A DNA stretch of 53,720 nt from assembly GCA_900320285.1 (NCBI GenBank), contig ONRQ01000005.1:1-53720 (forward strand), read 5' to 3'. Source of the stretch: an uncultured Eubacteriales bacterium. Lineage in GTDB: Bacteria; Bacillota; Clostridia; Peptostreptococcales; Anaerovoracaceae. Position numbers and translations under genes: made by a program. Below are positions 1 through 53,720 of this stretch, piece after piece (positions within the stretch are counted from its first letter, which is position 1; the number at the start of each line of letters is the position of its first letter). The notes below the pieces were generated by a model that worked only from the letters and a program-made list of their open reading frames with translations, had not been told where the DNA came from and searched no databases.

Positions 1-119
1 GTGTTTTTCAGCCCCCAAGATTTTTTGGAGTTTTCTTTGGAGCCCCCAAATTTGAACCCCAATTGTTTTTGGATAAACCCCAAACTTTTTTGATGAGCCC
101 TTTTTTCGTATGGTTTCAC
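1..119. repeat. Degenerate C-run repeats at window edge, downstream of the C11 peptidase gene
   Basis: This stretch follows the stop codon of the minus-strand peptidase gene and has no gene. It contains short C runs at about 12-16, 43-47, 57-60, 78-81 and 98-100. Most are followed by A-rich then T-rich sequence, and the string AGCCCCCAA occurs twice (11-19 and 42-50). Read on the minus strand these are GGGG runs preceded by TT. It may hold a weak terminator, but no clean stem followed by a U tract is visible. Whether the repeats continue to the left cannot be seen. Confidence 0.4.
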
Positions 120-2282
120 TTAATCCTCGTAGAAACTGATTTCTCCGCTGTTCGAAAGGTTGAAACTTATAAGATCCGTTACATAGTCATCGCCGTAGAT
201 GTCGGTAATACAGAATGCGTAGGAATAATCTCCTGCATACAGATAGTCGTATTTGATCTTAAGCGTACCTTTCTCTGACGTTATTGTGTACTGCTCACCT
301 TCATACTCATCGAGGTCTTCACCGTCCTCATCGATGCAGTAGTAGAGAGGTGTTATTTTATCGCCTTTCCTTAGCTTAATGATATCCCTGGCGGATGCTC
401 CCCATTCATCTATACCTTCCCACGCGCCTTCGACTTTGACTCTTCCGTCATCGAAATACTGCCTCATTCTCAGATTGGTCTCTTCTCCGTTAAGCAGTAT
501 CGGGGATGTGTAGATGACGTAGTCGTCCGTCACATCGACTATATATGTGGCGAGATTCTGACCGTCAGGAAGTGACAGCCAGTATCCGTCAAAGTTGTCA
601 CTGACATATCCTGTATCCCAGTCGACGTTTACATCATATGTCTCACCCAGCTCGATATATGTCCCGTCCTCCAGCTCGTTATATACAAGCGCAAGAACAT
701 CACAGGTGTTGGAGTATCCTTCGTCATCAAGAACGAAATAATATTCTCCGGCAGAGTTCATTCCGGGTTCTTCTTCGAAAGATATCAGCTCACTCTGAGC
801 GCCTTCTTCGTGTTCATCGAAGAAATCCCAGAATCCGCCTTCGTCCTCATATTCATCATCATATTCGTATTCGCCGGTCTCATCGTCGAACAGGAAGCTG
901 TTAAGCCATTCCCAGATTCCGCCGTCATATAATTCTTCGTCGTCATAATCCTCCGTGTTGCCGCCATTGACGCTGCCGTAGCCCTGACGTCCGACGAATG
1001 ACATGTAGTAAGGGCTGATGCAGATTCCCTCAAATATACTGAGTTCTTTTGAACCTTCTATCATAAGAGGGTAGTATGTCGACAGGCCTGAAGCTTTCTT
1101 ATGATCCGCTCCGGAGACTTTATATACAACAGCCTCATTCAGGGCGTTGCCTGCAGCTTCGGCTTTATCCGACCATTTATTGCACGATGAAATGATGCCG
1201 CCGAGATCGACCATGTTGGTATAACCTTCTGTCTTGTTGTTGCCCCCGAAATTGTCAGCAGAATTGATATTGCGGACCATTGCCGAAAGCACATCCTTGT
1301 CTTCGCTTTTCTGGTAGATCTGCTTTGAAAAACTATTGAATTTTTTGAGCAGCGAATCCATTTTCGACAGATCAATGACCGACATCGTTACTATCTGCCC
1401 GTCGTCTGACTTATCGCACTGATCCTTGAAGCTGTCGCAAACTCTTTTGCCGAGAGCCGCGCCGTCCGCGTCAGGGTGCTGTGCCAGATAATTCCCGATC
1501 GCCGTATAGTCCCATCCTGATCCCGGCTCACTCTCCTCGGACCCGTACATATAGTCAGAATAGGAAGCAAGTATATTGGCGGCTTCTACTGTGCCCATCA
1601 GGCATGCATCAAAGCCGATGAATTCAAATTTGTCCGTCAGCGATCCGCTGTCTATGAGACTCAGAAATGCTGCATCTATCTCGCGAAGGCCGAGAGAATC
1701 GTTGTCCTCAAGCTCATCAAAGCATACCCCGGTCAGGCTGCCGCCGCCGTGATCCCAGAATATTACGCCCATTTTTTCCGCGGGATAGTTCTGGATGCCC
1801 CACTTCAGAAATCTGGTTAATGTGGAAGTTTTTCCCATGGAAGCCTGCTTGTCTTCGCCTGCAGCCTTCAGTTTTCCATTTTCTACAACATATCTGCCGA
1901 GAATATCGCTGTCTATATTGTCGTCATGCCAGAACGAACAGCCTCCGGTCTCAATCACAAAGCGCACATTATTACTGGCCGATGCCTTGCACATCTCTTC
2001 TATGTCGTCAGAAGCCATTCCTCCGCCAAAGAATATGCGGGATTCAAGATCAGAGCCGCACAGATACACAAAGATAGTCCATGTATCTTTATCACCCATA
2101 GGAATGTTTTTTATCGCCGGACGCTCTATGCTCATTGATCCGGAAGACTCATCAACCTGTATATTAAGCCCCGCAGTTGTCTTACGCAGACCGCCTTTAC
2201 CCATTTCACCTAAATCTTCGTCACTGCATCCGCAGAGAGTAAGCAGTAATGCCATGATCAGGACCAATGCAGTTTTTTTCAT
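120..2282 (-). CDS. Clostripain-family (peptidase C11) lipoprotein
   Basis: This 720-residue protein is probably a cell-surface cysteine protease. The start at 2282 was chosen over an upstream ATG at 2324 because it gives a textbook lipoprotein signal: MKK, a hydrophobic core, then LCGC with Cys19 as the likely lipidated residue. The C11 catalytic pair is visible as His178 in WDHGGG and Cys227 in FDACLMG, and clostripain-type enzymes cleave after basic residues. The C-terminal half is very acidic (Asp, Glu and Tyr rich around residues 450-510) and probably forms beta-sandwich or Ca-binding modules. The gene stands alone, downstream of and in the same orientation as rpsI, from which a terminator separates it. 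Family assignment is firm; substrate is unknown. Confidence 0.85.
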   Translation of the reverse strand: MKKTALVLIMALLLTLCGCSDEDLGEMGKGGLRKTTAGLNIQVDESSGSMSIERPAIKNIPMGDKDTWTIFVYLCGSDLESRIFFGGGMASDDIEEMCKASASNNVRFVIETGGCSFWHDDNIDSDILGRYVVENGKLKAAGEDKQASMGKTSTLTRFLKWGIQNYPAEKMGVIFWDHGGGSLTGVCFDELEDNDSLGLREIDAAFLSLIDSGSLTDKFEFIGFDACLMGTVEAANILASYSDYMYGSEESEPGSGWDYTAIGNYLAQHPDADGAALGKRVCDSFKDQCDKSDDGQIVTMSVIDLSKMDSLLKKFNSFSKQIYQKSEDKDVLSAMVRNINSADNFGGNNKTEGYTNMVDLGGIISSCNKWSDKAEAAGNALNEAVVYKVSGADHKKASGLSTYYPLMIEGSKELSIFEGICISPYYMSFVGRQGYGSVNGGNTEDYDDEELYDGGIWEWLNSFLFDDETGEYEYDDEYEDEGGFWDFFDEHEEGAQSELISFEEEPGMNSAGEYYFVLDDEGYSNTCDVLALVYNELEDGTYIELGETYDVNVDWDTGYVSDNFDGYWLSLPDGQNLATYIVDVTDDYVIYTSPILLNGEETNLRMRQYFDDGRVKVEGAWEGIDEWGASARDIIKLRKGDKITPLYYCIDEDGEDLDEYEGEQYTITSEKGTLKIKYDYLYAGDYSYAFCITDIYGDDYVTDLISFNLSNSGEISFYED

Positions 2283-2325
2283 ATATAACCCCATTCCCTT
2301 CAGTAATAGTATTTGCACTTTCAAG

Positions 2326-2354
2326 ATACCACTTCACTGATGTGAAGTAAATTC
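2326..2354 (-). promoter_or_regulatory. Candidate promoter of the C11 peptidase gene with an internal palindrome
   Basis: On the minus strand TTTACT (-35-like) is followed 17 nt later by TATCTT (-10-like). A perfect 7-bp inverted repeat, ACTTCAC-TGAT-GTGAAGT at 2331-2348, lies between and partly over the two boxes. That placement suits a repressor operator, though it could be chance. Box quality is only moderate. Confidence 0.35.
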
Positions 2355-2360
2355 TCATAA

Positions 2361-2392
2361 AATGAAAAAGGAGTCCGTGATGAACTCCTTTT
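2361..2392 (-). terminator. Terminator after rpsI
   Basis: Read on the minus strand, an AAAAGGAGT/ACTCCTTTT stem closes a 9-nt loop and runs into a T-rich tail. It lies 29 nt past the rpsI stop codon and ends the rplM-rpsI transcript. Confidence 0.8.
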
Positions 2393-2420
2393 GTCTGGCT
2401 CGTTTTGTACGGGCAAGCAA

Positions 2421-2819
2421 TTATCTCTTGGAGAACTGGCTTGCTCTTCTTGCCTTCTTGAGACCCGGCTTTTTACGCTCTTTCATTCTTGGGTCTCTTG
2501 TCAGGAAACCAGCTGCCTTGAGTGCAGGTCTGTAAGCCTCTTCGTCAACTTCGCAAAGTGCTCTTGCGATTCCGTGTCTGAGTGCTCCTGCCTGGCCAGT
2601 GAAACCGCCGCCGTTAACGGTAGCGATAACATCGAAGCTGCCGAGTGTTCCTGTAAGTTCGAGAGGTCTTCTGACTTCGTTCTTAACGATATCTTTCTCG
2701 CCGAAGTAAGTATCGATGTCTCTCTTGTTGATGATGATGTTGCCTGCTCCAGGAAGAAGTCTAACTCTGGCTACGGATGACTTTCTTCTGCCTGTTGCCT
2801 GATACATAGTCTTTGCCAT
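2421..2819 (-). CDS. rpsI: 30S ribosomal protein uS9
   Basis: This is a 132-residue small-subunit ribosomal protein. Visible family features are the N-terminal [14 protein letters not shown] segment, the central [19 protein letters not shown] block and the basic tail ending in QFSKR, which reaches the decoding centre and contacts P-site tRNA. Length is normal. It follows rplM by 16 nt, the conserved rplM-rpsI pair, and shares its promoter and leader. Confidence 0.98.
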
Positions 2820-2835
2820 TGTCTACTCCTCCTTT

Positions 2836-3264
2836 CTACCAAGTCCATACTTCAGGCTTCTGAGCTGTATGTGGATGCTCAGGTCCTGCGTATACTTTGA
2901 GCTTCTTGAACATCTGGCGTCCGAGTCTGCCCTTCGGCATCATTCCGCGAACAGCGTGGAGGATGATCTCCTCAGGCTTTGCCGCTCTCATTTCGCCGAG
3001 AGTTGTCTCCTTGAGTCCGCCCGGATAACCGGAGTGTCTCTTGTAGACCTTGTCGGATTCCTTCTTGCCGCTGACTGCAACCTTCTCAGCATTGATCACG
3101 ATGACGTAGTCGCCTGTGTCGATGTGCGGTGTGTAAGTCGGCTTTTTCTTTCCTCTCAGGAGCATTGCTGCTTCTACAGCGAGCTTACCGAGAGTCTTTC
3201 CTTCTGCATCGATAACGTACCACTTGCGGTCGATATCGGATGGCTTAGCGATGTAAGACTTCAT
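2836..3264 (-). CDS. rplM: 50S ribosomal protein uL13
   Basis: This 142-residue protein binds 23S rRNA early in large-subunit assembly. Typical features are [15 protein letters not shown] near the N terminus, the [16 protein letters not shown] core, [10 protein letters not shown] and the [22 protein letters not shown] segment. Length is standard. It is the first gene of the rplM-rpsI operon. A strong promoter lies about 235 nt upstream, so the mRNA has a long GC-rich leader, which raises the possibility of autoregulation by a ribosomal protein. Confidence 0.98.
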
Positions 3265-3491
3265 TTTGATTCCTTTCTACCTACTCGGATCTGCCTATGT
3301 GCTTTGCGTCTGTTTTACGGTACGGCTGCCTTATTGCAGAGCTTTTTCGGCCCGCCTACTGGGAGAGACCTGCCCGCGCAAGCGCGGTTGCCTTTCTGGT
3401 TCGGCATAACTAGTAATAAAATTATTAGTGCTTCGGCTGCCGGCGTTTATGCCTGCCTCAGCTTGCTGCGCTGTCGATCCAGCGCACACGC
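3265..3491 (-). promoter_or_regulatory. Long structured 5' leader of rplM-rpsI
   Basis: About 227 nt separate the predicted transcription start from the rplM ATG, with no gene in between. On the minus strand I see a hairpin TGCGCT/AGCGCA near the 5' end, a 7-bp GGCATAA/TTATGCC helix (3403-3409 with 3447-3453), and the near-perfect palindrome CCGCGCTTGCGCGG at 3374-3387. There is also a CTGC/GCAG hairpin closer to the gene. Known L13 leaders are much shorter, so this is at most a relative. No U-tract attenuator is visible. Confidence 0.5.
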
Positions 3492-3497
3492 TCGATT

Positions 3498-3526
3498 AGT
3501 ATAAGGTGTCAAAGCCTTGAAGTCAA
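3498..3526 (-). promoter_or_regulatory. Promoter of rplM-rpsI
   Basis: On the minus strand TTGACT (3526-3521), a 17-nt spacer and TATACT (3503-3498) match the sigma-A consensus closely. Its -35 box overlaps the -35 box of the divergent EamA promoter, so two polymerases could hardly bind at once. Confidence 0.8.
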
Positions 3527-3545
3527 GCGTTTTTCTGTGTAAAAT
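3517..3545 (+). promoter_or_regulatory. Promoter of the EamA transporter gene, positioned for a leaderless mRNA
   Basis: TTGAAG at 3517-3522, a 17-nt spacer and TAAAAT at 3540-3545 form a good sigma-A promoter. The start point would fall at about 3552, exactly on the ATG of the next gene. No Shine-Dalgarno sequence precedes that ATG, consistent with a leaderless transcript. Confidence 0.6.
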
Positions 3546-3551
3546 CGACGC

Positions 3552-4445
3552 ATGAGCGAGAAAAATAAGGGAAATCTAATACTGCTTCTCACGGCGATAC
3601 TCTGGGGCACGGGATTCATATCCCAGAAGCTCGGCAACGCGGTGATGCCGCCGATGACGTTCAATGCCGTAAGACAGCTCATGGCGGCTCTTGTACTGAC
3701 TCCGGTAGCGATGCGCGGGCTCCGTGCAAGCGGTTATCTTTCACCCAAGTTCAGCACACAGGGCCAGATAGAATTCAGAAAAAAGAGGCTGCTCAAGGCA
3801 GGTCTCCTGTGCGGGGTGTTCATGCTGATCGGAACGGCGACCCAGCAAATAGGTCTGCTGACTGTAAGCGCCGGCAAATCAGGATTCATTTCTTCGATAT
3901 ATATTGTGTTTACGCCGCTCTTCAGCGTCATCGTGGGAAGTAAAGTAAAAAAGCGCACGGTATTCTGCATAGCTCTTGCGATGATCGGATTTGCGGTGAT
4001 GAGTCTAAAAGGCGGTCTCGGAGGGACCACACCGGGAGACTGGCTCACTCTTGTGAGCGCAGCCGGATTCGCCGCTCAGATCGTAGCGGTGAACTGCTTT
4101 GTTGACAGGGACAACGCCATCCTTATATCCCAGGCACAGTTTTTCTTTTGCGGTATAGTTGGCCTTGTGATTGCCATTGTTGCAGAGGGACCTACTCTTG
4201 CGGCTGTGTTTGCGGGAGTGCCTGTGCTGCTTTACCAGACGTTCGTTCCTACGGCAGGCGGATATACACTGCAGATAATAGGGCAGAAGTATACCGATTC
4301 TTCTACGGCAGCGCTCATTATGAGCCTCGAAGCCGTGTTTGCCATGATTTTCGGAGCAATCTTTCTGCATGAGATAATGAGCATCAGAGAGATCGCAGGA
4401 GCAGCTATCATATTCGGGGCTACGGTTCTTGGTCAGAGAGAGTGA
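3552..4445 (+). CDS. EamA/DMT-superfamily transporter
   Basis: This 297-residue integral membrane protein has about ten predicted transmembrane helices. The N-terminal GNLILLLTAILWGTGFISQ motif is typical of EamA (DUF6) drug/metabolite exporters. Two homologous five-helix halves are visible, the second ending in IMSIREIAGAAIIFGATVLGQ. The family exports amino acids, nucleobases or other metabolites; the substrate cannot be read from sequence. The ATG at 3552 has no ribosome binding site and sits at the predicted transcription start. The gene is monocistronic, ending in a bidirectional terminator shared with the convergent neighbour. Confidence 0.88.
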   Translation: MSEKNKGNLILLLTAILWGTGFISQKLGNAVMPPMTFNAVRQLMAALVLTPVAMRGLRASGYLSPKFSTQGQIEFRKKRLLKAGLLCGVFMLIGTATQQIGLLTVSAGKSGFISSIYIVFTPLFSVIVGSKVKKRTVFCIALAMIGFAVMSLKGGLGGTTPGDWLTLVSAAGFAAQIVAVNCFVDRDNAILISQAQFFFCGIVGLVIAIVAEGPTLAAVFAGVPVLLYQTFVPTAGGYTLQIIGQKYTDSSTAALIMSLEAVFAMIFGAIFLHEIMSIREIAGAAIIFGATVLGQRE

Positions 4446-4484
4446 GCCGGAAAACGCTCCGCAATTCAACACTTTGTGCATTAC

Positions 4485-4514
4485 AAAAGGCAGCCTTGGA
4501 TAAAGGCTGCCTTG
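4485..4514. terminator. Bidirectional terminator between convergent genes
   Basis: The arms AAGGCAGCCTT (4487-4497) and AAGGCTGCCTT (4503-4513) form a strong stem with a short loop. The minus-strand reading ends in TTTTG; the plus-strand reading has a poorer U tract. It lies between the EamA gene (+) and the small unknown gene (-). Confidence 0.75.
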
Positions 4515-4532
4515 TATTCTGATCCGTTCTGA

Positions 4533-4832
4533 TCAGATGCTGTGGTTCTCTTTCTGCTGCTTCTTGTAGTCGTAGCCGCCGTATGTGATCAGCCCGTCAT
4601 CAAGAAGGTCTGTAATTATTTCCTGAGCCAGTACCTCATAGTTGTATGAGTGCTTGTATGATTCAATCCTCTTCCGCAGAGCCTCTGTTATAAGCTCAAC
4701 GTCATCAATCTTGAATCTATATAGATTGTAGCCTTTGTAGCCAAGCGAACCTTCGCCGTTAGGCGGATAGTCATACTGCATTGTAAGGATCTGAGCCAGT
4801 CCGTTTCTGATTTCTTCTACACTAACGTTCAT
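4533..4832 (-). CDS. Small conserved-looking protein of unknown function
   Basis: I do not recognise this 99-residue protein. It is soluble, rather acidic and Tyr rich, with predicted helices around EEIRNGLAQILTMQYDY and VELITEALRKRIESYKHSY. A central GSLGYKGYNLYRF loop and a C-terminal ITDLLDDGLITYGGYDYKKQQ segment follow. There is no signal peptide or membrane segment. It starts 18 nt after the amidohydrolase stop codon in the same orientation, behind a usable AGCGGGAGG ribosome binding site, so the two are probably co-transcribed. It could be an accessory protein of that enzyme, but that is a guess from position. Confidence 0.6.
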   Translation of the reverse strand: MNVSVEEIRNGLAQILTMQYDYPPNGEGSLGYKGYNLYRFKIDDVELITEALRKRIESYKHSYNYEVLAQEIITDLLDDGLITYGGYDYKKQQKENHSI

Positions 4833-4850
4833 ATTACTGCCTCCCGCTCT

Positions 4851-6125
4851 CTATTTGTCCTTGTAGCGAAGTATTTCCTCGCCGTCCTTTATGATCATAT
4901 CCATGTTTTCAACGCTGATGTCATAGATGCTCTTCAGCGGGTCTCCGTTTATGACAAGCATATCGGCGCGCTTGCCTCTTGTGATGGAACCGGTGATGTG
5001 GTAGCAGCCGAGGGCCCTTGCGCCGTTTGCTGTTCCCGCTATGATGGCGTCCATTTCACTCATTCCGCATGAGTCTACGAATCTGTGTATCTCGCCGATA
5101 GCCGTGATGCCGTAAGGAGTAGAATCCGAGTTGAAGCTGTCAGAACCCACAGTTATGATGACACCCATTTTGTAAGCCTTGTTGACGTTGTCGTAAAGCC
5201 TTGCGAGTTCTTTGTCTATGAGTGTCTTGCCCTCGTACTTGTCGTGTACACCCGGGATATACTGTGGAGGATAGGTCGACAGCCACGCAGGAAGGAAGTT
5301 GATGGTAGGGCAGAAATATATGCCCTTTTCATACATTTTCTCCATGTCCGGCTCATTGATCTCGAACCCGTGGATGATGAAATCCACACCTGCATCCACT
5401 GAAGGAGTTGTTGCTCCGTAAGTATGTGACCAGACCGGAATACCTCTCATAGCCGATTCCTCGACGACTGCTTTGATCTCTTCATATGTATAATGATGAT
5501 CGCGGGATGTGTCCCATCTGTAGATGCCGCCGCCTGTCGCCCAGATCTTGATTGCGTCAGGGCATTCTCTCAGTCTGCGTCTTACAGCCTTTCTCAGCTC
5601 CCATGGACCGTCTACGGCTTCTGCCCACGGATGACCTGCGGAAACTTCTTCTATGGAGCAGTTGTGTGAGTCTCCGTGCGATGCGGTTGCGCAGAAACCT
5701 CTGCCGCTCGCAATGATTCTCGGTCCCTGCATTTGTCCGGTATTGGTCATGTCCCTTATAGGAATACCGAACCTTGAGATTTCTCCTACTGTAGTAAGTC
5801 CGTTTTCAAGGCATTCATGTGCCTGCTGTACGGCCATTACCTGTTTCTGAAGCAATGGTTCTCTGACCCAGTCGGAATCATTGTCATTAAGATTTCCGCT
5901 GAAGTGAAGATGTGTGTCGATCAGACCAGGCATGATCGTTTTTCCTGTGGCATCGATGATATCATAGCCCTCAAGACTTGGTGCCATGTCGTAATTGCGC
6001 TCTCCGGCGTAAATAATACCGCCGTGATCGATCATTACCAGCGAATCCTGTATCGCTGCCTTATGCCTGCCTGTGATCAGCTGTCCTCCCACAAAAGCGG
6101 CTTTAAGATAGTGTCTTTTTCTCAT
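4851..6125 (-). CDS. Amidohydrolase-superfamily metallohydrolase (imidazolonepropionase-like)
   Basis: This 424-residue metal-dependent hydrolase acts on an unknown amide or cyclic substrate. The start at 6125 (MRKRHYL) was chosen because AGGAGA lies 6 nt upstream; the in-frame ATG at 6233 would add 36 unconserved residues. Superfamily markers in order are: the N-terminal beta-sandwich, the HxH metal motif in IDTHLHFSG (about residues 71-75), IKIWATGGG, PVWSHTYG and FIIHGFE with the later metal His residues, and TVGSDSF with the catalytic Asp. No signal peptide is present, so it is cytoplasmic. The closest groups I recall are Xaa-Pro dipeptidase-like and imidazolonepropionase-like amidohydrolases. 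Confidence 0.85.
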   Translation of the reverse strand: MRKRHYLKAAFVGGQLITGRHKAAIQDSLVMIDHGGIIYAGERNYDMAPSLEGYDIIDATGKTIMPGLIDTHLHFSGNLNDNDSDWVREPLLQKQVMAVQQAHECLENGLTTVGEISRFGIPIRDMTNTGQMQGPRIIASGRGFCATASHGDSHNCSIEEVSAGHPWAEAVDGPWELRKAVRRRLRECPDAIKIWATGGGIYRWDTSRDHHYTYEEIKAVVEESAMRGIPVWSHTYGATTPSVDAGVDFIIHGFEINEPDMEKMYEKGIYFCPTINFLPAWLSTYPPQYIPGVHDKYEGKTLIDKELARLYDNVNKAYKMGVIITVGSDSFNSDSTPYGITAIGEIHRFVDSCGMSEMDAIIAGTANGARALGCYHITGSITRGKRADMLVINGDPLKSIYDISVENMDMIIKDGEEILRYKDK

Positions 6126-6204
6126 TGCAGATCTCCTGTTTATAACGTAAATAAATATTACGGCAACACTGCATTCGGTTGCCGGAATCATTGGATGTAA
6201 CAGA

Positions 6205-6210
6205 ATTATA
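6205..6210 (-). promoter_or_regulatory. Candidate -10 box of the amidohydrolase gene
   Basis: A perfect TATAAT lies on the minus strand about 80 nt before the ATG. The -35 region (TGCAAA at 16 nt) is poor. A second, weaker option nearer the gene is TTGCCG-16-TATAAA. Confidence 0.4.
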
Positions 6211-6265
6211 ACACGGTGTTGGATTCTTTGCACATATCGCGATGCGCAACATGGTCACTACGGTG

Positions 6266-6271
6266 TATAAT
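6266..6271 (+). promoter_or_regulatory. -10 box of the AIM24-family gene
   Basis: TATAAT lies 40 nt before the ATG at 6312. The -35 region (TGCGCA at 17 nt) is weak. The ribosome binding site AAAGGAGATAG (6294-6304) is strong. Confidence 0.45.
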
Positions 6272-6311
6272 ACCTGCGGAAAAGTAATCCGCGAAAGGAG
6301 ATAGTTATACT

Positions 6312-6986
6312 ATGAAATACGAAATCATGAATCAGCCGTTCACTGTGGTAACACTGCATATGGCGCAGGGTGAGAGTATCAAGTGCCAGAGCGGAGCCAT
6401 GGCATGGATGTCACCGGGAATCCAGATGGAGACAAAGACAGGAGGCCTTGGCGGCATGTTCAAAAAGGCACTGGTGGGTGAATCGCTTGCGTTAAATCAC
6501 TATACAGCAATGCAGGACGGGGAGCTTACTCTTGCAAAGCACAGCCCGGGAGATATCCTGCTGTTCAACATCAGTGAGATGCCGATCATCGCTCAGAAGA
6601 CATCGTTCCTGGCTGCGACCGAAGGGGTCAACATGGATATCTATCTGCAGAGAAGGGCTGCGACCGGGTTCTTCGGCGGAGAGGGTTTCCTCATGCAGAA
6701 GTACACAGGCAGCGGTTATGCATGGCTCGAGATAGACGGCTCCGTACAGGAAAGAGTACTTGCTGACGGTGAGCAGCTCATAATTGACAGCGGATATGTT
6801 GCGGCTATGGAAGCAACATGCAGCATGGATATCCAGACAGTAAAAGGCTTCACAAATGTTATCCTTGGCGGTGAAGGCCTGTTCAACACGGTCGTGACAG
6901 GACCGGGAAAGGTATGGCTGCAGACCATGCCTATAAATGCTCTGGCGATGAACCTTTATGCATATATGCCTCATCCAAGCAACTAG
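6312..6986 (+). CDS. AIM24-family protein
   Basis: This 224-residue protein belongs to the AIM24 family (TIGR00266). The segments [38 protein letters not shown] and [17 protein letters not shown] are typical of this double-stranded beta-helix fold. The yeast namesake is a mitochondrial inner-membrane organisation factor; bacterial members have no established role. No signal peptide or membrane segment is present. Length matches bacterial relatives. The SEC-C protein gene follows after 13 nt in the same direction. Confidence 0.88.
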
Positions 6987-6999
6987 AGATAAGAATAGT

Positions 7000-8007
7000 A
7001 TGAATGACAACGAAAACAGGACAACAAAAGCAGAGTCTTTTGAAGACAGACTGACGGCACTCGGCGAAAGCGAAATGGCAATGTTCCGTTTCCTTCTGGA
7101 CAAGCCTGCAGGAGTGATACTTACTGTCGGGACAGATAAGATATTAGCGCAGCTTCTTGAGAGAGAAGGATTTGTGCTTTGCGAGCCTGGAGATAAGGTG
7201 ATAATGCCGGAAGAAGTCCGCGCGGCTTACGAAGAGATCCGCTCTGATGAGCTCATACTGAAGTGGCGTAAACGCAACTGGATGTACAAGTGTATCGAGG
7301 CGGGCAAATATCTTTATGGAGTCATGACATATGATGTGCTCAGGGATCTGTTCGCACTGAGGTATCCGGGTGCGGACATGGCGGAGATAATGGAACTTTT
7401 TGATTCGACGCCGCTTTACTACCAGTGGTTCACCGAAAGGGACGGCAAGCTGGTGCTGAACGGATTTGAGCAGAATGACTACTATAAATACCTGGAACAG
7501 CAGGTGCAGGGAGACATTCCGTTCTACGTGCCGACCATAGAGGAGGTGGAGGAACTCTACGAGCAGGGAAGTCTTATCAGCCGCGAGTCACATCAGAAGA
7601 TAAAGGAATTTATCGGGGAGACCTTTGGCTGCGATTCCGATATGGCTGCCCTTAAAGTACACGAGCTCTATGAGACTGTAAACAATCATATGCGCGTCAA
7701 CGATGCTGTTGAAGCGTTCATTAATGGTGAAACCGGTTCCGGCGATGAAGCAGATGACACGTTTGAATTTGACTCCGATGAGGAACGCTTCAGATTCACT
7801 GAGCTCTATATCGAAATGAGCAGGGACTGCCGCGTCAGAGATAACCGCGGTCACGACTATTATGAAATGGTGGCGATAATGTCGCTGAAAAACGGCGGAT
7901 CTGACGGCAGAAGCGGTGCCCCTGTAAAGCGTGTGAAGATAGGCAGGAATGACCCATGTCCATGCGGAAGCGGCAAAAAGTATAAAAACTGCTGCGGCCG
8001 CAACTGA
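7000..8007 (+). CDS. SEC-C motif protein of unknown function
   Basis: This is a 335-residue soluble protein with an uncharacterised helical N-terminal region of about 305 residues. It ends in a SEC-C zinc finger, [20 protein letters not shown], with ligands CxC...CC. SEC-C fingers bind zinc and, in SecA, contact SecB or ribosomes; stand-alone SEC-C proteins are mostly uncharacterised. The start at 7000 (MNDNENRT) was preferred over an upstream ATG at 6958 that lies inside the AIM24 gene. The finger DNA is strikingly like that of secA in this window (26 identical bases). A strong terminator follows. Confidence 0.75.
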
Positions 8008-8022
8008 AAACACCGTGACGAT

Positions 8023-8065
8023 AACCCGGCCGGGGCATATGCCCTGACCGGGTCCTTCTTTTTTT
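8023..8065 (+). terminator. Strong terminator after the SEC-C protein gene
   Basis: ACCCGG/CCGGGT arms enclose an inner GGGCATATGCCC palindrome and are followed by a T-rich tail ending in seven Ts. It closes the AIM24/SEC-C transcript. Confidence 0.9.
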
Positions 8066-8176
8066 GTCGCCCGGCCGGCGACCAATCCTTTTGTGCAAAA
8101 CAGTAATATGTGCTTGCAGGATAAAGAGAAAGCACAGACGGAGGGCAGCAGCCCGGGCAGAAAGGAAGGATATAAA

Positions 8177-8842
8177 ATGAATAACAGAGTCAACGGAAAG
8201 AACGAAAAAGTGGAAGTCGTCTTCATTATGGACAGGAGCGGATCGATGGGCGGTCTTGAGGCGGATACTATCGGGGGCTTCAATGCGATGCTGGCGAAAC
8301 AGAAGGAGGAGTCGGACAACATTATCTGGTCAACAGTCCTCTTTGATCACATTTCTCAGGTGGTCCATGACAGAGTACCGGTAGAAAAAGTGAAAGAGCT
8401 GGACAGCGATACGTATTATGTCAGAGGCAGTACGGCGCTGCTCGACGCGGTCGGAGGAGCTATCCGTCATATAGGTAATGTGCACAAGTATGCCAGAGAG
8501 GAGGACAGACCTTCCAGGACGCTCTTTGTAATAACGACTGACGGCATGGAGAATTCCAGTGTGATCTTCGACTACAGGCGAGTGAAGCGCATGATCGAAA
8601 GACAGCAGAAAAAGTACGGATGGGAATTCATATTCCTCGGCGCCAACATGGATGCGGTAGGTGTGGCCGGCAGGATGGGCATAGCTCCGGAAAGGTCTGC
8701 CAGATTCCATAACGATGGTATCGGCATTGCGAAGAACTTTTCAGTAGTGTCGGAGTCCATGACGAAGATGGCGAGAGGATACACTCTCGCTGCAGACGAA
8801 CTTGACGAGATACGTGAGGATTACGCATGCAGAGCGAAATAA
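8177..8842 (+). CDS. von Willebrand factor A (vWA) domain protein, TerY-like
   Basis: This 221-residue protein is essentially a single vWA domain. The metal-ion-dependent adhesion site is intact: DRSGSMGG at residues 19-26 (DxSxS), GSTALLDA supplying the Thr, and TTDGMEN the distal Asp. There is no signal peptide, so it acts in the cytoplasm, like TerY-type vWA proteins of tellurite/stress clusters. The start at 8177 has AAGGAAGGA 6 nt upstream; the in-frame ATG at 8093 overlaps no such site. The next gene is a macro-domain protein. The pair suggests a stress or signalling role, but no ter genes are visible. Confidence 0.82.
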   Translation: MNNRVNGKNEKVEVVFIMDRSGSMGGLEADTIGGFNAMLAKQKEESDNIIWSTVLFDHISQVVHDRVPVEKVKELDSDTYYVRGSTALLDAVGGAIRHIGNVHKYAREEDRPSRTLFVITTDGMENSSVIFDYRRVKRMIERQQKKYGWEFIFLGANMDAVGVAGRMGIAPERSARFHNDGIGIAKNFSVVSESMTKMARGYTLAADELDEIREDYACRAK

Positions 8843-8894
8843 TGGTTCAGCACATTTCTGAAAAAGGAATAGGCGATGAAAAAAGTATATAGTG

Positions 8895-8930
8895 TATAAT
8901 ATAGGCAGCGCATCGTACCGGTGCGCTGCC
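8895..8930 (+). promoter_or_regulatory. -10 box and 5'-terminal hairpin before the macro-domain gene
   Basis: TATAAT at 8895-8900 puts the start point near 8907. A GGCAGCGCA...TGCGCTGCC hairpin (8904-8930) would therefore form at the very 5' end of the mRNA, where such stems stabilise transcripts. GTACCGGTG occurs twice (8915-8923 and 8931-8939), the second copy running into the GGTGAGG ribosome binding site. No good -35 box is visible, so an activator or alternative sigma factor is possible. Confidence 0.45.
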
Positions 8931-8949
8931 GTACCGGTGAGGTAATTAA

Positions 8950-10083
8950 ATGGCACTTCAGATAATACGAAATAACATAATAAATGTAGAAGCCGATGCG
9001 ATAGTCAACACGGCCAATCCCGCAGTCGGGGTCGGAAGAGGCGTCGATCAGTCGATATATGAAGCAGCCGGATGGGAAAAGCTGCTCGAAGCCAGAGAAA
9101 AGATCGGAGAAATGTCTCCGGGAGAGGCGGCCTGGACACCTGCGTTTGATTTGCATGCGAAATACATAATCCACACGGTTGGACCGGCCTGGCGTGGGGG
9201 CAGTTTTGGTGAGCGCGAAACTGTGGCTGAATGCTACAGCAGATCGCTTAAACTGGCGGCGGATCTGGATTGCGAATCAATAGCATTTCCCCTTATCGCT
9301 ACAGGTACGTATGGTTTTCCTAAGGATGAAGCGCTTCGCATCGCTATATCAGAGATCAGCAGATTCCTGCTCTCTAATGAGATGGAAGTCCTGCTGGTTG
9401 TTTATGACAAAGAGTCCTTTGAAGTATCGGGCAAGCTCTTTTCGGACATTAAATCGTATATTGGAGACCGTGAGGCTGAATATGAAGCGGTATGCCGTTC
9501 GTCGGGTCCGGTAAAAGCAAACGGCCCTATGCCGCCGCAATCATCCGGCGGGCGTGGCCTTCTTAACAGGCTGCTGCGGGAAAGAAAATCAGAAGAACAC
9601 ATCCTTATGGAGAAAGAGGTCTCCATGGATGCCGGTTATGATCTTTCTGAAGCTGAGGACGATGCAGAATTCGAGTCTGCATATATGGATGTGCAGGCAC
9701 TTCCGATAGAAGGGAAGTCGCTTGATGAACGGCTGGAGCATCTGGATAAAACCTTTCAGCAGTATCTTTTTATGCTGATAGACAGACGCGGGCTGACCGA
9801 TCCGGAAGTCTATAAAAAAGCGAATATAGACAGAAAGCATTTCTCCAAGATAAGGAGCAATGTCGATTACTCGCCAAGCAAAAAAACAGCGCTCGCGCTG
9901 GCAATAGCTCTCGAGCTCAGCCTCGATGAAACAAAGGACCTGCTCGGCCGCGCAGGACTCGCGCTCTCACCGAGCATAATGTCAGATAAGATAATCGAGT
10001 ACTGCATCGAGACCTGCAACTACGATATATACGAGATCAACTGCATCTTATTCAAATATGATCAGCCAACGCTCGGCGTTTAG
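8950..10083 (+). CDS. Macro-domain protein with C-terminal XRE-like helical domain
   Basis: This 377-residue protein has two parts. Residues 1-165 are a macro domain, with VNTANPAVGVGRGVDQSIY and PLIATGTYGFPKDEA forming the ADP-ribose pocket. Bacterial relatives remove ADP-ribose from proteins or deacetylate O-acetyl-ADP-ribose. After a variable acidic linker (about 170-255), residues 255-377 form a helical domain with DRRGLTDPEVYKKANIDRKHFSKIRS and ALAIALELSLDETKDLLGRAG. That domain looks like a helix-turn-helix fold and recurs, from memory, on clostridial macro proteins. The start is fixed by GGTGAGG 9 nt upstream. It follows the vWA gene but seems to have its own promoter. Confidence 0.85.
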   Translation: MALQIIRNNIINVEADAIVNTANPAVGVGRGVDQSIYEAAGWEKLLEAREKIGEMSPGEAAWTPAFDLHAKYIIHTVGPAWRGGSFGERETVAECYSRSLKLAADLDCESIAFPLIATGTYGFPKDEALRIAISEISRFLLSNEMEVLLVVYDKESFEVSGKLFSDIKSYIGDREAEYEAVCRSSGPVKANGPMPPQSSGGRGLLNRLLRERKSEEHILMEKEVSMDAGYDLSEAEDDAEFESAYMDVQALPIEGKSLDERLEHLDKTFQQYLFMLIDRRGLTDPEVYKKANIDRKHFSKIRSNVDYSPSKKTALALAIALELSLDETKDLLGRAGLALSPSIMSDKIIEYCIETCNYDIYEINCILFKYDQPTLGV

Positions 10084-10097
10084 GAAAGGAGAATGAC

Positions 10098-10382
10098 ATG
10101 GAGATCCTGAATGTAACATACAAATGTAAAAAAGGAATGAGGGAGAAGTTTCTTGAGACAATAAAGGCCGAGGGTCTCGACGCCGCCAGCCGCGCAGAGG
10201 CGGGAAATATCAAATATGATTTCTACTTTGCCGATGCGGATCCTGACGAGCTGTTTCTCTTTGAAAAGTGGCGTGATGAAGAGGCTGTAAAAAGCCATAA
10301 CACAGAGCCGCACTTCAGGAGGTTCGGTGAGCTGAAGGCAGAGTTTGTGAACGAAACCGTGCTTGAGCGTTATTCTAAGTAA
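10098..10382 (+). CDS. Antibiotic biosynthesis monooxygenase (ABM)-fold protein
   Basis: This 94-residue protein has the ferredoxin-like ABM dimer pattern: an N-terminal strand (ILNVTYKCKKG), a helix (REKFLETIKAEGL), strands (IKYDFYFADADP, ELFLFEKWRDEEAVKSH) and a final helix after PHFRRFGEL. The LFEKWRDEEAVKSHNTEPHF segment is the family hallmark. Members include quinol monooxygenases, haem-degrading enzymes and many unknowns. No haem ligand set can be recognised with confidence. It follows the macro gene by 14 nt and has a strong AAAGGAG site. Confidence 0.8.
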   Translation: MEILNVTYKCKKGMREKFLETIKAEGLDAASRAEAGNIKYDFYFADADPDELFLFEKWRDEEAVKSHNTEPHFRRFGELKAEFVNETVLERYSK

Positions 10383-10395
10383 AAAGAAGGTTTAA

Positions 10396-10788
10396 GTGTA
10401 CAGATCGATAAAGGTTGTTGCAGCTATAATAATAGAAAACGGCAGCTTCTTCGCGACCCAGCGCGGCTACGGGGCGTGGAAGGACTGGTGGGAATTTCCG
10501 GGCGGCAAAATTGAGGCTGGAGAGACTCCGGAGGAGGCGCTCGTAAGAGAGATAAAAGAGGAGCTCGATACGCTGATATCCGTTGATGAATTATTCATGA
10601 CTGTGGAGTATGATTATCCTGAATTCCATATCTCCATGGATTGTTTCATTTGCAGCGTGATCAGCGGTGAACTGACTCTGCTTGAGCATGAGTCAGCAAG
10701 ATGGCTTCCGCTCAGGGACCCGTGGCAGGTCAGATGGCTGCCTTCGGATATAGAAGTTGTTCAAAAACTTAAAGAGAGGTCAGAGTGA
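10396..10788 (+). CDS. Nudix hydrolase, MutT/NudG-like (d)NTP pyrophosphohydrolase
   Basis: This 130-residue enzyme cleaves nucleoside di- or triphosphates. The Nudix box runs from GGKIEAGETPEEAL to VREIKEELD; its catalytic REIKEE core is intact. The usual Gly after EEx is Asp, giving ELDTLISV, which is typical of NudG-like CTP pyrophosphatases. WWEFPGGK precedes the box. It starts with GTG at 10396, with AAGAAGG 5 nt upstream. Its stop codon overlaps the next gene's GTG, so the two are translationally coupled. It is probably a house-cleaning enzyme for damaged nucleotides. Confidence 0.87.
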   Translation: MYRSIKVVAAIIIENGSFFATQRGYGAWKDWWEFPGGKIEAGETPEEALVREIKEELDTLISVDELFMTVEYDYPEFHISMDCFICSVISGELTLLEHESARWLPLRDPWQVRWLPSDIEVVQKLKERSE

Positions 10789-11342
10789 ACCACATCAATA
10801 ATGACATGGACCATATACTGATGAGAAGATCCCAGAACACTCTCATCGTAGTGGGAACGGGGACCATATTGTTCAGCGTCTGGACTGTAGTTAAGACGCT
10901 GAGCTCGTTTGTCCTGCTCAAGGATGAGGTGATTGCTTCCGTAAGAAATACTGCCGATGAAGTGGGCTTTATTTTATCCGAGCAACAACTTTTCTATATT
11001 GTGCTTGTGATCATGCTGATATTCCTGATTCTGTTTCTGGCTGTCAGAATATATATCGGAATGTCGGCGATCTCAGAAGGAAGAGGGTTACGGAAGAGTA
11101 AGGGATATCTCATCCTTGTTGTCATCGTGATCATCATCAACATAACGACAGTCGCCATAAGTCTTTTTTCGGCAAAGTCGCAGGAATCCCTTGGTGCCCT
11201 CAGCAAGGATACATCATTATCATCACTTGTCATTGAACTCACATCAATAGTTATGGCGGTAGAAATGGTTTTCGCTGCGGTAAGGTTAAGAAGGGCGCGT
11301 CTCCGGGTCAGTCAGAGCTCAGTGCAGAAAGAGCAGGAATAG
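10785..11342 (+). CDS. Four-helix membrane protein of unknown function
   Basis: This 185-residue protein has hydrophobic segments at about 20-42, 66-90, 105-128 and 145-165, a basic RRARLR stretch and a polar tail. I do not recognise a family. It starts with GTG overlapping the Nudix stop codon (GTGA), with GAGAGG upstream, and the next gene follows after 3 nt. It belongs to the run of co-oriented accessory genes that continues to 18.2 kb. Confidence 0.65.
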   Translation: MNHINNDMDHILMRRSQNTLIVVGTGTILFSVWTVVKTLSSFVLLKDEVIASVRNTADEVGFILSEQQLFYIVLVIMLIFLILFLAVRIYIGMSAISEGRGLRKSKGYLILVVIVIIINITTVAISLFSAKSQESLGALSKDTSLSSLVIELTSIVMAVEMVFAAVRLRRARLRVSQSSVQKEQE

Positions 11343-11345
11343 TAT

Positions 11346-12515
11346 ATGCAGCTGGATTTTCATTACTATGCAACATATTGTGCAGCGGTCATTGCAGGCT
11401 ACACTCATGACGAGAGCCTTCAGATTGCTTATAGTGACCAGTTTACGGATTGTTGCTCAAGGACCTTGCTGCAAAAGCTGAACGGTCCGCTCAGTGCGGC
11501 AACCACTCAGCTCCAGCTTGAGCTGATGGACGCGCGTACAGATCCGACAGGCCTTCAGGATATTACAAGGATATGGGCATCGTTCCACTTCCTTCCGGGC
11601 GATCTTGACGCAAAGGTGGAGAAATACTGCGGCAAAAGATATCTGCATAAATACAGGCTCATCTGCAATACGAACAGCGCACTTCTTAAAGACACAGTAG
11701 AGCTTGCGAGGGGCAGGGGCTTGCAGGCTGAGGGTATAGCAATGCATATACTGTCAGACACATGGGCGCACCGTTATTTTGCGGGCACACCGACCCTTGC
11801 AATCAACAATGTAAATTATTACTTCTACGAACTTGTACCTGAGGGTGATGATTTCAGGGAAGTCCAGATAAAGTTCAACCACGATCCACGCAGCATAGAT
11901 GATCCTGAAAAGAGCATCTATACAAACAGCCTGTATCAGAGCAATGAGAATTCTATAATGAATCTGGGACATGGCCGGGCAGGACACTTCCCGGACTATG
12001 GTTTTGCCCGTTACAAATATCTTCCTGCATGGGGCGGATATAAGGAAATATTGAAAGATAATCCTTCCGATTATTATCATGCGTTCTGCCAGATGACTTT
12101 TGCTCTCAGGTGTCTGAGGACCGGTGAGGAATTCGAGACCGGTGTCTATGACTTTGAAGCAGTCAAACCGTGGGAGGCTGATATAAAGAATTTGCTCGAG
12201 AAGCGTCAGATCGATGCATCGGCAGACTGGAAAGCTCTTGCCGAAAAGCTCTCGGGCTGTGAAATCGAAGACTTTGACATCGATAAATACCAGAACGAAT
12301 ATACAGCAGCTGAAGGAGAAGCCCGGGATGATACCTTCCTCGGAAGGTTCATCATGGCTGCTCTCGCGCAGAAGAGCATGGTGACCAACAGAATATTCAC
12401 ATCCGGGAATCCGATTGCCGGTGTTTCAGTAGACTTCGCAAAAGGAGGATTCAGAGGGATAAAAGATTTCCAGAAGCTTGCGAAAGATTATGGAAGGAGG
12501 CAGCTGCATGACTAG
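11346..12515 (+). CDS. DUF6765-like protein, possible metal-dependent hydrolase
   Basis: This is a 389-residue soluble protein. The N-terminal block LDFHYYATYCAAVIAGYTHDESLQIAYSDQFTD and the HILSDTWAHRYFAG segment carry His and Asp residues spaced as in a helical metal site, as in the uncharacterised DUF6765 family. The fold recalls zinc-dependent phospholipase C or S1 nuclease proteins, but that comparison is inference. No signal peptide is present. It starts 3 nt after the four-helix membrane protein gene and overlaps the next by 8 nt, so it is part of a tightly packed operon. Confidence 0.65.
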   Translation: MQLDFHYYATYCAAVIAGYTHDESLQIAYSDQFTDCCSRTLLQKLNGPLSAATTQLQLELMDARTDPTGLQDITRIWASFHFLPGDLDAKVEKYCGKRYLHKYRLICNTNSALLKDTVELARGRGLQAEGIAMHILSDTWAHRYFAGTPTLAINNVNYYFYELVPEGDDFREVQIKFNHDPRSIDDPEKSIYTNSLYQSNENSIMNLGHGRAGHFPDYGFARYKYLPAWGGYKEILKDNPSDYYHAFCQMTFALRCLRTGEEFETGVYDFEAVKPWEADIKNLLEKRQIDASADWKALAEKLSGCEIEDFDIDKYQNEYTAAEGEARDDTFLGRFIMAALAQKSMVTNRIFTSGNPIAGVSVDFAKGGFRGIKDFQKLAKDYGRRQLHD

Positions 12516-13050
12516 ATTCGGACGGATCCTCAACACAATTGCAGCCCTGATCACGATCGCATTTAGTGTGCTTCTGTTTTACATGGATGCCATACACGGC
12601 CTTAAACTTATCCTTCTGGTTATACAGACGACCATGAGCCTGAGAGGCTTTCAGGCAATAGCCTACTACATTTCCATGGGAAGGCACATGGTTGGCGGAC
12701 AGAATGTACTTTACAGGGGCATGATCTTCCTCGATCTGGGTATACTCGCAGGCACCATTTTTGAGCATCCGGCGATATATACTCTGGTCTACATTTCGTT
12801 GCTGCATGTTTTCGCCGGAGCAGTCTCTATGCTGAGAGCCAACGAATCCCGAAAGATCGGAGCACCATGGAGACTGAAGATGGCATATGGTATAACGAAT
12901 GTTCTCCTCGCAATAGCAGTCGTGATATCCGGAATCGTATCAAGCCAGATCAGAGTCGCGGTCTGGATATACAGTATAGGAATCATATATTCATCGATCC
13001 TGCGCTTAATAACAGCGTTCAGGAAGACAGAGATCGTATATATTCAGTAA
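12508..13050 (+). CDS. Multi-helix membrane protein of unknown function
   Basis: This 180-residue protein has about six hydrophobic segments spread along its length, ending in a basic LITAFRKTEIVYIQ tail. It resembles DUF308/HdeD-like membrane proteins in size and helix pattern, but I cannot assign it. The start at 12508 (MTRFGRIL) follows AAGGAGG by 7 nt and lies inside the end of the preceding gene, giving an 8-nt overlap and translational coupling. Confidence 0.6.
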   Translation: MTRFGRILNTIAALITIAFSVLLFYMDAIHGLKLILLVIQTTMSLRGFQAIAYYISMGRHMVGGQNVLYRGMIFLDLGILAGTIFEHPAIYTLVYISLLHVFAGAVSMLRANESRKIGAPWRLKMAYGITNVLLAIAVVISGIVSSQIRVAVWIYSIGIIYSSILRLITAFRKTEIVYIQ

Positions 13051-13066
13051 GACAGGAAAGCAGAAC

Positions 13067-14188
13067 ATGGCAGACATATTCGATTATCTTAAATGGAGAG
13101 GCGTTCTGTCTTTCAGAGAAGATCCGTTCAACGAGGTAGATAATCTTGTCCTCGCTATGTTGTCATATTCTGATTTCGATGGCATACTCGAAGACAGTTT
13201 CAAAATAGTCAGTCTAAGAACAGCTGACAGAAAATACTTTGAAAAGCATTCACGCGCACTAGCCAGGAGCAGCATGTTCCATTTTGTACGGGCGCCGCTG
13301 CTCATGGACGACATGCTGAAAGGCAGCCGTTTCCGCGACACCGTACTCACCAAATACGTAGACATAATCAACAGCGACAAGGATATGCAGATGGCTGCAG
13401 TGACATTTCTGCTGAGCGACGGCAGCGCGTATGTAGCTTTCAGAGGCACCGACACTACTGTAGCCGGGTGGAAGGAAGACTTCAACATGAGCTACATGCC
13501 TGAAACAGAGGGGCAGCTGAGCGCTGTGCGCTATCTGAATGAGGTCGGTGCAAAGATAAAAAGGCCTATACGTGTCGGGGGCCATTCCAAAGGCGGCAAC
13601 TTCGCCGTATATGCTTCCGCCTTCTGTGAAAGGGAGATCCAGGACCGCATCATTGCTGTGTATACAAATGACGGACCGGGTTTCCGTAATGAAGTGATGG
13701 AGCGGGAAGCGTTTAAGCGTATTCTTCCAAAGGTGGTGAGCATAGTCCCGGATACATCGATCATAGGGATGCTGCTTACCAGCAATGTGGGGCACGTTGT
13801 CGTAAAAAGCAGAGAAAGGGGATTGCGGCAGCACGACGCCCTGACATGGATGGTCAGGAGAAACCGGTTCAAAACAGCAAAGCAGTCTGCGCTGGGATCG
13901 TTTATCAATAAATCACAGAAGGAATGGCTCAGCAGGATAGATGACGAATCGAGAGAAATGTTCGTGAACACGCTGTTCTCTTTCTTCGAAGCGACCGGCA
14001 TGGACACTTTCGACGAGATGATTATCAACAGACGCAGCTCCGCGAAAAAGATAATGGCTACGATAAAGGGCCTTCCTAAGGAAAAACAGGCAGAGCTGAT
14101 GGCTATTCTGGGCGATCTGCTGCAGAGCAGCAGGCTTGTGTTCAGAAGTTATATCAGAAATATAAGAAGGGGCCGGCAGGACAGGTAA
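13067..14188 (+). CDS. Mbeg1-like (DUF2974) alpha/beta-hydrolase-fold protein
   Basis: This 373-residue protein has the nucleophile elbow GGHSKGGNFAVYA around residue 172 and the upstream AYVAFRGTDTTVAGWKEDFNMSY block, both typical of the DUF2974/Mbeg1-like lipase-fold family common in Clostridia. The Ser in GHSKGG is the likely nucleophile; NDGPGF supplies a candidate acid. The substrate is unknown. The C-terminal third is helical and charged. There is no signal peptide, so it is probably cytoplasmic or peripheral. It sits 16 nt after the multi-helix membrane protein gene and 15 nt before the DUF4230 gene. Confidence 0.85.
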   Translation: MADIFDYLKWRGVLSFREDPFNEVDNLVLAMLSYSDFDGILEDSFKIVSLRTADRKYFEKHSRALARSSMFHFVRAPLLMDDMLKGSRFRDTVLTKYVDIINSDKDMQMAAVTFLLSDGSAYVAFRGTDTTVAGWKEDFNMSYMPETEGQLSAVRYLNEVGAKIKRPIRVGGHSKGGNFAVYASAFCEREIQDRIIAVYTNDGPGFRNEVMEREAFKRILPKVVSIVPDTSIIGMLLTSNVGHVVVKSRERGLRQHDALTWMVRRNRFKTAKQSALGSFINKSQKEWLSRIDDESREMFVNTLFSFFEATGMDTFDEMIINRRSSAKKIMATIKGLPKEKQAELMAILGDLLQSSRLVFRSYIRNIRRGRQDR

Positions 14189-14203
14189 CGGAGGGTAAAA
14201 CAA

Positions 14204-14977
14204 ATGGCAGAGATAAATGATAACGAAATGAAGAATGCGCTCAGACAAGCCGAAAAAAGAGGCAGACGCAGGGGCTGGTTTGCCAGGATACGAGCGTTTA
14301 TCGTGGGTATTATAGTAGGCATGGCCCTTCTTACGACGTTTACGGCCTACATGCACGGTCTTGCAGTGAGGGACGCTTTCAGAGCTTTGTTCACAACCGA
14401 GACAGCTGTTGAAGACCATGACCTTACACTTATAAATCACAGGATATTCGGCTTCAAGGCTGCAGATTTTCAGGAGGCGGTACTGGGTGATGAGGAGCAG
14501 CTGAAGAAGCTCGAAGTTTACTCGAGGGAGGTCTCCGACGTGTCTACACTTACGCAGGCGGGACTCTTCAAAATAAAAGCTTTCTCAAAATACCAGCTCA
14601 TCACGTACAACGGCAAGGCTGTATATACTGTCGACCTCAGCGGTCTCACTGCTGAGGACATAACCCTTGACGAGGAGACAAAGACGGTAACAATGAAAGT
14701 GCCGGAGCCTGTGCTTGAACCTATCAACATCCCGAGCGAGAATATACAGTTCGGAGATGTCGAGAAGGAGGTTTTCGCGTTTGGAAATATAAAGCTGACG
14801 CCTGAACAGCAGGCAGAGGTCGAGACGCAGGCAAAGGCAAGGATGCTTGAAAAGCTCGAAGCAGACAATGTGATCAAAGACGCCAGAGTGGCAGCCGAGC
14901 ACTCCATCTGGGAGATTTTCCAGCCTGTGATCTCGAATCTGTCTTCTAAATACACACTGAAAGTTGAGTTTAAATAG
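14204..14977 (+). CDS. DUF4230 membrane-anchored protein
   Basis: This 257-residue protein has a basic N terminus (RRGRRRGWFARIR), one transmembrane helix at about 27-48, and an extracytoplasmic domain. SREVSDVSTLTQAGLFKIKAFSKYQLITYNGKAVYTVDLSGLT is the DUF4230 pattern, followed by a charged helical stretch and WEIFQPVISNLSS. The domain is of unknown function. A strong GGAGGG site precedes the ATG. Its end overlaps a possible TTG start of the next gene. Confidence 0.82.
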   Translation: MAEINDNEMKNALRQAEKRGRRRGWFARIRAFIVGIIVGMALLTTFTAYMHGLAVRDAFRALFTTETAVEDHDLTLINHRIFGFKAADFQEAVLGDEEQLKKLEVYSREVSDVSTLTQAGLFKIKAFSKYQLITYNGKAVYTVDLSGLTAEDITLDEETKTVTMKVPEPVLEPINIPSENIQFGDVEKEVFAFGNIKLTPEQQAEVETQAKARMLEKLEADNVIKDARVAAEHSIWEIFQPVISNLSSKYTLKVEFK

Positions 14978-16061
14978 ATTGATAAATAGAAAGACGTTAT
15001 TTTCGTTATTAATGATGTTGTGTATCTTTGGCGCGGCCTTCGTGCCGTTCGAAGATGCATATGCGGTGGCTGCCGGTGAGAAGCAGTCTTCCTTTGAGTA
15101 CAAACAGTACAGGGATCAGAATCAATACAGGAATGCACTTGACCAGAAGATGCCAAGGGTATGCTCGGCTATTGGCGGTGCTATTGATGACAAAGGCACG
15201 ATCCCTATACCGGGACTTATAAGTACATGTACTAAAACGGAAGGAAATATATCTGAATCCCCGGATTTTGTTCCGCAGGGTGTTTGCCTTGCTGACAGAT
15301 ACATACTTGTTACATCGTATCATGCAAAAAAACAGAAAAGGTCGGTTATATATGTGGTGGATAAAGCAAATAAAACACTGGTATCCACTCTTACGGTCCC
15401 GAATAAGTATCATATGGGGGGCATCGCCTTCGACGGAAGCAACATCTGGCTTACGGGTGATACCTCAGACAAGTATGAAGGAGAGCCTTTTGTACAGTAC
15501 ATCAGATATGAGGACTTCAGCCGCATGATAAATGAGCCGGTCTATGAGATCAGCAAGGATGAGATATCGGCACCGGTTTATATCAAAAATAAACCGTCTT
15601 TTCTGGAGTGTGATAACGGCATACTCTGGGTAGGCACCTACATGGGGAGGGGAAGCAGCAAAAAAGGAGTCATAAACGGATATAAAATAAATAAAAAGGA
15701 AAACGGGCCTGAGCTCAATACTTTCATGTACTCAGTAATAACAGGTATCGACAGCAGTGCACAGGGTGCCGATATCAAGGGTGACTATTTGTATGTATCC
15801 AGCTCCTATGCCGGTGCAATCGGCTCTGTCAGATCATCATTTATAACAAAATACGACATTAAAGGAATAAAAAACGGAGACGGTGATGTCAATGTCAGCG
15901 GAAAAGAGCTTAAAAGAGTCGAAGTGCCGAAGATGAACGAGGAAATAATCGTTGCGGATGGCAGAATACTCATTAATTTCGAGGCCGCTGCTGATTGCTG
16001 GATATCGACAGTTATCGCTACGGACAGACTGCTTTCAGTCAGGGATTCCATATGGAGGTAA
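14964..16061 (+). CDS. Secreted protein with a probable beta-propeller-like body
   Basis: This protein of up to 365 residues begins with an Sec signal: basic LINRKT, a hydrophobic core and a likely cut near DAYA-VAAG. The body has repeated strand pairs such as GIAFDGSNIWLTGDT, LECDNGILWVGTY and DIKGDYLYVSSSY, which suggest a propeller of about four to six blades. I do not recognise a named family. The start is uncertain: TTG at 14964 or 14979 preserves the signal peptide, neither has a convincing ribosome binding site, and the first overlaps the DUF4230 gene. Translational coupling to that gene is likely. Confidence 0.6.
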   Translation: MSLNRLINRKTLFSLLMMLCIFGAAFVPFEDAYAVAAGEKQSSFEYKQYRDQNQYRNALDQKMPRVCSAIGGAIDDKGTIPIPGLISTCTKTEGNISESPDFVPQGVCLADRYILVTSYHAKKQKRSVIYVVDKANKTLVSTLTVPNKYHMGGIAFDGSNIWLTGDTSDKYEGEPFVQYIRYEDFSRMINEPVYEISKDEISAPVYIKNKPSFLECDNGILWVGTYMGRGSSKKGVINGYKINKKENGPELNTFMYSVITGIDSSAQGADIKGDYLYVSSSYAGAIGSVRSSFITKYDIKGIKNGDGDVNVSGKELKRVEVPKMNEEIIVADGRILINFEAAADCWISTVIATDRLLSVRDSIWR

Positions 16062-16066
16062 CGGTA

Positions 16067-17278
16067 ATGAGGAAGCAGAGAAAAAGGAGCAGGATACTGA
16101 TCATATTTGGCGTCATAACAATTATTATTGTGATTGCTATAGTGGCACTCGCCTGTGCAGCAAAGGTGTATGATCCAAACAGGCAGCTGAAGAAAAACGC
16201 GATCCAGATTGTTGAGGGCGAAGAATACAGTGCCAGATTCATGAGTGATTTTGAATGGGTGGGAGTGACCGCAGGCACGGCAGCATTTAAATTCACTCCT
16301 GAAGAAAGCGCAGAGTATATTCTCAGAGGCGAAGATAAATCGGGCAGCAAGGATGTATTCATGGAAATGTATGCAACTGACGATGATCTTTCCGAATTGC
16401 TTACCGCTGATAATTACGGAGGAAACCGTGAAGAACCAGTAATATCGGATTTCGTGGAAGGGAGCGTATTCCTGACAAAAGGACAGCTGTACTATATTGT
16501 AGTCGATGTCTACTCAGAAGATAAAGGAAATCTGGACGGCATTGAAGACGCTTTCAGGTTCTCGGTATCCAGGGCCGGAGACGGAGCTCCTGCAGAACTG
16601 AAAGCCGGCGAAAAGGTCAGGCTTTCAGTAAAGAAAGATCAACAGACATGTGCCATGTTTGTACCTGAAGAAACAGGCTTCTACGATTTTGATACTGACA
16701 TAGTGTCGAAGGATGCTTCCTCAGGTTTTTCATCGGTTTACAGTATCACTGCTGAAGATGAGACAAGCATGATCATCACAGACGGCATATGTTCACTGGA
16801 AGCGGGCAAAACGTATTATGTATGGGTAGGGGTGGACGAAACCACAAAGAAGAAGTCCAGAGTCGAACTCAGATGCAGCAAAATGGCATCAGAGACCGCG
16901 AGCGGAATATGCAGTATAGATATAAGCGGAAAAACAGTGATTGAGTATACCCCGGAAGCTGACATTCCTTTAATAATCAATTCGGATTCAGACGGTGATC
17001 CGGATGTTGTCATGTATGACAGCGAGGGTTTCATGCTGAGACAGGATGACGACTCTGGCGAGGCGGTAAGCGGGAACCCGAAAGATTTTGCAATGGGCTT
17101 CAATGCTGAGAAGGGAAAAGTATACAGAATCTGTGTAGACGGGGAGTTTACGCAATGTGCTGTAAAAATACAGGAATACAAAGGTGACGGCTCGGCGCCT
17201 GACAGTGACACTGCAGATGAGAATGGTGAAACAGCGGATGGCGGAGAGCAGGGCCTGGAAGAGGGAACAGGACAATGA
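16067..17278 (+). CDS. Membrane-anchored protein with PPC-like beta-sandwich repeats
   Basis: This is a 403-residue protein. A basic MRKQRKRSR start and one hydrophobic helix (about 10-33) anchor it; the ALAC within is a poor lipobox. Outside the membrane are three related modules of about 110-120 residues. Each carries a pattern such as F.F.PEESAEYIL, FVPEETGFYDF or IEYTPEADIPLII plus GKTYYVWVGV or GKVYRICVDG, typical of bacterial pre-peptidase C-terminal domains. An acidic tail (DSDTADENGETADGGEQ) ends it. The start at 16067 follows GGAGGTAACGGTA; the longer in-frame ATG at 15995 lies inside the upstream gene. It overlaps the next gene by ATGA. Confidence 0.65.
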   Translation: MRKQRKRSRILIIFGVITIIIVIAIVALACAAKVYDPNRQLKKNAIQIVEGEEYSARFMSDFEWVGVTAGTAAFKFTPEESAEYILRGEDKSGSKDVFMEMYATDDDLSELLTADNYGGNREEPVISDFVEGSVFLTKGQLYYIVVDVYSEDKGNLDGIEDAFRFSVSRAGDGAPAELKAGEKVRLSVKKDQQTCAMFVPEETGFYDFDTDIVSKDASSGFSSVYSITAEDETSMIITDGICSLEAGKTYYVWVGVDETTKKKSRVELRCSKMASETASGICSIDISGKTVIEYTPEADIPLIINSDSDGDPDVVMYDSEGFMLRQDDDSGEAVSGNPKDFAMGFNAEKGKVYRICVDGEFTQCAVKIQEYKGDGSAPDSDTADENGETADGGEQGLEEGTGQ

Positions 17279-18249
17279 AAAAAGCGTATGCAGTTGCAGA
17301 CTTTCTTTCTGAAGGTAATAAACTGTTAATGAAAAAAACTGCTGAAGAATGCGGTTTTGAGATTTGTTTTTTCGAAAACAACAAGGAAGCTGCCGGCAAA
17401 GTTTCTGATGCAGAGGTCATCTATTGCTGCGACGGTGAGCTCCTCGGTTCCATGCCGCGGCTCAGATGGGCGCACTCGGCGTTTGCCGGCGTGGGCGACT
17501 TCGTTAGCAGCGGTGCATTTGATGACGGCAGCAGACTGCTGACGAACAGCTCGGGAGCATACGGCCGTGCAATCTCAGAGCACATAATAATGGTAACGCT
17601 GATGCTCATGAGACGCATGCCTGAATATCTTGAGGTAATCGCAAAGCGGGGCTGGGATACGCATTTTGCTATCAGATCTATTGAGGAAAGCACGATAGTG
17701 ATCATCGGAACCGGCGATATAGGGCGTAATGCCGCAAAGAGGTATAAAGCTCTCGGAGCTAAGAAAGTAGTGGGATTCAGCCGCAGCGGGAGAGCGTGTG
17801 AGCCATTCGGCGAAGTATACAGGATCGACGAGTTTGAGAAGGTCATGGCAGACGGCCTTTCGGAAGAAATGGATGTGCTTCTCCTGTGCATACCGGGAAC
17901 ACCTGAAAGCGAGGGCCTTCTGAGCGTGGACCGTATAGCACTGCTTTCGAGGAAAACTTTAGTCATAAATGTCGGACGCGGTGCAGTCATTGATCAGGAT
18001 GCCCTCATTGATGCCCTCAACAAAGGCAGGATAGCCGGTGCTGCACTTGACGTGGTGTATCCTGAACCGCTTCCGGCGGATCATCCTCTGTGGAATACAA
18101 GGAACTGCATAATAACGCCTCATATATCAGGTGACATGGCTCTCGAATACACTGTTGATATAACGGTAGATATCTTCTGTGACAACCTGAGACGCTATGC
18201 GGATGGCAGAGAACTGACACACCTTGTAAACGTAAGCGCGGGTTATTGA
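17275..18249 (+). CDS. D-isomer-specific 2-hydroxyacid dehydrogenase family protein
   Basis: This 324-residue NAD(P)-dependent oxidoreductase interconverts 2-keto and D-2-hydroxy acids. The Rossmann motif GTGDIGRNAAKRYKALGA lies near residue 143. Catalytic residues are Arg235 in NVGRGAVID, Glu263 in YPEPLP and His283 in TPHISGD. The N-terminal domain is divergent, so the substrate cannot be named. It overlaps the preceding gene by 4 nt (ATGA). A GCGCGGG/CCCGCGC hairpin without a U tract spans its stop codon (18236-18257). Confidence 0.88.
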   Translation: MKKAYAVADFLSEGNKLLMKKTAEECGFEICFFENNKEAAGKVSDAEVIYCCDGELLGSMPRLRWAHSAFAGVGDFVSSGAFDDGSRLLTNSSGAYGRAISEHIIMVTLMLMRRMPEYLEVIAKRGWDTHFAIRSIEESTIVIIGTGDIGRNAAKRYKALGAKKVVGFSRSGRACEPFGEVYRIDEFEKVMADGLSEEMDVLLLCIPGTPESEGLLSVDRIALLSRKTLVINVGRGAVIDQDALIDALNKGRIAGAALDVVYPEPLPADHPLWNTRNCIITPHISGDMALEYTVDITVDIFCDNLRRYADGRELTHLVNVSAGY

Positions 18250-18287
18250 TCCCGCGCCATAATACTTATGGAAAGGAATAATGAAAA

Positions 18288-19094
18288 ATGTGGGATCGCA
18301 AAGAACTGAAAGCAAAAGGAAAGGCAGCGTACAATGCCAATAAGATAGCCTGCATAGTCGCGGCTCTCATTCTTATGATAGCCGGAGGTATAGGCAGCGG
18401 ATCTACAGCCTCGCCATCGCTTACAGTAAAAAATCAGCTGAACAACAATGAACAGGTTGTAGAATCATATAATAATTCCGTTAGTGGAGATGATGCTGTG
18501 TCAGTAGAAGTCAACGGACAGGACCTCGACGGCATCAAAAATAATGTCCCTGTGGCAATACTGTCTACAGCAGTCATGTTCCTGATACTTATCGGTGTGA
18601 CTGTGGGGCTTATGGTTCTGGCACTGGTTCTTAACCCTCTTAATGTAGGAGCGAGGAAATTCTTTATCCAGAATGCGTCAAACCCGGAAACGAAGGTTGA
18701 CGGGTTGAATGTGGGCTTCGGCTTTGGCAAAAACTACAGAGACATCGTATTTTCCATGCTGGGTACTCAGATGATCACTCTGTTGTGGACGCTGCTTCTC
18801 ATTGTTCCGGGCATCTACAAGGCATACTGCTGGAGGCTTGTTCCGTTCATAATAGCCGATAATCCGGAGCTATCGGGCAAGGAGGCCAGAGCTAAGTCCA
18901 ATGCCATGATGAACGGAAGCAAGTGGGCATCTTTTGTTCTCGACCTTTCTTTCGTCGGATGGAAGCTGGTCGGTGCGCTCACGTTTGGCATATTAAATAT
19001 AGTCTTTACGAATCCGTACGAGGCGGCAACTGATACCGAGCTCTACCTTGAGCTCAAGTCTCAGACTTCCGGCCTGAACGGAGATAGTCAATGA
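18288..19094 (+). CDS. DUF975 integral membrane protein
   Basis: This is a 268-residue polytopic protein of the DUF975 family. The N-terminal WDRKELKAKGKAAYNANKIA, the NVGARKFFIQNA segment, the LLIVPGIYKAYCWRLVPFIIADNPEL block and NPYEAATDTELYLEL are characteristic. About five or six helices are predicted, with a poly-polar loop between the first two. Function is unknown. AAGGAATAATG precedes the start. A bidirectional terminator lies about 120 nt downstream; the sequence between holds no gene I can see. Confidence 0.85.
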   Translation: MWDRKELKAKGKAAYNANKIACIVAALILMIAGGIGSGSTASPSLTVKNQLNNNEQVVESYNNSVSGDDAVSVEVNGQDLDGIKNNVPVAILSTAVMFLILIGVTVGLMVLALVLNPLNVGARKFFIQNASNPETKVDGLNVGFGFGKNYRDIVFSMLGTQMITLLWTLLLIVPGIYKAYCWRLVPFIIADNPELSGKEARAKSNAMMNGSKWASFVLDLSFVGWKLVGALTFGILNIVFTNPYEAATDTELYLELKSQTSGLNGDSQ

Positions 19095-19215
19095 GCAGTC
19101 TCTGGAATCTCTGGAGAAGAGTACGGAAATAAATCTTACACAAACGGCCAGACAGGCTGCGGATAATACTGACCGGGAACTTAATATGCTTCGTCATGAT
19201 GCCATTACGCATAAC

Positions 19216-19245
19216 AAAACCGGGCGCCATGAGGTGCCCGGTTTT
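19216..19245. terminator. Bidirectional terminator between DUF975 and tRNA-Arg
   Basis: AAAACCGGGC (19216-19225) and GCCCGGTTTT (19236-19245) are perfect complements around a 10-nt loop. T runs lie at the 3' side in both directions, so it can end both the plus-strand DUF975 transcript and the minus-strand tRNA transcript. Confidence 0.85.
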
Positions 19246-19249
19246 GCTA

Positions 19250-19325
19250 TGGTGCGCCCGGCGGGGATCGAACCCGCGGCCTTCTCATTCGGAGTGAGAC
19301 ACTCTATCCACTGAGCTACGAGCGC
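19250..19325 (-). tRNA. tRNA-Arg (anticodon CCG)
   Basis: This 76-nt gene includes an encoded CCA. On the minus strand the acceptor stem is GCGCTCG/CGGGCGC with one wobble pair. The D-arm contains AGCTCAGTGGATAGAGT, the anticodon arm is TCTCA-CTCCGAA-TGAGA, giving anticodon CCG for codon CGG, and the T-arm is GCGGG-TTCGATC-CCCGC. All cloverleaf parts are intact. Confidence 0.97.
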
Positions 19326-19331
19326 ATATGT

Positions 19332-19357
19332 ACGCCGGGTATAAACCCGGCGTTTTT
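19332..19357 (+). terminator. Hairpin with plus-strand U tract between gpsA and tRNA-Arg
   Basis: ACGCCGGGT (19332-19340) and ACCCGGCGT (19345-19353) close a 4-nt loop and are followed by TTTTT on the plus strand. On the minus strand it lacks a U tract and would lie in the 5' part of the tRNA precursor, so its minus-strand role is unclear. It could back up the terminator at 19216-19245 for plus-strand readthrough. Confidence 0.55.
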
Positions 19358-19358
19358 C

Positions 19359-19364
19359 ATTATA
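19359..19364 (-). promoter_or_regulatory. Candidate -10 box of tRNA-Arg
   Basis: A perfect TATAAT lies on the minus strand 34 nt before the mature tRNA 5' end. No good -35 box is visible, and that region overlaps the end of gpsA. Confidence 0.35.
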
Positions 19365-19384
19365 TGTGATTATGCCGGAATGGT

Positions 19385-20386
19385 CTAGAGATAATCCGCC
19401 TCATGTCCAATCGGTCTGCACATGAGGTCATCCATGGCTTCCTGTACGGTGATGTTGCCGTTGATGACGTCATAGATAGCCATGAAGATTGGCATGTCAA
19501 CACCCGTAGATTCAGACAGCTCCTTAACAACTTCTGCGGTGTACATGCCTTCGGAGACCATGCCGATCTCCCTTATAGCGTCTTCCGGTTTATAGCCCTG
19601 TCCGATCAGCCGTCCGCAGCGGAAGTTCCTGGAGTGTATGCTTGTGCATGTTACGATCATGTCGCCGATACCCGCGAGTCCGAAGAATGTCGAAGGCCTT
19701 GCTCCCAGCACAACGCCGAGAGATGTCGCTTCCGCGCAGCCTATCGTGAGCATTGCGGCCAGGGTGTTGTCTCCGTACCCGGCTCCGTTGGCGATTCCCG
19801 AGCCTACTGCAAGAACATTCTTGAGCGAAGCTGCGAGTTCCATACCTTTCATGTCATCATTCAGATAAACCCTGAATTTATTTGTGCTGAAGAGTTCTGC
19901 CATAGCCATAGCTGAGGACTCTTTCCTTGAAGACATCGCTACTACTGTCGGAACGCCGATGCCTACTTCCTCAGCATGCGAAGGACCGCTTATGCAGACA
20001 TATCTGTCGAGGTCGAAGTATTCACCTATGACTTCAGACATCCTTTTGTGCGTTTTCTGCTCGAGACCCTTTGAGATACAAGTGATGACTGCATCTTCAC
20101 GGATGAAAGGAACGGCTGCTTTTATGGCGCTTCTGACATGCTGTGCCGGAAGGGCAAAGACGACGAAATCCGCATCCTTCAGAGCGTCCTCGTTGGTCCT
20201 GCAGAAGTGGTAGTCACCCTCGAGCTTTACGCCCGGAAGATAATCCTTGTTCTCCATGTCTGCTTCCATGCGGGCAAGGTGGTCCTGGTCGATATCGTAA
20301 ATGTTGATCCTGCAGCCTTTGCCTGCGAGCACTGTTGAGAGAGCCGTACCAAAGCTTCCTCCTCCGATAAATGCAACTGTATTCAT
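19385..20386 (-). CDS. gpsA: NAD(P)-dependent glycerol-3-phosphate dehydrogenase
   Basis: This 333-residue cytoplasmic enzyme reduces dihydroxyacetone phosphate to sn-glycerol 3-phosphate for phospholipid synthesis. The dinucleotide motif FIGGGSFGTALS is at residues 6-17. VFALPAQHVRSAI, CISKGLEQKT, ISGPSHAEEV, the catalytic Lys in AASLKNVLAVGSGI, and RNFRCGRLIGQG are all present. Length is normal. It is transcribed alone from a divergent promoter region shared with the YcxB-like gene. Confidence 0.97.
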   Translation of the reverse strand: MNTVAFIGGGSFGTALSTVLAGKGCRINIYDIDQDHLARMEADMENKDYLPGVKLEGDYHFCRTNEDALKDADFVVFALPAQHVRSAIKAAVPFIREDAVITCISKGLEQKTHKRMSEVIGEYFDLDRYVCISGPSHAEEVGIGVPTVVAMSSRKESSAMAMAELFSTNKFRVYLNDDMKGMELAASLKNVLAVGSGIANGAGYGDNTLAAMLTIGCAEATSLGVVLGARPSTFFGLAGIGDMIVTCTSIHSRNFRCGRLIGQGYKPEDAIREIGMVSEGMYTAEVVKELSESTGVDMPIFMAIYDVINGNITVQEAMDDLMCRPIGHEADYL

Positions 20387-20454
20387 GTTCTTTATCCCTT
20401 CTTTATCAGTATCCGTAAGCCATCTGAAAAACCCCTGGCGAGTCTAACCAAGTA

Positions 20455-20460
20455 ATTATA
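20455..20460 (-). promoter_or_regulatory. -10 box of gpsA
   Basis: A perfect TATAAT lies on the minus strand about 70 nt before the gpsA ATG. The -35 region is weak (TTTCAA-like). Confidence 0.45.
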
Positions 20461-20500
20461 CTGTTTTTGAGCTTAAATTGAAACCTTGAAGCCTTTCATG

Positions 20501-20509
20501 TGGTATACT
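20501..20509 (+). promoter_or_regulatory. Extended -10 promoter of the YcxB-like gene
   Basis: TGGTATACT matches the extended -10 form TGnTATAAT with one mismatch; such promoters do not need a -35 box, and none is good here. The leader holds a CCGGCA/TGCCGG hairpin (20528-20544) and an AAAGGAGACAG ribosome binding site. Confidence 0.5.
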
Positions 20510-20561
20510 GTTAACCGTGAATCAAGCCGGCAGTAATTTGCCGGAATAAAAGGAGACAGAG

Positions 20562-21137
20562 ATGGCAACTAAAAAGAATCCTAGAATAATAAAGTTTGTA
20601 CTCACAGATGAAGATTATTCGGCGTTCGGACGCTACCGCATCCTGTATACACCGGGCGGACGTAAGCTGGTAAACAGACAGAGGCTGACATATCTGATCA
20701 GCGGTATCTGTATCGCCGCCCTTTTCACCATATTTCATGCAGACCATCAGTTTACCATGATCGCGTACGCTGTTGCGGCTGTGATCGGCATCGGCGGTCC
20801 GATTTTCTCTGAAAGGATATTGCTGAGACAGCAGGACAAAGCCATAAAAAACTCAGCAGATAGTGTAGAGAGAGTCCACGCGGTAGAGAATGTGGTCACT
20901 ATAGGGGATGATGCGCTCACAACTGACGCCGGAGAAGATCACCAGTCATTCGACTATAAAGACATAAAGGTCGTTGACCTTACAGAAGAAGCGATATATG
21001 TCTGGATGAGTGAAACAATGATAATGCCTATTCCTCTTCACGCTTTTGCCGGAATGCCTGAGATGAAGGAAGCCTACAAGCTGATCAGGCAGAAGATCAA
21101 GGAAGCAGGCGGGACACTTGCTGACGACAGCAAGTAA
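20562..21137 (+). CDS. YcxB-like membrane protein
   Basis: This 191-residue protein has a polar N terminus, two transmembrane helices (about 46-83) followed by PIFSERILLRQQDK, and a cytoplasmic C-terminal domain. DYKDIKVVDLTEEAIYVWMSETMIMPIPLHAF followed by FAGMPEMKEAYKLIRQKI matches the YcxB-like C-terminal domain. Function is unknown. It precedes the met operon but ends before that operon's own promoter, so it is probably transcribed separately. Confidence 0.72.
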   Translation: MATKKNPRIIKFVLTDEDYSAFGRYRILYTPGGRKLVNRQRLTYLISGICIAALFTIFHADHQFTMIAYAVAAVIGIGGPIFSERILLRQQDKAIKNSADSVERVHAVENVVTIGDDALTTDAGEDHQSFDYKDIKVVDLTEEAIYVWMSETMIMPIPLHAFAGMPEMKEAYKLIRQKIKEAGGTLADDSK

Positions 21138-21179
21138 ATGCATTTTGTGAAAAACAACAAAATTCAACAGAATTTTTGG

Positions 21180-21208
21180 TTGACATTGCTATAAATAGTT
21201 GCTATATT
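21180..21208 (+). promoter_or_regulatory. Promoter of the metNIQ leader
   Basis: A perfect TTGACA (21180-21185), a 17-nt spacer and TATATT (21203-21208) make this one of the strongest promoters in the window. The start point would be near 21215, giving a leader of about 208 nt before metN. Confidence 0.85.
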
Positions 21209-21245
21209 AGCAACTGAACTTATTCTATGAAAGGAGCACATTCAC

Positions 21246-21311
21246 ATGACAAGAAACATGATGATGGAAATGGGAATGATGGGCATGTGCATGTGCAGAG
21301 CCGATGAATAG
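21246..21311 (+). CDS. Methionine-rich leader peptide of metNIQ
   Basis: This 21-codon ORF lies between the promoter and the terminator before metN. Met occurs at positions 1, 5, 6, 7, 9, 11, 12, 14 and 16, and Cys at 15 and 17; it ends in RADE and TAG. Nine Met in 21 residues is far above chance, and a good AAGGAG site lies 9 nt upstream. Its position, its amino acid content and the switchable RNA structures downstream fit a sensor leader peptide: ribosome stalling at Met codons when charged tRNA-Met is scarce would free the antiterminator. A role as a metal-binding peptide is an alternative. No match to a known leader is claimed. Confidence 0.75.
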   Translation: MTRNMMMEMGMMGMCMCRADE

Positions 21312-21320
21312 CATAGGATA

Positions 21321-21391
21321 AGGTCGTAACGAAATCCAGAAACTGTGTATATTTCTCATGTGTGAGATGCCGGGGCAGGTCGTTAAGGCCT
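21321..21391 (+). promoter_or_regulatory. Predicted antiterminator of metNIQ
   Basis: AGGTCGTAACGA (21321-21332) pairs with TCGTTAAGGCCT (21380-21391). Eleven of 12 positions pair, including one G-U, with a single G-A mismatch. The 3' partner is the loop plus the start of the 3' arm of the terminator at 21372-21408, so the two structures exclude each other. The 5' partner begins 10 nt after the leader stop codon, where a terminating ribosome would reach it. Within the loop lies a small TCTCA/TGAGA hairpin. Confidence 0.65.
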
Positions 21392-21408
21392 GCCCCATAT
21401 TATTTTTT
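21372..21408 (+). terminator. Attenuator terminator before metN
   Basis: GGGGCAGG (21372-21379) pairs with CCTGCCCC (21389-21396) and is followed by ATATTATTTTTT. It ends 14 nt before the metN ATG, and there is no gene between the leader peptide and it, so it must act on the met transcript itself. Confidence 0.85.
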
Positions 21409-21422
21409 AGGAAAGGAACAGA

Positions 21423-22493
21423 ATGGCAGAACACATCATAAGATTGCAGGGCGTAACGAAGGAATTTGATACCAAAGGGGGCAAGGTAGTTGCACTGAAG
21501 GATATCGATCTGGACATAGAGAGAGGGGATTCATACGGTATAATCGGACTCTCCGGCGCAGGCAAGTCGACCCTGGTAAGAACGATCAATTTACTCGAGG
21601 AACCTACGGAAGGCAAGGTTATTTTTGACGGCAACCTTCTTACCGGCCTTAAGAACAAAGATCTCAATCTTCACCGCCGTAAGATTTCCATGATATTCCA
21701 GCAGTTCAACCTGCTGATGCAGAGAGACGCAATCGGCAATATCTGCTTCCCTATGGAAATTGCCGGGGTGCCTAAGGCCGAAGCGGTCAAGAAAGCAAAA
21801 GAGCTCCTCAAGGTGGTAGACCTCGAAGACAGAGCTCACTCGTATCCTTCACAGCTTTCCGGAGGACAGAAACAGAGAGTAGCTATAGCGAGGGCTCTTG
21901 CGTCCGACCCGGAGGTCATCCTCTGTGATGAGGCGACATCGGCTCTTGATCCGAAAACGACCAGATCGATCCTCAAGCTGCTGAGGCAGATAAATGAAGA
22001 GCGTGGTATTACGCTTGTTGTCATAACTCATGAAATGGGAGTTATCAAACAGCTTTGCAACAAGGTGGCAGTCATAGAAGGCGGCAGAATCGTTGAGAGA
22101 GGCGATGTGCAGGATGTCTTTGCAAGACCTAAGACTAAAGCCGCGAGGAAGTTGTTCTTCCCTGACAGCGAGGACAGTGAGCTCCCTGAGACAAGGACCG
22201 CAGTCCGCAACAGGCTGAGACTTGTGTTTGATGAGGAGACGGCATATAAACCGATCATTTCAAACATGATACTTGCGACCGGAGAGCCGGTAAATCTCCT
22301 GTATGCAAATATGGACGCACTTCTTGATGAGCAGAGAGGCCAGATGGTCATAGCACTGTCAGACAACAAGGAAGCAGCTGAAAAACAGAAGGCATACCTC
22401 ATCAAGGAGGGTGTTGAGTTTACGGAAATAGAAGAGGATTCGGATTATTATGACTATCCTCTTCACGGATTCAGAGAGGAGGAAAGTGAATAA
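21423..22493 (+). CDS. metN: Methionine ABC transporter ATP-binding protein
   Basis: This 356-residue ATPase powers uptake of methionine by MetNIQ. Walker A is GLSGAGKST (42-50), the signature is LSGGQKQRVAIARAL and Walker B is VILCDEATSALD. After about residue 255 comes the NIL domain, which in MetN binds methionine and inhibits transport when the internal pool is high. So feedback on activity and attenuation of expression may act on the same protein. It is preceded by an AGGAAAGGA site and ends with TAATG, which couples it to metI. Confidence 0.96.
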   Translation: MAEHIIRLQGVTKEFDTKGGKVVALKDIDLDIERGDSYGIIGLSGAGKSTLVRTINLLEEPTEGKVIFDGNLLTGLKNKDLNLHRRKISMIFQQFNLLMQRDAIGNICFPMEIAGVPKAEAVKKAKELLKVVDLEDRAHSYPSQLSGGQKQRVAIARALASDPEVILCDEATSALDPKTTRSILKLLRQINEERGITLVVITHEMGVIKQLCNKVAVIEGGRIVERGDVQDVFARPKTKAARKLFFPDSEDSELPETRTAVRNRLRLVFDEETAYKPIISNMILATGEPVNLLYANMDALLDEQRGQMVIALSDNKEAAEKQKAYLIKEGVEFTEIEEDSDYYDYPLHGFREEESE

Positions 22494-23155
22494 TGGATTT
22501 CAGTACATTAGGAAGCCTCCTCGGCCAGGGCACACTCGATACGCTTTACATGATCGTTGTCTGCACCGTTGTTTCATACATCATAGGGCTTCCGATAGGG
22601 GTATCTCTCATAGTAACTGCACCGGGCGGCATAAGACCGCTGGCGTTATATAACAAAGTAGTAGGATTTATAGTCAACATCCTGAGATCGGTACCGTTCC
22701 TGATCCTGATGATCGCTCTGATGCCGTACATACGTAAAATCATCGGAACGGGAATAGGCAAGGAGGCAGCTACTGCAGCTCTGATAGTGGCGGCAGCACC
22801 GTTTGTGGCAAGGCTTGTAGAGCAGTCGCTCCTCGAAGTAGACCCGGGAGTTATCGAGGCAGCACAGGCGATGGGAGCAAACAATTTCCAGATTGTCAGG
22901 AAAGTCCTGCTTCTCGAAGCGAGACCTTCACTTCTCAACGGGGCAGCGGTAGCAACGATCAACATCCTGGGATATACAGCGATGGCCGGCATAGTAGGAG
23001 CAGGCGGACTTGGAGAGATAGCAATCAGATATGGTCTTTACAGATTCCAGCCATCGATAATGTGGATAACGATAGTTATTCTGGTCATAATGGTACAGAT
23101 CCTTCAGGAGATAGGAATCAAGGTAGTTGCTAAATACGACAACCGTATCAACTGA
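22493..23155 (+). CDS. metI: Methionine ABC transporter permease
   Basis: This 220-residue inner-membrane permease has five predicted helices. LRSVPFLILMIALMPYIRKIIGT and the coupling-helix motif EAAQAMGANNFQIVRKVLL are typical of MetI. The start codon overlaps the metN stop by one base, with GAGGAGG just upstream. An 84-nt gap without a gene precedes metQ. Confidence 0.96.
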   Translation: MDFSTLGSLLGQGTLDTLYMIVVCTVVSYIIGLPIGVSLIVTAPGGIRPLALYNKVVGFIVNILRSVPFLILMIALMPYIRKIIGTGIGKEAATAALIVAAAPFVARLVEQSLLEVDPGVIEAAQAMGANNFQIVRKVLLLEARPSLLNGAAVATINILGYTAMAGIVGAGGLGEIAIRYGLYRFQPSIMWITIVILVIMVQILQEIGIKVVAKYDNRIN

Positions 23156-23239
23156 TAAACGTTAATGACCCGCAAGGGATATTATAAACCGATAAAGCAA
23201 CAGGTGTTTTGAAAATATCAGAAGAAAGGGGTATTACTT

Positions 23240-24067
23240 ATGAAGAACATCAAAAGATTCAGCATTATTGCAGCATTACTCGTGCTTACACTCGGTATTC
23301 TTACTGCATGCGGAGGCGGTGGTGACAGCAGTTCCGCAGACAAGACAATCAAGGTAGCAGCTTCGCCTACACCTCATGCAGAGATCCTCAATTCGATCTC
23401 TGAGGCGCTCGCGGAAGATGGCTGGACACTCGAGGTCGTTGAATTTGATGACTATGTACAGCCAAACGTAGCAACTACAGACGGAGATGTTGATGCCAAC
23501 TATTTCCAGCATGTACCTTACCTCGATCAGTACAACGCAGAGAACGGCACAGATCTGGTAGCTGTCGGAAACGTACACTATGAGGCAATGGGAGCTTACA
23601 AGGGCCAGAAGGACAGCTTCGATGCTCTCGCTGAGGGCGACAAGATCGGCGTTCCTAACGATGTAACCAATGAGGCCAGAGCCCTCCAGCTGCTTGCGGC
23701 AAATGGTGTTATCACACTCAAGGATGGAGTGGGACTGGAAGCAACCAAGACGGATATCGTTGACAATCCTAAGAACGTAGAAATAGTTGAGCTTGAAGCG
23801 GCAACTATTCCAAGCGCTCTTCCGGATGTAGCCCTGGGCGTCATCAACGCTAACTATGCACTCGGTGCAGGCCTTACAACTGACGACGCAGTAGCTTATG
23901 AGTCTGCTGACTCCGAGGCTGCTGAGACTTATGTGAATGTTATCGTTGTAAATGCAGGCAATGAGAACAGCGAGAAGACACAGGCTCTTGTAAAGGCTAT
24001 CCAGACAGATGCCGTCAAGGACTTCATACTCGAGAAGTACAATGGAGCTGTTCAGCCTAAGTTCTAA
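23240..24067 (+). CDS. metQ: Methionine-binding lipoprotein
   Basis: This 275-residue substrate-binding lipoprotein is the surface component of MetNIQ. The signal peptide ends in ILTAC with Cys24 lipidated, followed by a Gly/Ser linker. VAASPTPHAEIL, WTLEVVEFDDYVQPN, DANYFQHVPYL and KIGVPNDVTNEARALQLL are hallmarks of the NlpA/MetQ family, which binds L-methionine and often D-methionine. The AGAAAGGGG site fixes the start. The racemase-family gene follows after 7 nt. Confidence 0.95.
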   Translation: MKNIKRFSIIAALLVLTLGILTACGGGGDSSSADKTIKVAASPTPHAEILNSISEALAEDGWTLEVVEFDDYVQPNVATTDGDVDANYFQHVPYLDQYNAENGTDLVAVGNVHYEAMGAYKGQKDSFDALAEGDKIGVPNDVTNEARALQLLAANGVITLKDGVGLEATKTDIVDNPKNVEIVELEAATIPSALPDVALGVINANYALGAGLTTDDAVAYESADSEAAETYVNVIVVNAGNENSEKTQALVKAIQTDAVKDFILEKYNGAVQPKF

Positions 24068-24074
24068 ACAATAA

Positions 24075-24779
24075 ATGAGCAAAATTGTAAAAACAGCAGT
24101 AATAGCGGGAACTCCCGTAGATACTCAGATGGGTGTCGAATACATTGAACGTAAGATGCATGAAGCCGGCTGTGAGCCCGGCTTCATGCCTTTGTATTGC
24201 CCGGCGGCAATCGACTGTGACGATCAGGTCAAATTCCAGTACTCGGACGATGATGAAAAACGTGCGATAATGGACAACATCTTTGATCAGGCGATACAGG
24301 ATGGGGCCAGAGACTTCTTCATTTACTGCAATTCGCTTTCAGGAGCATTCGACTTTGACAGCTATGCTCTGCGTAAGTCCATTGATTCCGGTGAGGACAT
24401 AAGGATCTACACTCCGCTGCAGGTGTACAGGAGGCTTGGAAGCGCATATGACCGCATCGGAGTCATGGCTGCAAACAATCTCTCGGCTCACGGGATCGAG
24501 GAGGCGCTCATGGCCGCCAATCCTGACATTTATATGATAGGGACCGGCAACATGGCGATTGTCCGTGCAATTGAGGATGAAATGCCACCGGAAGAGATAG
24601 TGGATAAGTGTGGCATAGCCGATCTCCTGAAGTATTTTGAAGCATGCGGAGCCGAAGCCCTTGTGCTTGGCTGTACACACTTTCCGTATTTCAAGGAAGA
24701 GCTGGAAAAACTGACAAGTCTGCCGATCATCGATCCGGCGGACGAAATGTTCGAAGCCTTGCTTAAAGCGACCCGATAG
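24075..24779 (+). CDS. Aspartate/glutamate racemase-family protein
   Basis: This 234-residue protein has the two catalytic Cys of cofactor-independent amino acid racemases: Cys85 in IYCNSLSGA and Cys200 in LGCTHFPYF. The second motif is strongly conserved; the first differs from the usual ACNTA of Asp/Glu racemases, so the substrate may differ. It is the last gene of the met operon and is followed by a terminator. Because MetNIQ systems can import D-methionine, conversion of a D-amino acid is an attractive but unproven role. Plain Asp or Glu racemase activity is the main alternative. Confidence 0.8.
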   Translation: MSKIVKTAVIAGTPVDTQMGVEYIERKMHEAGCEPGFMPLYCPAAIDCDDQVKFQYSDDDEKRAIMDNIFDQAIQDGARDFFIYCNSLSGAFDFDSYALRKSIDSGEDIRIYTPLQVYRRLGSAYDRIGVMAANNLSAHGIEEALMAANPDIYMIGTGNMAIVRAIEDEMPPEEIVDKCGIADLLKYFEACGAEALVLGCTHFPYFKEELEKLTSLPIIDPADEMFEALLKATR

Positions 24780-24801
24780 ATACAAAAAACAGAAAAGGAA
24801 G

Positions 24802-24840
24802 ATCCGCAGATCATAAATTAGGTCTGCGGATTTCTTTATT
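24802..24840 (+). terminator. Terminator of the met operon
   Basis: ATCCGCAGA (24802-24810) pairs with TCTGCGGAT (24823-24831), followed by a T-rich tail. It lies 22 nt past the racemase stop codon. Confidence 0.88.
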
Positions 24841-24857
24841 TTGCGCGTTTTATTTAG

Positions 24858-24863
24858 TATAAT
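24858..24863 (+). promoter_or_regulatory. -10 box before the giant repeat protein gene
   Basis: TATAAT lies 72 nt before the ATG at 24936. No good -35 box is visible. An AAAAGGGACAG ribosome binding site precedes the gene. Confidence 0.45.
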
Positions 24864-24935
24864 CTACTATGTATGATTATGTGCTCTAGACAACACAGAA
24901 ACAGATAACTCTAATATAAAAAAAGGGACAGAATA

Positions 24936-27900
24936 ATGGCAGAAAACTTTAAAAAAGTAGGTAAATGGGGTGAATGCCTCTGGGGTATCGATGAGAACGG
25001 CAACCTTCTCATCGACAGCGGATCAGCTGCAGATCTGGGTGACGAAGGAGCTCCTTGGAAGGGCTTTGAGGACGTTATCAGATCTGTGGTCGCAGCGCGC
25101 GGTGTGAGCTTCCCTGACGGAGCATCGCTGGCAGGACTTTTCAAGGGATGCAGAAAAATGGTGAAGGCGGATCTCAGCGGATTCGACACTTCAAATGTCA
25201 CTCGCATGGACTCGATGTTTGAAGGCTGCGCGAATCTCAGCGAAATCGACATCTCGTCCTTCGATACAAGACGCTGCTCAGACATGAGCCGGATGTTCGC
25301 TCAGTGCGCAAAGCTGGACGATATTCTCCTCGGCGAAGGTTTCAGCACGGAAGGTGACGGCAGCACAGACTGCGGAAGACTTGCTGTGAAGGAGTACGGC
25401 AAGTACAGGAAGGCAAAGCCGATCGCCGTAGAAGGATTCAGAGTGCTTTACCACAGCAATTTCGAAGGCGGGGCAGAAGAAGTGGCCGAAGAAAGATTCA
25501 CGGTTCCTAATTCTGCATATCGTGTAGAGGCTCCTATGTTCGACAGACCGGATGAGAGCTGGAAGTTCATGTCCTGGAATTCCCGCCCTGACGGAAGCGG
25601 TGCAGAGATCCCTGCGGGAGTGGAGATCGATGAAGTCGACAGGGATATCGATTTTTATGCTATATGGGGACATGCACCGAAGATCGGAGAAATCACAGAG
25701 CCGGCTGCTTTCTCGTTCGGCGAGGTGATTCCGTTTGAGCTGCCTGAGATCATTTCAATCAACGACCGTGAGGTGACGGGCTATCTCGAGATAAGTGAGA
25801 CAGGTGAAGAGGGGACCTGGCGCGCGATCAATCACAACGCCATCCTGCCTGTATCATGCAACGGATACCTTCTGAGACTCCACGCGGCAAACAGCGTTGG
25901 AGAGGCTGTCTCAAACACCGTGAGACTGAACATCAGAAGAGCAAATATAGATGTATCTGGCGTACGCTGGGCAGAAGAAGATGACATGACCTATGACGGC
26001 GGCAAAAAGCATGTATGGCTGGAGGGACTGCCTGAGGGCGTGGTGCCTAAATACACCGGAAACGTGGGAATTGAAGCCGGCACATACACCGCGACGATCA
26101 GCTTCGATTTTGATCAGGATAATTTCAACGAACCTCTTATAGTACGTGAGCACGAGTGGACCATCCGCAAGGGCACCTACGACATGTCGCAGGTGAGCTG
26201 GGTCTACGACGGACCGTTCGTATATGACGGCACAGGCCACGGTGTAGAGCTCAAAGGACTGCCTGAAGGGGTCACCGCAGGTTATGAGGACAATAAAGCT
26301 CTGAATGCAGGCGTTTATACAGCAAAGGCCAGATTTGATTACGACAGCGCAAATTATGAAAAGCCGCAGGATGTGGCTCCATGCGTATGGGAAATCAAAA
26401 AGGTGGGTCTCCATGCTGCAGATCTTGAGTGGTCCGGATGCGAAGATTTTGTATATGACGGCTCCCCGAAGAAGGTATTCATAATGAATCTGCCTGAGGA
26501 CGCAGCGGTCGAATACGAAGGAGCAGAGGAGACTCAGGCGGGCAAATATCTGGCCAGAGCTTCTGTGGACGGCAATTACTGCTTCATGGGTCCTGCGGAA
26601 TATGAGTGGGAGATCGCCAAGGCTTCATATGATATGTCCCGCACAGCGTGGTGCGATGAGACGGACTTCGAATACGACGGAGACGTACACGGAGTAAAGC
26701 TGACATCGTACCCTGAGGAACTCACAGTAAGATACAGCGGATGTGAGGGAAGAAGAGCCGGCGAGTATACCGCCCGCGCAGTTTTCATCAATCCGGATAC
26801 ACATAATTACCATACACCTGAGGATATGACCATCGGATGGAGGATAGGCAAGAAGAGTCTTGACATGTCCGGCGTCAGATGGAATTACGGCGGGGCGTTC
26901 ACATATGACGGAGAGGTCAAGAAGGTAGAACTCGAAGGGCTGCCTGAGGGCGTATACGCGGAATACGAAAATGCTTCCGCATACGATGCAGGCATATATA
27001 ACGCACATGCTAATCTCAAATATGACGGGGACAATCTTGAAGTTGCATCCCCTGCGGACTGCACCTGGAGGATCCTCAAGAGAAAAATAGATATTTCGGA
27101 TGTATGCTGGGATTACTCCGAGCCTTTCGAATATGACGGGAACGAGCACAGCATATATCTTGTCAATGTTCCTGAAGGAGTCGAAGTCGAGTACAGCGGA
27201 AACACATGCATCGAGGCGGGCAAGTACGCGGCGAGCGCAGTGCTCGTGCCGACTGACGCAGGCAACTTCGAGGTTCCTGAGATAAACGGCTGCACATGGT
27301 CGATCGATAAGGCAGAGTACAAGCTGCCGAAGCTCTCGTGGACTGATTCTTCCGCATTCATTTATGACGGCAGTGAAAAGAGTGTCGGCATAATCAATGA
27401 CCTCGGTGACGCCGTCAGAGTGGAATACACAGGTAACACCGCAGCAGGCGCGGGCAGATACTTCGCGAAGGCGGTGTTCACTCCGGTCGATGAGGACAAC
27501 TTCAGCGCACCTGATCCTCAGGGTTATTCCTGGAGCATCGGAAAGGCGCACTTCGACATGAGCGGAGCCTACTGGGATTACAGCGAGCCGTTCGTTTATG
27601 ACGGAAGACCTAAGACTGTAAGAGTAGCCGGACTTCCTGACGGCGTTTCTGCAGAGTACTTCAACGCATCTGCTACAGATGCAGGCTCTTACACATCGAC
27701 TGCAAAGTTCAGGGTCATGGACGCTGATAATTACGAAGATAATATCCCTGACATGATGCTCGACTGGAGCATAGACAAGGCATCATTTGACATGAGCGGT
27801 GTCAGATGGCAGGAGAACAGGGAATTCTCGTACGATGGCGAGACAAAGAGCATAAGGCTGACAGGACTGCCTGAGGGCCTCACGCCTGAATACGAAGGAA

Positions 27901-30900
27901 GCTCGGCTTCAGAGGCAGGTGAATACACAGCCAGAGCCGGTTTCGAATATGATGCAAAGAACTACAGGAAGCCGGAAGTGGCAACATGCCACTGGATTAT
28001 CGAGAGAACTCCTGTAGATATATCGACAGTAAGCTGGGATTACGAAGAAGCGTTCATATATGACGGTAAAGAAAAGACGGTTGCTGTCAGGAACATTCCG
28101 GAAGGTACTGAAGTCAGGTACAACAATGCGAAGGCAAGTCAGGCAGGCACATATGTAGCTGCTGCCGAGATCATTCCTGAAGACACGGACAACCTCACAA
28201 AGTCCAGACTTGAGAACCTCACATGGAGGATCGACAAGGGCAATTACGACATGAGCCACGTCCGCTGGGATTACGAGAAGCCTTTCACATATGACGGAAG
28301 CGAGTTCAGAGTGATCCTGAAAGGACTGCCTGAGGGCGTTCTGCCTACTTACAGAGGCAATACGGCGCGCGATGCCGGATCATACAGGGCCAGCGTTTCG
28401 TTTACAGCCGCGGACAGCTGCAACTTCAACACTCCTGAGCCGATGGAACTCGAGTGGGAGGTCAGAAAAGCTGAATACGATATGTCGGGAGCCTCCTGGG
28501 ATTATGAGGGCGAGTTCAGATACAACGGAAGAATGCATGAAGTATCGCTCAGAGGACTTCCTGATGGAGTCAGGGCTGTTTACTCCGGTAATGCTGCAGC
28601 CGACACTGGTTCATACGAGGCAGCTGCTGAACTGATCCCTTATGACTCATACAACTATAACCAGCCGAAAATCGAAAGCTGCAAGTGGCAGATCGCGAAG
28701 GCTGATTACGACATGTCCGCTGTAAGATGGGATTACAGCAGCCCTAAGGTATTCAACGGAAGAGAGCAGAGCGTCATGCTCGAGCATCTCCCGAACGGCA
28801 TCAAGGCTGAATATACAGGCAATGAGGGCAAGGAAGCCGGCAAATACACCGCAAAAGCGATACTCACGGTATCTGATACCGCAAACTACAATACTCCTTC
28901 GGTGGCAGACTGCGACTGGGAGATCGCAAAGGCCGATTATGACATGTCGGCAGTCGAATGGGACTACGAGCCGGGATGCTTCACATTTGACGGCAGCAGA
29001 AAGAGCATCGGGCTTAAAGACCTTCCGGAAAATGTTACAGCTACATACAACGAGAACAGCGCTGACAAAGCCGGCAACTATGTTGCTACAGCCAGCTTTG
29101 CTACATCTGACAGCAACTTCAATGCTCCGGATCCTATAAGTATCGACTGGTGCATCAACAAGGCTGACTACGATATGAGCGAAGCTGCATGGGATTATGA
29201 CGGAAGTTTCGTATTTGACGGCACACCTAAGAGGATACAGCTGACAGGCCTTCCTGAAGGAGTGAGCGTCAGCTATGAGGGCAATACTGCTGTAAACGCT
29301 GACAGCTACAGAGCTGTCGCAAGGTTCGGCATCGACACTTCGGACTTCAATGTACCTGAAGAAATGAGCTGTGACTGGGCGATCGAAAAGGCTGATCCGG
29401 ACATCCGCGGACTTAGATGGGACTACTCTCGTTCATTTGTCTATGACGGCAAGGCTAAGACCGTAAAGCTCGAGGGCATTCCGGGATCGCTCAACGCCGA
29501 GTATACAGGCAATACAGCAGAGGCAGCCGGTGTTTACACGGCACATGCCGAGCTGACACCTAAAGATCCTGCTAATTACAACGGAGCGTCTATAAGGGAC
29601 TGCGAATGGCGCATTACAAAGGCAACCTATGACATGTCGGGCGCAAGATGGGAAGGCGAATTCAAATCCGTATATGACGGAAGCGAAAAGTCAGTATACA
29701 TCGCGGGCCTTCCGGAGGGTGTCACCCCTGTATATCACGGAAACACCGCTGTCAATGTAGGCAACTACAGCGCGACAGCAGACCTTGAGTACGATGCGAA
29801 CAACTATTACACACCTGAGATCGGCGGATGCGAGTGGAGTATCAGCAAGGCTGTATATGACATGTCGAAGACCGCGTGGCAGGGTGTCACTGGATTTACA
29901 TTTGACGGAAACGCAAAGACCGTAGAACTTACAGGTCTGCCTGAAGGAATCACACCGGTCTACGAGGGCAACATGGCTACAGACGCCGGCTCATACTCGG
30001 CTTCAGTAACTCTGGAATACGATGCGGATAACTACGAGAAGCCGACCTTCAGCGGATGTAACTGGAGCATAGCTCCTGCTGCTGTTGATGTTGATACCAG
30101 CGCAGTGGAATGGGTCTATGACGGTCCTTATATGTACGATGGCACACCTAAGAGCGTCTGCATAGCCACAAAGACCCAACCTCTCGGCTTCTTCGAGAAG
30201 CTGCGCGGAGTAGAGCCTGAATCTTACCTCGCAGGTATCCCTGAGGGATTTGATGTGGTTTATGAGGGCGAGACTGCGACTGACGCAGGCGTCTATTATA
30301 CGACTGCAAAGCTGGTGAACAGAGAACCGGGCAACTACACTGAGCGCGAGCTCCCGCCGTTCAAGTGGGAGATTCTTAAAGCTCCTATCGATATGAGCGG
30401 TGTACACTGGGACTATGAGAGCCCGTTTACATTTGACAACGAAGAGAAGTGTGTCGAACTTGCAGGACTTCCTGACACGGTCAAGGTTACATACAGCAAC
30501 AACAGAGCCGTGAACTCCGGTGAATACGAGGCAATGGCAGTTGTAGAGGCGAAGGATCCGGTCAACTATGAGACACCGGCTCCTGTCAGCGGATGCTGGT
30601 GGCATATCGATAAGGCAAGCTACGATATGTCCGAAGTGCACTGGGATTACGAGAATGAGTTCGTGTATAACGGCAAGGAAAAGAGCGTAAGGCTGCTCGG
30701 CCTGCCTGAAGGTGTCAGGGTAGAAGCATATGTAGGCAACAAGGGCGTTGATGCAGGCGGATATACCGCTGAGGCAAAGCTCAGATACAAACATAAAGAG
30801 AACTATGAAGCTCCTTCAGTACCTGAACTCAGGTGGAGGATCGCAAAGAAGGAACTCGATCTCTCGAATGTTAAGTGGAACTACGATGATGAGACTGTCT

Positions 30901-31322
30901 TCGTATACGATGACAAGGCTAAAGAAGTGAAACTCGAAGGAGTACCGGAAGATATCGAGGTCGTTTACACCGACAACTCCAAGATCAATGCCGGCACATA
31001 CACTGCAAGGGCAAGGCTCATCTATGACACACGCAACTGCGAAGCTGCAGAGATACCTGACCTCAAGTGGAGGATCCTCAGAGCTAAATATGACACTTCC
31101 ATGGTACGCTGGGATTACGATGAACCATTCGAATATGATGGTACAGAGAAGCACATCACCCTCAAGGGAGTTCCATGGCAGATCGCCGTCAGATACAGAG
31201 ACAACAGAGCAATCGCTCCCGGCAGATATACTGCCAAGGCGTATCTGACATACGATAATGAAAACTATGAGACTCCTGAGATCGATACCACCATCGACTG
31301 GGAGATCACCGGAAAGGAATAA
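24936..31322 (+). CDS. Giant repeat protein: BspA-like LRR, InlB-type module, 23 MBG/YDG-type Ig-like repeats
   Basis: This is a 2128-residue protein. Residues about 60-130 contain BspA-like (DUF285) leucine-rich motifs, including FDTSNVTRMDSMFEGCANL. Residues about 165-245 resemble an InlB B-repeat (FMSWNSRPDGSGAEIP). From residue 337 to the end run 23 repeats of about 76-80 residues, each with W-Y-x-F-YDG-x-K-V-L-GLPEGV-x-Y-x-GN-x-AG-Y-A-x-NY-P-x-W-I-K. Such domains normally occur in secreted adhesins. Here I see no signal peptide (the N terminus is MAENFKKVGKWGE), no LPXTG motif, no membrane helix and no C-terminal anchor. The stop overlaps the next start (TAATG), so it is translated together with the CNNM-secA genes. 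Confidence 0.85.
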   Translation: MAENFKKVGKWGECLWGIDENGNLLIDSGSAADLGDEGAPWKGFEDVIRSVVAARGVSFPDGASLAGLFKGCRKMVKADLSGFDTSNVTRMDSMFEGCANLSEIDISSFDTRRCSDMSRMFAQCAKLDDILLGEGFSTEGDGSTDCGRLAVKEYGKYRKAKPIAVEGFRVLYHSNFEGGAEEVAEERFTVPNSAYRVEAPMFDRPDESWKFMSWNSRPDGSGAEIPAGVEIDEVDRDIDFYAIWGHAPKIGEITEPAAFSFGEVIPFELPEIISINDREVTGYLEISETGEEGTWRAINHNAILPVSCNGYLLRLHAANSVGEAVSNTVRLNIRRANIDVSGVRWAEEDDMTYDGGKKHVWLEGLPEGVVPKYTGNVGIEAGTYTATISFDFDQDNFNEPLIVREHEWTIRKGTYDMSQVSWVYDGPFVYDGTGHGVELKGLPEGVTAGYEDNKALNAGVYTAKARFDYDSANYEKPQDVAPCVWEIKKVGLHAADLEWSGCEDFVYDGSPKKVFIMNLPEDAAVEYEGAEETQAGKYLARASVDGNYCFMGPAEYEWEIAKASYDMSRTAWCDETDFEYDGDVHGVKLTSYPEELTVRYSGCEGRRAGEYTARAVFINPDTHNYHTPEDMTIGWRIGKKSLDMSGVRWNYGGAFTYDGEVKKVELEGLPEGVYAEYENASAYDAGIYNAHANLKYDGDNLEVASPADCTWRILKRKIDISDVCWDYSEPFEYDGNEHSIYLVNVPEGVEVEYSGNTCIEAGKYAASAVLVPTDAGNFEVPEINGCTWSIDKAEYKLPKLSWTDSSAFIYDGSEKSVGIINDLGDAVRVEYTGNTAAGAGRYFAKAVFTPVDEDNFSAPDPQGYSWSIGKAHFDMSGAYWDYSEPFVYDGRPKTVRVAGLPDGVSAEYFNASATDAGSYTSTAKFRVMDADNYEDNIPDMMLDWSIDKASFDMSGVRWQENREFSYDGETKSIRLTGLPEGLTPEYEGSSASEAGEYTARAGFEYDAKNYRKPEVATCHWIIERTPVDISTVSWDYEEAFIYDGKEKTVAVRNIPEGTEVRYNNAKASQAGTYVAAAEIIPEDTDNLTKSRLENLTWRIDKGNYDMSHVRWDYEKPFTYDGSEFRVILKGLPEGVLPTYRGNTARDAGSYRASVSFTAADSCNFNTPEPMELEWEVRKAEYDMSGASWDYEGEFRYNGRMHEVSLRGLPDGVRAVYSGNAAADTGSYEAAAELIPYDSYNYNQPKIESCKWQIAKADYDMSAVRWDYSSPKVFNGREQSVMLEHLPNGIKAEYTGNEGKEAGKYTAKAILTVSDTANYNTPSVADCDWEIAKADYDMSAVEWDYEPGCFTFDGSRKSIGLKDLPENVTATYNENSADKAGNYVATASFATSDSNFNAPDPISIDWCINKADYDMSEAAWDYDGSFVFDGTPKRIQLTGLPEGVSVSYEGNTAVNADSYRAVARFGIDTSDFNVPEEMSCDWAIEKADPDIRGLRWDYSRSFVYDGKAKTVKLEGIPGSLNAEYTGNTAEAAGVYTAHAELTPKDPANYNGASIRDCEWRITKATYDMSGARWEGEFKSVYDGSEKSVYIAGLPEGVTPVYHGNTAVNVGNYSATADLEYDANNYYTPEIGGCEWSISKAVYDMSKTAWQGVTGFTFDGNAKTVELTGLPEGITPVYEGNMATDAGSYSASVTLEYDADNYEKPTFSGCNWSIAPAAVDVDTSAVEWVYDGPYMYDGTPKSVCIATKTQPLGFFEKLRGVEPESYLAGIPEGFDVVYEGETATDAGVYYTTAKLVNREPGNYTERELPPFKWEILKAPIDMSGVHWDYESPFTFDNEEKCVELAGLPDTVKVTYSNNRAVNSGEYEAMAVVEAKDPVNYETPAPVSGCWWHIDKASYDMSEVHWDYENEFVYNGKEKSVRLLGLPEGVRVEAYVGNKGVDAGGYTAEAKLRYKHKENYEAPSVPELRWRIAKKELDLSNVKWNYDDETVFVYDDKAKEVKLEGVPEDIEVVYTDNSKINAGTYTARARLIYDTRNCEAAEIPDLKWRILRAKYDTSMVRWDYDEPFEYDGTEKHITLKGVPWQIAVRYRDNRAIAPGRYTAKAYLTYDNENYETPEIDTTIDWEITGKE
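25944..31319 (+). repeat. Array of 23 tandem protein-coding repeats, about 230 bp each
   Basis: The repeats are conserved at protein level but diverged in DNA, so the array is old rather than a recent slippage product. The joint between units reads like KADYDMSAVRWDY, most alike in units 12-14. Unit 19 is longer, with about 20 extra residues around TQPLGFFEKLRGVEPESYLA (near 30.17-30.24 kb). Units 3 and 4 lack the usual GLPEGV. Confidence 0.85.
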
Positions 31323-32599
31323 TGAACGGATATTTAATAGCAATAATACTTCTTACGCTGAGCTCAACGTTCTTTTCGGCTACCGAGACGGCGTTCAGCT
31401 CAGCCAACAAGATCAAGCTCAAGAACCTCGCAGCTGACGACAACAAGCGAGCAGCTTACGCACTCGAGCTCTGCGAGGATTTCGACAGACTGATCACAGC
31501 GGTGCTGGTCGGAAACACCATTTCAAACATCACCATGACTTCCGTCGCTACAGTGTACGGTATCATGACATGGGGAGGAAAGATAGGTCCGACCATCGCC
31601 ACAATCATGGTAACATTCCTCGTCCTGGTGTTTGGCGAGATCTCTCCGAAGATCCTTGCCAGAGAGTATGCGGAAGAGGTCGCACTGTTCCTTACTCCTT
31701 TTGTAAGGGCACTCATATTCATACTGACTCCTTTGACATTCATCTTCAACGGACTGAAGATCATTCTCAAAAAGGCCTTCGGCAAGAATGACGAGCCGGA
31801 GTTCAGTGAGGATGAACTGCTTACGATAGTCGAGGAGGCTGAGGCAGGCGGAGCCATAGGTGAGGAGCAGAGCGAACTTATCGCGAACGCGATCGAGTTC
31901 AACGACATCGAGGCAATCGATATACTCACTCCGAGAGTCGATATAGTTGCAGTTGAAAGAGGCACTCCTGTTGCTGAGATCAAGAAGGTCTTCAAGGAGT
32001 CCGGCCTTTCAAGACTGCCGGTGTATGAGGACGACCTGGATGACATTATCGGCGTCATCAATCAGAAGGACCTTTATAACAATAATGTAAAGACAATAAA
32101 GGATACCGAAAAGATCATAAAGCCGGTGGCTTACGTGGCCGAGACTCTCAAGGCTGCTGTTCTGCTCAAAAAGATGCAGGCAAAGAGGACTCACATAGCG
32201 ATAGTCGTGGACGAGTACGGCGGTACTACAGGACTGGTCACTCTCGAGGATATTATCGAGGAGATCGTCGGTGATATCTACGATGAGCATGACACTGTAG
32301 CATCAAGGGATGTAAGGCCTGCAGGCGACGATGTGTATATGGTTGCCGGCGGAGCAAACCTCGAGGACTTCTTCGAGATGTTCGATGAGGAGATCGAAGC
32401 CGACGCTACAACTATCAACGGATGGGTGATGATAGAGCTCGACAGGCTGCCTAAGGTGGGTGACGAGTTCGACTATGAATCAAGACATAAATTATTCCAC
32501 GTCAAGGTAACCAAGGCCGACGCCAGGCGCGCTCTCATGACGCGCATAATGGTCAAGGACAAGCCTGAAGACGAGGATCGAAATGAAAGGAAGATATAG
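31322..32599 (+). CDS. CNNM/CorC-family (hemolysin-like) membrane protein with CBS pair
   Basis: This is a 425-residue protein. Residues 1-180 form the CNNM (DUF21) transmembrane domain, with the N-terminal [21 protein letters not shown] and [16 protein letters not shown] motifs. Two CBS domains follow (about 200-310), with [12 protein letters not shown] and [30 protein letters not shown] CorC/HlyC domain ends the protein. Bacterial relatives export Mg2+ or other divalent cations, with ATP binding to the CBS pair; the hemolysin name is historical. Its ATG overlaps the stop of the giant gene, and secA starts 2 nt after it. Confidence 0.93.
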
Positions 32600-32601
32600 C
32601 A

Positions 32602-35367
<2,766 letters not shown>

Positions 35368-35406
35368 TAAGCAGAAGTTATATAGCAGGAACGAAAGGAG
35401 TCCGGA

Positions 35407-35688
35407 ATGCTGACATTTGTTATTATTCTGGTGGTCGTAGTAGCAGTTTACTTCGCACTCACCTACAATTCGCTGACAAAGGACAAGAACCGCATTGAAC
35501 TTGCCGAGGTCGAGCTCCGCAAGTACGAGGAAGCGGGCGATCCTAAGGATATCGACAACGCGAAGAAGTACTACAACGCGGTGCTTCGCGACTACAACAA
35601 TAAGGTTGAGAGTTTTCCGACCAGCCTTGTCGCGAACATGTTCAACTTTCCTAAGATGCACACTGAGGAATTCGACGAAGGCCTTTAG
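35407..35688 (+). CDS. Miniature LemA-family protein
   Basis: This 93-residue protein has an N-terminal transmembrane helix (TFVIILVVVVAVYFALTYN). It keeps the first-helix signature (NSLTKDKNRIELAEVEL) and the last part of LemA (AKKYYNAVLRDYNNKVESFPTSLVANMFNFPK). The middle of a normal LemA protein (about 150-190 residues), including the LIPNLV region, is missing. The open frame is intact with an AAAGGAG site upstream, so this looks like a stable short form rather than a pseudogene. LemA and DUF2207 genes are commonly adjacent, as here. Confidence 0.75.
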   Translation: MLTFVIILVVVVAVYFALTYNSLTKDKNRIELAEVELRKYEEAGDPKDIDNAKKYYNAVLRDYNNKVESFPTSLVANMFNFPKMHTEEFDEGL

Positions 35689-35700
35689 GGGGATACTATC

Positions 35701-37644
35701 ATGAAAAGAATCAAGACACGCAGCACCGGCATCCTGAAAAGGGCAGCTGCGGTTCTGGCTATCGCGGCTGTTGCCGTAATGATGATTCCATTCGCGACAG
35801 CGGATACAGGCAGCTATGCCAGCGACAATACGATGTACACCATAAACTATGATGTTACTGTCGATGTTGCGAAAAACAACTCATATGATTATCATGAGCA
35901 CCTCGACATGTACTATGTCACGGCTCATCACGGTATCTACAGATATATTCCTATGCAGGGCCAGAAGATATCCCATATCAAGGTGCCGGGATACGATTAC
36001 GAGGCATACACGCAGTCCGGGTATCAGGTCTTAAAGATCGGAAGCGGCAGCTACACCCTCACGGGAGAGAATCCTTACGATATTCTATACAATATCGCGA
36101 TGTACGAGGATGAGAATACCGAGAAGGACATGCTGCTCCTCAACCTGATCCCTACTGACTGGGAGACCGACATAGGATCAAGCAAATGTGTGGTCAACCT
36201 TCCTAAAGAAGCTGATCTCAGCAAGGCGAAGGTGTATTCGGGCTCTTACGGCACTGCCTCCAATGAGGACAATGCCGTGCTTGAAACAGGCAGCGACGGA
36301 AAGACAATAACGATCACGGCTTCGGATATACCTGCACATCACGGCATAACACTTCAGCTGGAGCTTCCTCAGGGATACTGGGAAGGTGCCCCGGAGTTCG
36401 GAAAAATAAGCATTGCCACTATGTTCCTGTTCCTGCTGGGACCTGTCGGAGCCATAATGCTCTGGTATCTCTTCGGCAGAGACAAGCACATGGTGAAGAC
36501 ACTCGAGTTCTATCCTCCGGATGAGCTGACTCCTGGCGAGATCGGCTACCTTGTGGACGGTAGGGCCGACAAGCAGGATCTGATCTCTACCATCGTCTAT
36601 CTCGCAGACAAGGGATATCTCGAGATAGAGGAAATAGACAGGAAAAATTACAGGTTTATCGGCATACAGGATCCCGGCACGGAAGTGCCTGAATATGTAC
36701 GCAAGATATATTTCGGCATATTCCCGGGAGAGAAGAGAGTCAGAACAAGCAAGCAGATTGCTTCTTCGTCTACATTCGGAAACAGCTACCTTAAGGCAAA
36801 GGAAAAGCTTGAAAAAATGTTTGAGGGCAGCAGAGCTATCGTCAGGCCTGATTCGCGCATGGCAAGAGCAGCCTGCTCGGTAGCCGCCATAGTTCCGTCA
36901 GCAGCATATGTAACCTGGGGCGGAATCAACGGAGACGAGATGGGAGGCACCCTTCTGGGCTGGGCAGCTGTGCATATACTCATATCTGTATATCTCATGT
37001 GCTCCGTATATGACAATATCCGTTCTTCCTCAAAAGTGAAGACAGTCCTTAAGAGCCTGGGCGCTATCTGGTTCTTTACCATGGGAGTCGGAATACTCCC
37101 GCTGACTTCAGATGCTCTCAGCCTGCTCGACAGACCTAAAGCTCTAGCTCTGGTTATGTATCTGGTGGTAGGTACGCTTATCAGTATGTTCTTTGCTGTG
37201 ATCGCCATCGCAAGAACGGATTCATACACAGATCTTCTCGGCAGAGTACTCGGCTTCAAGGATTTCATAAGGACAGCAGAGCTCGATAAGCTGAATGAGC
37301 TGGTCGAGGAGGATCCGGCTTATTTCTACCATATAATGCCTTACGCTTACGTATTCGGCCTGAGCAAAAAGTGGATAAAGAACTTTGAGGATCTGCCTGT
37401 ATTTGCTCCTGACTGGTACCGCAGCCCGCGCGGCTTCGACAGCTTCGACTACTATATGATGGGAAGAATGATGAGCGACTGCAACGCCAGCATAAGCAAC
37501 AGCATAGTCATCCCGTCATCATCAGGAGGCGGCGGTGGAAGCTGGAGCAGCGGCGGCGGCGGAAGCTGGAGCGGCGGAGGCGGCTTCAGTGGAGGCGGTT
37601 TCAGCGGCGGCGGAAGCGGCGGCGGCGGAGGCGGCGGCTGGTAA
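35701..37644 (+). CDS. DUF2207 membrane protein with Gly-rich tail
   Basis: This 647-residue protein begins with a basic signal sequence and a hydrophobic core (cleavage likely near residue 35). The extracytoplasmic DUF2207 domain (about 45-230) includes HLDMYYVTAHHGIYRYIPM. A transmembrane helix follows at about 238-258 (ATMFLFLLGPVGAIMLWYLFG), then a cytoplasmic winged-helix-like stretch (FYPPDELTPGEIGYLVDGRAD), further helices (390-505) and a Gly/Ser/Trp-rich tail. The tail is typical of this family and is thought to lie outside. It probably works with the LemA-like protein 12 nt upstream in an envelope process not yet defined. Confidence 0.88.
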   Translation: MKRIKTRSTGILKRAAAVLAIAAVAVMMIPFATADTGSYASDNTMYTINYDVTVDVAKNNSYDYHEHLDMYYVTAHHGIYRYIPMQGQKISHIKVPGYDYEAYTQSGYQVLKIGSGSYTLTGENPYDILYNIAMYEDENTEKDMLLLNLIPTDWETDIGSSKCVVNLPKEADLSKAKVYSGSYGTASNEDNAVLETGSDGKTITITASDIPAHHGITLQLELPQGYWEGAPEFGKISIATMFLFLLGPVGAIMLWYLFGRDKHMVKTLEFYPPDELTPGEIGYLVDGRADKQDLISTIVYLADKGYLEIEEIDRKNYRFIGIQDPGTEVPEYVRKIYFGIFPGEKRVRTSKQIASSSTFGNSYLKAKEKLEKMFEGSRAIVRPDSRMARAACSVAAIVPSAAYVTWGGINGDEMGGTLLGWAAVHILISVYLMCSVYDNIRSSSKVKTVLKSLGAIWFFTMGVGILPLTSDALSLLDRPKALALVMYLVVGTLISMFFAVIAIARTDSYTDLLGRVLGFKDFIRTAELDKLNELVEEDPAYFYHIMPYAYVFGLSKKWIKNFEDLPVFAPDWYRSPRGFDSFDYYMMGRMMSDCNASISNSIVIPSSSGGGGGSWSSGGGGSWSGGGGFSGGGFSGGGSGGGGGGGW

Positions 37645-37651
37645 AGCTCGC

Positions 37652-37781
37652 AACTATCCGTCTGAAGCGTACGACTCTCGTCTCGTTGCGGCGACGCAGC
37701 GGTACTAAGCTCTGCCATCGCCTGCGGCTCGGCAATCGCTAAGTGCCGGCTGCCGCAAAGCCGCTTCATCCGGATAGTTTC
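37652..37781. repeat. Structured repeat element, copy 1
   Basis: This GC-rich 130-bp element is bounded by an imperfect inverted repeat, AACTATCCG..GAAGC (37652-37668) and GCTTC..CGGATAGTT. Inside, TTGCGGC (37686-37692) pairs with GCCGCAA (37752-37758). AGCGGTACT (37698-37706) pairs with AGTGCCGGCT (37742-37751) with one bulge. A further TGCC/GGCA hairpin sits at the tip. The left end is 7 nt after the DUF2207 stop codon. It may be a structured RNA, a MITE-like repeat or an intergenic palindromic element. Confidence 0.65.
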
Positions 37782-37812
37782 TCGCTGACAAATAAGGCCG
37801 GTTCGCGCCTCA

Positions 37813-37945
37813 CTGCGGTTTAACGCAGCGGACGCTAAGCTCTGCCTTCGCAGCCAGCAGGGCTTTATGTAAAAATTTGTTATGGCTGCTCGTCAATCGC
37901 TAAGCGCCGGCTACCGCAGAGCCACTTCCCGCGGATAGCAGCTCG
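37813..37945. repeat. Structured repeat element, copy 2
   Basis: This imperfect copy of the preceding element keeps the helices but changes the bases. CTGCGGT (37813-37819) pairs with ACCGCAG (37913-37919). AGCGGACGCT (37827-37836) largely pairs with AGCGCCGGCT (37903-37912). The tip holds an extra 7-bp hairpin, GCAGCCA/TGGCTGC (37850-37856 with 37883-37889), with an AT-rich loop. The strings AAGCTCTGCC, CAATCGCTAAG and GCGCCGGCT-like blocks are shared with copy 1. The region ends 17 nt before the HAD gene. No tRNA or rRNA match is visible. Confidence 0.65.
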
Positions 37946-37961
37946 CTTGCTTTGGGAATTG

Positions 37962-38654
37962 ATGAATAAAAAGTATATAATATTTGATTTTGACGGAACT
38001 CTTGTCAATACAAACAACATAATTATCGCATCGTGGCAGGCAACTTTTGAGCATTATCTGGGATACCCCCTGACGGTAAGGGAGATCGAGGCGACCTTCG
38101 GGGAGATACTCGTGAATACGATCGGCAGGCTGATACCGGATGCTCCCGTAAATGAGGTCGTAGATTTTTACAGGGCTTATCAGGACTCGCACCAGCAGGA
38201 CTATGAAGTTTATGTCTTTGACGGTGTCAGGGAACTTCTTGAACAGCTCAGGGAGCGCGGATGCATCATAGGTGTCGGCACTTCGCGTACTGCCTACAGC
38301 TTCTGGAACTACATGAAAAAACTGGGGATCGATGGGTGTGTGGATGAAGTCGTCACCATGAATGATGTGACTTCACATAAACCTGATCCGGAGACCATAG
38401 AAGCGGTCCTCATCAAAATGATGGCTCACGAAAACGGACAGCACACTACGGATAACGCTGTACCGGACTCAGTCCGTGAAGCCGCGTTAATGATAGGTGA
38501 CACTAAATATGACATAGGCTGCGCCAATAATGCCGGAGTAGACAGCGTTATGGTTGGCTGGAGTCACTATGTCGATGAAGAGGCCATGCTGGCCGAAGGC
38601 TATAAACCTACATACAATATAGAAAAACCCGGGCAGCTGCTTGAGATTATCTGA
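37962..38654 (+). CDS. HAD-superfamily phosphatase (phosphoglycolate-phosphatase-like)
   Basis: This 230-residue cytoplasmic enzyme has all HAD motifs: DFDGTLVNT (motif I nucleophile Asp), GVGTSRT (motif II), a Lys in SHKPDPETI (motif III) and MIGDTKYDIGCANNAG (motif IV). The cap domain is the helical type of the PGMB/phosphoglycolate phosphatase group. The start at 37962 (MNKKYIIF) fits the family; an in-frame TTG lies 15 nt upstream. The ribosome binding site is weak (TGGGAATTG). It is followed by the symporter-like fusion after 8 nt. The substrate is unknown. Confidence 0.88.
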   Translation: MNKKYIIFDFDGTLVNTNNIIIASWQATFEHYLGYPLTVREIEATFGEILVNTIGRLIPDAPVNEVVDFYRAYQDSHQQDYEVYVFDGVRELLEQLRERGCIIGVGTSRTAYSFWNYMKKLGIDGCVDEVVTMNDVTSHKPDPETIEAVLIKMMAHENGQHTTDNAVPDSVREAALMIGDTKYDIGCANNAGVDSVMVGWSHYVDEEAMLAEGYKPTYNIEKPGQLLEII

Positions 38655-38662
38655 ACTGAAAA

Positions 38663-40951
38663 ATGAATCTTGTAACATTTCTGCACATAATACTTGAATC
38701 AGGTTTTGCGCTGTTCTGTCTGCTGGCGGTACTGTCTGTCAGGATGTACGACACAGAAGGACGCAAGGCGACAAAGGTGATAATCGCGGCTTTGCTGACA
38801 AATGTTGTGATCAATATCGCAGACGCGTTGGCTTACGTATACCACGGAGAACCTTCAGATGCCGGATATATTATGGTGAGAATAAGCAACTTTGCTGTTT
38901 TCACAGGAATGTTTGTGCTGCTTGCAATCGGAAACAAGCTGCTTGATACGCTGCTCGAAGAAAGGGGCGGCGGGGCAGACAAGAAACCGCGCAATGCGGT
39001 TTACGGCATCTGCGGTGCAGGTGTGGCGCTGATCGCTCTTTCTGCTATTTTCCGTTTCCTGTATAGCTTTGATGATCAGAACGTTTATCACAGAGGAGTT
39101 CTTTTTCCTGTGCTCCCGGTACTTGCTGCCGTAGCTGTCATTATCCTGCTCGTAAGGACATTGACTGAGAGGGAGGTCCTCCCTGACGGGGAGTATAAAG
39201 CATTGATGTGCATATGGGTGCTTCCTGTTCTTGGAATGGCTGCTCAGACGCTGTATTACGGCATATCACTTGCAAACATATGCAACTCCATAGCGGTTAT
39301 CATCATGACAGTGGTTTTCATACGTGAGATCATTGATGAGATATCGGTCAAAAAAAGCTTTATCCTTAATGGGGAAAGCGTAGAACGTATTTCGGAAGAC
39401 CTCGAAGTTTTCCTGAAGGGTATGGGAACGGAAAGACAGAACCGCATAAGGATACGCTTTACGGTCGAAGAAGCTCTGCTCAGCATATGGCAGCGTTTCG
39501 GAGACCTTAACATGGTGAAAGTGATCGCGAGCATAAGGTTCGGAAGACCATCGATCAGGATGGAACATGTAGGTGAAGCCTATAATCCGTTCAGCAAGAC
39601 AAAATCCTCAGTTGAGGAGTGGAGCCGCGGCCTGCTTGCTTCAGCAGGGATCAGCCCTATGTACAGCTACTCGCACGGGACCAATATAATGAAGATCCCG
39701 ATGCGCAGGATGAGCGTCAATCCCGTAATCGTTATTATATTTGCAATAATTTTCGGTATTATTTCCGGCAGCGTTGCCATGGTCGCACTGGCTGAGGGCG
39801 ATGCCCAGTTTGTGACAGAAGGCCTGCTGATGCCGGTATATGACCTGTGGAACAACATCCTTTACAGCGTGTCGGCACCGGCCATGCTTATCATAGTAAT
39901 GTCCACCATGCTGGATACACGTGAAGTATCGGAGCAGGGCGGAAATGCAGGGGTCATCACAGGCAGGTACTTTTTCATCAGCCTTGTGCTTGGTGTGATC
40001 ACTATAATAGCAGCAGTACTGATGTCCGGACACAGATTTTCATTTAACGGGTTTTCGAGAGATACTCTGTCTGATCTGTTAAGGGGATTGTTCAGCGTCG
40101 TTCCTGAGAATATGCTCGATCCTATAAGGGACTTCAACACTGCGCAGCTCATACTGATGGGCATCATTTTCGCATATGCCACCATGGCAGTCGGCCAGCA
40201 GGCATCCGGGATAGTCTCACTCATACATGAGCTCAATCTGGTAAGCATGCAGCTGGCACAATGGATCGCGGTACTGATGCCTGTGTTCACTGTCTTCCTG
40301 ACAGCACAGCTTATGATCAGTCACAATGCGCAGCTTCTCACATCACTTCTGATAGTGATCCCGTTTGCGATAATAGTTTCTTTGGTGATCATGGCTGCGG
40401 TATTTCTTGTGATCAGCAGAAGGTTTGGAGTTAAACCGCGTGTGCTTCTTAAGAAGCTATGGCCGTCATTCATTCTTGCCGTTAAAAACGGACTTGATTC
40501 CGACACATATGCGCTTTCCGAAAAGTGCTGCATAAAAAGCCTCGGAATGCAGAAGATATTCACGCAGAGGGTTCTTCCGCTTGGATTGGTTCTGTACATG
40601 CCTGCAAGCATAGTGGGAATGATCTCTTTCGTCATATTTGCTGCAATGAGGAGCGGTGTGGCTATAACGCCTGTATGGATTCTGACTGCGATAGTTTTCG
40701 CCCTTATCCTTCTTGTAGCGGCGCCGCCTATCCCTGGAGTCAATCTTCTGTCGTATGTTGTCATAATCGGACAGCTCGACATAGGTAAGGAATACGTGAT
40801 CGCTGCTATAATTTTCGACATGCTGTTCGGGGCGTTCGGAAACGCGGCCAATCAGATGATGCTGCAGCTCGATATGATACTGCAGGCAGAGCATATGGGA
40901 CTCCTTAACCGGGTAGTCCTTATAAGGGATACCGATGCTCAGAAAGGCTAA
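38663..40951 (+). CDS. Fusion of 7TM sensor-like region, HATPase-like domain and SLC1 symporter-like domain
   Basis: This 762-residue protein has three parts. Residues 1-225 contain about seven helices like the membrane input domains of signalling proteins. Residues about 235-345 resemble a GHKL ATPase of the anti-sigma type (RIRFTVEEALLSIWQRFGD, then HVGEAYNPF), but the N-box Asn and the DxG motif are altered. Residues about 350-760 have the topology of dicarboxylate/amino acid:cation symporters (SLC1), including VLPLGLVLYMPA and PPIPGVNLLSYVVI. The usual NMDGT, HP1 Ser-rich and last-helix ND motifs are not conserved. It may be a transporter-like receptor. It starts 8 nt after the HAD gene. 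Confidence 0.7.
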   Translation: MNLVTFLHIILESGFALFCLLAVLSVRMYDTEGRKATKVIIAALLTNVVINIADALAYVYHGEPSDAGYIMVRISNFAVFTGMFVLLAIGNKLLDTLLEERGGGADKKPRNAVYGICGAGVALIALSAIFRFLYSFDDQNVYHRGVLFPVLPVLAAVAVIILLVRTLTEREVLPDGEYKALMCIWVLPVLGMAAQTLYYGISLANICNSIAVIIMTVVFIREIIDEISVKKSFILNGESVERISEDLEVFLKGMGTERQNRIRIRFTVEEALLSIWQRFGDLNMVKVIASIRFGRPSIRMEHVGEAYNPFSKTKSSVEEWSRGLLASAGISPMYSYSHGTNIMKIPMRRMSVNPVIVIIFAIIFGIISGSVAMVALAEGDAQFVTEGLLMPVYDLWNNILYSVSAPAMLIIVMSTMLDTREVSEQGGNAGVITGRYFFISLVLGVITIIAAVLMSGHRFSFNGFSRDTLSDLLRGLFSVVPENMLDPIRDFNTAQLILMGIIFAYATMAVGQQASGIVSLIHELNLVSMQLAQWIAVLMPVFTVFLTAQLMISHNAQLLTSLLIVIPFAIIVSLVIMAAVFLVISRRFGVKPRVLLKKLWPSFILAVKNGLDSDTYALSEKCCIKSLGMQKIFTQRVLPLGLVLYMPASIVGMISFVIFAAMRSGVAITPVWILTAIVFALILLVAAPPIPGVNLLSYVVIIGQLDIGKEYVIAAIIFDMLFGAFGNAANQMMLQLDMILQAEHMGLLNRVVLIRDTDAQKG

Positions 40952-40973
40952 ACTAACATAAACTGGAGGAAAA

Positions 40974-42090
40974 ATGTTACAGCTTGATGAAATAAGAAGC
41001 CAGCTTCCGGCTCTCAAGGAGCAGATCGCGGAAGTGGGAGGTTATCTTTGACCCGGAGGGTCTCAGAAAAAGGATAAAAGAGCTCGAGGACGAGAGCCTG
41101 AAGGAGGGCTTCTGGAACGACCAGAAGAATGCGCAAAAGGTACTCAAGGAGAAAAAATCTCTTGAGGACAAGCTTGGCCTGTATGAAAGGCTCGCCTCCG
41201 AGGCAGACGAACTCCCCGAGCTTATAGATATAGCAGAGGAGCTCGAAGATGAAGACGAAGCGAAGAGCGTTATATCAGGATTCGCTAAGCTTTCTGACGA
41301 GCTTGAGGACCTCAAGACAAACATGCTGCTGTCCGGAAAATACGACAGCAAAGACTGTATACTGAGCATACATTCAGGTACGGGCGGAGTCGATGCCAAC
41401 GACTGGGCTGAGATGCTCGAGAGGATGTACCTCAGATACTGTGAAAAGAAGGGCTTCAAAACTAAGATCCTCGACAGGCAGGATGACGTAGACTACGGCA
41501 TAAAAAGCTCTACGATCGAGGTCAGCGGAGACAACGCTTACGGACTGCTCAAGTCCGAGACAGGCGTGCACAGGCTTGTACGCATATCGCCGTTCAACGC
41601 CATGGGCAAAAGGCAGACGTCATTTGCAGCTGTAGAAGTCGTCCCTGACATCGGCGATGAGGTAGAGGTTACCATCGACCCGAACGATCTGAAAATTGAT
41701 ACATACAGATCGGGCGGAGCAGGCGGCCAGCATGTAAACACAACAGATTCCGCCGTACGCATCACTCATATCCCGACCGGAATCGTTGTTACATGTCAGA
41801 ATGAGCGTTCACAGATCATGAACCGCGAGGTCGCGATGAAGATCCTCATCTCAAAGCTGACACGTCTTGCGGAGGAAGCTCACAAGGAGAACCTCAACGA
41901 GATAAAAGGCGATCAGTCTATGGCGACATGGGGCTCGCAGATCAGAAACTACGTGTTCCAGCCGTATACGATGGTAAAGGACACCCGGACAGGCGCGGAG
42001 GTCGGAAATGTTGACGCCGTGATGGACGGAGATCTCGATGTTTTCGTCCGGGCCAAGCTCTCGCAGGATGCGGCAAAGGCAAACGGATAA
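40974..42090 (+). CDS. prfB: Peptide chain release factor 2 with programmed +1 frameshift
   Basis: This 371-residue factor releases proteins at UGA and UAA. It is encoded in two frames: 25 codons from the ATG at 40974 to CTT (41046-41048), then in-frame TGA, and translation resumes at GAC (41050) to 42090. The RF2-specific SPF motif (VRISPFNAMG) and GGQ at residues 250-252 (RSGGAGGQHVNTTDSAVR) are present. GGAGGA lies 3 nt before the start. The frameshift is autoregulation: low RF2 slows reading of UGA and favours the shift. The gene is separated from secA by accessory genes. Confidence 0.97.
41037..41052 (+). promoter_or_regulatory. prfB programmed +1 frameshift site
   Basis: A Shine-Dalgarno-like GGAGG (41037-41041) lies 4 nt before CTT-TGA-C. 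This matches the classical RF2 site, where the internal Shine-Dalgarno pairing and the slow UGAC stop context push the peptidyl-tRNA-Leu from CUU to UUU. Confidence 0.95.
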
Positions 42091-42097
42091 ACAATAA

Positions 42098-45000
42098 ATG
42101 CTGAGATTATTTGCAGGCAGGGAGAATATAGACAAGGAGCGTTTCATCTATGACCGTGTGAGGGAACACGGGGGTGAGACGCTTGTTTTGGTGCCGGATC
42201 AGTACACACTTGTGGCAGAGGAGCAGGCTCTGAGGTATCTTGAGACTGACTGCCTGTTCAGCGTAGAGATCACATCGATGAACCGCCTGGGACTTAAAGT
42301 CCTGATGGAGCAGGGTACCGAGTCGGTAAAGATGATCGACAAATACGGGCGCTTCATGCTGCTGTCGATGCTCATACGGGAGCATGCTGACGATTTTGAT
42401 ATTTTCAGCAGGGTGGCGGGCAAACTGACCTTCACTGCCATGCTCAACGATTTTATCTCGGAATTCAAGCAGCAGGACTGCACTGTCGAAAAGCTTCAGG
42501 AAATGATCGGCGATGCAGGCGGAGATCCCATACTCGAAGCCAAGCTGAAGGAACTCAGCGGTGTAATAACAGCGTATGAGGAGGCTATCGGGGGCAGATA
42601 TACTGACTCTGAGGACTACATTGCTATGTACGTCAGCGCTATCGGAGACTCCCGTCTCGTTCATGGTAAATCGATATGGGTCTACGGATATGACAGCATA
42701 ACTCCTAAGTTTGCCGGTGCACTGATGGAGCTTGCAAAGACTGCAGAGTCGGTCAGCTTCATTGTCAATGAAAGTGATTTCAGCCTTGATGAGCGACTCA
42801 CTGCTTCGCTCACACAGCTTGGCGCGGATAACAATATAAATGTCAGCTTTGAAGATATCCCGGTTTCATATCAGTCGCAGAAGAGCGAAACCATAAAGCG
42901 CATGGAGAGGTCCCTTTGGAAAGATGTTCTTAGTCCGGCGGAAAGGGCTGAAAATGCAGACTTCATTCCTGAAGATCTCACTGTCGTGTGTGCTGCCAAC
43001 CCGTATTACGAGGCTGAGAGTGCAGCTGCGTACGTGTGGCATCTGATCCGTGACCTCGGATATAAAATGCGTGAGATTCAGCTGATAGCCAATGACGAAG
43101 GAACTATGCAGCCGATCATAAGACGGGTTTTCGCGGAGTACGGACTGCCTGTCTTTGCCGATACATCACGTGACATTACAGACAGTGCTGCAGTTGGATT
43201 CATAGTAAACCTGCTTGAATTCCTTGTTCACCGCAAGTCATCGCAGTATCTTTTCGCGATGCTCAAGACAGGGCTGACGGACTATGATGACAGCGATATC
43301 GAAGACCTTGAGAATTACGCGAGAGCGTACCGCATAAAAGGTTCCGCGTGGGACAAGCCTTTCAGATACGGCAGGGACGAACTTGGTGAAGATGCATTTG
43401 ACAGACTCGAATCAATGCGGGCCGGTATTTCGGATTCGGTTTCAAAGCTGTCAGCTCTGGCAAAAACCGCTTCGGTCACAGAGTTTATCAAAGGCTTCAG
43501 GACTTATCTGAATGAGGAGTGGAAGCTTGAGGACAAGGTTGCCGAGGCAGCAGCTTCCGAGGATGAGAGAGGCCTGCACGATGAAGCTCAGCGCATGACC
43601 CAGAGCTTTGCAAAAGCCATGGAACTCCTCGATCAGATAGACGGCATAATGGGCGATTCGCCGATGGTCTTTGCAGATTTCACGGATATATATATCGCAG
43701 GACTGTCAGACGTTGAGGTGGGTGTGATACCGCCTTCTGTTGATGGCCTTTCGATGGGTACCATGATAAGGACCAGACCGCGTCAGATGAGGGCGGCGGT
43801 GATACTCGGCGCATGCGAAGGTGTGCTGCCGCTTTCGCCTCAGACTGAAGGCCTGTTCTCAATGGATGAGAAGGAGTTCTTCAAGGATAAGGGATTTGCT
43901 CTTGGAAGCCTTGATGACATAAAAATGGATGAAGAAAATGCTGCCATGTACCGCATGATGGCAAGACCTTCCGAAAAGGTATATATCAGCTGGGCGATGA
44001 CAGACGCAGAGGGAAGGGATACCAATCCGTCTCCTGTGATCGACTCGCTGAAGATGCTGTTCCCGCGGATAGAAGCAGACGGCCTGATCCGTAAAGACAT
44101 AATAAGTATCGGAAGGGGAACTTCTCTGGAGGCCGGCAAAGCTGACAGAATCAACACTGCCGGTGACGGCATGAGGCATCTTATCAACCGCATCAAGGAT
44201 GCAAACGCGCCTGAAGAACCCGATGCTCTCACAAGGGCAATGCTTCACTGGTATGCGGATAACCGCAAGGATGAGCTGGATACCATGCTCAAAGCAGCAG
44301 CTTACGATAATGTACAGTATCCGCTCGGACGAACCACGGCAAAAGACCTCTTCTGCAGGAGAGACGGCAGCCTGTCGCTGAGCGCTTCATCGATAGGCAA
44401 CTATATAGACTGCCCGTTCAGGTATTTCATCGACAGGGGACTCAGGCCTAAAGAGGAAAGGGCCTTCGCGAGTGACGCCCGCTCGGTGGGTGATGTGTAT
44501 CACGAATGCCTGATGGCCGTCGCAAGGCAGATAATGAAGGCTGAAGATATACCTGACGATGACTCGCTCGAGGAGCTGGTAACTGCCGCTCTGGATGAGC
44601 TGTCGCAGAGCTACATGGGAGGACTGTTCATATCCACAGGCTGCGAGGAATACCGCATGAGCCGCATACGCGAGATCTGTGCTTCGGCTGCAAAGGCGAT
44701 GGCCACACAGCTCGCGGCAGAATCCGTGGTAAGCGCTTCGTTCGAAGAACCGTTCGGGAGACATGCGGAACTCGAACCGCTCAGGATCAGCGCCGGTGAC
44801 GGAGAAGTATATGTTGAAGGAAAGATAGACCGCGCGGATATCATAAACGTAAACGGCGAGAACCGGGTGCGCATTATTGATTACAAAACCGGAAGCGATA
44901 AGCTTGATCTATGGAAGATGCGCCAGGGATACAAGATGCAGCTGATGATATATCTGATTTCTGCCGCAACGGGAGATCTGACTCCTGCCGGAATGTTCTA

Positions 45001-45397
45001 TTTCAACATCAAGGATCCTATTGAATCCTTAAATGACAAGAGCGAAAAGCAGATAGTTACGCTTCTCGGAAAGGAAGCGGAGGACGAATTCAAGCTGAAA
45101 GGCACTTTCATAAATGACGAGGGTGTTCTGAGAGCCATGCCGGAAAAGGTGCTTTCATCAGCAAAGGGCGCTGTCAGCCGCGAAGAATTTGAAGAAGTAC
45201 GCAGTGAAGTAATCACACGCATAGAAGAAACGGCCAAAGGTATTCTGGACGGAAAGATAGGCATAAATCCGCTCAGGGTAGACAGCAGGCTGGCCTGCGG
45301 CTATTGTAATTACAAGTCAGTATGCAGGCGCGACCGCGGATACGTAAAGAATTCGTACCGCCAGATAAAACCTAAACCAAAAGAAAAGAATGATTGA
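42098..45397 (+). CDS. addB: AddB-like helicase-nuclease subunit
   Basis: This 1099-residue protein is the second subunit of the AddAB recombination nuclease, which resects double-strand breaks. The C-terminal RecB-type nuclease has VEGKIDRAD and RIIDYKTGSDK as its PD-(D/E)XK motif. Four Fe-S cluster cysteines are in place: Cys772 in YIDCPFRYF and Cys1067, Cys1070 and Cys1076 in ACGYCNYKSVCRRD. The middle holds the inactive helicase-like domain. The usual Walker A at the N terminus is degenerate (FAGRENIDKERF lacks GKT). No addA follows in this window, which is unusual. It overlaps the next gene by 8 nt. Confidence 0.9.
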   Translation: MLRLFAGRENIDKERFIYDRVREHGGETLVLVPDQYTLVAEEQALRYLETDCLFSVEITSMNRLGLKVLMEQGTESVKMIDKYGRFMLLSMLIREHADDFDIFSRVAGKLTFTAMLNDFISEFKQQDCTVEKLQEMIGDAGGDPILEAKLKELSGVITAYEEAIGGRYTDSEDYIAMYVSAIGDSRLVHGKSIWVYGYDSITPKFAGALMELAKTAESVSFIVNESDFSLDERLTASLTQLGADNNINVSFEDIPVSYQSQKSETIKRMERSLWKDVLSPAERAENADFIPEDLTVVCAANPYYEAESAAAYVWHLIRDLGYKMREIQLIANDEGTMQPIIRRVFAEYGLPVFADTSRDITDSAAVGFIVNLLEFLVHRKSSQYLFAMLKTGLTDYDDSDIEDLENYARAYRIKGSAWDKPFRYGRDELGEDAFDRLESMRAGISDSVSKLSALAKTASVTEFIKGFRTYLNEEWKLEDKVAEAAASEDERGLHDEAQRMTQSFAKAMELLDQIDGIMGDSPMVFADFTDIYIAGLSDVEVGVIPPSVDGLSMGTMIRTRPRQMRAAVILGACEGVLPLSPQTEGLFSMDEKEFFKDKGFALGSLDDIKMDEENAAMYRMMARPSEKVYISWAMTDAEGRDTNPSPVIDSLKMLFPRIEADGLIRKDIISIGRGTSLEAGKADRINTAGDGMRHLINRIKDANAPEEPDALTRAMLHWYADNRKDELDTMLKAAAYDNVQYPLGRTTAKDLFCRRDGSLSLSASSIGNYIDCPFRYFIDRGLRPKEERAFASDARSVGDVYHECLMAVARQIMKAEDIPDDDSLEELVTAALDELSQSYMGGLFISTGCEEYRMSRIREICASAAKAMATQLAAESVVSASFEEPFGRHAELEPLRISAGDGEVYVEGKIDRADIINVNGENRVRIIDYKTGSDKLDLWKMRQGYKMQLMIYLISAATGDLTPAGMFYFNIKDPIESLNDKSEKQIVTLLGKEAEDEFKLKGTFINDEGVLRAMPEKVLSSAKGAVSREEFEEVRSEVITRIEETAKGILDGKIGINPLRVDSRLACGYCNYKSVCRRDRGYVKNSYRQIKPKPKEKND

Positions 45398-46256
45398 GAT
45401 CGTATCAGTAGGGAGCAGCAGCTCCGGCAATTCATACATAATAATGACGGAAAGCCGTACCATCCTGATCGATGCCGGCCTTCCAGCAAAAAGGATAATC
45501 GGCGCGCTTGAGCAGCTTGGGACAGACCCTGCCGATGTCGATGCTGTTCTCATTACTCATGAACATATCGACCATGTGAAAAGCGTGAGGGCGATATCCC
45601 GCAAGTGCTGCAACGCATTTTTCTATGTAAGCCGCGGCACGGTGGAAAGCGCGGATTGCTTCAGTTATGTACCGCAGGAGAGAATCGTGCTGCTGTCCGC
45701 GGGAGAGATAGTCAGACTTGATAATGATGCAGACATGGAGATAGGAGCTTTTCCTCTTAGCCACGATGCTGCAGAGCCGCTGGGATTCACCATCACATCG
45801 GGCGGTGAAAAACTCGCGATTGTGACGGACACAGGTGTGGTCAGCGATGAGATCTATTCCGCAATAAGCGATGCAGGGCTGCTTGTTTTCGAAGCGAATC
45901 ACGACCTGGACATGCTGATGTTCGGTGATTATCCTTATAACGTAAAGGTAAGGATAAAGGGCGATAAAGGCCATCTGTCGAACGATTACGCCGGAGAAGT
46001 ACTGGCGAGCATTCTGTCAGACAGAAAAGCAAGTCATACGGCGGGGCCGCTTCGTATAATGCTGGCGCATCTGAGTTTTCACAATAATGCTCCGCTGTTT
46101 GCCCGTCAGACGGTCGAAGATGCGCTCGGTGAAGCCGGATTCCATAGGGAAGAGGACTATACGCTGGAGGTAGCTGCCAGGGAAGGTCTCACTTTTATAG
46201 ATCCGCTGAACGTGGATGACGGAAAGCTGTCAGCAAAAGGAAGAAAAGATGCTTAA
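45390..46256 (+). CDS. Metallo-beta-lactamase-fold hydrolase, WalJ/YycJ-like
   Basis: This 288-residue protein has the N-terminal VGSSSSGNSYIIM block and the metal motif THEHIDH, as in WalJ (YycJ). LPLSHDAAEPLG-type and GDKGHLSND segments complete the site. WalJ is a predicted exonuclease-like enzyme that affects DNA repair and cell-wall signalling. The neighbouring rlmH gene supports this, because walJ-rlmH proximity is common in Firmicutes. The start lies inside the end of addB. Note that no walRK genes are in the window. Confidence 0.87.
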   Translation: MIEIVSVGSSSSGNSYIIMTESRTILIDAGLPAKRIIGALEQLGTDPADVDAVLITHEHIDHVKSVRAISRKCCNAFFYVSRGTVESADCFSYVPQERIVLLSAGEIVRLDNDADMEIGAFPLSHDAAEPLGFTITSGGEKLAIVTDTGVVSDEIYSAISDAGLLVFEANHDLDMLMFGDYPYNVKVRIKGDKGHLSNDYAGEVLASILSDRKASHTAGPLRIMLAHLSFHNNAPLFARQTVEDALGEAGFHREEDYTLEVAAREGLTFIDPLNVDDGKLSAKGRKDA

Positions 46257-46728
46257 TATAAAAATCATCTGTGTGGGAAAATTCAAAGAGAAATACTGGG
46301 AGGCGGCCTCGGCTGAGTATATGAAACGCCTGGGCGCATATTGCAGTGTATCTGTTACTGAGGTAAAAGAGGAGAAACTACCTGCACATGCTTCACGAGC
46401 GGATGAAGAGAACGTTATTATGAAAGAAGGAAAGTCGATACTCGACAAAATAGGTACCGGCGATTATGTAGTCGCGCTCGATATCGGAGGACGGGAACTT
46501 TCGTCTGAGGATCTGGCTGCAAAGATCGCGCAGATATCTTTTACAAATTCAACAATAGCGTTTGTTATTGGAGGCAGTCTGGGCCTCAGCAATGAAGTCA
46601 AATCACGTGCAGCGCTTAGACTGAGCTTCGGAAAGATCACACTTCCGCATCAACTGGCGCGCATAGTGCTGCTCGAACAGATATACAGAGCATTCAAGAT
46701 CAACGCAGGCGAAACATATCATAAGTGA
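46249..46728 (+). CDS. rlmH: 23S rRNA (pseudouridine-1915-N3)-methyltransferase
   Basis: This 159-residue SPOUT methyltransferase modifies m3-pseudouridine 1915 in helix 69 of 23S rRNA. KIICVGKFKEKYWEAASAEYMKRL, VVALDIGGREL, FVIGGSLGLS and the C-terminal LSFGKITLPHQLARIVLLEQIYRAFKINAGETYHK are diagnostic. The start at 46249 (MLNIKI) has AAGGAAGAAAAG upstream and gives the standard length. The in-frame ATG at 46216 would add 11 unconserved residues. It overlaps the preceding gene by 8 nt. Confidence 0.97.
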   Translation: MLNIKIICVGKFKEKYWEAASAEYMKRLGAYCSVSVTEVKEEKLPAHASRADEENVIMKEGKSILDKIGTGDYVVALDIGGRELSSEDLAAKIAQISFTNSTIAFVIGGSLGLSNEVKSRAALRLSFGKITLPHQLARIVLLEQIYRAFKINAGETYHK

Positions 46729-46742
46729 AAAGAGGAATAAAG

Positions 46743-46898
46743 ATGGCAAAGAAAAATAAAAATTCAAATAAAACGATGAAGGATTACGAAGAGAGCAGGA
46801 AGCGTCTCAACACAGGGGCGAAGATCATGGCGCTGATACTTGTGGCAGCTATGGTGGTGTTTTATGTGATTTCCGCAGGCTTGTTTTTGTGGAACTAG
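46743..46898 (+). CDS. 51-residue single-pass membrane protein
   Basis: This small protein starts 14 nt after rlmH behind an AAGAGGAATAAAG site. It has a strongly basic N terminus (AKKNKNSNKTMK) and a short charged helix (DYEESRKRLNTG). One transmembrane helix (about residues 26-49) ends in GLFLWN. A terminator follows. I do not recognise a family. Its ribosome binding site, operon position and clear topology argue that it is a real gene. Confidence 0.7.
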   Translation: MAKKNKNSNKTMKDYEESRKRLNTGAKIMALILVAAMVVFYVISAGLFLWN

Positions 46899-46969
46899 AG
46901 TGTTGAAAAAAGTTTCCGGAAATGCCTGAAAATCAGCCTTTTGGCATATAAATTGTTTTTTTGTGTATT

Positions 46970-46992
46970 GAACCCGGCAGGGTTCTTTTTTT
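46970..46992 (+). terminator. Terminator after the rlmH transcript
   Basis: GAACCC (46970-46975) pairs with GGGTTC (46980-46985) around a 4-nt loop, followed by eight Ts. Confidence 0.92.
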
Positions 46993-47047
46993 AAGCCTTG
47001 AAATAACTGCGTTAAAAGATTATCAAGGAAATTAATTTATGTTTTGT

Positions 47048-47076
47048 TTGAAGTGCATCTGAGATGCCGTTATAAT
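47048..47076 (+). promoter_or_regulatory. Promoter of the V-type ATPase operon
   Basis: TTGAAG (47048-47053), a 17-nt spacer and a perfect TATAAT (47071-47076) give a strong sigma-A promoter. The start point is near 47083, leaving a leader of about 92 nt with a GCCCC/GGGGC hairpin (47095-47120). Confidence 0.82.
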
Positions 47077-47174
47077 TAACATAGGAAAAACTGTGCCCCG
47101 AAGAGCTTGTTTTTAGGGGCGCTATTGTAAGTTTTCGGTGATGAAGGTTGTTGGTTCAAAATCAGGAGGTGCCT

Positions 47175-47738
47175 ATGGAATTACAGATTCAAGACCTTGT
47201 CTCCTCTATCCGTAAGGAAGGGATAGAGGCGGCAAATGCCGAAGCGGAATCTATTATTGCAGAAGCAAAAAAGAAAGCCGAATCAATCGTTGCCGGGGCA
47301 AAGTCTGAGGCACAGCAGTACAAAGATACAGCTGAGAAAGAAATTAATATTCTCAAAGAAAGTGCCGCAGTCAGTGCTGAGCAGGCAAAGCGTGATGCTG
47401 TCCTGGCGTTCAAGACCGAGATCCAGGGTGAGTTCGAGAAGATCCTCGCCGCGGATATCGGAAAAGAGCTTTCTGGAAAAGCACTCGGCAAGCTGATCCG
47501 CGCGGCCGTTGCCGGTGAAAATGTTGCAGATTACGCAGCAGAAGTATCCGAGGTCGGCGATGTTCTCAAGAAGGAACTCGCAGAGGAAATCAAAAATGGA
47601 CTGGAAATCAGACCAACTAAGGATGTTCAGCAGGGATTCCGCCTTGCAGCAAAAGACGGCTCAGGTTATTTTGACTGCTCGGATGACGGAATAATGGAGA
47701 TGCTGATGCCTTACTTTAGAGATCTTGACTTCCAGTAA
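47175..47738 (+). CDS. atpE: V-type ATP synthase subunit E
   Basis: This 187-residue protein is a peripheral stalk subunit. The N-terminal half is a long Ala, Glu and Lys-rich helix (EAANAEAESIIAEAKKKAESIV), and the C-terminal half is a compact domain (FRLAAKDGSGYFDCSDDGIMEMLMPYFRDL). The start at 47175 follows AGGAGGTG by 3 nt; a TTG 27 nt upstream is in frame but unlikely. It is the first gene of the operon. Confidence 0.88.
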   Translation: MELQIQDLVSSIRKEGIEAANAEAESIIAEAKKKAESIVAGAKSEAQQYKDTAEKEINILKESAAVSAEQAKRDAVLAFKTEIQGEFEKILAADIGKELSGKALGKLIRAAVAGENVADYAAEVSEVGDVLKKELAEEIKNGLEIRPTKDVQQGFRLAAKDGSGYFDCSDDGIMEMLMPYFRDLDFQ

Positions 47739-47753
47739 AAAAGGAGGAGCGGT

Positions 47754-48275
47754 ATGGCTTCGTATTATTATTTGATAGCAAGCCTTCCTGACCTCAGAGC
47801 AGACGGAGATATGCCGATAACATACGACGAATTTCTGTCATGCTGCCAGTCAAACGTAAGTGATGCAAAATATCAGCTGTTGGAAGACCTCACTCTTTCT
47901 TCCACAGAAGGTCCCCTTGTAGATGAGTGGGCAAAGTTCTACGGAATGCTGACCAAGGAATTGAATTATCAGAGAAGCATGAATCTCGGCAAGAGCTATT
48001 CATCAGCCTTTGATAAGGACGGTCAGATCGCACAGGTAGTAAATGCCGCACTGACTGCAAAGAATCCGCTTGAAGCGGAGAAGGTACTTCTGGAGTATGA
48101 GTTTGAGGCTCTTGACTCACTGGTCGGACTGCATATGTTTGATGATCATGTGCTGTTCGGATATGCGATCAAATTGAAATTGCTGGAGCGCCAGAACTGC
48201 TTCGAGGATACGAAGGGCAAGGCTGAATTCAAGTCTCTATTCGACGGGATACAGCAGCGCGTATACAGTTTGTAA
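47754..48275 (+). CDS. DUF2764 protein of the V-type ATPase operon
   Basis: This 173-residue protein begins with ASYYYLIASLPDL and is mostly helical, with an FEALDSLVGLHMFDDHVLFGYAIKLKLLER segment. It matches in position and pattern the DUF2764 protein found between E and A in the V-type ATPase operons of spirochaetes, Bacteroidetes and chlamydiae (Borrelia BB0095 position). It may replace subunit C, since the C-like start YYYLIASLPDL recalls that family and no other C gene is present. That role is inference. Confidence 0.75.
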   Translation: MASYYYLIASLPDLRADGDMPITYDEFLSCCQSNVSDAKYQLLEDLTLSSTEGPLVDEWAKFYGMLTKELNYQRSMNLGKSYSSAFDKDGQIAQVVNAALTAKNPLEAEKVLLEYEFEALDSLVGLHMFDDHVLFGYAIKLKLLERQNCFEDTKGKAEFKSLFDGIQQRVYSL

Positions 48276-48287
48276 CAGGAGTGCTAT

Positions 48288-50018
48288 ATGAAAACACAAA
48301 CAGGATTTGTAGCCGGAGTCAACGGCAACCTTATAAAGGTAGATTTCGATGGCTCCGTTCGAAAGAATGAAGTAGGTTACATCCTCGTTGACGATAAGCG
48401 CCTTAAAGGAGAGGTTATCCGTATCAACAACGGGGAAGTAAGCATGCAGATCTACGAAATGACAAACGGCATCAAGGTCGGTGACAAAGTAGAGTTTACC
48501 GGCGAGCTGATGAGCGTAGATCTGGGTCCGGGACTGCTGACGCAGGTATTCGACGGCCTGCAGAACCCTCTGCCAAAGCTGGCGGAGCAGTGCGGCTTCT
48601 TCCTGGACAGAGGAGTATATCTTGACGCGATTCCTGATCGCGACTGGGACTTCACTCCGGTAGCCAGTGTCGGTGACCACGTAAAGGCCGGTTCAACCAT
48701 CGGTACCGTACCGGAAGGTCTGTTTACACACCGCATCATGGTTCCTTTCACACTGAGAGGCAGTGACTGGACTGTTAAGTCAATCAACAAAGCGGGTACA
48801 TACAATGTAAGATCAACAGTCTGCACCATCGAAAACGCAAAGGGTGAGACAAAAGACCTTACAATGATCTTCACACAGCCGATCAAGCAGGCAGTAAAGT
48901 GCTATGCTGAAAAGCTGCGTCCGACAGAACCGCTCGTAACAAAGATCCGCTGCATCGACTCCTTCCTTCCTGTAGCGAAGGGCGGAACATTCTGCACACC
49001 GGGACCTTTCGGAGCGGGCAAAACCGTACTTCAGCACATGCAGGCAAAGAACTCTGAGGCAGACGTCGTTATCGTAGCGGCCTGCGGAGAGCGTGCCGGC
49101 GAGGTAGTAGAAGTACTGAAAGAGTTCCCTGAACTGGTCGACCCTAAGACAGGCCGTTCACTGATGGAAAGAACTATCATCATCTGCAACACATCGTCCA
49201 TGCCGGTTGCTGCCCGTGAAGCTTCCTGCTACACAGCGGTAACACTTGCTGAGTACTACAGACAGATGGGACTCGACGTCCTGCTGCTGGCTGACTCTAC
49301 AAGCCGTTGGGCTCAGGCGATGCGTGAGATGAGCGGACGTCTTGAGGAAATCCCTGGTGAGGAAGCGTTCCCTGCTTACCTCGAGTCAACTATCGCAGCG
49401 TTCTATGAGAGAGCCGGAAGAGTACGTCTTGATGACGGACAGATCGCTTCCATCACCATCGGCGGTACAGTATCACCTGCCGGCGGTAACTTCGAGGAGC
49501 CTGTAACACAGGCGACCCTGAAGGTAGTAGGAGCGTTCCACGGACTCGCAAGAGAGCGTTCCGATGCCCGTAAGTACCCGGCGATCCACCCGGTGGATTC
49601 CTGGTCAAAGTACAAAGGCGTTGTAGACATGGATCTTGTCAACAAAGCCCGCGGCATCCTAATCAGGAGTACAGAAGTAAACCAGATGATGAAGGTAGTC
49701 GGAGAAGAAGGTACTTCATCTGAGGACTACACAATTTATCAGAAGGGTGAGCTTCTCGATGCTGTATATCTGCAGCAGAACTCCTTCGACCCTATCGATG
49801 AGGCCTGCGTGCCTGAGAGACAGCGCAGGGAATTCAACAGGCTCTATGATGCGTTGACTAAAAAATACGATATCACAGACAAGAGAGAGATCCGTGCATT
49901 CTTCAACCAGCTCAGACAGGAATTCCTTGACTGGCACGGCACAGTATTCGAGACTCCGGAGTTCGAAGCACAGGAGAAAAAGATCTCAGACTTTTACATG
50001 GCAAAGGTCGTAGAGTAG
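48288..50018 (+). CDS. atpA: V-type ATP synthase catalytic subunit A
   Basis: This 576-residue subunit carries the ATP sites of the V1 ring. The P-loop is GPFGAGKT at residues 239-246, followed by AACGERAGEVVEVL. ADSTSRWAQAMREMSGRLEEIPGEE carries the Walker B region, and the non-homologous insert typical of A subunits lies at about 110-190. The usual P-loop Ser is Ala (GAGKT), which is seen in some bacterial A subunits. Length is normal. It can run as a proton or sodium pump or as a synthase; the ion cannot be told without subunit K. Confidence 0.97.
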   Translation: MKTQTGFVAGVNGNLIKVDFDGSVRKNEVGYILVDDKRLKGEVIRINNGEVSMQIYEMTNGIKVGDKVEFTGELMSVDLGPGLLTQVFDGLQNPLPKLAEQCGFFLDRGVYLDAIPDRDWDFTPVASVGDHVKAGSTIGTVPEGLFTHRIMVPFTLRGSDWTVKSINKAGTYNVRSTVCTIENAKGETKDLTMIFTQPIKQAVKCYAEKLRPTEPLVTKIRCIDSFLPVAKGGTFCTPGPFGAGKTVLQHMQAKNSEADVVIVAACGERAGEVVEVLKEFPELVDPKTGRSLMERTIIICNTSSMPVAAREASCYTAVTLAEYYRQMGLDVLLLADSTSRWAQAMREMSGRLEEIPGEEAFPAYLESTIAAFYERAGRVRLDDGQIASITIGGTVSPAGGNFEEPVTQATLKVVGAFHGLARERSDARKYPAIHPVDSWSKYKGVVDMDLVNKARGILIRSTEVNQMMKVVGEEGTSSEDYTIYQKGELLDAVYLQQNSFDPIDEACVPERQRREFNRLYDALTKKYDITDKREIRAFFNQLRQEFLDWHGTVFETPEFEAQEKKISDFYMAKVVE

Positions 50019-50030
50019 GAGGTCGAAAAA

Positions 50031-51326
50031 ATGCAAAAAGTATATACAAAAATAGAATCGATAGTCGGTAACGTAGTCACCGTACGTGCGCCGGGCGTCA
50101 AGAACGGCGACCTTGCTCTCGTAGGCGACAGTTACGCAAACGTAATCAAACTGGACAAAGACATAGTTTCGCTCCAGGTATTCGCCGGCGCACAGGGCGT
50201 CAGCACCACTGACCCTGTACGTTTCCTCGGCAGACCTATGATGGTTTCGTTCTCAGATCACCTGCTCGGCCGTATTTTCGACGGTGCGGGAGTTCCGAGA
50301 GACAACGGCCCGGCTCTGACCGAGAACATGATCCCTATCGGCGGCCCGTCATTCAACCCGGCAAAGCGTATCCTTCCTAACAAGATGGTACGTACCGGAA
50401 TCCCGATGATCGACGTATTCAACACACTGGTTGAGAGCCAGAAGCTCCCTATCTTCTCCATTTCCGGAGAACCTTACAACCAGCTGCTCTCGAGAATCGC
50501 GATGCAGGCTGAAGTAGACGTCATCATCCTGGGCGGCATGGGACTCAAATACGATGACTACATGGAATTCCGTGATACCCTCGAGAAGGGCGGAGCCATG
50601 AGCCATACGGTAATGTTCATTCACACTGCTGCGGACCCTATCGTAGAGTGCACACTGGTGCCTGATATGGCTCTGGCAGTTGCCGAGCAGTTCGCTCTTA
50701 CAGGAAAGAGAGTACTCGTGCTCCTGACAGACATGACCAACTTCGCTGACGCGCAGAAGGAAATGGCTATCACGATGGAGCAGGTACCGTCGAACCGTGG
50801 TTATCCGGGCGACCTTTACAGCTGCCTCGCTTCGCGTTATGAAAAGGCAGTAGATATCGAGGGCGCAGGATCCATCACCATCCTCGGAGTTACAACGATG
50901 CCTGGTGACGACGTAACTCACCCGGTACCGGACAACACCGGATATATCACAGAGGGCCAGTACTATCTCAAGGGCGGCCGTATCGAGCCGTTCGGTTCGC
51001 TGTCACGTCTTAAACAGAACGTAAACGGCAAAACGAGAAATGACCACCGTGCCCTGATGGATGGTATGATCAAGCTCTACGCTCAGTACAAGGAATCCCT
51101 TGAAAAGAAATCCATGGGATTCATGATGACTGAGTGGGATGACAAGCTCCTTAAGTATGGTGAGATGTTCGAGACAAAGATGATGGATCTGTCCGTGAAC
51201 ATTCCGCTTGAAGATGCTCTTGACCTCGGTTGGGAAATCCTCGCAGAATGCTTCGACCCTGTTGAGACAGGAATGAAGACAAGTCTGATCGAGGAGAGAT
51301 GGCCGAAGAAGGATGCGTTGAACTAA
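50031..51326 (+). CDS. atpB: V-type ATP synthase regulatory subunit B
   Basis: This 431-residue non-catalytic subunit alternates with A in the V1 ring. Typical segments are [56 protein letters not shown] (no P-loop in place of the GxxGxGK of A) and [12 protein letters not shown], which carry the regulatory site. [21 protein letters not shown] also fits. AGGAGG lies upstream and the gene starts 12 nt after atpA. Confidence 0.97.
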
Positions 51327-51341
51327 CAAAAGGAGCGGGTC

Positions 51342-51950
51342 ATGGCTATCAAACTTACAAAGAATGAACTGAAGAAGCAGAAGGACAACCTTAAGCAGTT
51401 CCAGCGCTATCTTCCGACACTGCAGCTCAAGAAGCAGCAGCTGCAGACGGTAATCATGGGTATACGCGCAGAACTCGAGCGTAAGGAAGCCGAACGCATT
51501 CAGATGATCGGTGATTTGGACGATTGGGTAGCTGTATTCGCAGAAAACGAACTCTTTGAAGAAAAGAAAAGACTTGATCAGCTGGTACAGCCTGACCGGG
51601 TCATCGTAAAGGATGATAACATCGCAGGTGTTACGATACCTGCCTTCGAAGAGCTCACGTTCAAAGACATCAATTACGATGTGGACGACTATCCGCTCTG
51701 GGTAGACACTGCAGTCTTCAAACTTCGTGAGATCGCCAGACTGGACGCTTTAGTCTCAACTCTCCGGAAGCAGACAGAGCTTCTGGAAAAAGAACTCCGG
51801 ACGACTTCACAGAGGGTAAACCTGTTTGAAAAGGTCAAGATCCCTGAAGCCAAGGAGAATATCCGCGTCATCCAGGTATACCTGGGAGACCAGCAGACGG
51901 CGGCGGTAGTCCGCGGCAAGATCTCAAAGAAGAAATTAGTGGAGGTATAA
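51342..51950 (+). CDS. atpD: V-type ATP synthase subunit D
   Basis: This 202-residue protein forms the central rotor shaft. It is a long antiparallel coiled coil: the first helix (ELKKQKDNLKQFQRYLPTLQLKKQQLQTVIMGIRAELERKEAE) and the last (LVSTLRKQTELLEKELRTTSQRVNLFEKVKIPEAKENIRVI) bracket a middle domain. The KIPEAKENIRVIQVYLGDQQTA ending is typical. AGGAGCGGG precedes the ATG. No subunit F gene is seen beside it. Confidence 0.93.
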   Translation: MAIKLTKNELKKQKDNLKQFQRYLPTLQLKKQQLQTVIMGIRAELERKEAERIQMIGDLDDWVAVFAENELFEEKKRLDQLVQPDRVIVKDDNIAGVTIPAFEELTFKDINYDVDDYPLWVDTAVFKLREIARLDALVSTLRKQTELLEKELRTTSQRVNLFEKVKIPEAKENIRVIQVYLGDQQTAAVVRGKISKKKLVEV

Positions 51951-51952
51951 CG

Positions 51953-53720
51953 ATGGTAGAAAAAATGAAAATGGTACACATCGTCACATCTGCCTCTGCT
52001 AAAGACGAGATGATCAAAAGCCTGAGAGATATAGGCGTAATGCATCTCGCAGAAAAACAAAGTGCGGATCGTGAGGTATCCGACCGTTTCCAGACGCTGT
52101 CAAAAACTCAGATGGCCCTTAAGGACTATGCAGAGAAAAAGCAGGTTCCGGCAAGCGAGATTCTCACGGACGATGAATTCAACAAAATGTACGACGGGGT
52201 TCTTGAGGCAATAGACCGCAAGACGGCCCTAGGGCAGGAGATAAGTGCTGCCAACACAGAGATAGACAGGATCGGAGCATGGGGTGAATTTTCACCTGCA
52301 GAGCTGAAGGATCTCAAGGAAGACGGTTACGATTTCCACTTCTATCGCATGGGCAGTAAGGAGTTTCAGGCTCTGCAGGCCGAAGAAGACGTGCGTTATA
52401 TCCGCCTCGCACCTGTCGACAAGCAGGATGCGGTAGCTGTATTCGGTACACTTCCGCCATCCATTCAGGCAAGCGAGTTTATACCTGGTGAAAACAGCAT
52501 AAGCGAGCTTAAGCAGAAGATCGAAGATGCCAACAAAGGCATAGATGAGTGCAACGAGACTCTTAAAGCTGCATCCATTTATGACGCAAGCTTCAAAAAT
52601 CAGATGCTCAAGGTGCAGAATGAGGTAAATTACTCATCTGCAAACGCGACTGCTCAGGGCGATAATGACTTCGTGTGGATATCCGGTTATGTCCCTGAAG
52701 TTGAGCTCGACAAGGTCAAAGCCATGGCAGCTGAGAAGAATTTCGCATGGGCGGCCGAAGATGTAGCCGAAGATGATGACAAGATACCTACGAAGCTTCG
52801 CTTCAACAAGGTTTCCAAACTCATCGAGCCGGTATTCAACATCCTTGGTGTTCTTCCTGGCTACAGGGAGCAGGATGTATCGCTCTGGTTCCTCCTGTTC
52901 TTCACCCTGTTCTTCGCGATGATAATCGGAGACGGAGGCTATGGTGTACTCATACTGCTCGGAACGATCGCACTCAGAGTAAAACAGAAGGAGGGAAGCA
53001 CTGTTACATTCCTTCTCTTCGTACTGTCGATAGCGACCATCATATGGGGTGCTGTGACAGGCACGTGGTTCGGAATGGAAAGTGCCATGAAGGTACCGCT
53101 GCTTAAGGGTCTCGTTATACCGAGCCTGGCAACGTATCCGGAGTACTTCGGACTGACGTCGACTGTGACACAGAACGCTATTATGAAGTTCTCATTCTCA
53201 ATTGGCGCTATCCAGATGGTGCTCGGATCCATCCTTGCTATAAAAGACAAGCTTCCTAAAAAGGATCTGTCGTGGGTATCCAATCTGGGCTGGGCCATCG
53301 CTGTAGTAGCGATGTACCTCCTGGCTCTCAATCTGGTCATCCACGAGAACATCAGCCTTGTGCCGGTGTTTGCGCTGATCGGTGTCGCTTTCGTCCTTGT
53401 ACTGCTGTTTGGCGGCATGTCGCCTGACCTTACATTCGGACAGGGACTCAAAGCAGGCCTGGCAAATGCCTTTACAGACTTCCTGGATACGATAAGCTGT
53501 TTCGGAAATGTCATGAGTTACATAAGACTGTTTGCAGTCGGTATGGCCGGAGTTGCGATCTCACAGAGCTTTAACGGGATCGCGGCAGGTATGCACGGCC
53601 CTCTGATAATCCTCGGTGTAGTGGTCGTACTTATAGGCCATGCACTCAACATAATAATGTGTTTCCTGTCGGTAGTCGTTCACGGCGTGCGTCTGAACGT
53701 ACTCGAGTTCTCGGGTCAGG
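51953..53720 (+). CDS. atpI: V-type ATP synthase subunit I (partial, cut by window end)
   Basis: The first 589 codons of the membrane subunit (a-subunit homologue) are present; the gene runs off the right edge. Residues 1-300 are the soluble arm (MVEKMKMVHIVTSAS, coiled-coil regions, WISGYVPE). Then come the membrane helices, starting with EPVFNILGVLPGYREQDVSLWFLLFFTLFFAMIIGDGGYG. The conserved helix with the essential Arg is in NVMSYIRLFAVGMAG, followed by HALNIIMCFLSVVVHGVRLNVLEFSG. GGAGG lies 7 nt upstream of ATG at 51953. Subunit K is expected just beyond the edge. Confidence 0.96.
   Translation, partial: MVEKMKMVHIVTSASAKDEMIKSLRDIGVMHLAEKQSADREVSDRFQTLSKTQMALKDYAEKKQVPASEILTDDEFNKMYDGVLEAIDRKTALGQEISAANTEIDRIGAWGEFSPAELKDLKEDGYDFHFYRMGSKEFQALQAEEDVRYIRLAPVDKQDAVAVFGTLPPSIQASEFIPGENSISELKQKIEDANKGIDECNETLKAASIYDASFKNQMLKVQNEVNYSSANATAQGDNDFVWISGYVPEVELDKVKAMAAEKNFAWAAEDVAEDDDKIPTKLRFNKVSKLIEPVFNILGVLPGYREQDVSLWFLLFFTLFFAMIIGDGGYGVLILLGTIALRVKQKEGSTVTFLLFVLSIATIIWGAVTGTWFGMESAMKVPLLKGLVIPSLATYPEYFGLTSTVTQNAIMKFSFSIGAIQMVLGSILAIKDKLPKKDLSWVSNLGWAIAVVAMYLLALNLVIHENISLVPVFALIGVAFVLVLLFGGMSPDLTFGQGLKAGLANAFTDFLDTISCFGNVMSYIRLFAVGMAGVAISQSFNGIAAGMHGPLIILGVVVVLIGHALNIIMCFLSVVVHGVRLNVLEFSGQ

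Follow-up and report, generated by a model that had tools for sequence, protein, structure and literature searches.

Introduction

A short, Met-rich open reading frame (ORF) and a terminator stand ahead of the methionine transport operon metNIQ in a 53,720-nt stretch of clostridial DNA (the window), and the question raised by this locus is how such a leader might control the operon behind it. The met genes of Firmicutes are usually controlled by S-adenosylmethionine (SAM) riboswitches and T-boxes. A preliminary description, made from the letters of the window, proposed that a ribosome translating the ORF decides whether the terminator forms. The analysis reported here indicates a real, conserved regulatory leader, for which Met-reading, ribosome-mediated attenuation is the most likely explanation. 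Briefly, the metNIQ leader is probably a leader-peptide transcription attenuator that senses methionine, and perhaps cysteine, through translation of an ORF of Met and Cys codons; that the ribosome stalls, in what sequence the steps follow, which way the operon responds and that cysteine takes part are what we infer in this model.

Layout of the Leader and the Operon

The features considered below are all located on the forward strand:

21180..21208, + strand, sigma-70-type promoter (TTGACA-17-TATATT), read from the sequence; transcription would start at about 21215
21215..21229, + strand, segment 1 of helix P1, the transcript 5′ end, predicted from the covariation alignment and partner permutation to pair with 21312-21326
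21232..21236, + strand, AGGAG, putative ribosome binding site for leader translation, without variation among the 37 aligned sequences
21236..21248, + strand, 5′ arm of helix P1b, running from the last base of the ribosome binding site through the start codon; predicted partner 21284-21296 (12 pairs in the alignment, 100% of cells paired)
21246..21311, + strand, leader ORF, MTRNMMMEMGMMGMCMCRADE followed by a stop codon; frame kept in 43 of 43 distinct copies
21284..21296, + strand, 3′ arm of P1b, formed by the Met-Cys-Met-Cys codons; compensating bases in copies with Cys-to-Arg changes
21312..21326, + strand, first half of segment 2 (P1′), predicted partner of segment 1 by permutation and alignment; overlaps the antiterminator strand
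21321..21332, + strand, segment 2, candidate antiterminator strand (P2), AGGTCGTAACGA; pairing with P3 kept in all 32 core-genus copies examined
21354..21367, + strand, small hairpin TCTCA-TGTG-TGAGA between P2 and the terminator, read from the sequence
21372..21396, + strand, terminator stem-loop of 10 pairs, 8 of them GC (−21.4 kcal/mol); loop and 3′ arm at 21380-21391 form P3
21397..21408, + strand, T-rich tail of the terminator, read from the sequence
21423..22493, + strand, metN, ATPase with NIL domain (Pfam ABC_tran and NIL)
22493..23155, + strand, metI, permease (Pfam BPD_transp_1)
23240..24067, + strand, metQ, NlpA-type binding lipoprotein (Pfam Lipoprotein_9)
24075..24779, + strand, Asp/Glu racemase family gene (Pfam)

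The preliminary description had named a consensus promoter, a leader ORF of 21 codons with nine Met and two Cys and a good ribosome binding site, a strong terminator 14 nt before metN and the three transporter genes, and all of these are present, the last identified independently by their Pfam domains. The promoter consists of a −35 hexamer (TTGACA, 21180-21185), a 17-nt spacer and a −10 hexamer (TATATT, 21203-21208) preceded by TG, and agrees with the consensus at 11 of 12 positions; two such promoter-like sites were found in 651 nt, where shuffled sequences give 1.2, and the consensus match is therefore weak evidence on its own. The terminator tail ends at 21408, 14 nt ahead of the metN start at 21423. 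The control codons match the operon, since 9 of the 21 leader codons ahead of metNIQ are Met codons. The racemase gene follows metQ after a gap of 7 nt, which suggests co-transcription, and probably belongs to the same operon. The small hairpin at 21354-21367, whose position is occupied by a hairpin of differing sequence in many relatives as judged by eye, is possibly a pause hairpin. The source genome has 2.0 Mb and is 78.6% complete, and the nearest metN loci come from assemblies labeled Mogibacterium sp. (sheep and goat gut) or uncultured Clostridiales bacterium.

Frame Conservation in the Leader ORF

Conservation of the ORF in relatives had been set beforehand as a test of the preliminary description, and the frame is kept in all 43 distinct copies compared, 41 of which come from the window's genus and its nearest loci and two (L104 and L105) from a second genus. 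The ATG and the Met core are 33 nt apart in 23 copies, 36 nt in 17, 39 nt in one and 42 nt in two, a multiple of three in each of the 43. Behind the core, the spacer to the next conserved block measures 12, 13, 14, 15, or 16 nt irrespective of frame, and the stop codon shifts along with it. Because the length between ATG and core varies in threes only, the leader ORF appears to be translated, and the whole pattern would be expected if selection acted on Met codons in frame and left the C-terminus free. Each of the 43 leaders holds 7–10 Met codons.

The Hairpin Enclosing the Leader ORF

The preliminary description placed the ORF, the terminator and the 11-of-12 pairing correctly and overlooked a conserved hairpin of two helices, in which 21215-21229 would pair with 21312-21326 (P1) and 21236-21248 with 21284-21296 (P1b), leaving Met codons in the loop. 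The entire leader ORF lies within the loop of the 1:2 helix. Furthermore, P1 overlaps P2 at 21321-21326, the AGGTC half of the antiterminator strand, and the pairings of segments 1:2, 2:3, and 3:4 would thus be partly mutually exclusive.

RNAalifold, applied to the first 22 copies, recovers both helices; its covariation term is only −0.25. In an alignment of 37 distinct copies (the 42 distinct copies minus L008, L103, L185, L186, and L187), a standard pair occupies 97.2% of the cells of P1 and P1b together. For P1 the value is 94.6%, with changes on both sides at two pairs (in L097 and L188), and for P1b all cells of the 12 pairs are paired though 7 of these pairs vary, again with changes on both sides at two pairs. 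The four pairs changed on both sides compare with a mean of 0.9 in shuffles, of which 1 in 500 reached as many. A control in which the partners were slid by −2 columns also gave four such pairs (in five cells, against six), so that double changes alone cannot fix the register of the helix; in that control 50.4% of cells were paired, against 97.2%. P1 could also be formed with other sequences in the diverged copies L103, L104, L185, and L188. Its own partner was better than in all 5,000 permutations among 15 types, picked by hand as for the P2/P3 test below, in permutation controls that leave relatedness in. The preference is weak inside the core genus (447 of 2,000 permutations as good). A separate test gave P1 no support in nine leaders outside the genus (p 0.11–0.92) and was also weak in L103 (p 0.13), L104 (p 0.06), and L105 (p 0.47). 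L002 lacks most of P1 (TTATTCT is absent). On the whole, the comparison argues for both hairpin helices.

The codons of the P1b 3′ arm bear on what is conserved, the RNA or the peptide. In 4 of the 42 distinct copies a Cys is changed to Arg, the first Cys in L024, L178, and L191 and the second in L093, and the matching base is present on the other arm in all four; this is the most telling observation, since the base pair is kept and the amino acid is not. L024 and L191 look related, so that the independent events would number fewer than four. Nucleotide conservation is very high throughout, much of 21220-21300 being invariant or nearly so in the 37 copies.

Searches for Riboswitches and T-boxes

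A riboswitch in the same leader had been named as an observation that would speak against ribosome-mediated control, and no Rfam family matches the leader at its gathering score. A search with a relaxed threshold gave four sRNA matches only, all below their cut-offs. The covariance model of the SAM-I riboswitch (RF00162) has no match in the leader and two elsewhere in the source genome, and that of the T-box (RF00230) has no match in the leader and one, below the cut-off, elsewhere in the genome. Across the genus, SAM-I riboswitches occur in 37 of 40 genomes and T-box matches in 31 of 40, three of them over the cut-off, and a MetE-type domain (PF01717) occurs in 1 of 40. In the four loci that were read, the ORF after the SAM-I riboswitch is presumably metK-like, as recognized from the look of its sequence, one of the four being a shorter piece. 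The genus thus has SAM-type and tRNA-type controls, yet the metNIQ leader matches neither. As a separate observation, the metN locus L033 of Cellulosilyticum carries a SAM-I riboswitch where others have Met leaders, that is, a different kind of sensing at the same gene.

The hairpin might nevertheless be a new metabolite-binding riboswitch, for Met or SAM, that happens to hold an ORF and whose aptamer includes the Met-rich loop. Such an aptamer would account for the near-invariance of 21220-21300, for helix changes that mostly keep pairing and for the Cys-to-Arg changes, which favor RNA over peptide; control by SAM is, besides, usual for met genes in this phylum. It is difficult to reconcile with an ORF side of the loop that changes length in threes only in 43 of 43 copies, with 12 metN regions outside the genus that keep Met-rich ORFs within other RNA sequences, with a leader devoid of any Rfam family match and with standard SAM riboswitches that stand elsewhere in the genus, before the metK-like ORF in the four loci read, and we regard it as improbable.

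The Terminator and Its Proposed Competing Helix

The preliminary description had paired 21321-21332 (AGGTCGTAACGA) with 21380-21391 (TCGTTAAGGCCT), and 11 of the 12 positions do pair, one of them as G-U (T21324-G21388), the remaining position being a G-A mismatch. The RNAduplex energy of P2/P3 is equaled in 2% of 1,000 dinucleotide shuffles of the leader (p 0.02); a stricter test, restricted to contiguous helices, does not single it out (p 0.55). Conservation of this alternative pairing in relatives, the second point that the description had laid open to refutation, is borne out in the core genus, where P2/P3 is kept in 32 of 32 copies examined, a set without L022, L102, L184, and L189, in which parts are missing. 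These partial losses affect the terminator 3′ arm in L022, P1′ and P2 in L102 and L189, and the stretch from the −10 to the start codon in L184, and may be misassemblies in draft assemblies. The own partner beats all but 11 of 5,000 permutations among the 15 hand-picked types and all but 51 of 5,000 among the 8 most different ones; inside the core genus no preference was seen, 2,000 of 2,000 permutations being as good. Furthermore, the terminator loop GTTA, a feature that a plain terminator does not need, is retained in nearly all genus copies, the exceptions being L025, L188, and L191. L024 shows a double change, TAACAA with TTGTTA, and L188 has lost the TAAC/GTTA core. The comparison thus shows a conserved terminator with a conserved loop and makes the antiterminator likely rather than proven. 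The antiterminator takes the loop and the 3′ arm of the terminator, and the 3′ arm is transcribed last.

Folding in Different Ribosome States

The partition function was calculated for RNA exposed to different positions and with the ribosome at different places on the leader. When a ribosome is stalled at MCMC, pairing across it is barred and the RNA is exposed to 21392, a state in which P1 cannot form, the antiterminator reaches a probability of 0.87–0.89 and the terminator 0.06; in the free RNA, where P1 can form, the values are 0.69–0.73 and 0.14. As a candidate anti-antiterminator, P1 alone therefore protects little in the calculation, since the free RNA still favors the antiterminator. 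The preliminary description supposed that a ribosome at the stop codon masks the start of 21321-21332. With RNA to 21392, this holds if the ribosome edge lies at 21323 or beyond, where the antiterminator falls to at most 0.04 and the terminator rises to 0.56–0.59. It fails with an edge at 21322, where the antiterminator still forms at 0.47–0.77, and with an edge at 21320-21321, where it reaches 0.79–0.98, about equal to or above the stalled state, which in the calculation has the wrong sign for the simple model. We take the normal footprint of a ribosome at the leader stop to end at about 21320-21321; the masking step accordingly stands on a threshold of about 2 nt and may even act in reverse.

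The stalled ribosome covers neither P1 nor P1′. With RNA to 21392, P1 has a probability of 0.78–0.94 beside it, and in the plain calculation P1 is removed by a ribosome at the stop codon and is not melted by a stalled one. With RNA to 21394 and to 21396, the terminator leads whichever ribosome state was tried, and any antitermination must therefore be kinetic, because the complete terminator wins in each calculated state.

These values bring in a second way of reading a translated ORF, in which the switch has the opposite sign or a further layer: the hairpin would chiefly conceal the start site of the leader, and the frequency of leader translation, for example through the level of initiator tRNA, would set the terminator, with stalling playing no part. 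P1b would bury the start codon together with the last part of the ribosome binding site, the calculated stalled ribosome leaves P1 stable while one at the stop removes it, and a stop-codon ribosome with the nominal edge of 21320-21321 allows the antiterminator, all of which agree with such a scheme. It leaves the 7–10 Met codons in 43 of 43 copies unexplained, and appears unlikely to us.

Distribution in the Genus and Beyond

The element occurs in 44 of the 47 genomes of the window's genus, which comprises Mogibacterium-like gut Clostridia. One of the three genomes without it (G677) seems to have no metN, its best MetN match being 44% identical over part of the protein. Among the 25 nearest metN loci (L002–L026), 23 carry the Met core of the leader, and L011 is cut at its 5′ side; L013, on a cut contig, has a degenerate leader copy, and L020 shows no core in its 80 nt of upstream sequence. 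A covariance model derived from 23 copies matched 22 of 296 family genomes: two belong to the second genus, and the other 20 are among 21 genomes of the window's genus. All 22 matches precede metN: eight are loci already collected and fourteen were read with their downstream ORF.

A wider sample was drawn from the Clostridia by similarity to the MetN of the window. From 123 metN regions with at least 220 nt upstream, 101 dereplicated regions were obtained; truncated or mis-started loci (L115, L116, L118, L126, L128, L142, and L166), loci with less than 220 nt upstream and loci fetched by the RNA model were left out of the count. A Met-rich short ORF, defined by at least five Met within 16 residues after the start, precedes metN in 25 of the 101 regions, a share that describes this sample and is not a census. 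The reverse strands of the 101 yield one such ORF and 4,040 shuffles likewise one; the other 76 regions have none. Thirteen of the 25 lie in the genus and twelve outside. The twelve are dereplicated by sequence, which does not prove them independent, and L028 and L031 share much of the peptide. The peptides outside the genus include MTSQRNSCMMNMMDMCMGMCMCTFTDKF (L028), MRTSVIVMCNMCDMCGMCNMYDM (L029, Herbinix hemicellulosilytica), MANYSSKNIMMMDMMMCMGAMCMF (L119), and SDMYMCMCMSM (L145). Comparison supports the enclosing hairpin in the window's genus only, while Met-rich leaders appear to reach wider.

A helix that would compete with the terminator was tested in 11 systems outside the genus. It is strong in L141 (11 contiguous bp, p 0.002) and L145 (12 bp, p 0.008), where part of the leader ORF pairs with arm and loop of the terminator, reaches p 0.047 in L027 and L119 and is not significant in seven; Fisher's method, applied to all 13 systems tested, gives a combined p of 0.003. 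L043 was left out of this test, its terminator not being found by the tail rule, which also found none for L003, L014, and L080.

These counts weigh against another alternative, an ordinary operon leader in which a Met-rich ORF arose by chance before a plain terminator and nothing switches. The strict contiguous-helix test, which does not single out the antiterminator, and the complete terminator, which wins in every state tried, are what such a leader would give. It is very hard to believe given the ORF in 25 of 101 metN regions, where the reverse strand offers 1 in 101 and shuffles 1 in 4,040, and given an element conserved in 44 of 47 genus genomes.

The peptides themselves suggest a further alternative. 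The same peptide motif, MxMCMC or MYMC, comes back in leaders of unrelated RNA (L027, L028, L031, L043, L104, and L145), as though a nascent chain with MxMCMC arrested the ribosome in response to free Met, Cys, or SAM and tRNA charging were not what is read; the leader of Streptomyces lividans likewise ends in CMCRRMCAF (PMC8079986). Arg replaces Cys in four genus copies with the RNA pair kept, and in the distant leaders the residues between the Met vary, which suits the counting of codons more than an arrest sequence that is fixed, so that an arrest peptide strikes us as rather improbable. A strict DNA pattern for MGMCMC matched the window alone among 391 genomes of the class (223 genera with few genomes each), and no credible family was found for the leader peptides in NCBIfam (five peptides) or Pfam (four peptides).

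Comparison with Known Leaders

In the layout of the trp attenuator, the mutual exclusion of helices 1:2, 2:3, and 3:4 is the textbook scheme. The window leader shares with attenuators of the trp, his, and leu type a leader ORF rich in the relevant amino acid, a set of three putative competing helices and an intrinsic terminator. It differs from them in that segment 1 is the transcript 5′ end, upstream of the ribosome binding site, so that the ORF lies in the 1:2 loop, and in that the candidate antiterminator uses the loop and 3′ arm of the terminator.

The preliminary description expected a Met leader peptide to be a new variation. Met leaders as such have already been proposed in Campylobacter jejuni and S. 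lividans (PMC3847290; PMC8079986). In S. lividans TK24, the leader metL before metNIQ is a proposed attenuator, for which its authors found no typical Rho-independent terminator (PMC8079986). Like the window leader, metL is a short ORF with Met and Cys before the same operon, a likeness judged by eye. By contrast, metL is a leaderless ORF of 29 codons with three Met including the start (PMC8079986), whereas the 21 codons of the window leader include nine Met and are accompanied by a ribosome binding site, an intrinsic terminator and competing helices that are conserved. In C. jejuni, MetL was proposed before metBA, with an RNA that ends shortly behind the stop codon (PMC3847290), and a start-site signal for it was obtained by Ribo-seq in a study that also gives a further Met-rich small ORF, MMYQMR, before a binding protein of D-methionine type (PMC11955535). 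C. jejuni MetL differs from the window leader in preceding biosynthesis genes and in having three Met in 20 amino acids, and its authors find it in C. jejuni, C. coli, and C. doylei only. Furthermore, His leaders before hisS genes have been described in bacilli (PMC2965389). Among the matches listed from the open-access literature, which leaves subscription journals and preprints outside its scope, none concerns a Met leader peptide in Clostridia. The window leader is most likely a further form of known Met leader attenuation, with an arrangement that encloses the ORF.

Proposed Mechanism and Its Meaning

For attenuation by a Met-reading ribosome, the following order of events is proposed. When Met is plentiful, the ribosome would traverse the whole leader ORF; at the stop codon it would mask the start of segment 2, and after its release the P1b/P1 hairpin would zip closed from the inside outward. 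In both cases the antiterminator strand would be deprived of its AGGTC half, so that the terminator forms and metNIQ stays unread. When Met (or Cys) is short, the ribosome would stall inside the ORF, P1b would be blocked and segment 2 left free; its TAACGA would pair with the terminator loop as this emerges, the antiterminator would extend through AGGTC, and the RNA polymerase would continue into metNIQ. The zipper is preferred because the plain calculation shows the stalled ribosome leaving P1 intact: a stalled ribosome would block P1b, without which the long-range P1 is presumably slow to close. The leader would thereby probably let the cell read more of its uptake genes when methionine runs short.

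Methionine is also the amino acid with which translation starts, which poses the question of how a ribosome can report a shortage of Met while needing Met to start. Shortage should also cut initiator fMet-tRNA and with it initiation on the leader, an effect that the simple model ignores. A T-box that reads initiator tRNA has reportedly been described for methionine synthesis in Staphylococcus aureus. A genus that has both a SAM riboswitch and an apparent Met-codon leader would separate the SAM level from the supply of Met for protein synthesis.

A bolder reading, offered tentatively as a possibility with the odds against it, is that the ribosome is enclosed by its own switch. The ORF would lie in the loop of a 5′-end hairpin, the Met-Cys-Met-Cys codons would be sensor codons and closing helix at once, the leaders would form a widespread class in Clostridia, and MxMCMC would make them joint sensors of sulfur amino acids by codon starvation or by nascent-chain arrest. 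The 12 metN regions with Met-rich leaders outside the genus, including that of Herbinix hemicellulosilytica (L029), open the class to comparative and bench study.

Further Observations at the Locus

Several minor features were noted beside the leader. In L023 and L013, the stretch from the terminator to metN holds a second, degenerate copy of the Met-rich leader, and the genomes G686 and G689 each have a second match to the covariance model. Behind the racemase gene, an ORF of 2,128 residues (24936-31322) holds many similar repeats (YDG...KAxYDMS, by eye), and Pfam places a DUF285 stretch close to its start and adds two matches in which no single stretch is significant. An inverted repeat, TAGTTGC-TATATTA-GCAACTG, spans the −10 hexamer at 21196-21216 and is a possible operator, with variants in relatives such as TTGTTATATTAACA, as judged by eye. 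Upstream of the promoter, an A/T-rich box, TTTTGTGAAAAACAACAAA (21143-21161), is shared by many relatives by eye and is a longer dyad in L017; it is a possible transcription-factor site and, if so, would add a second layer of control.
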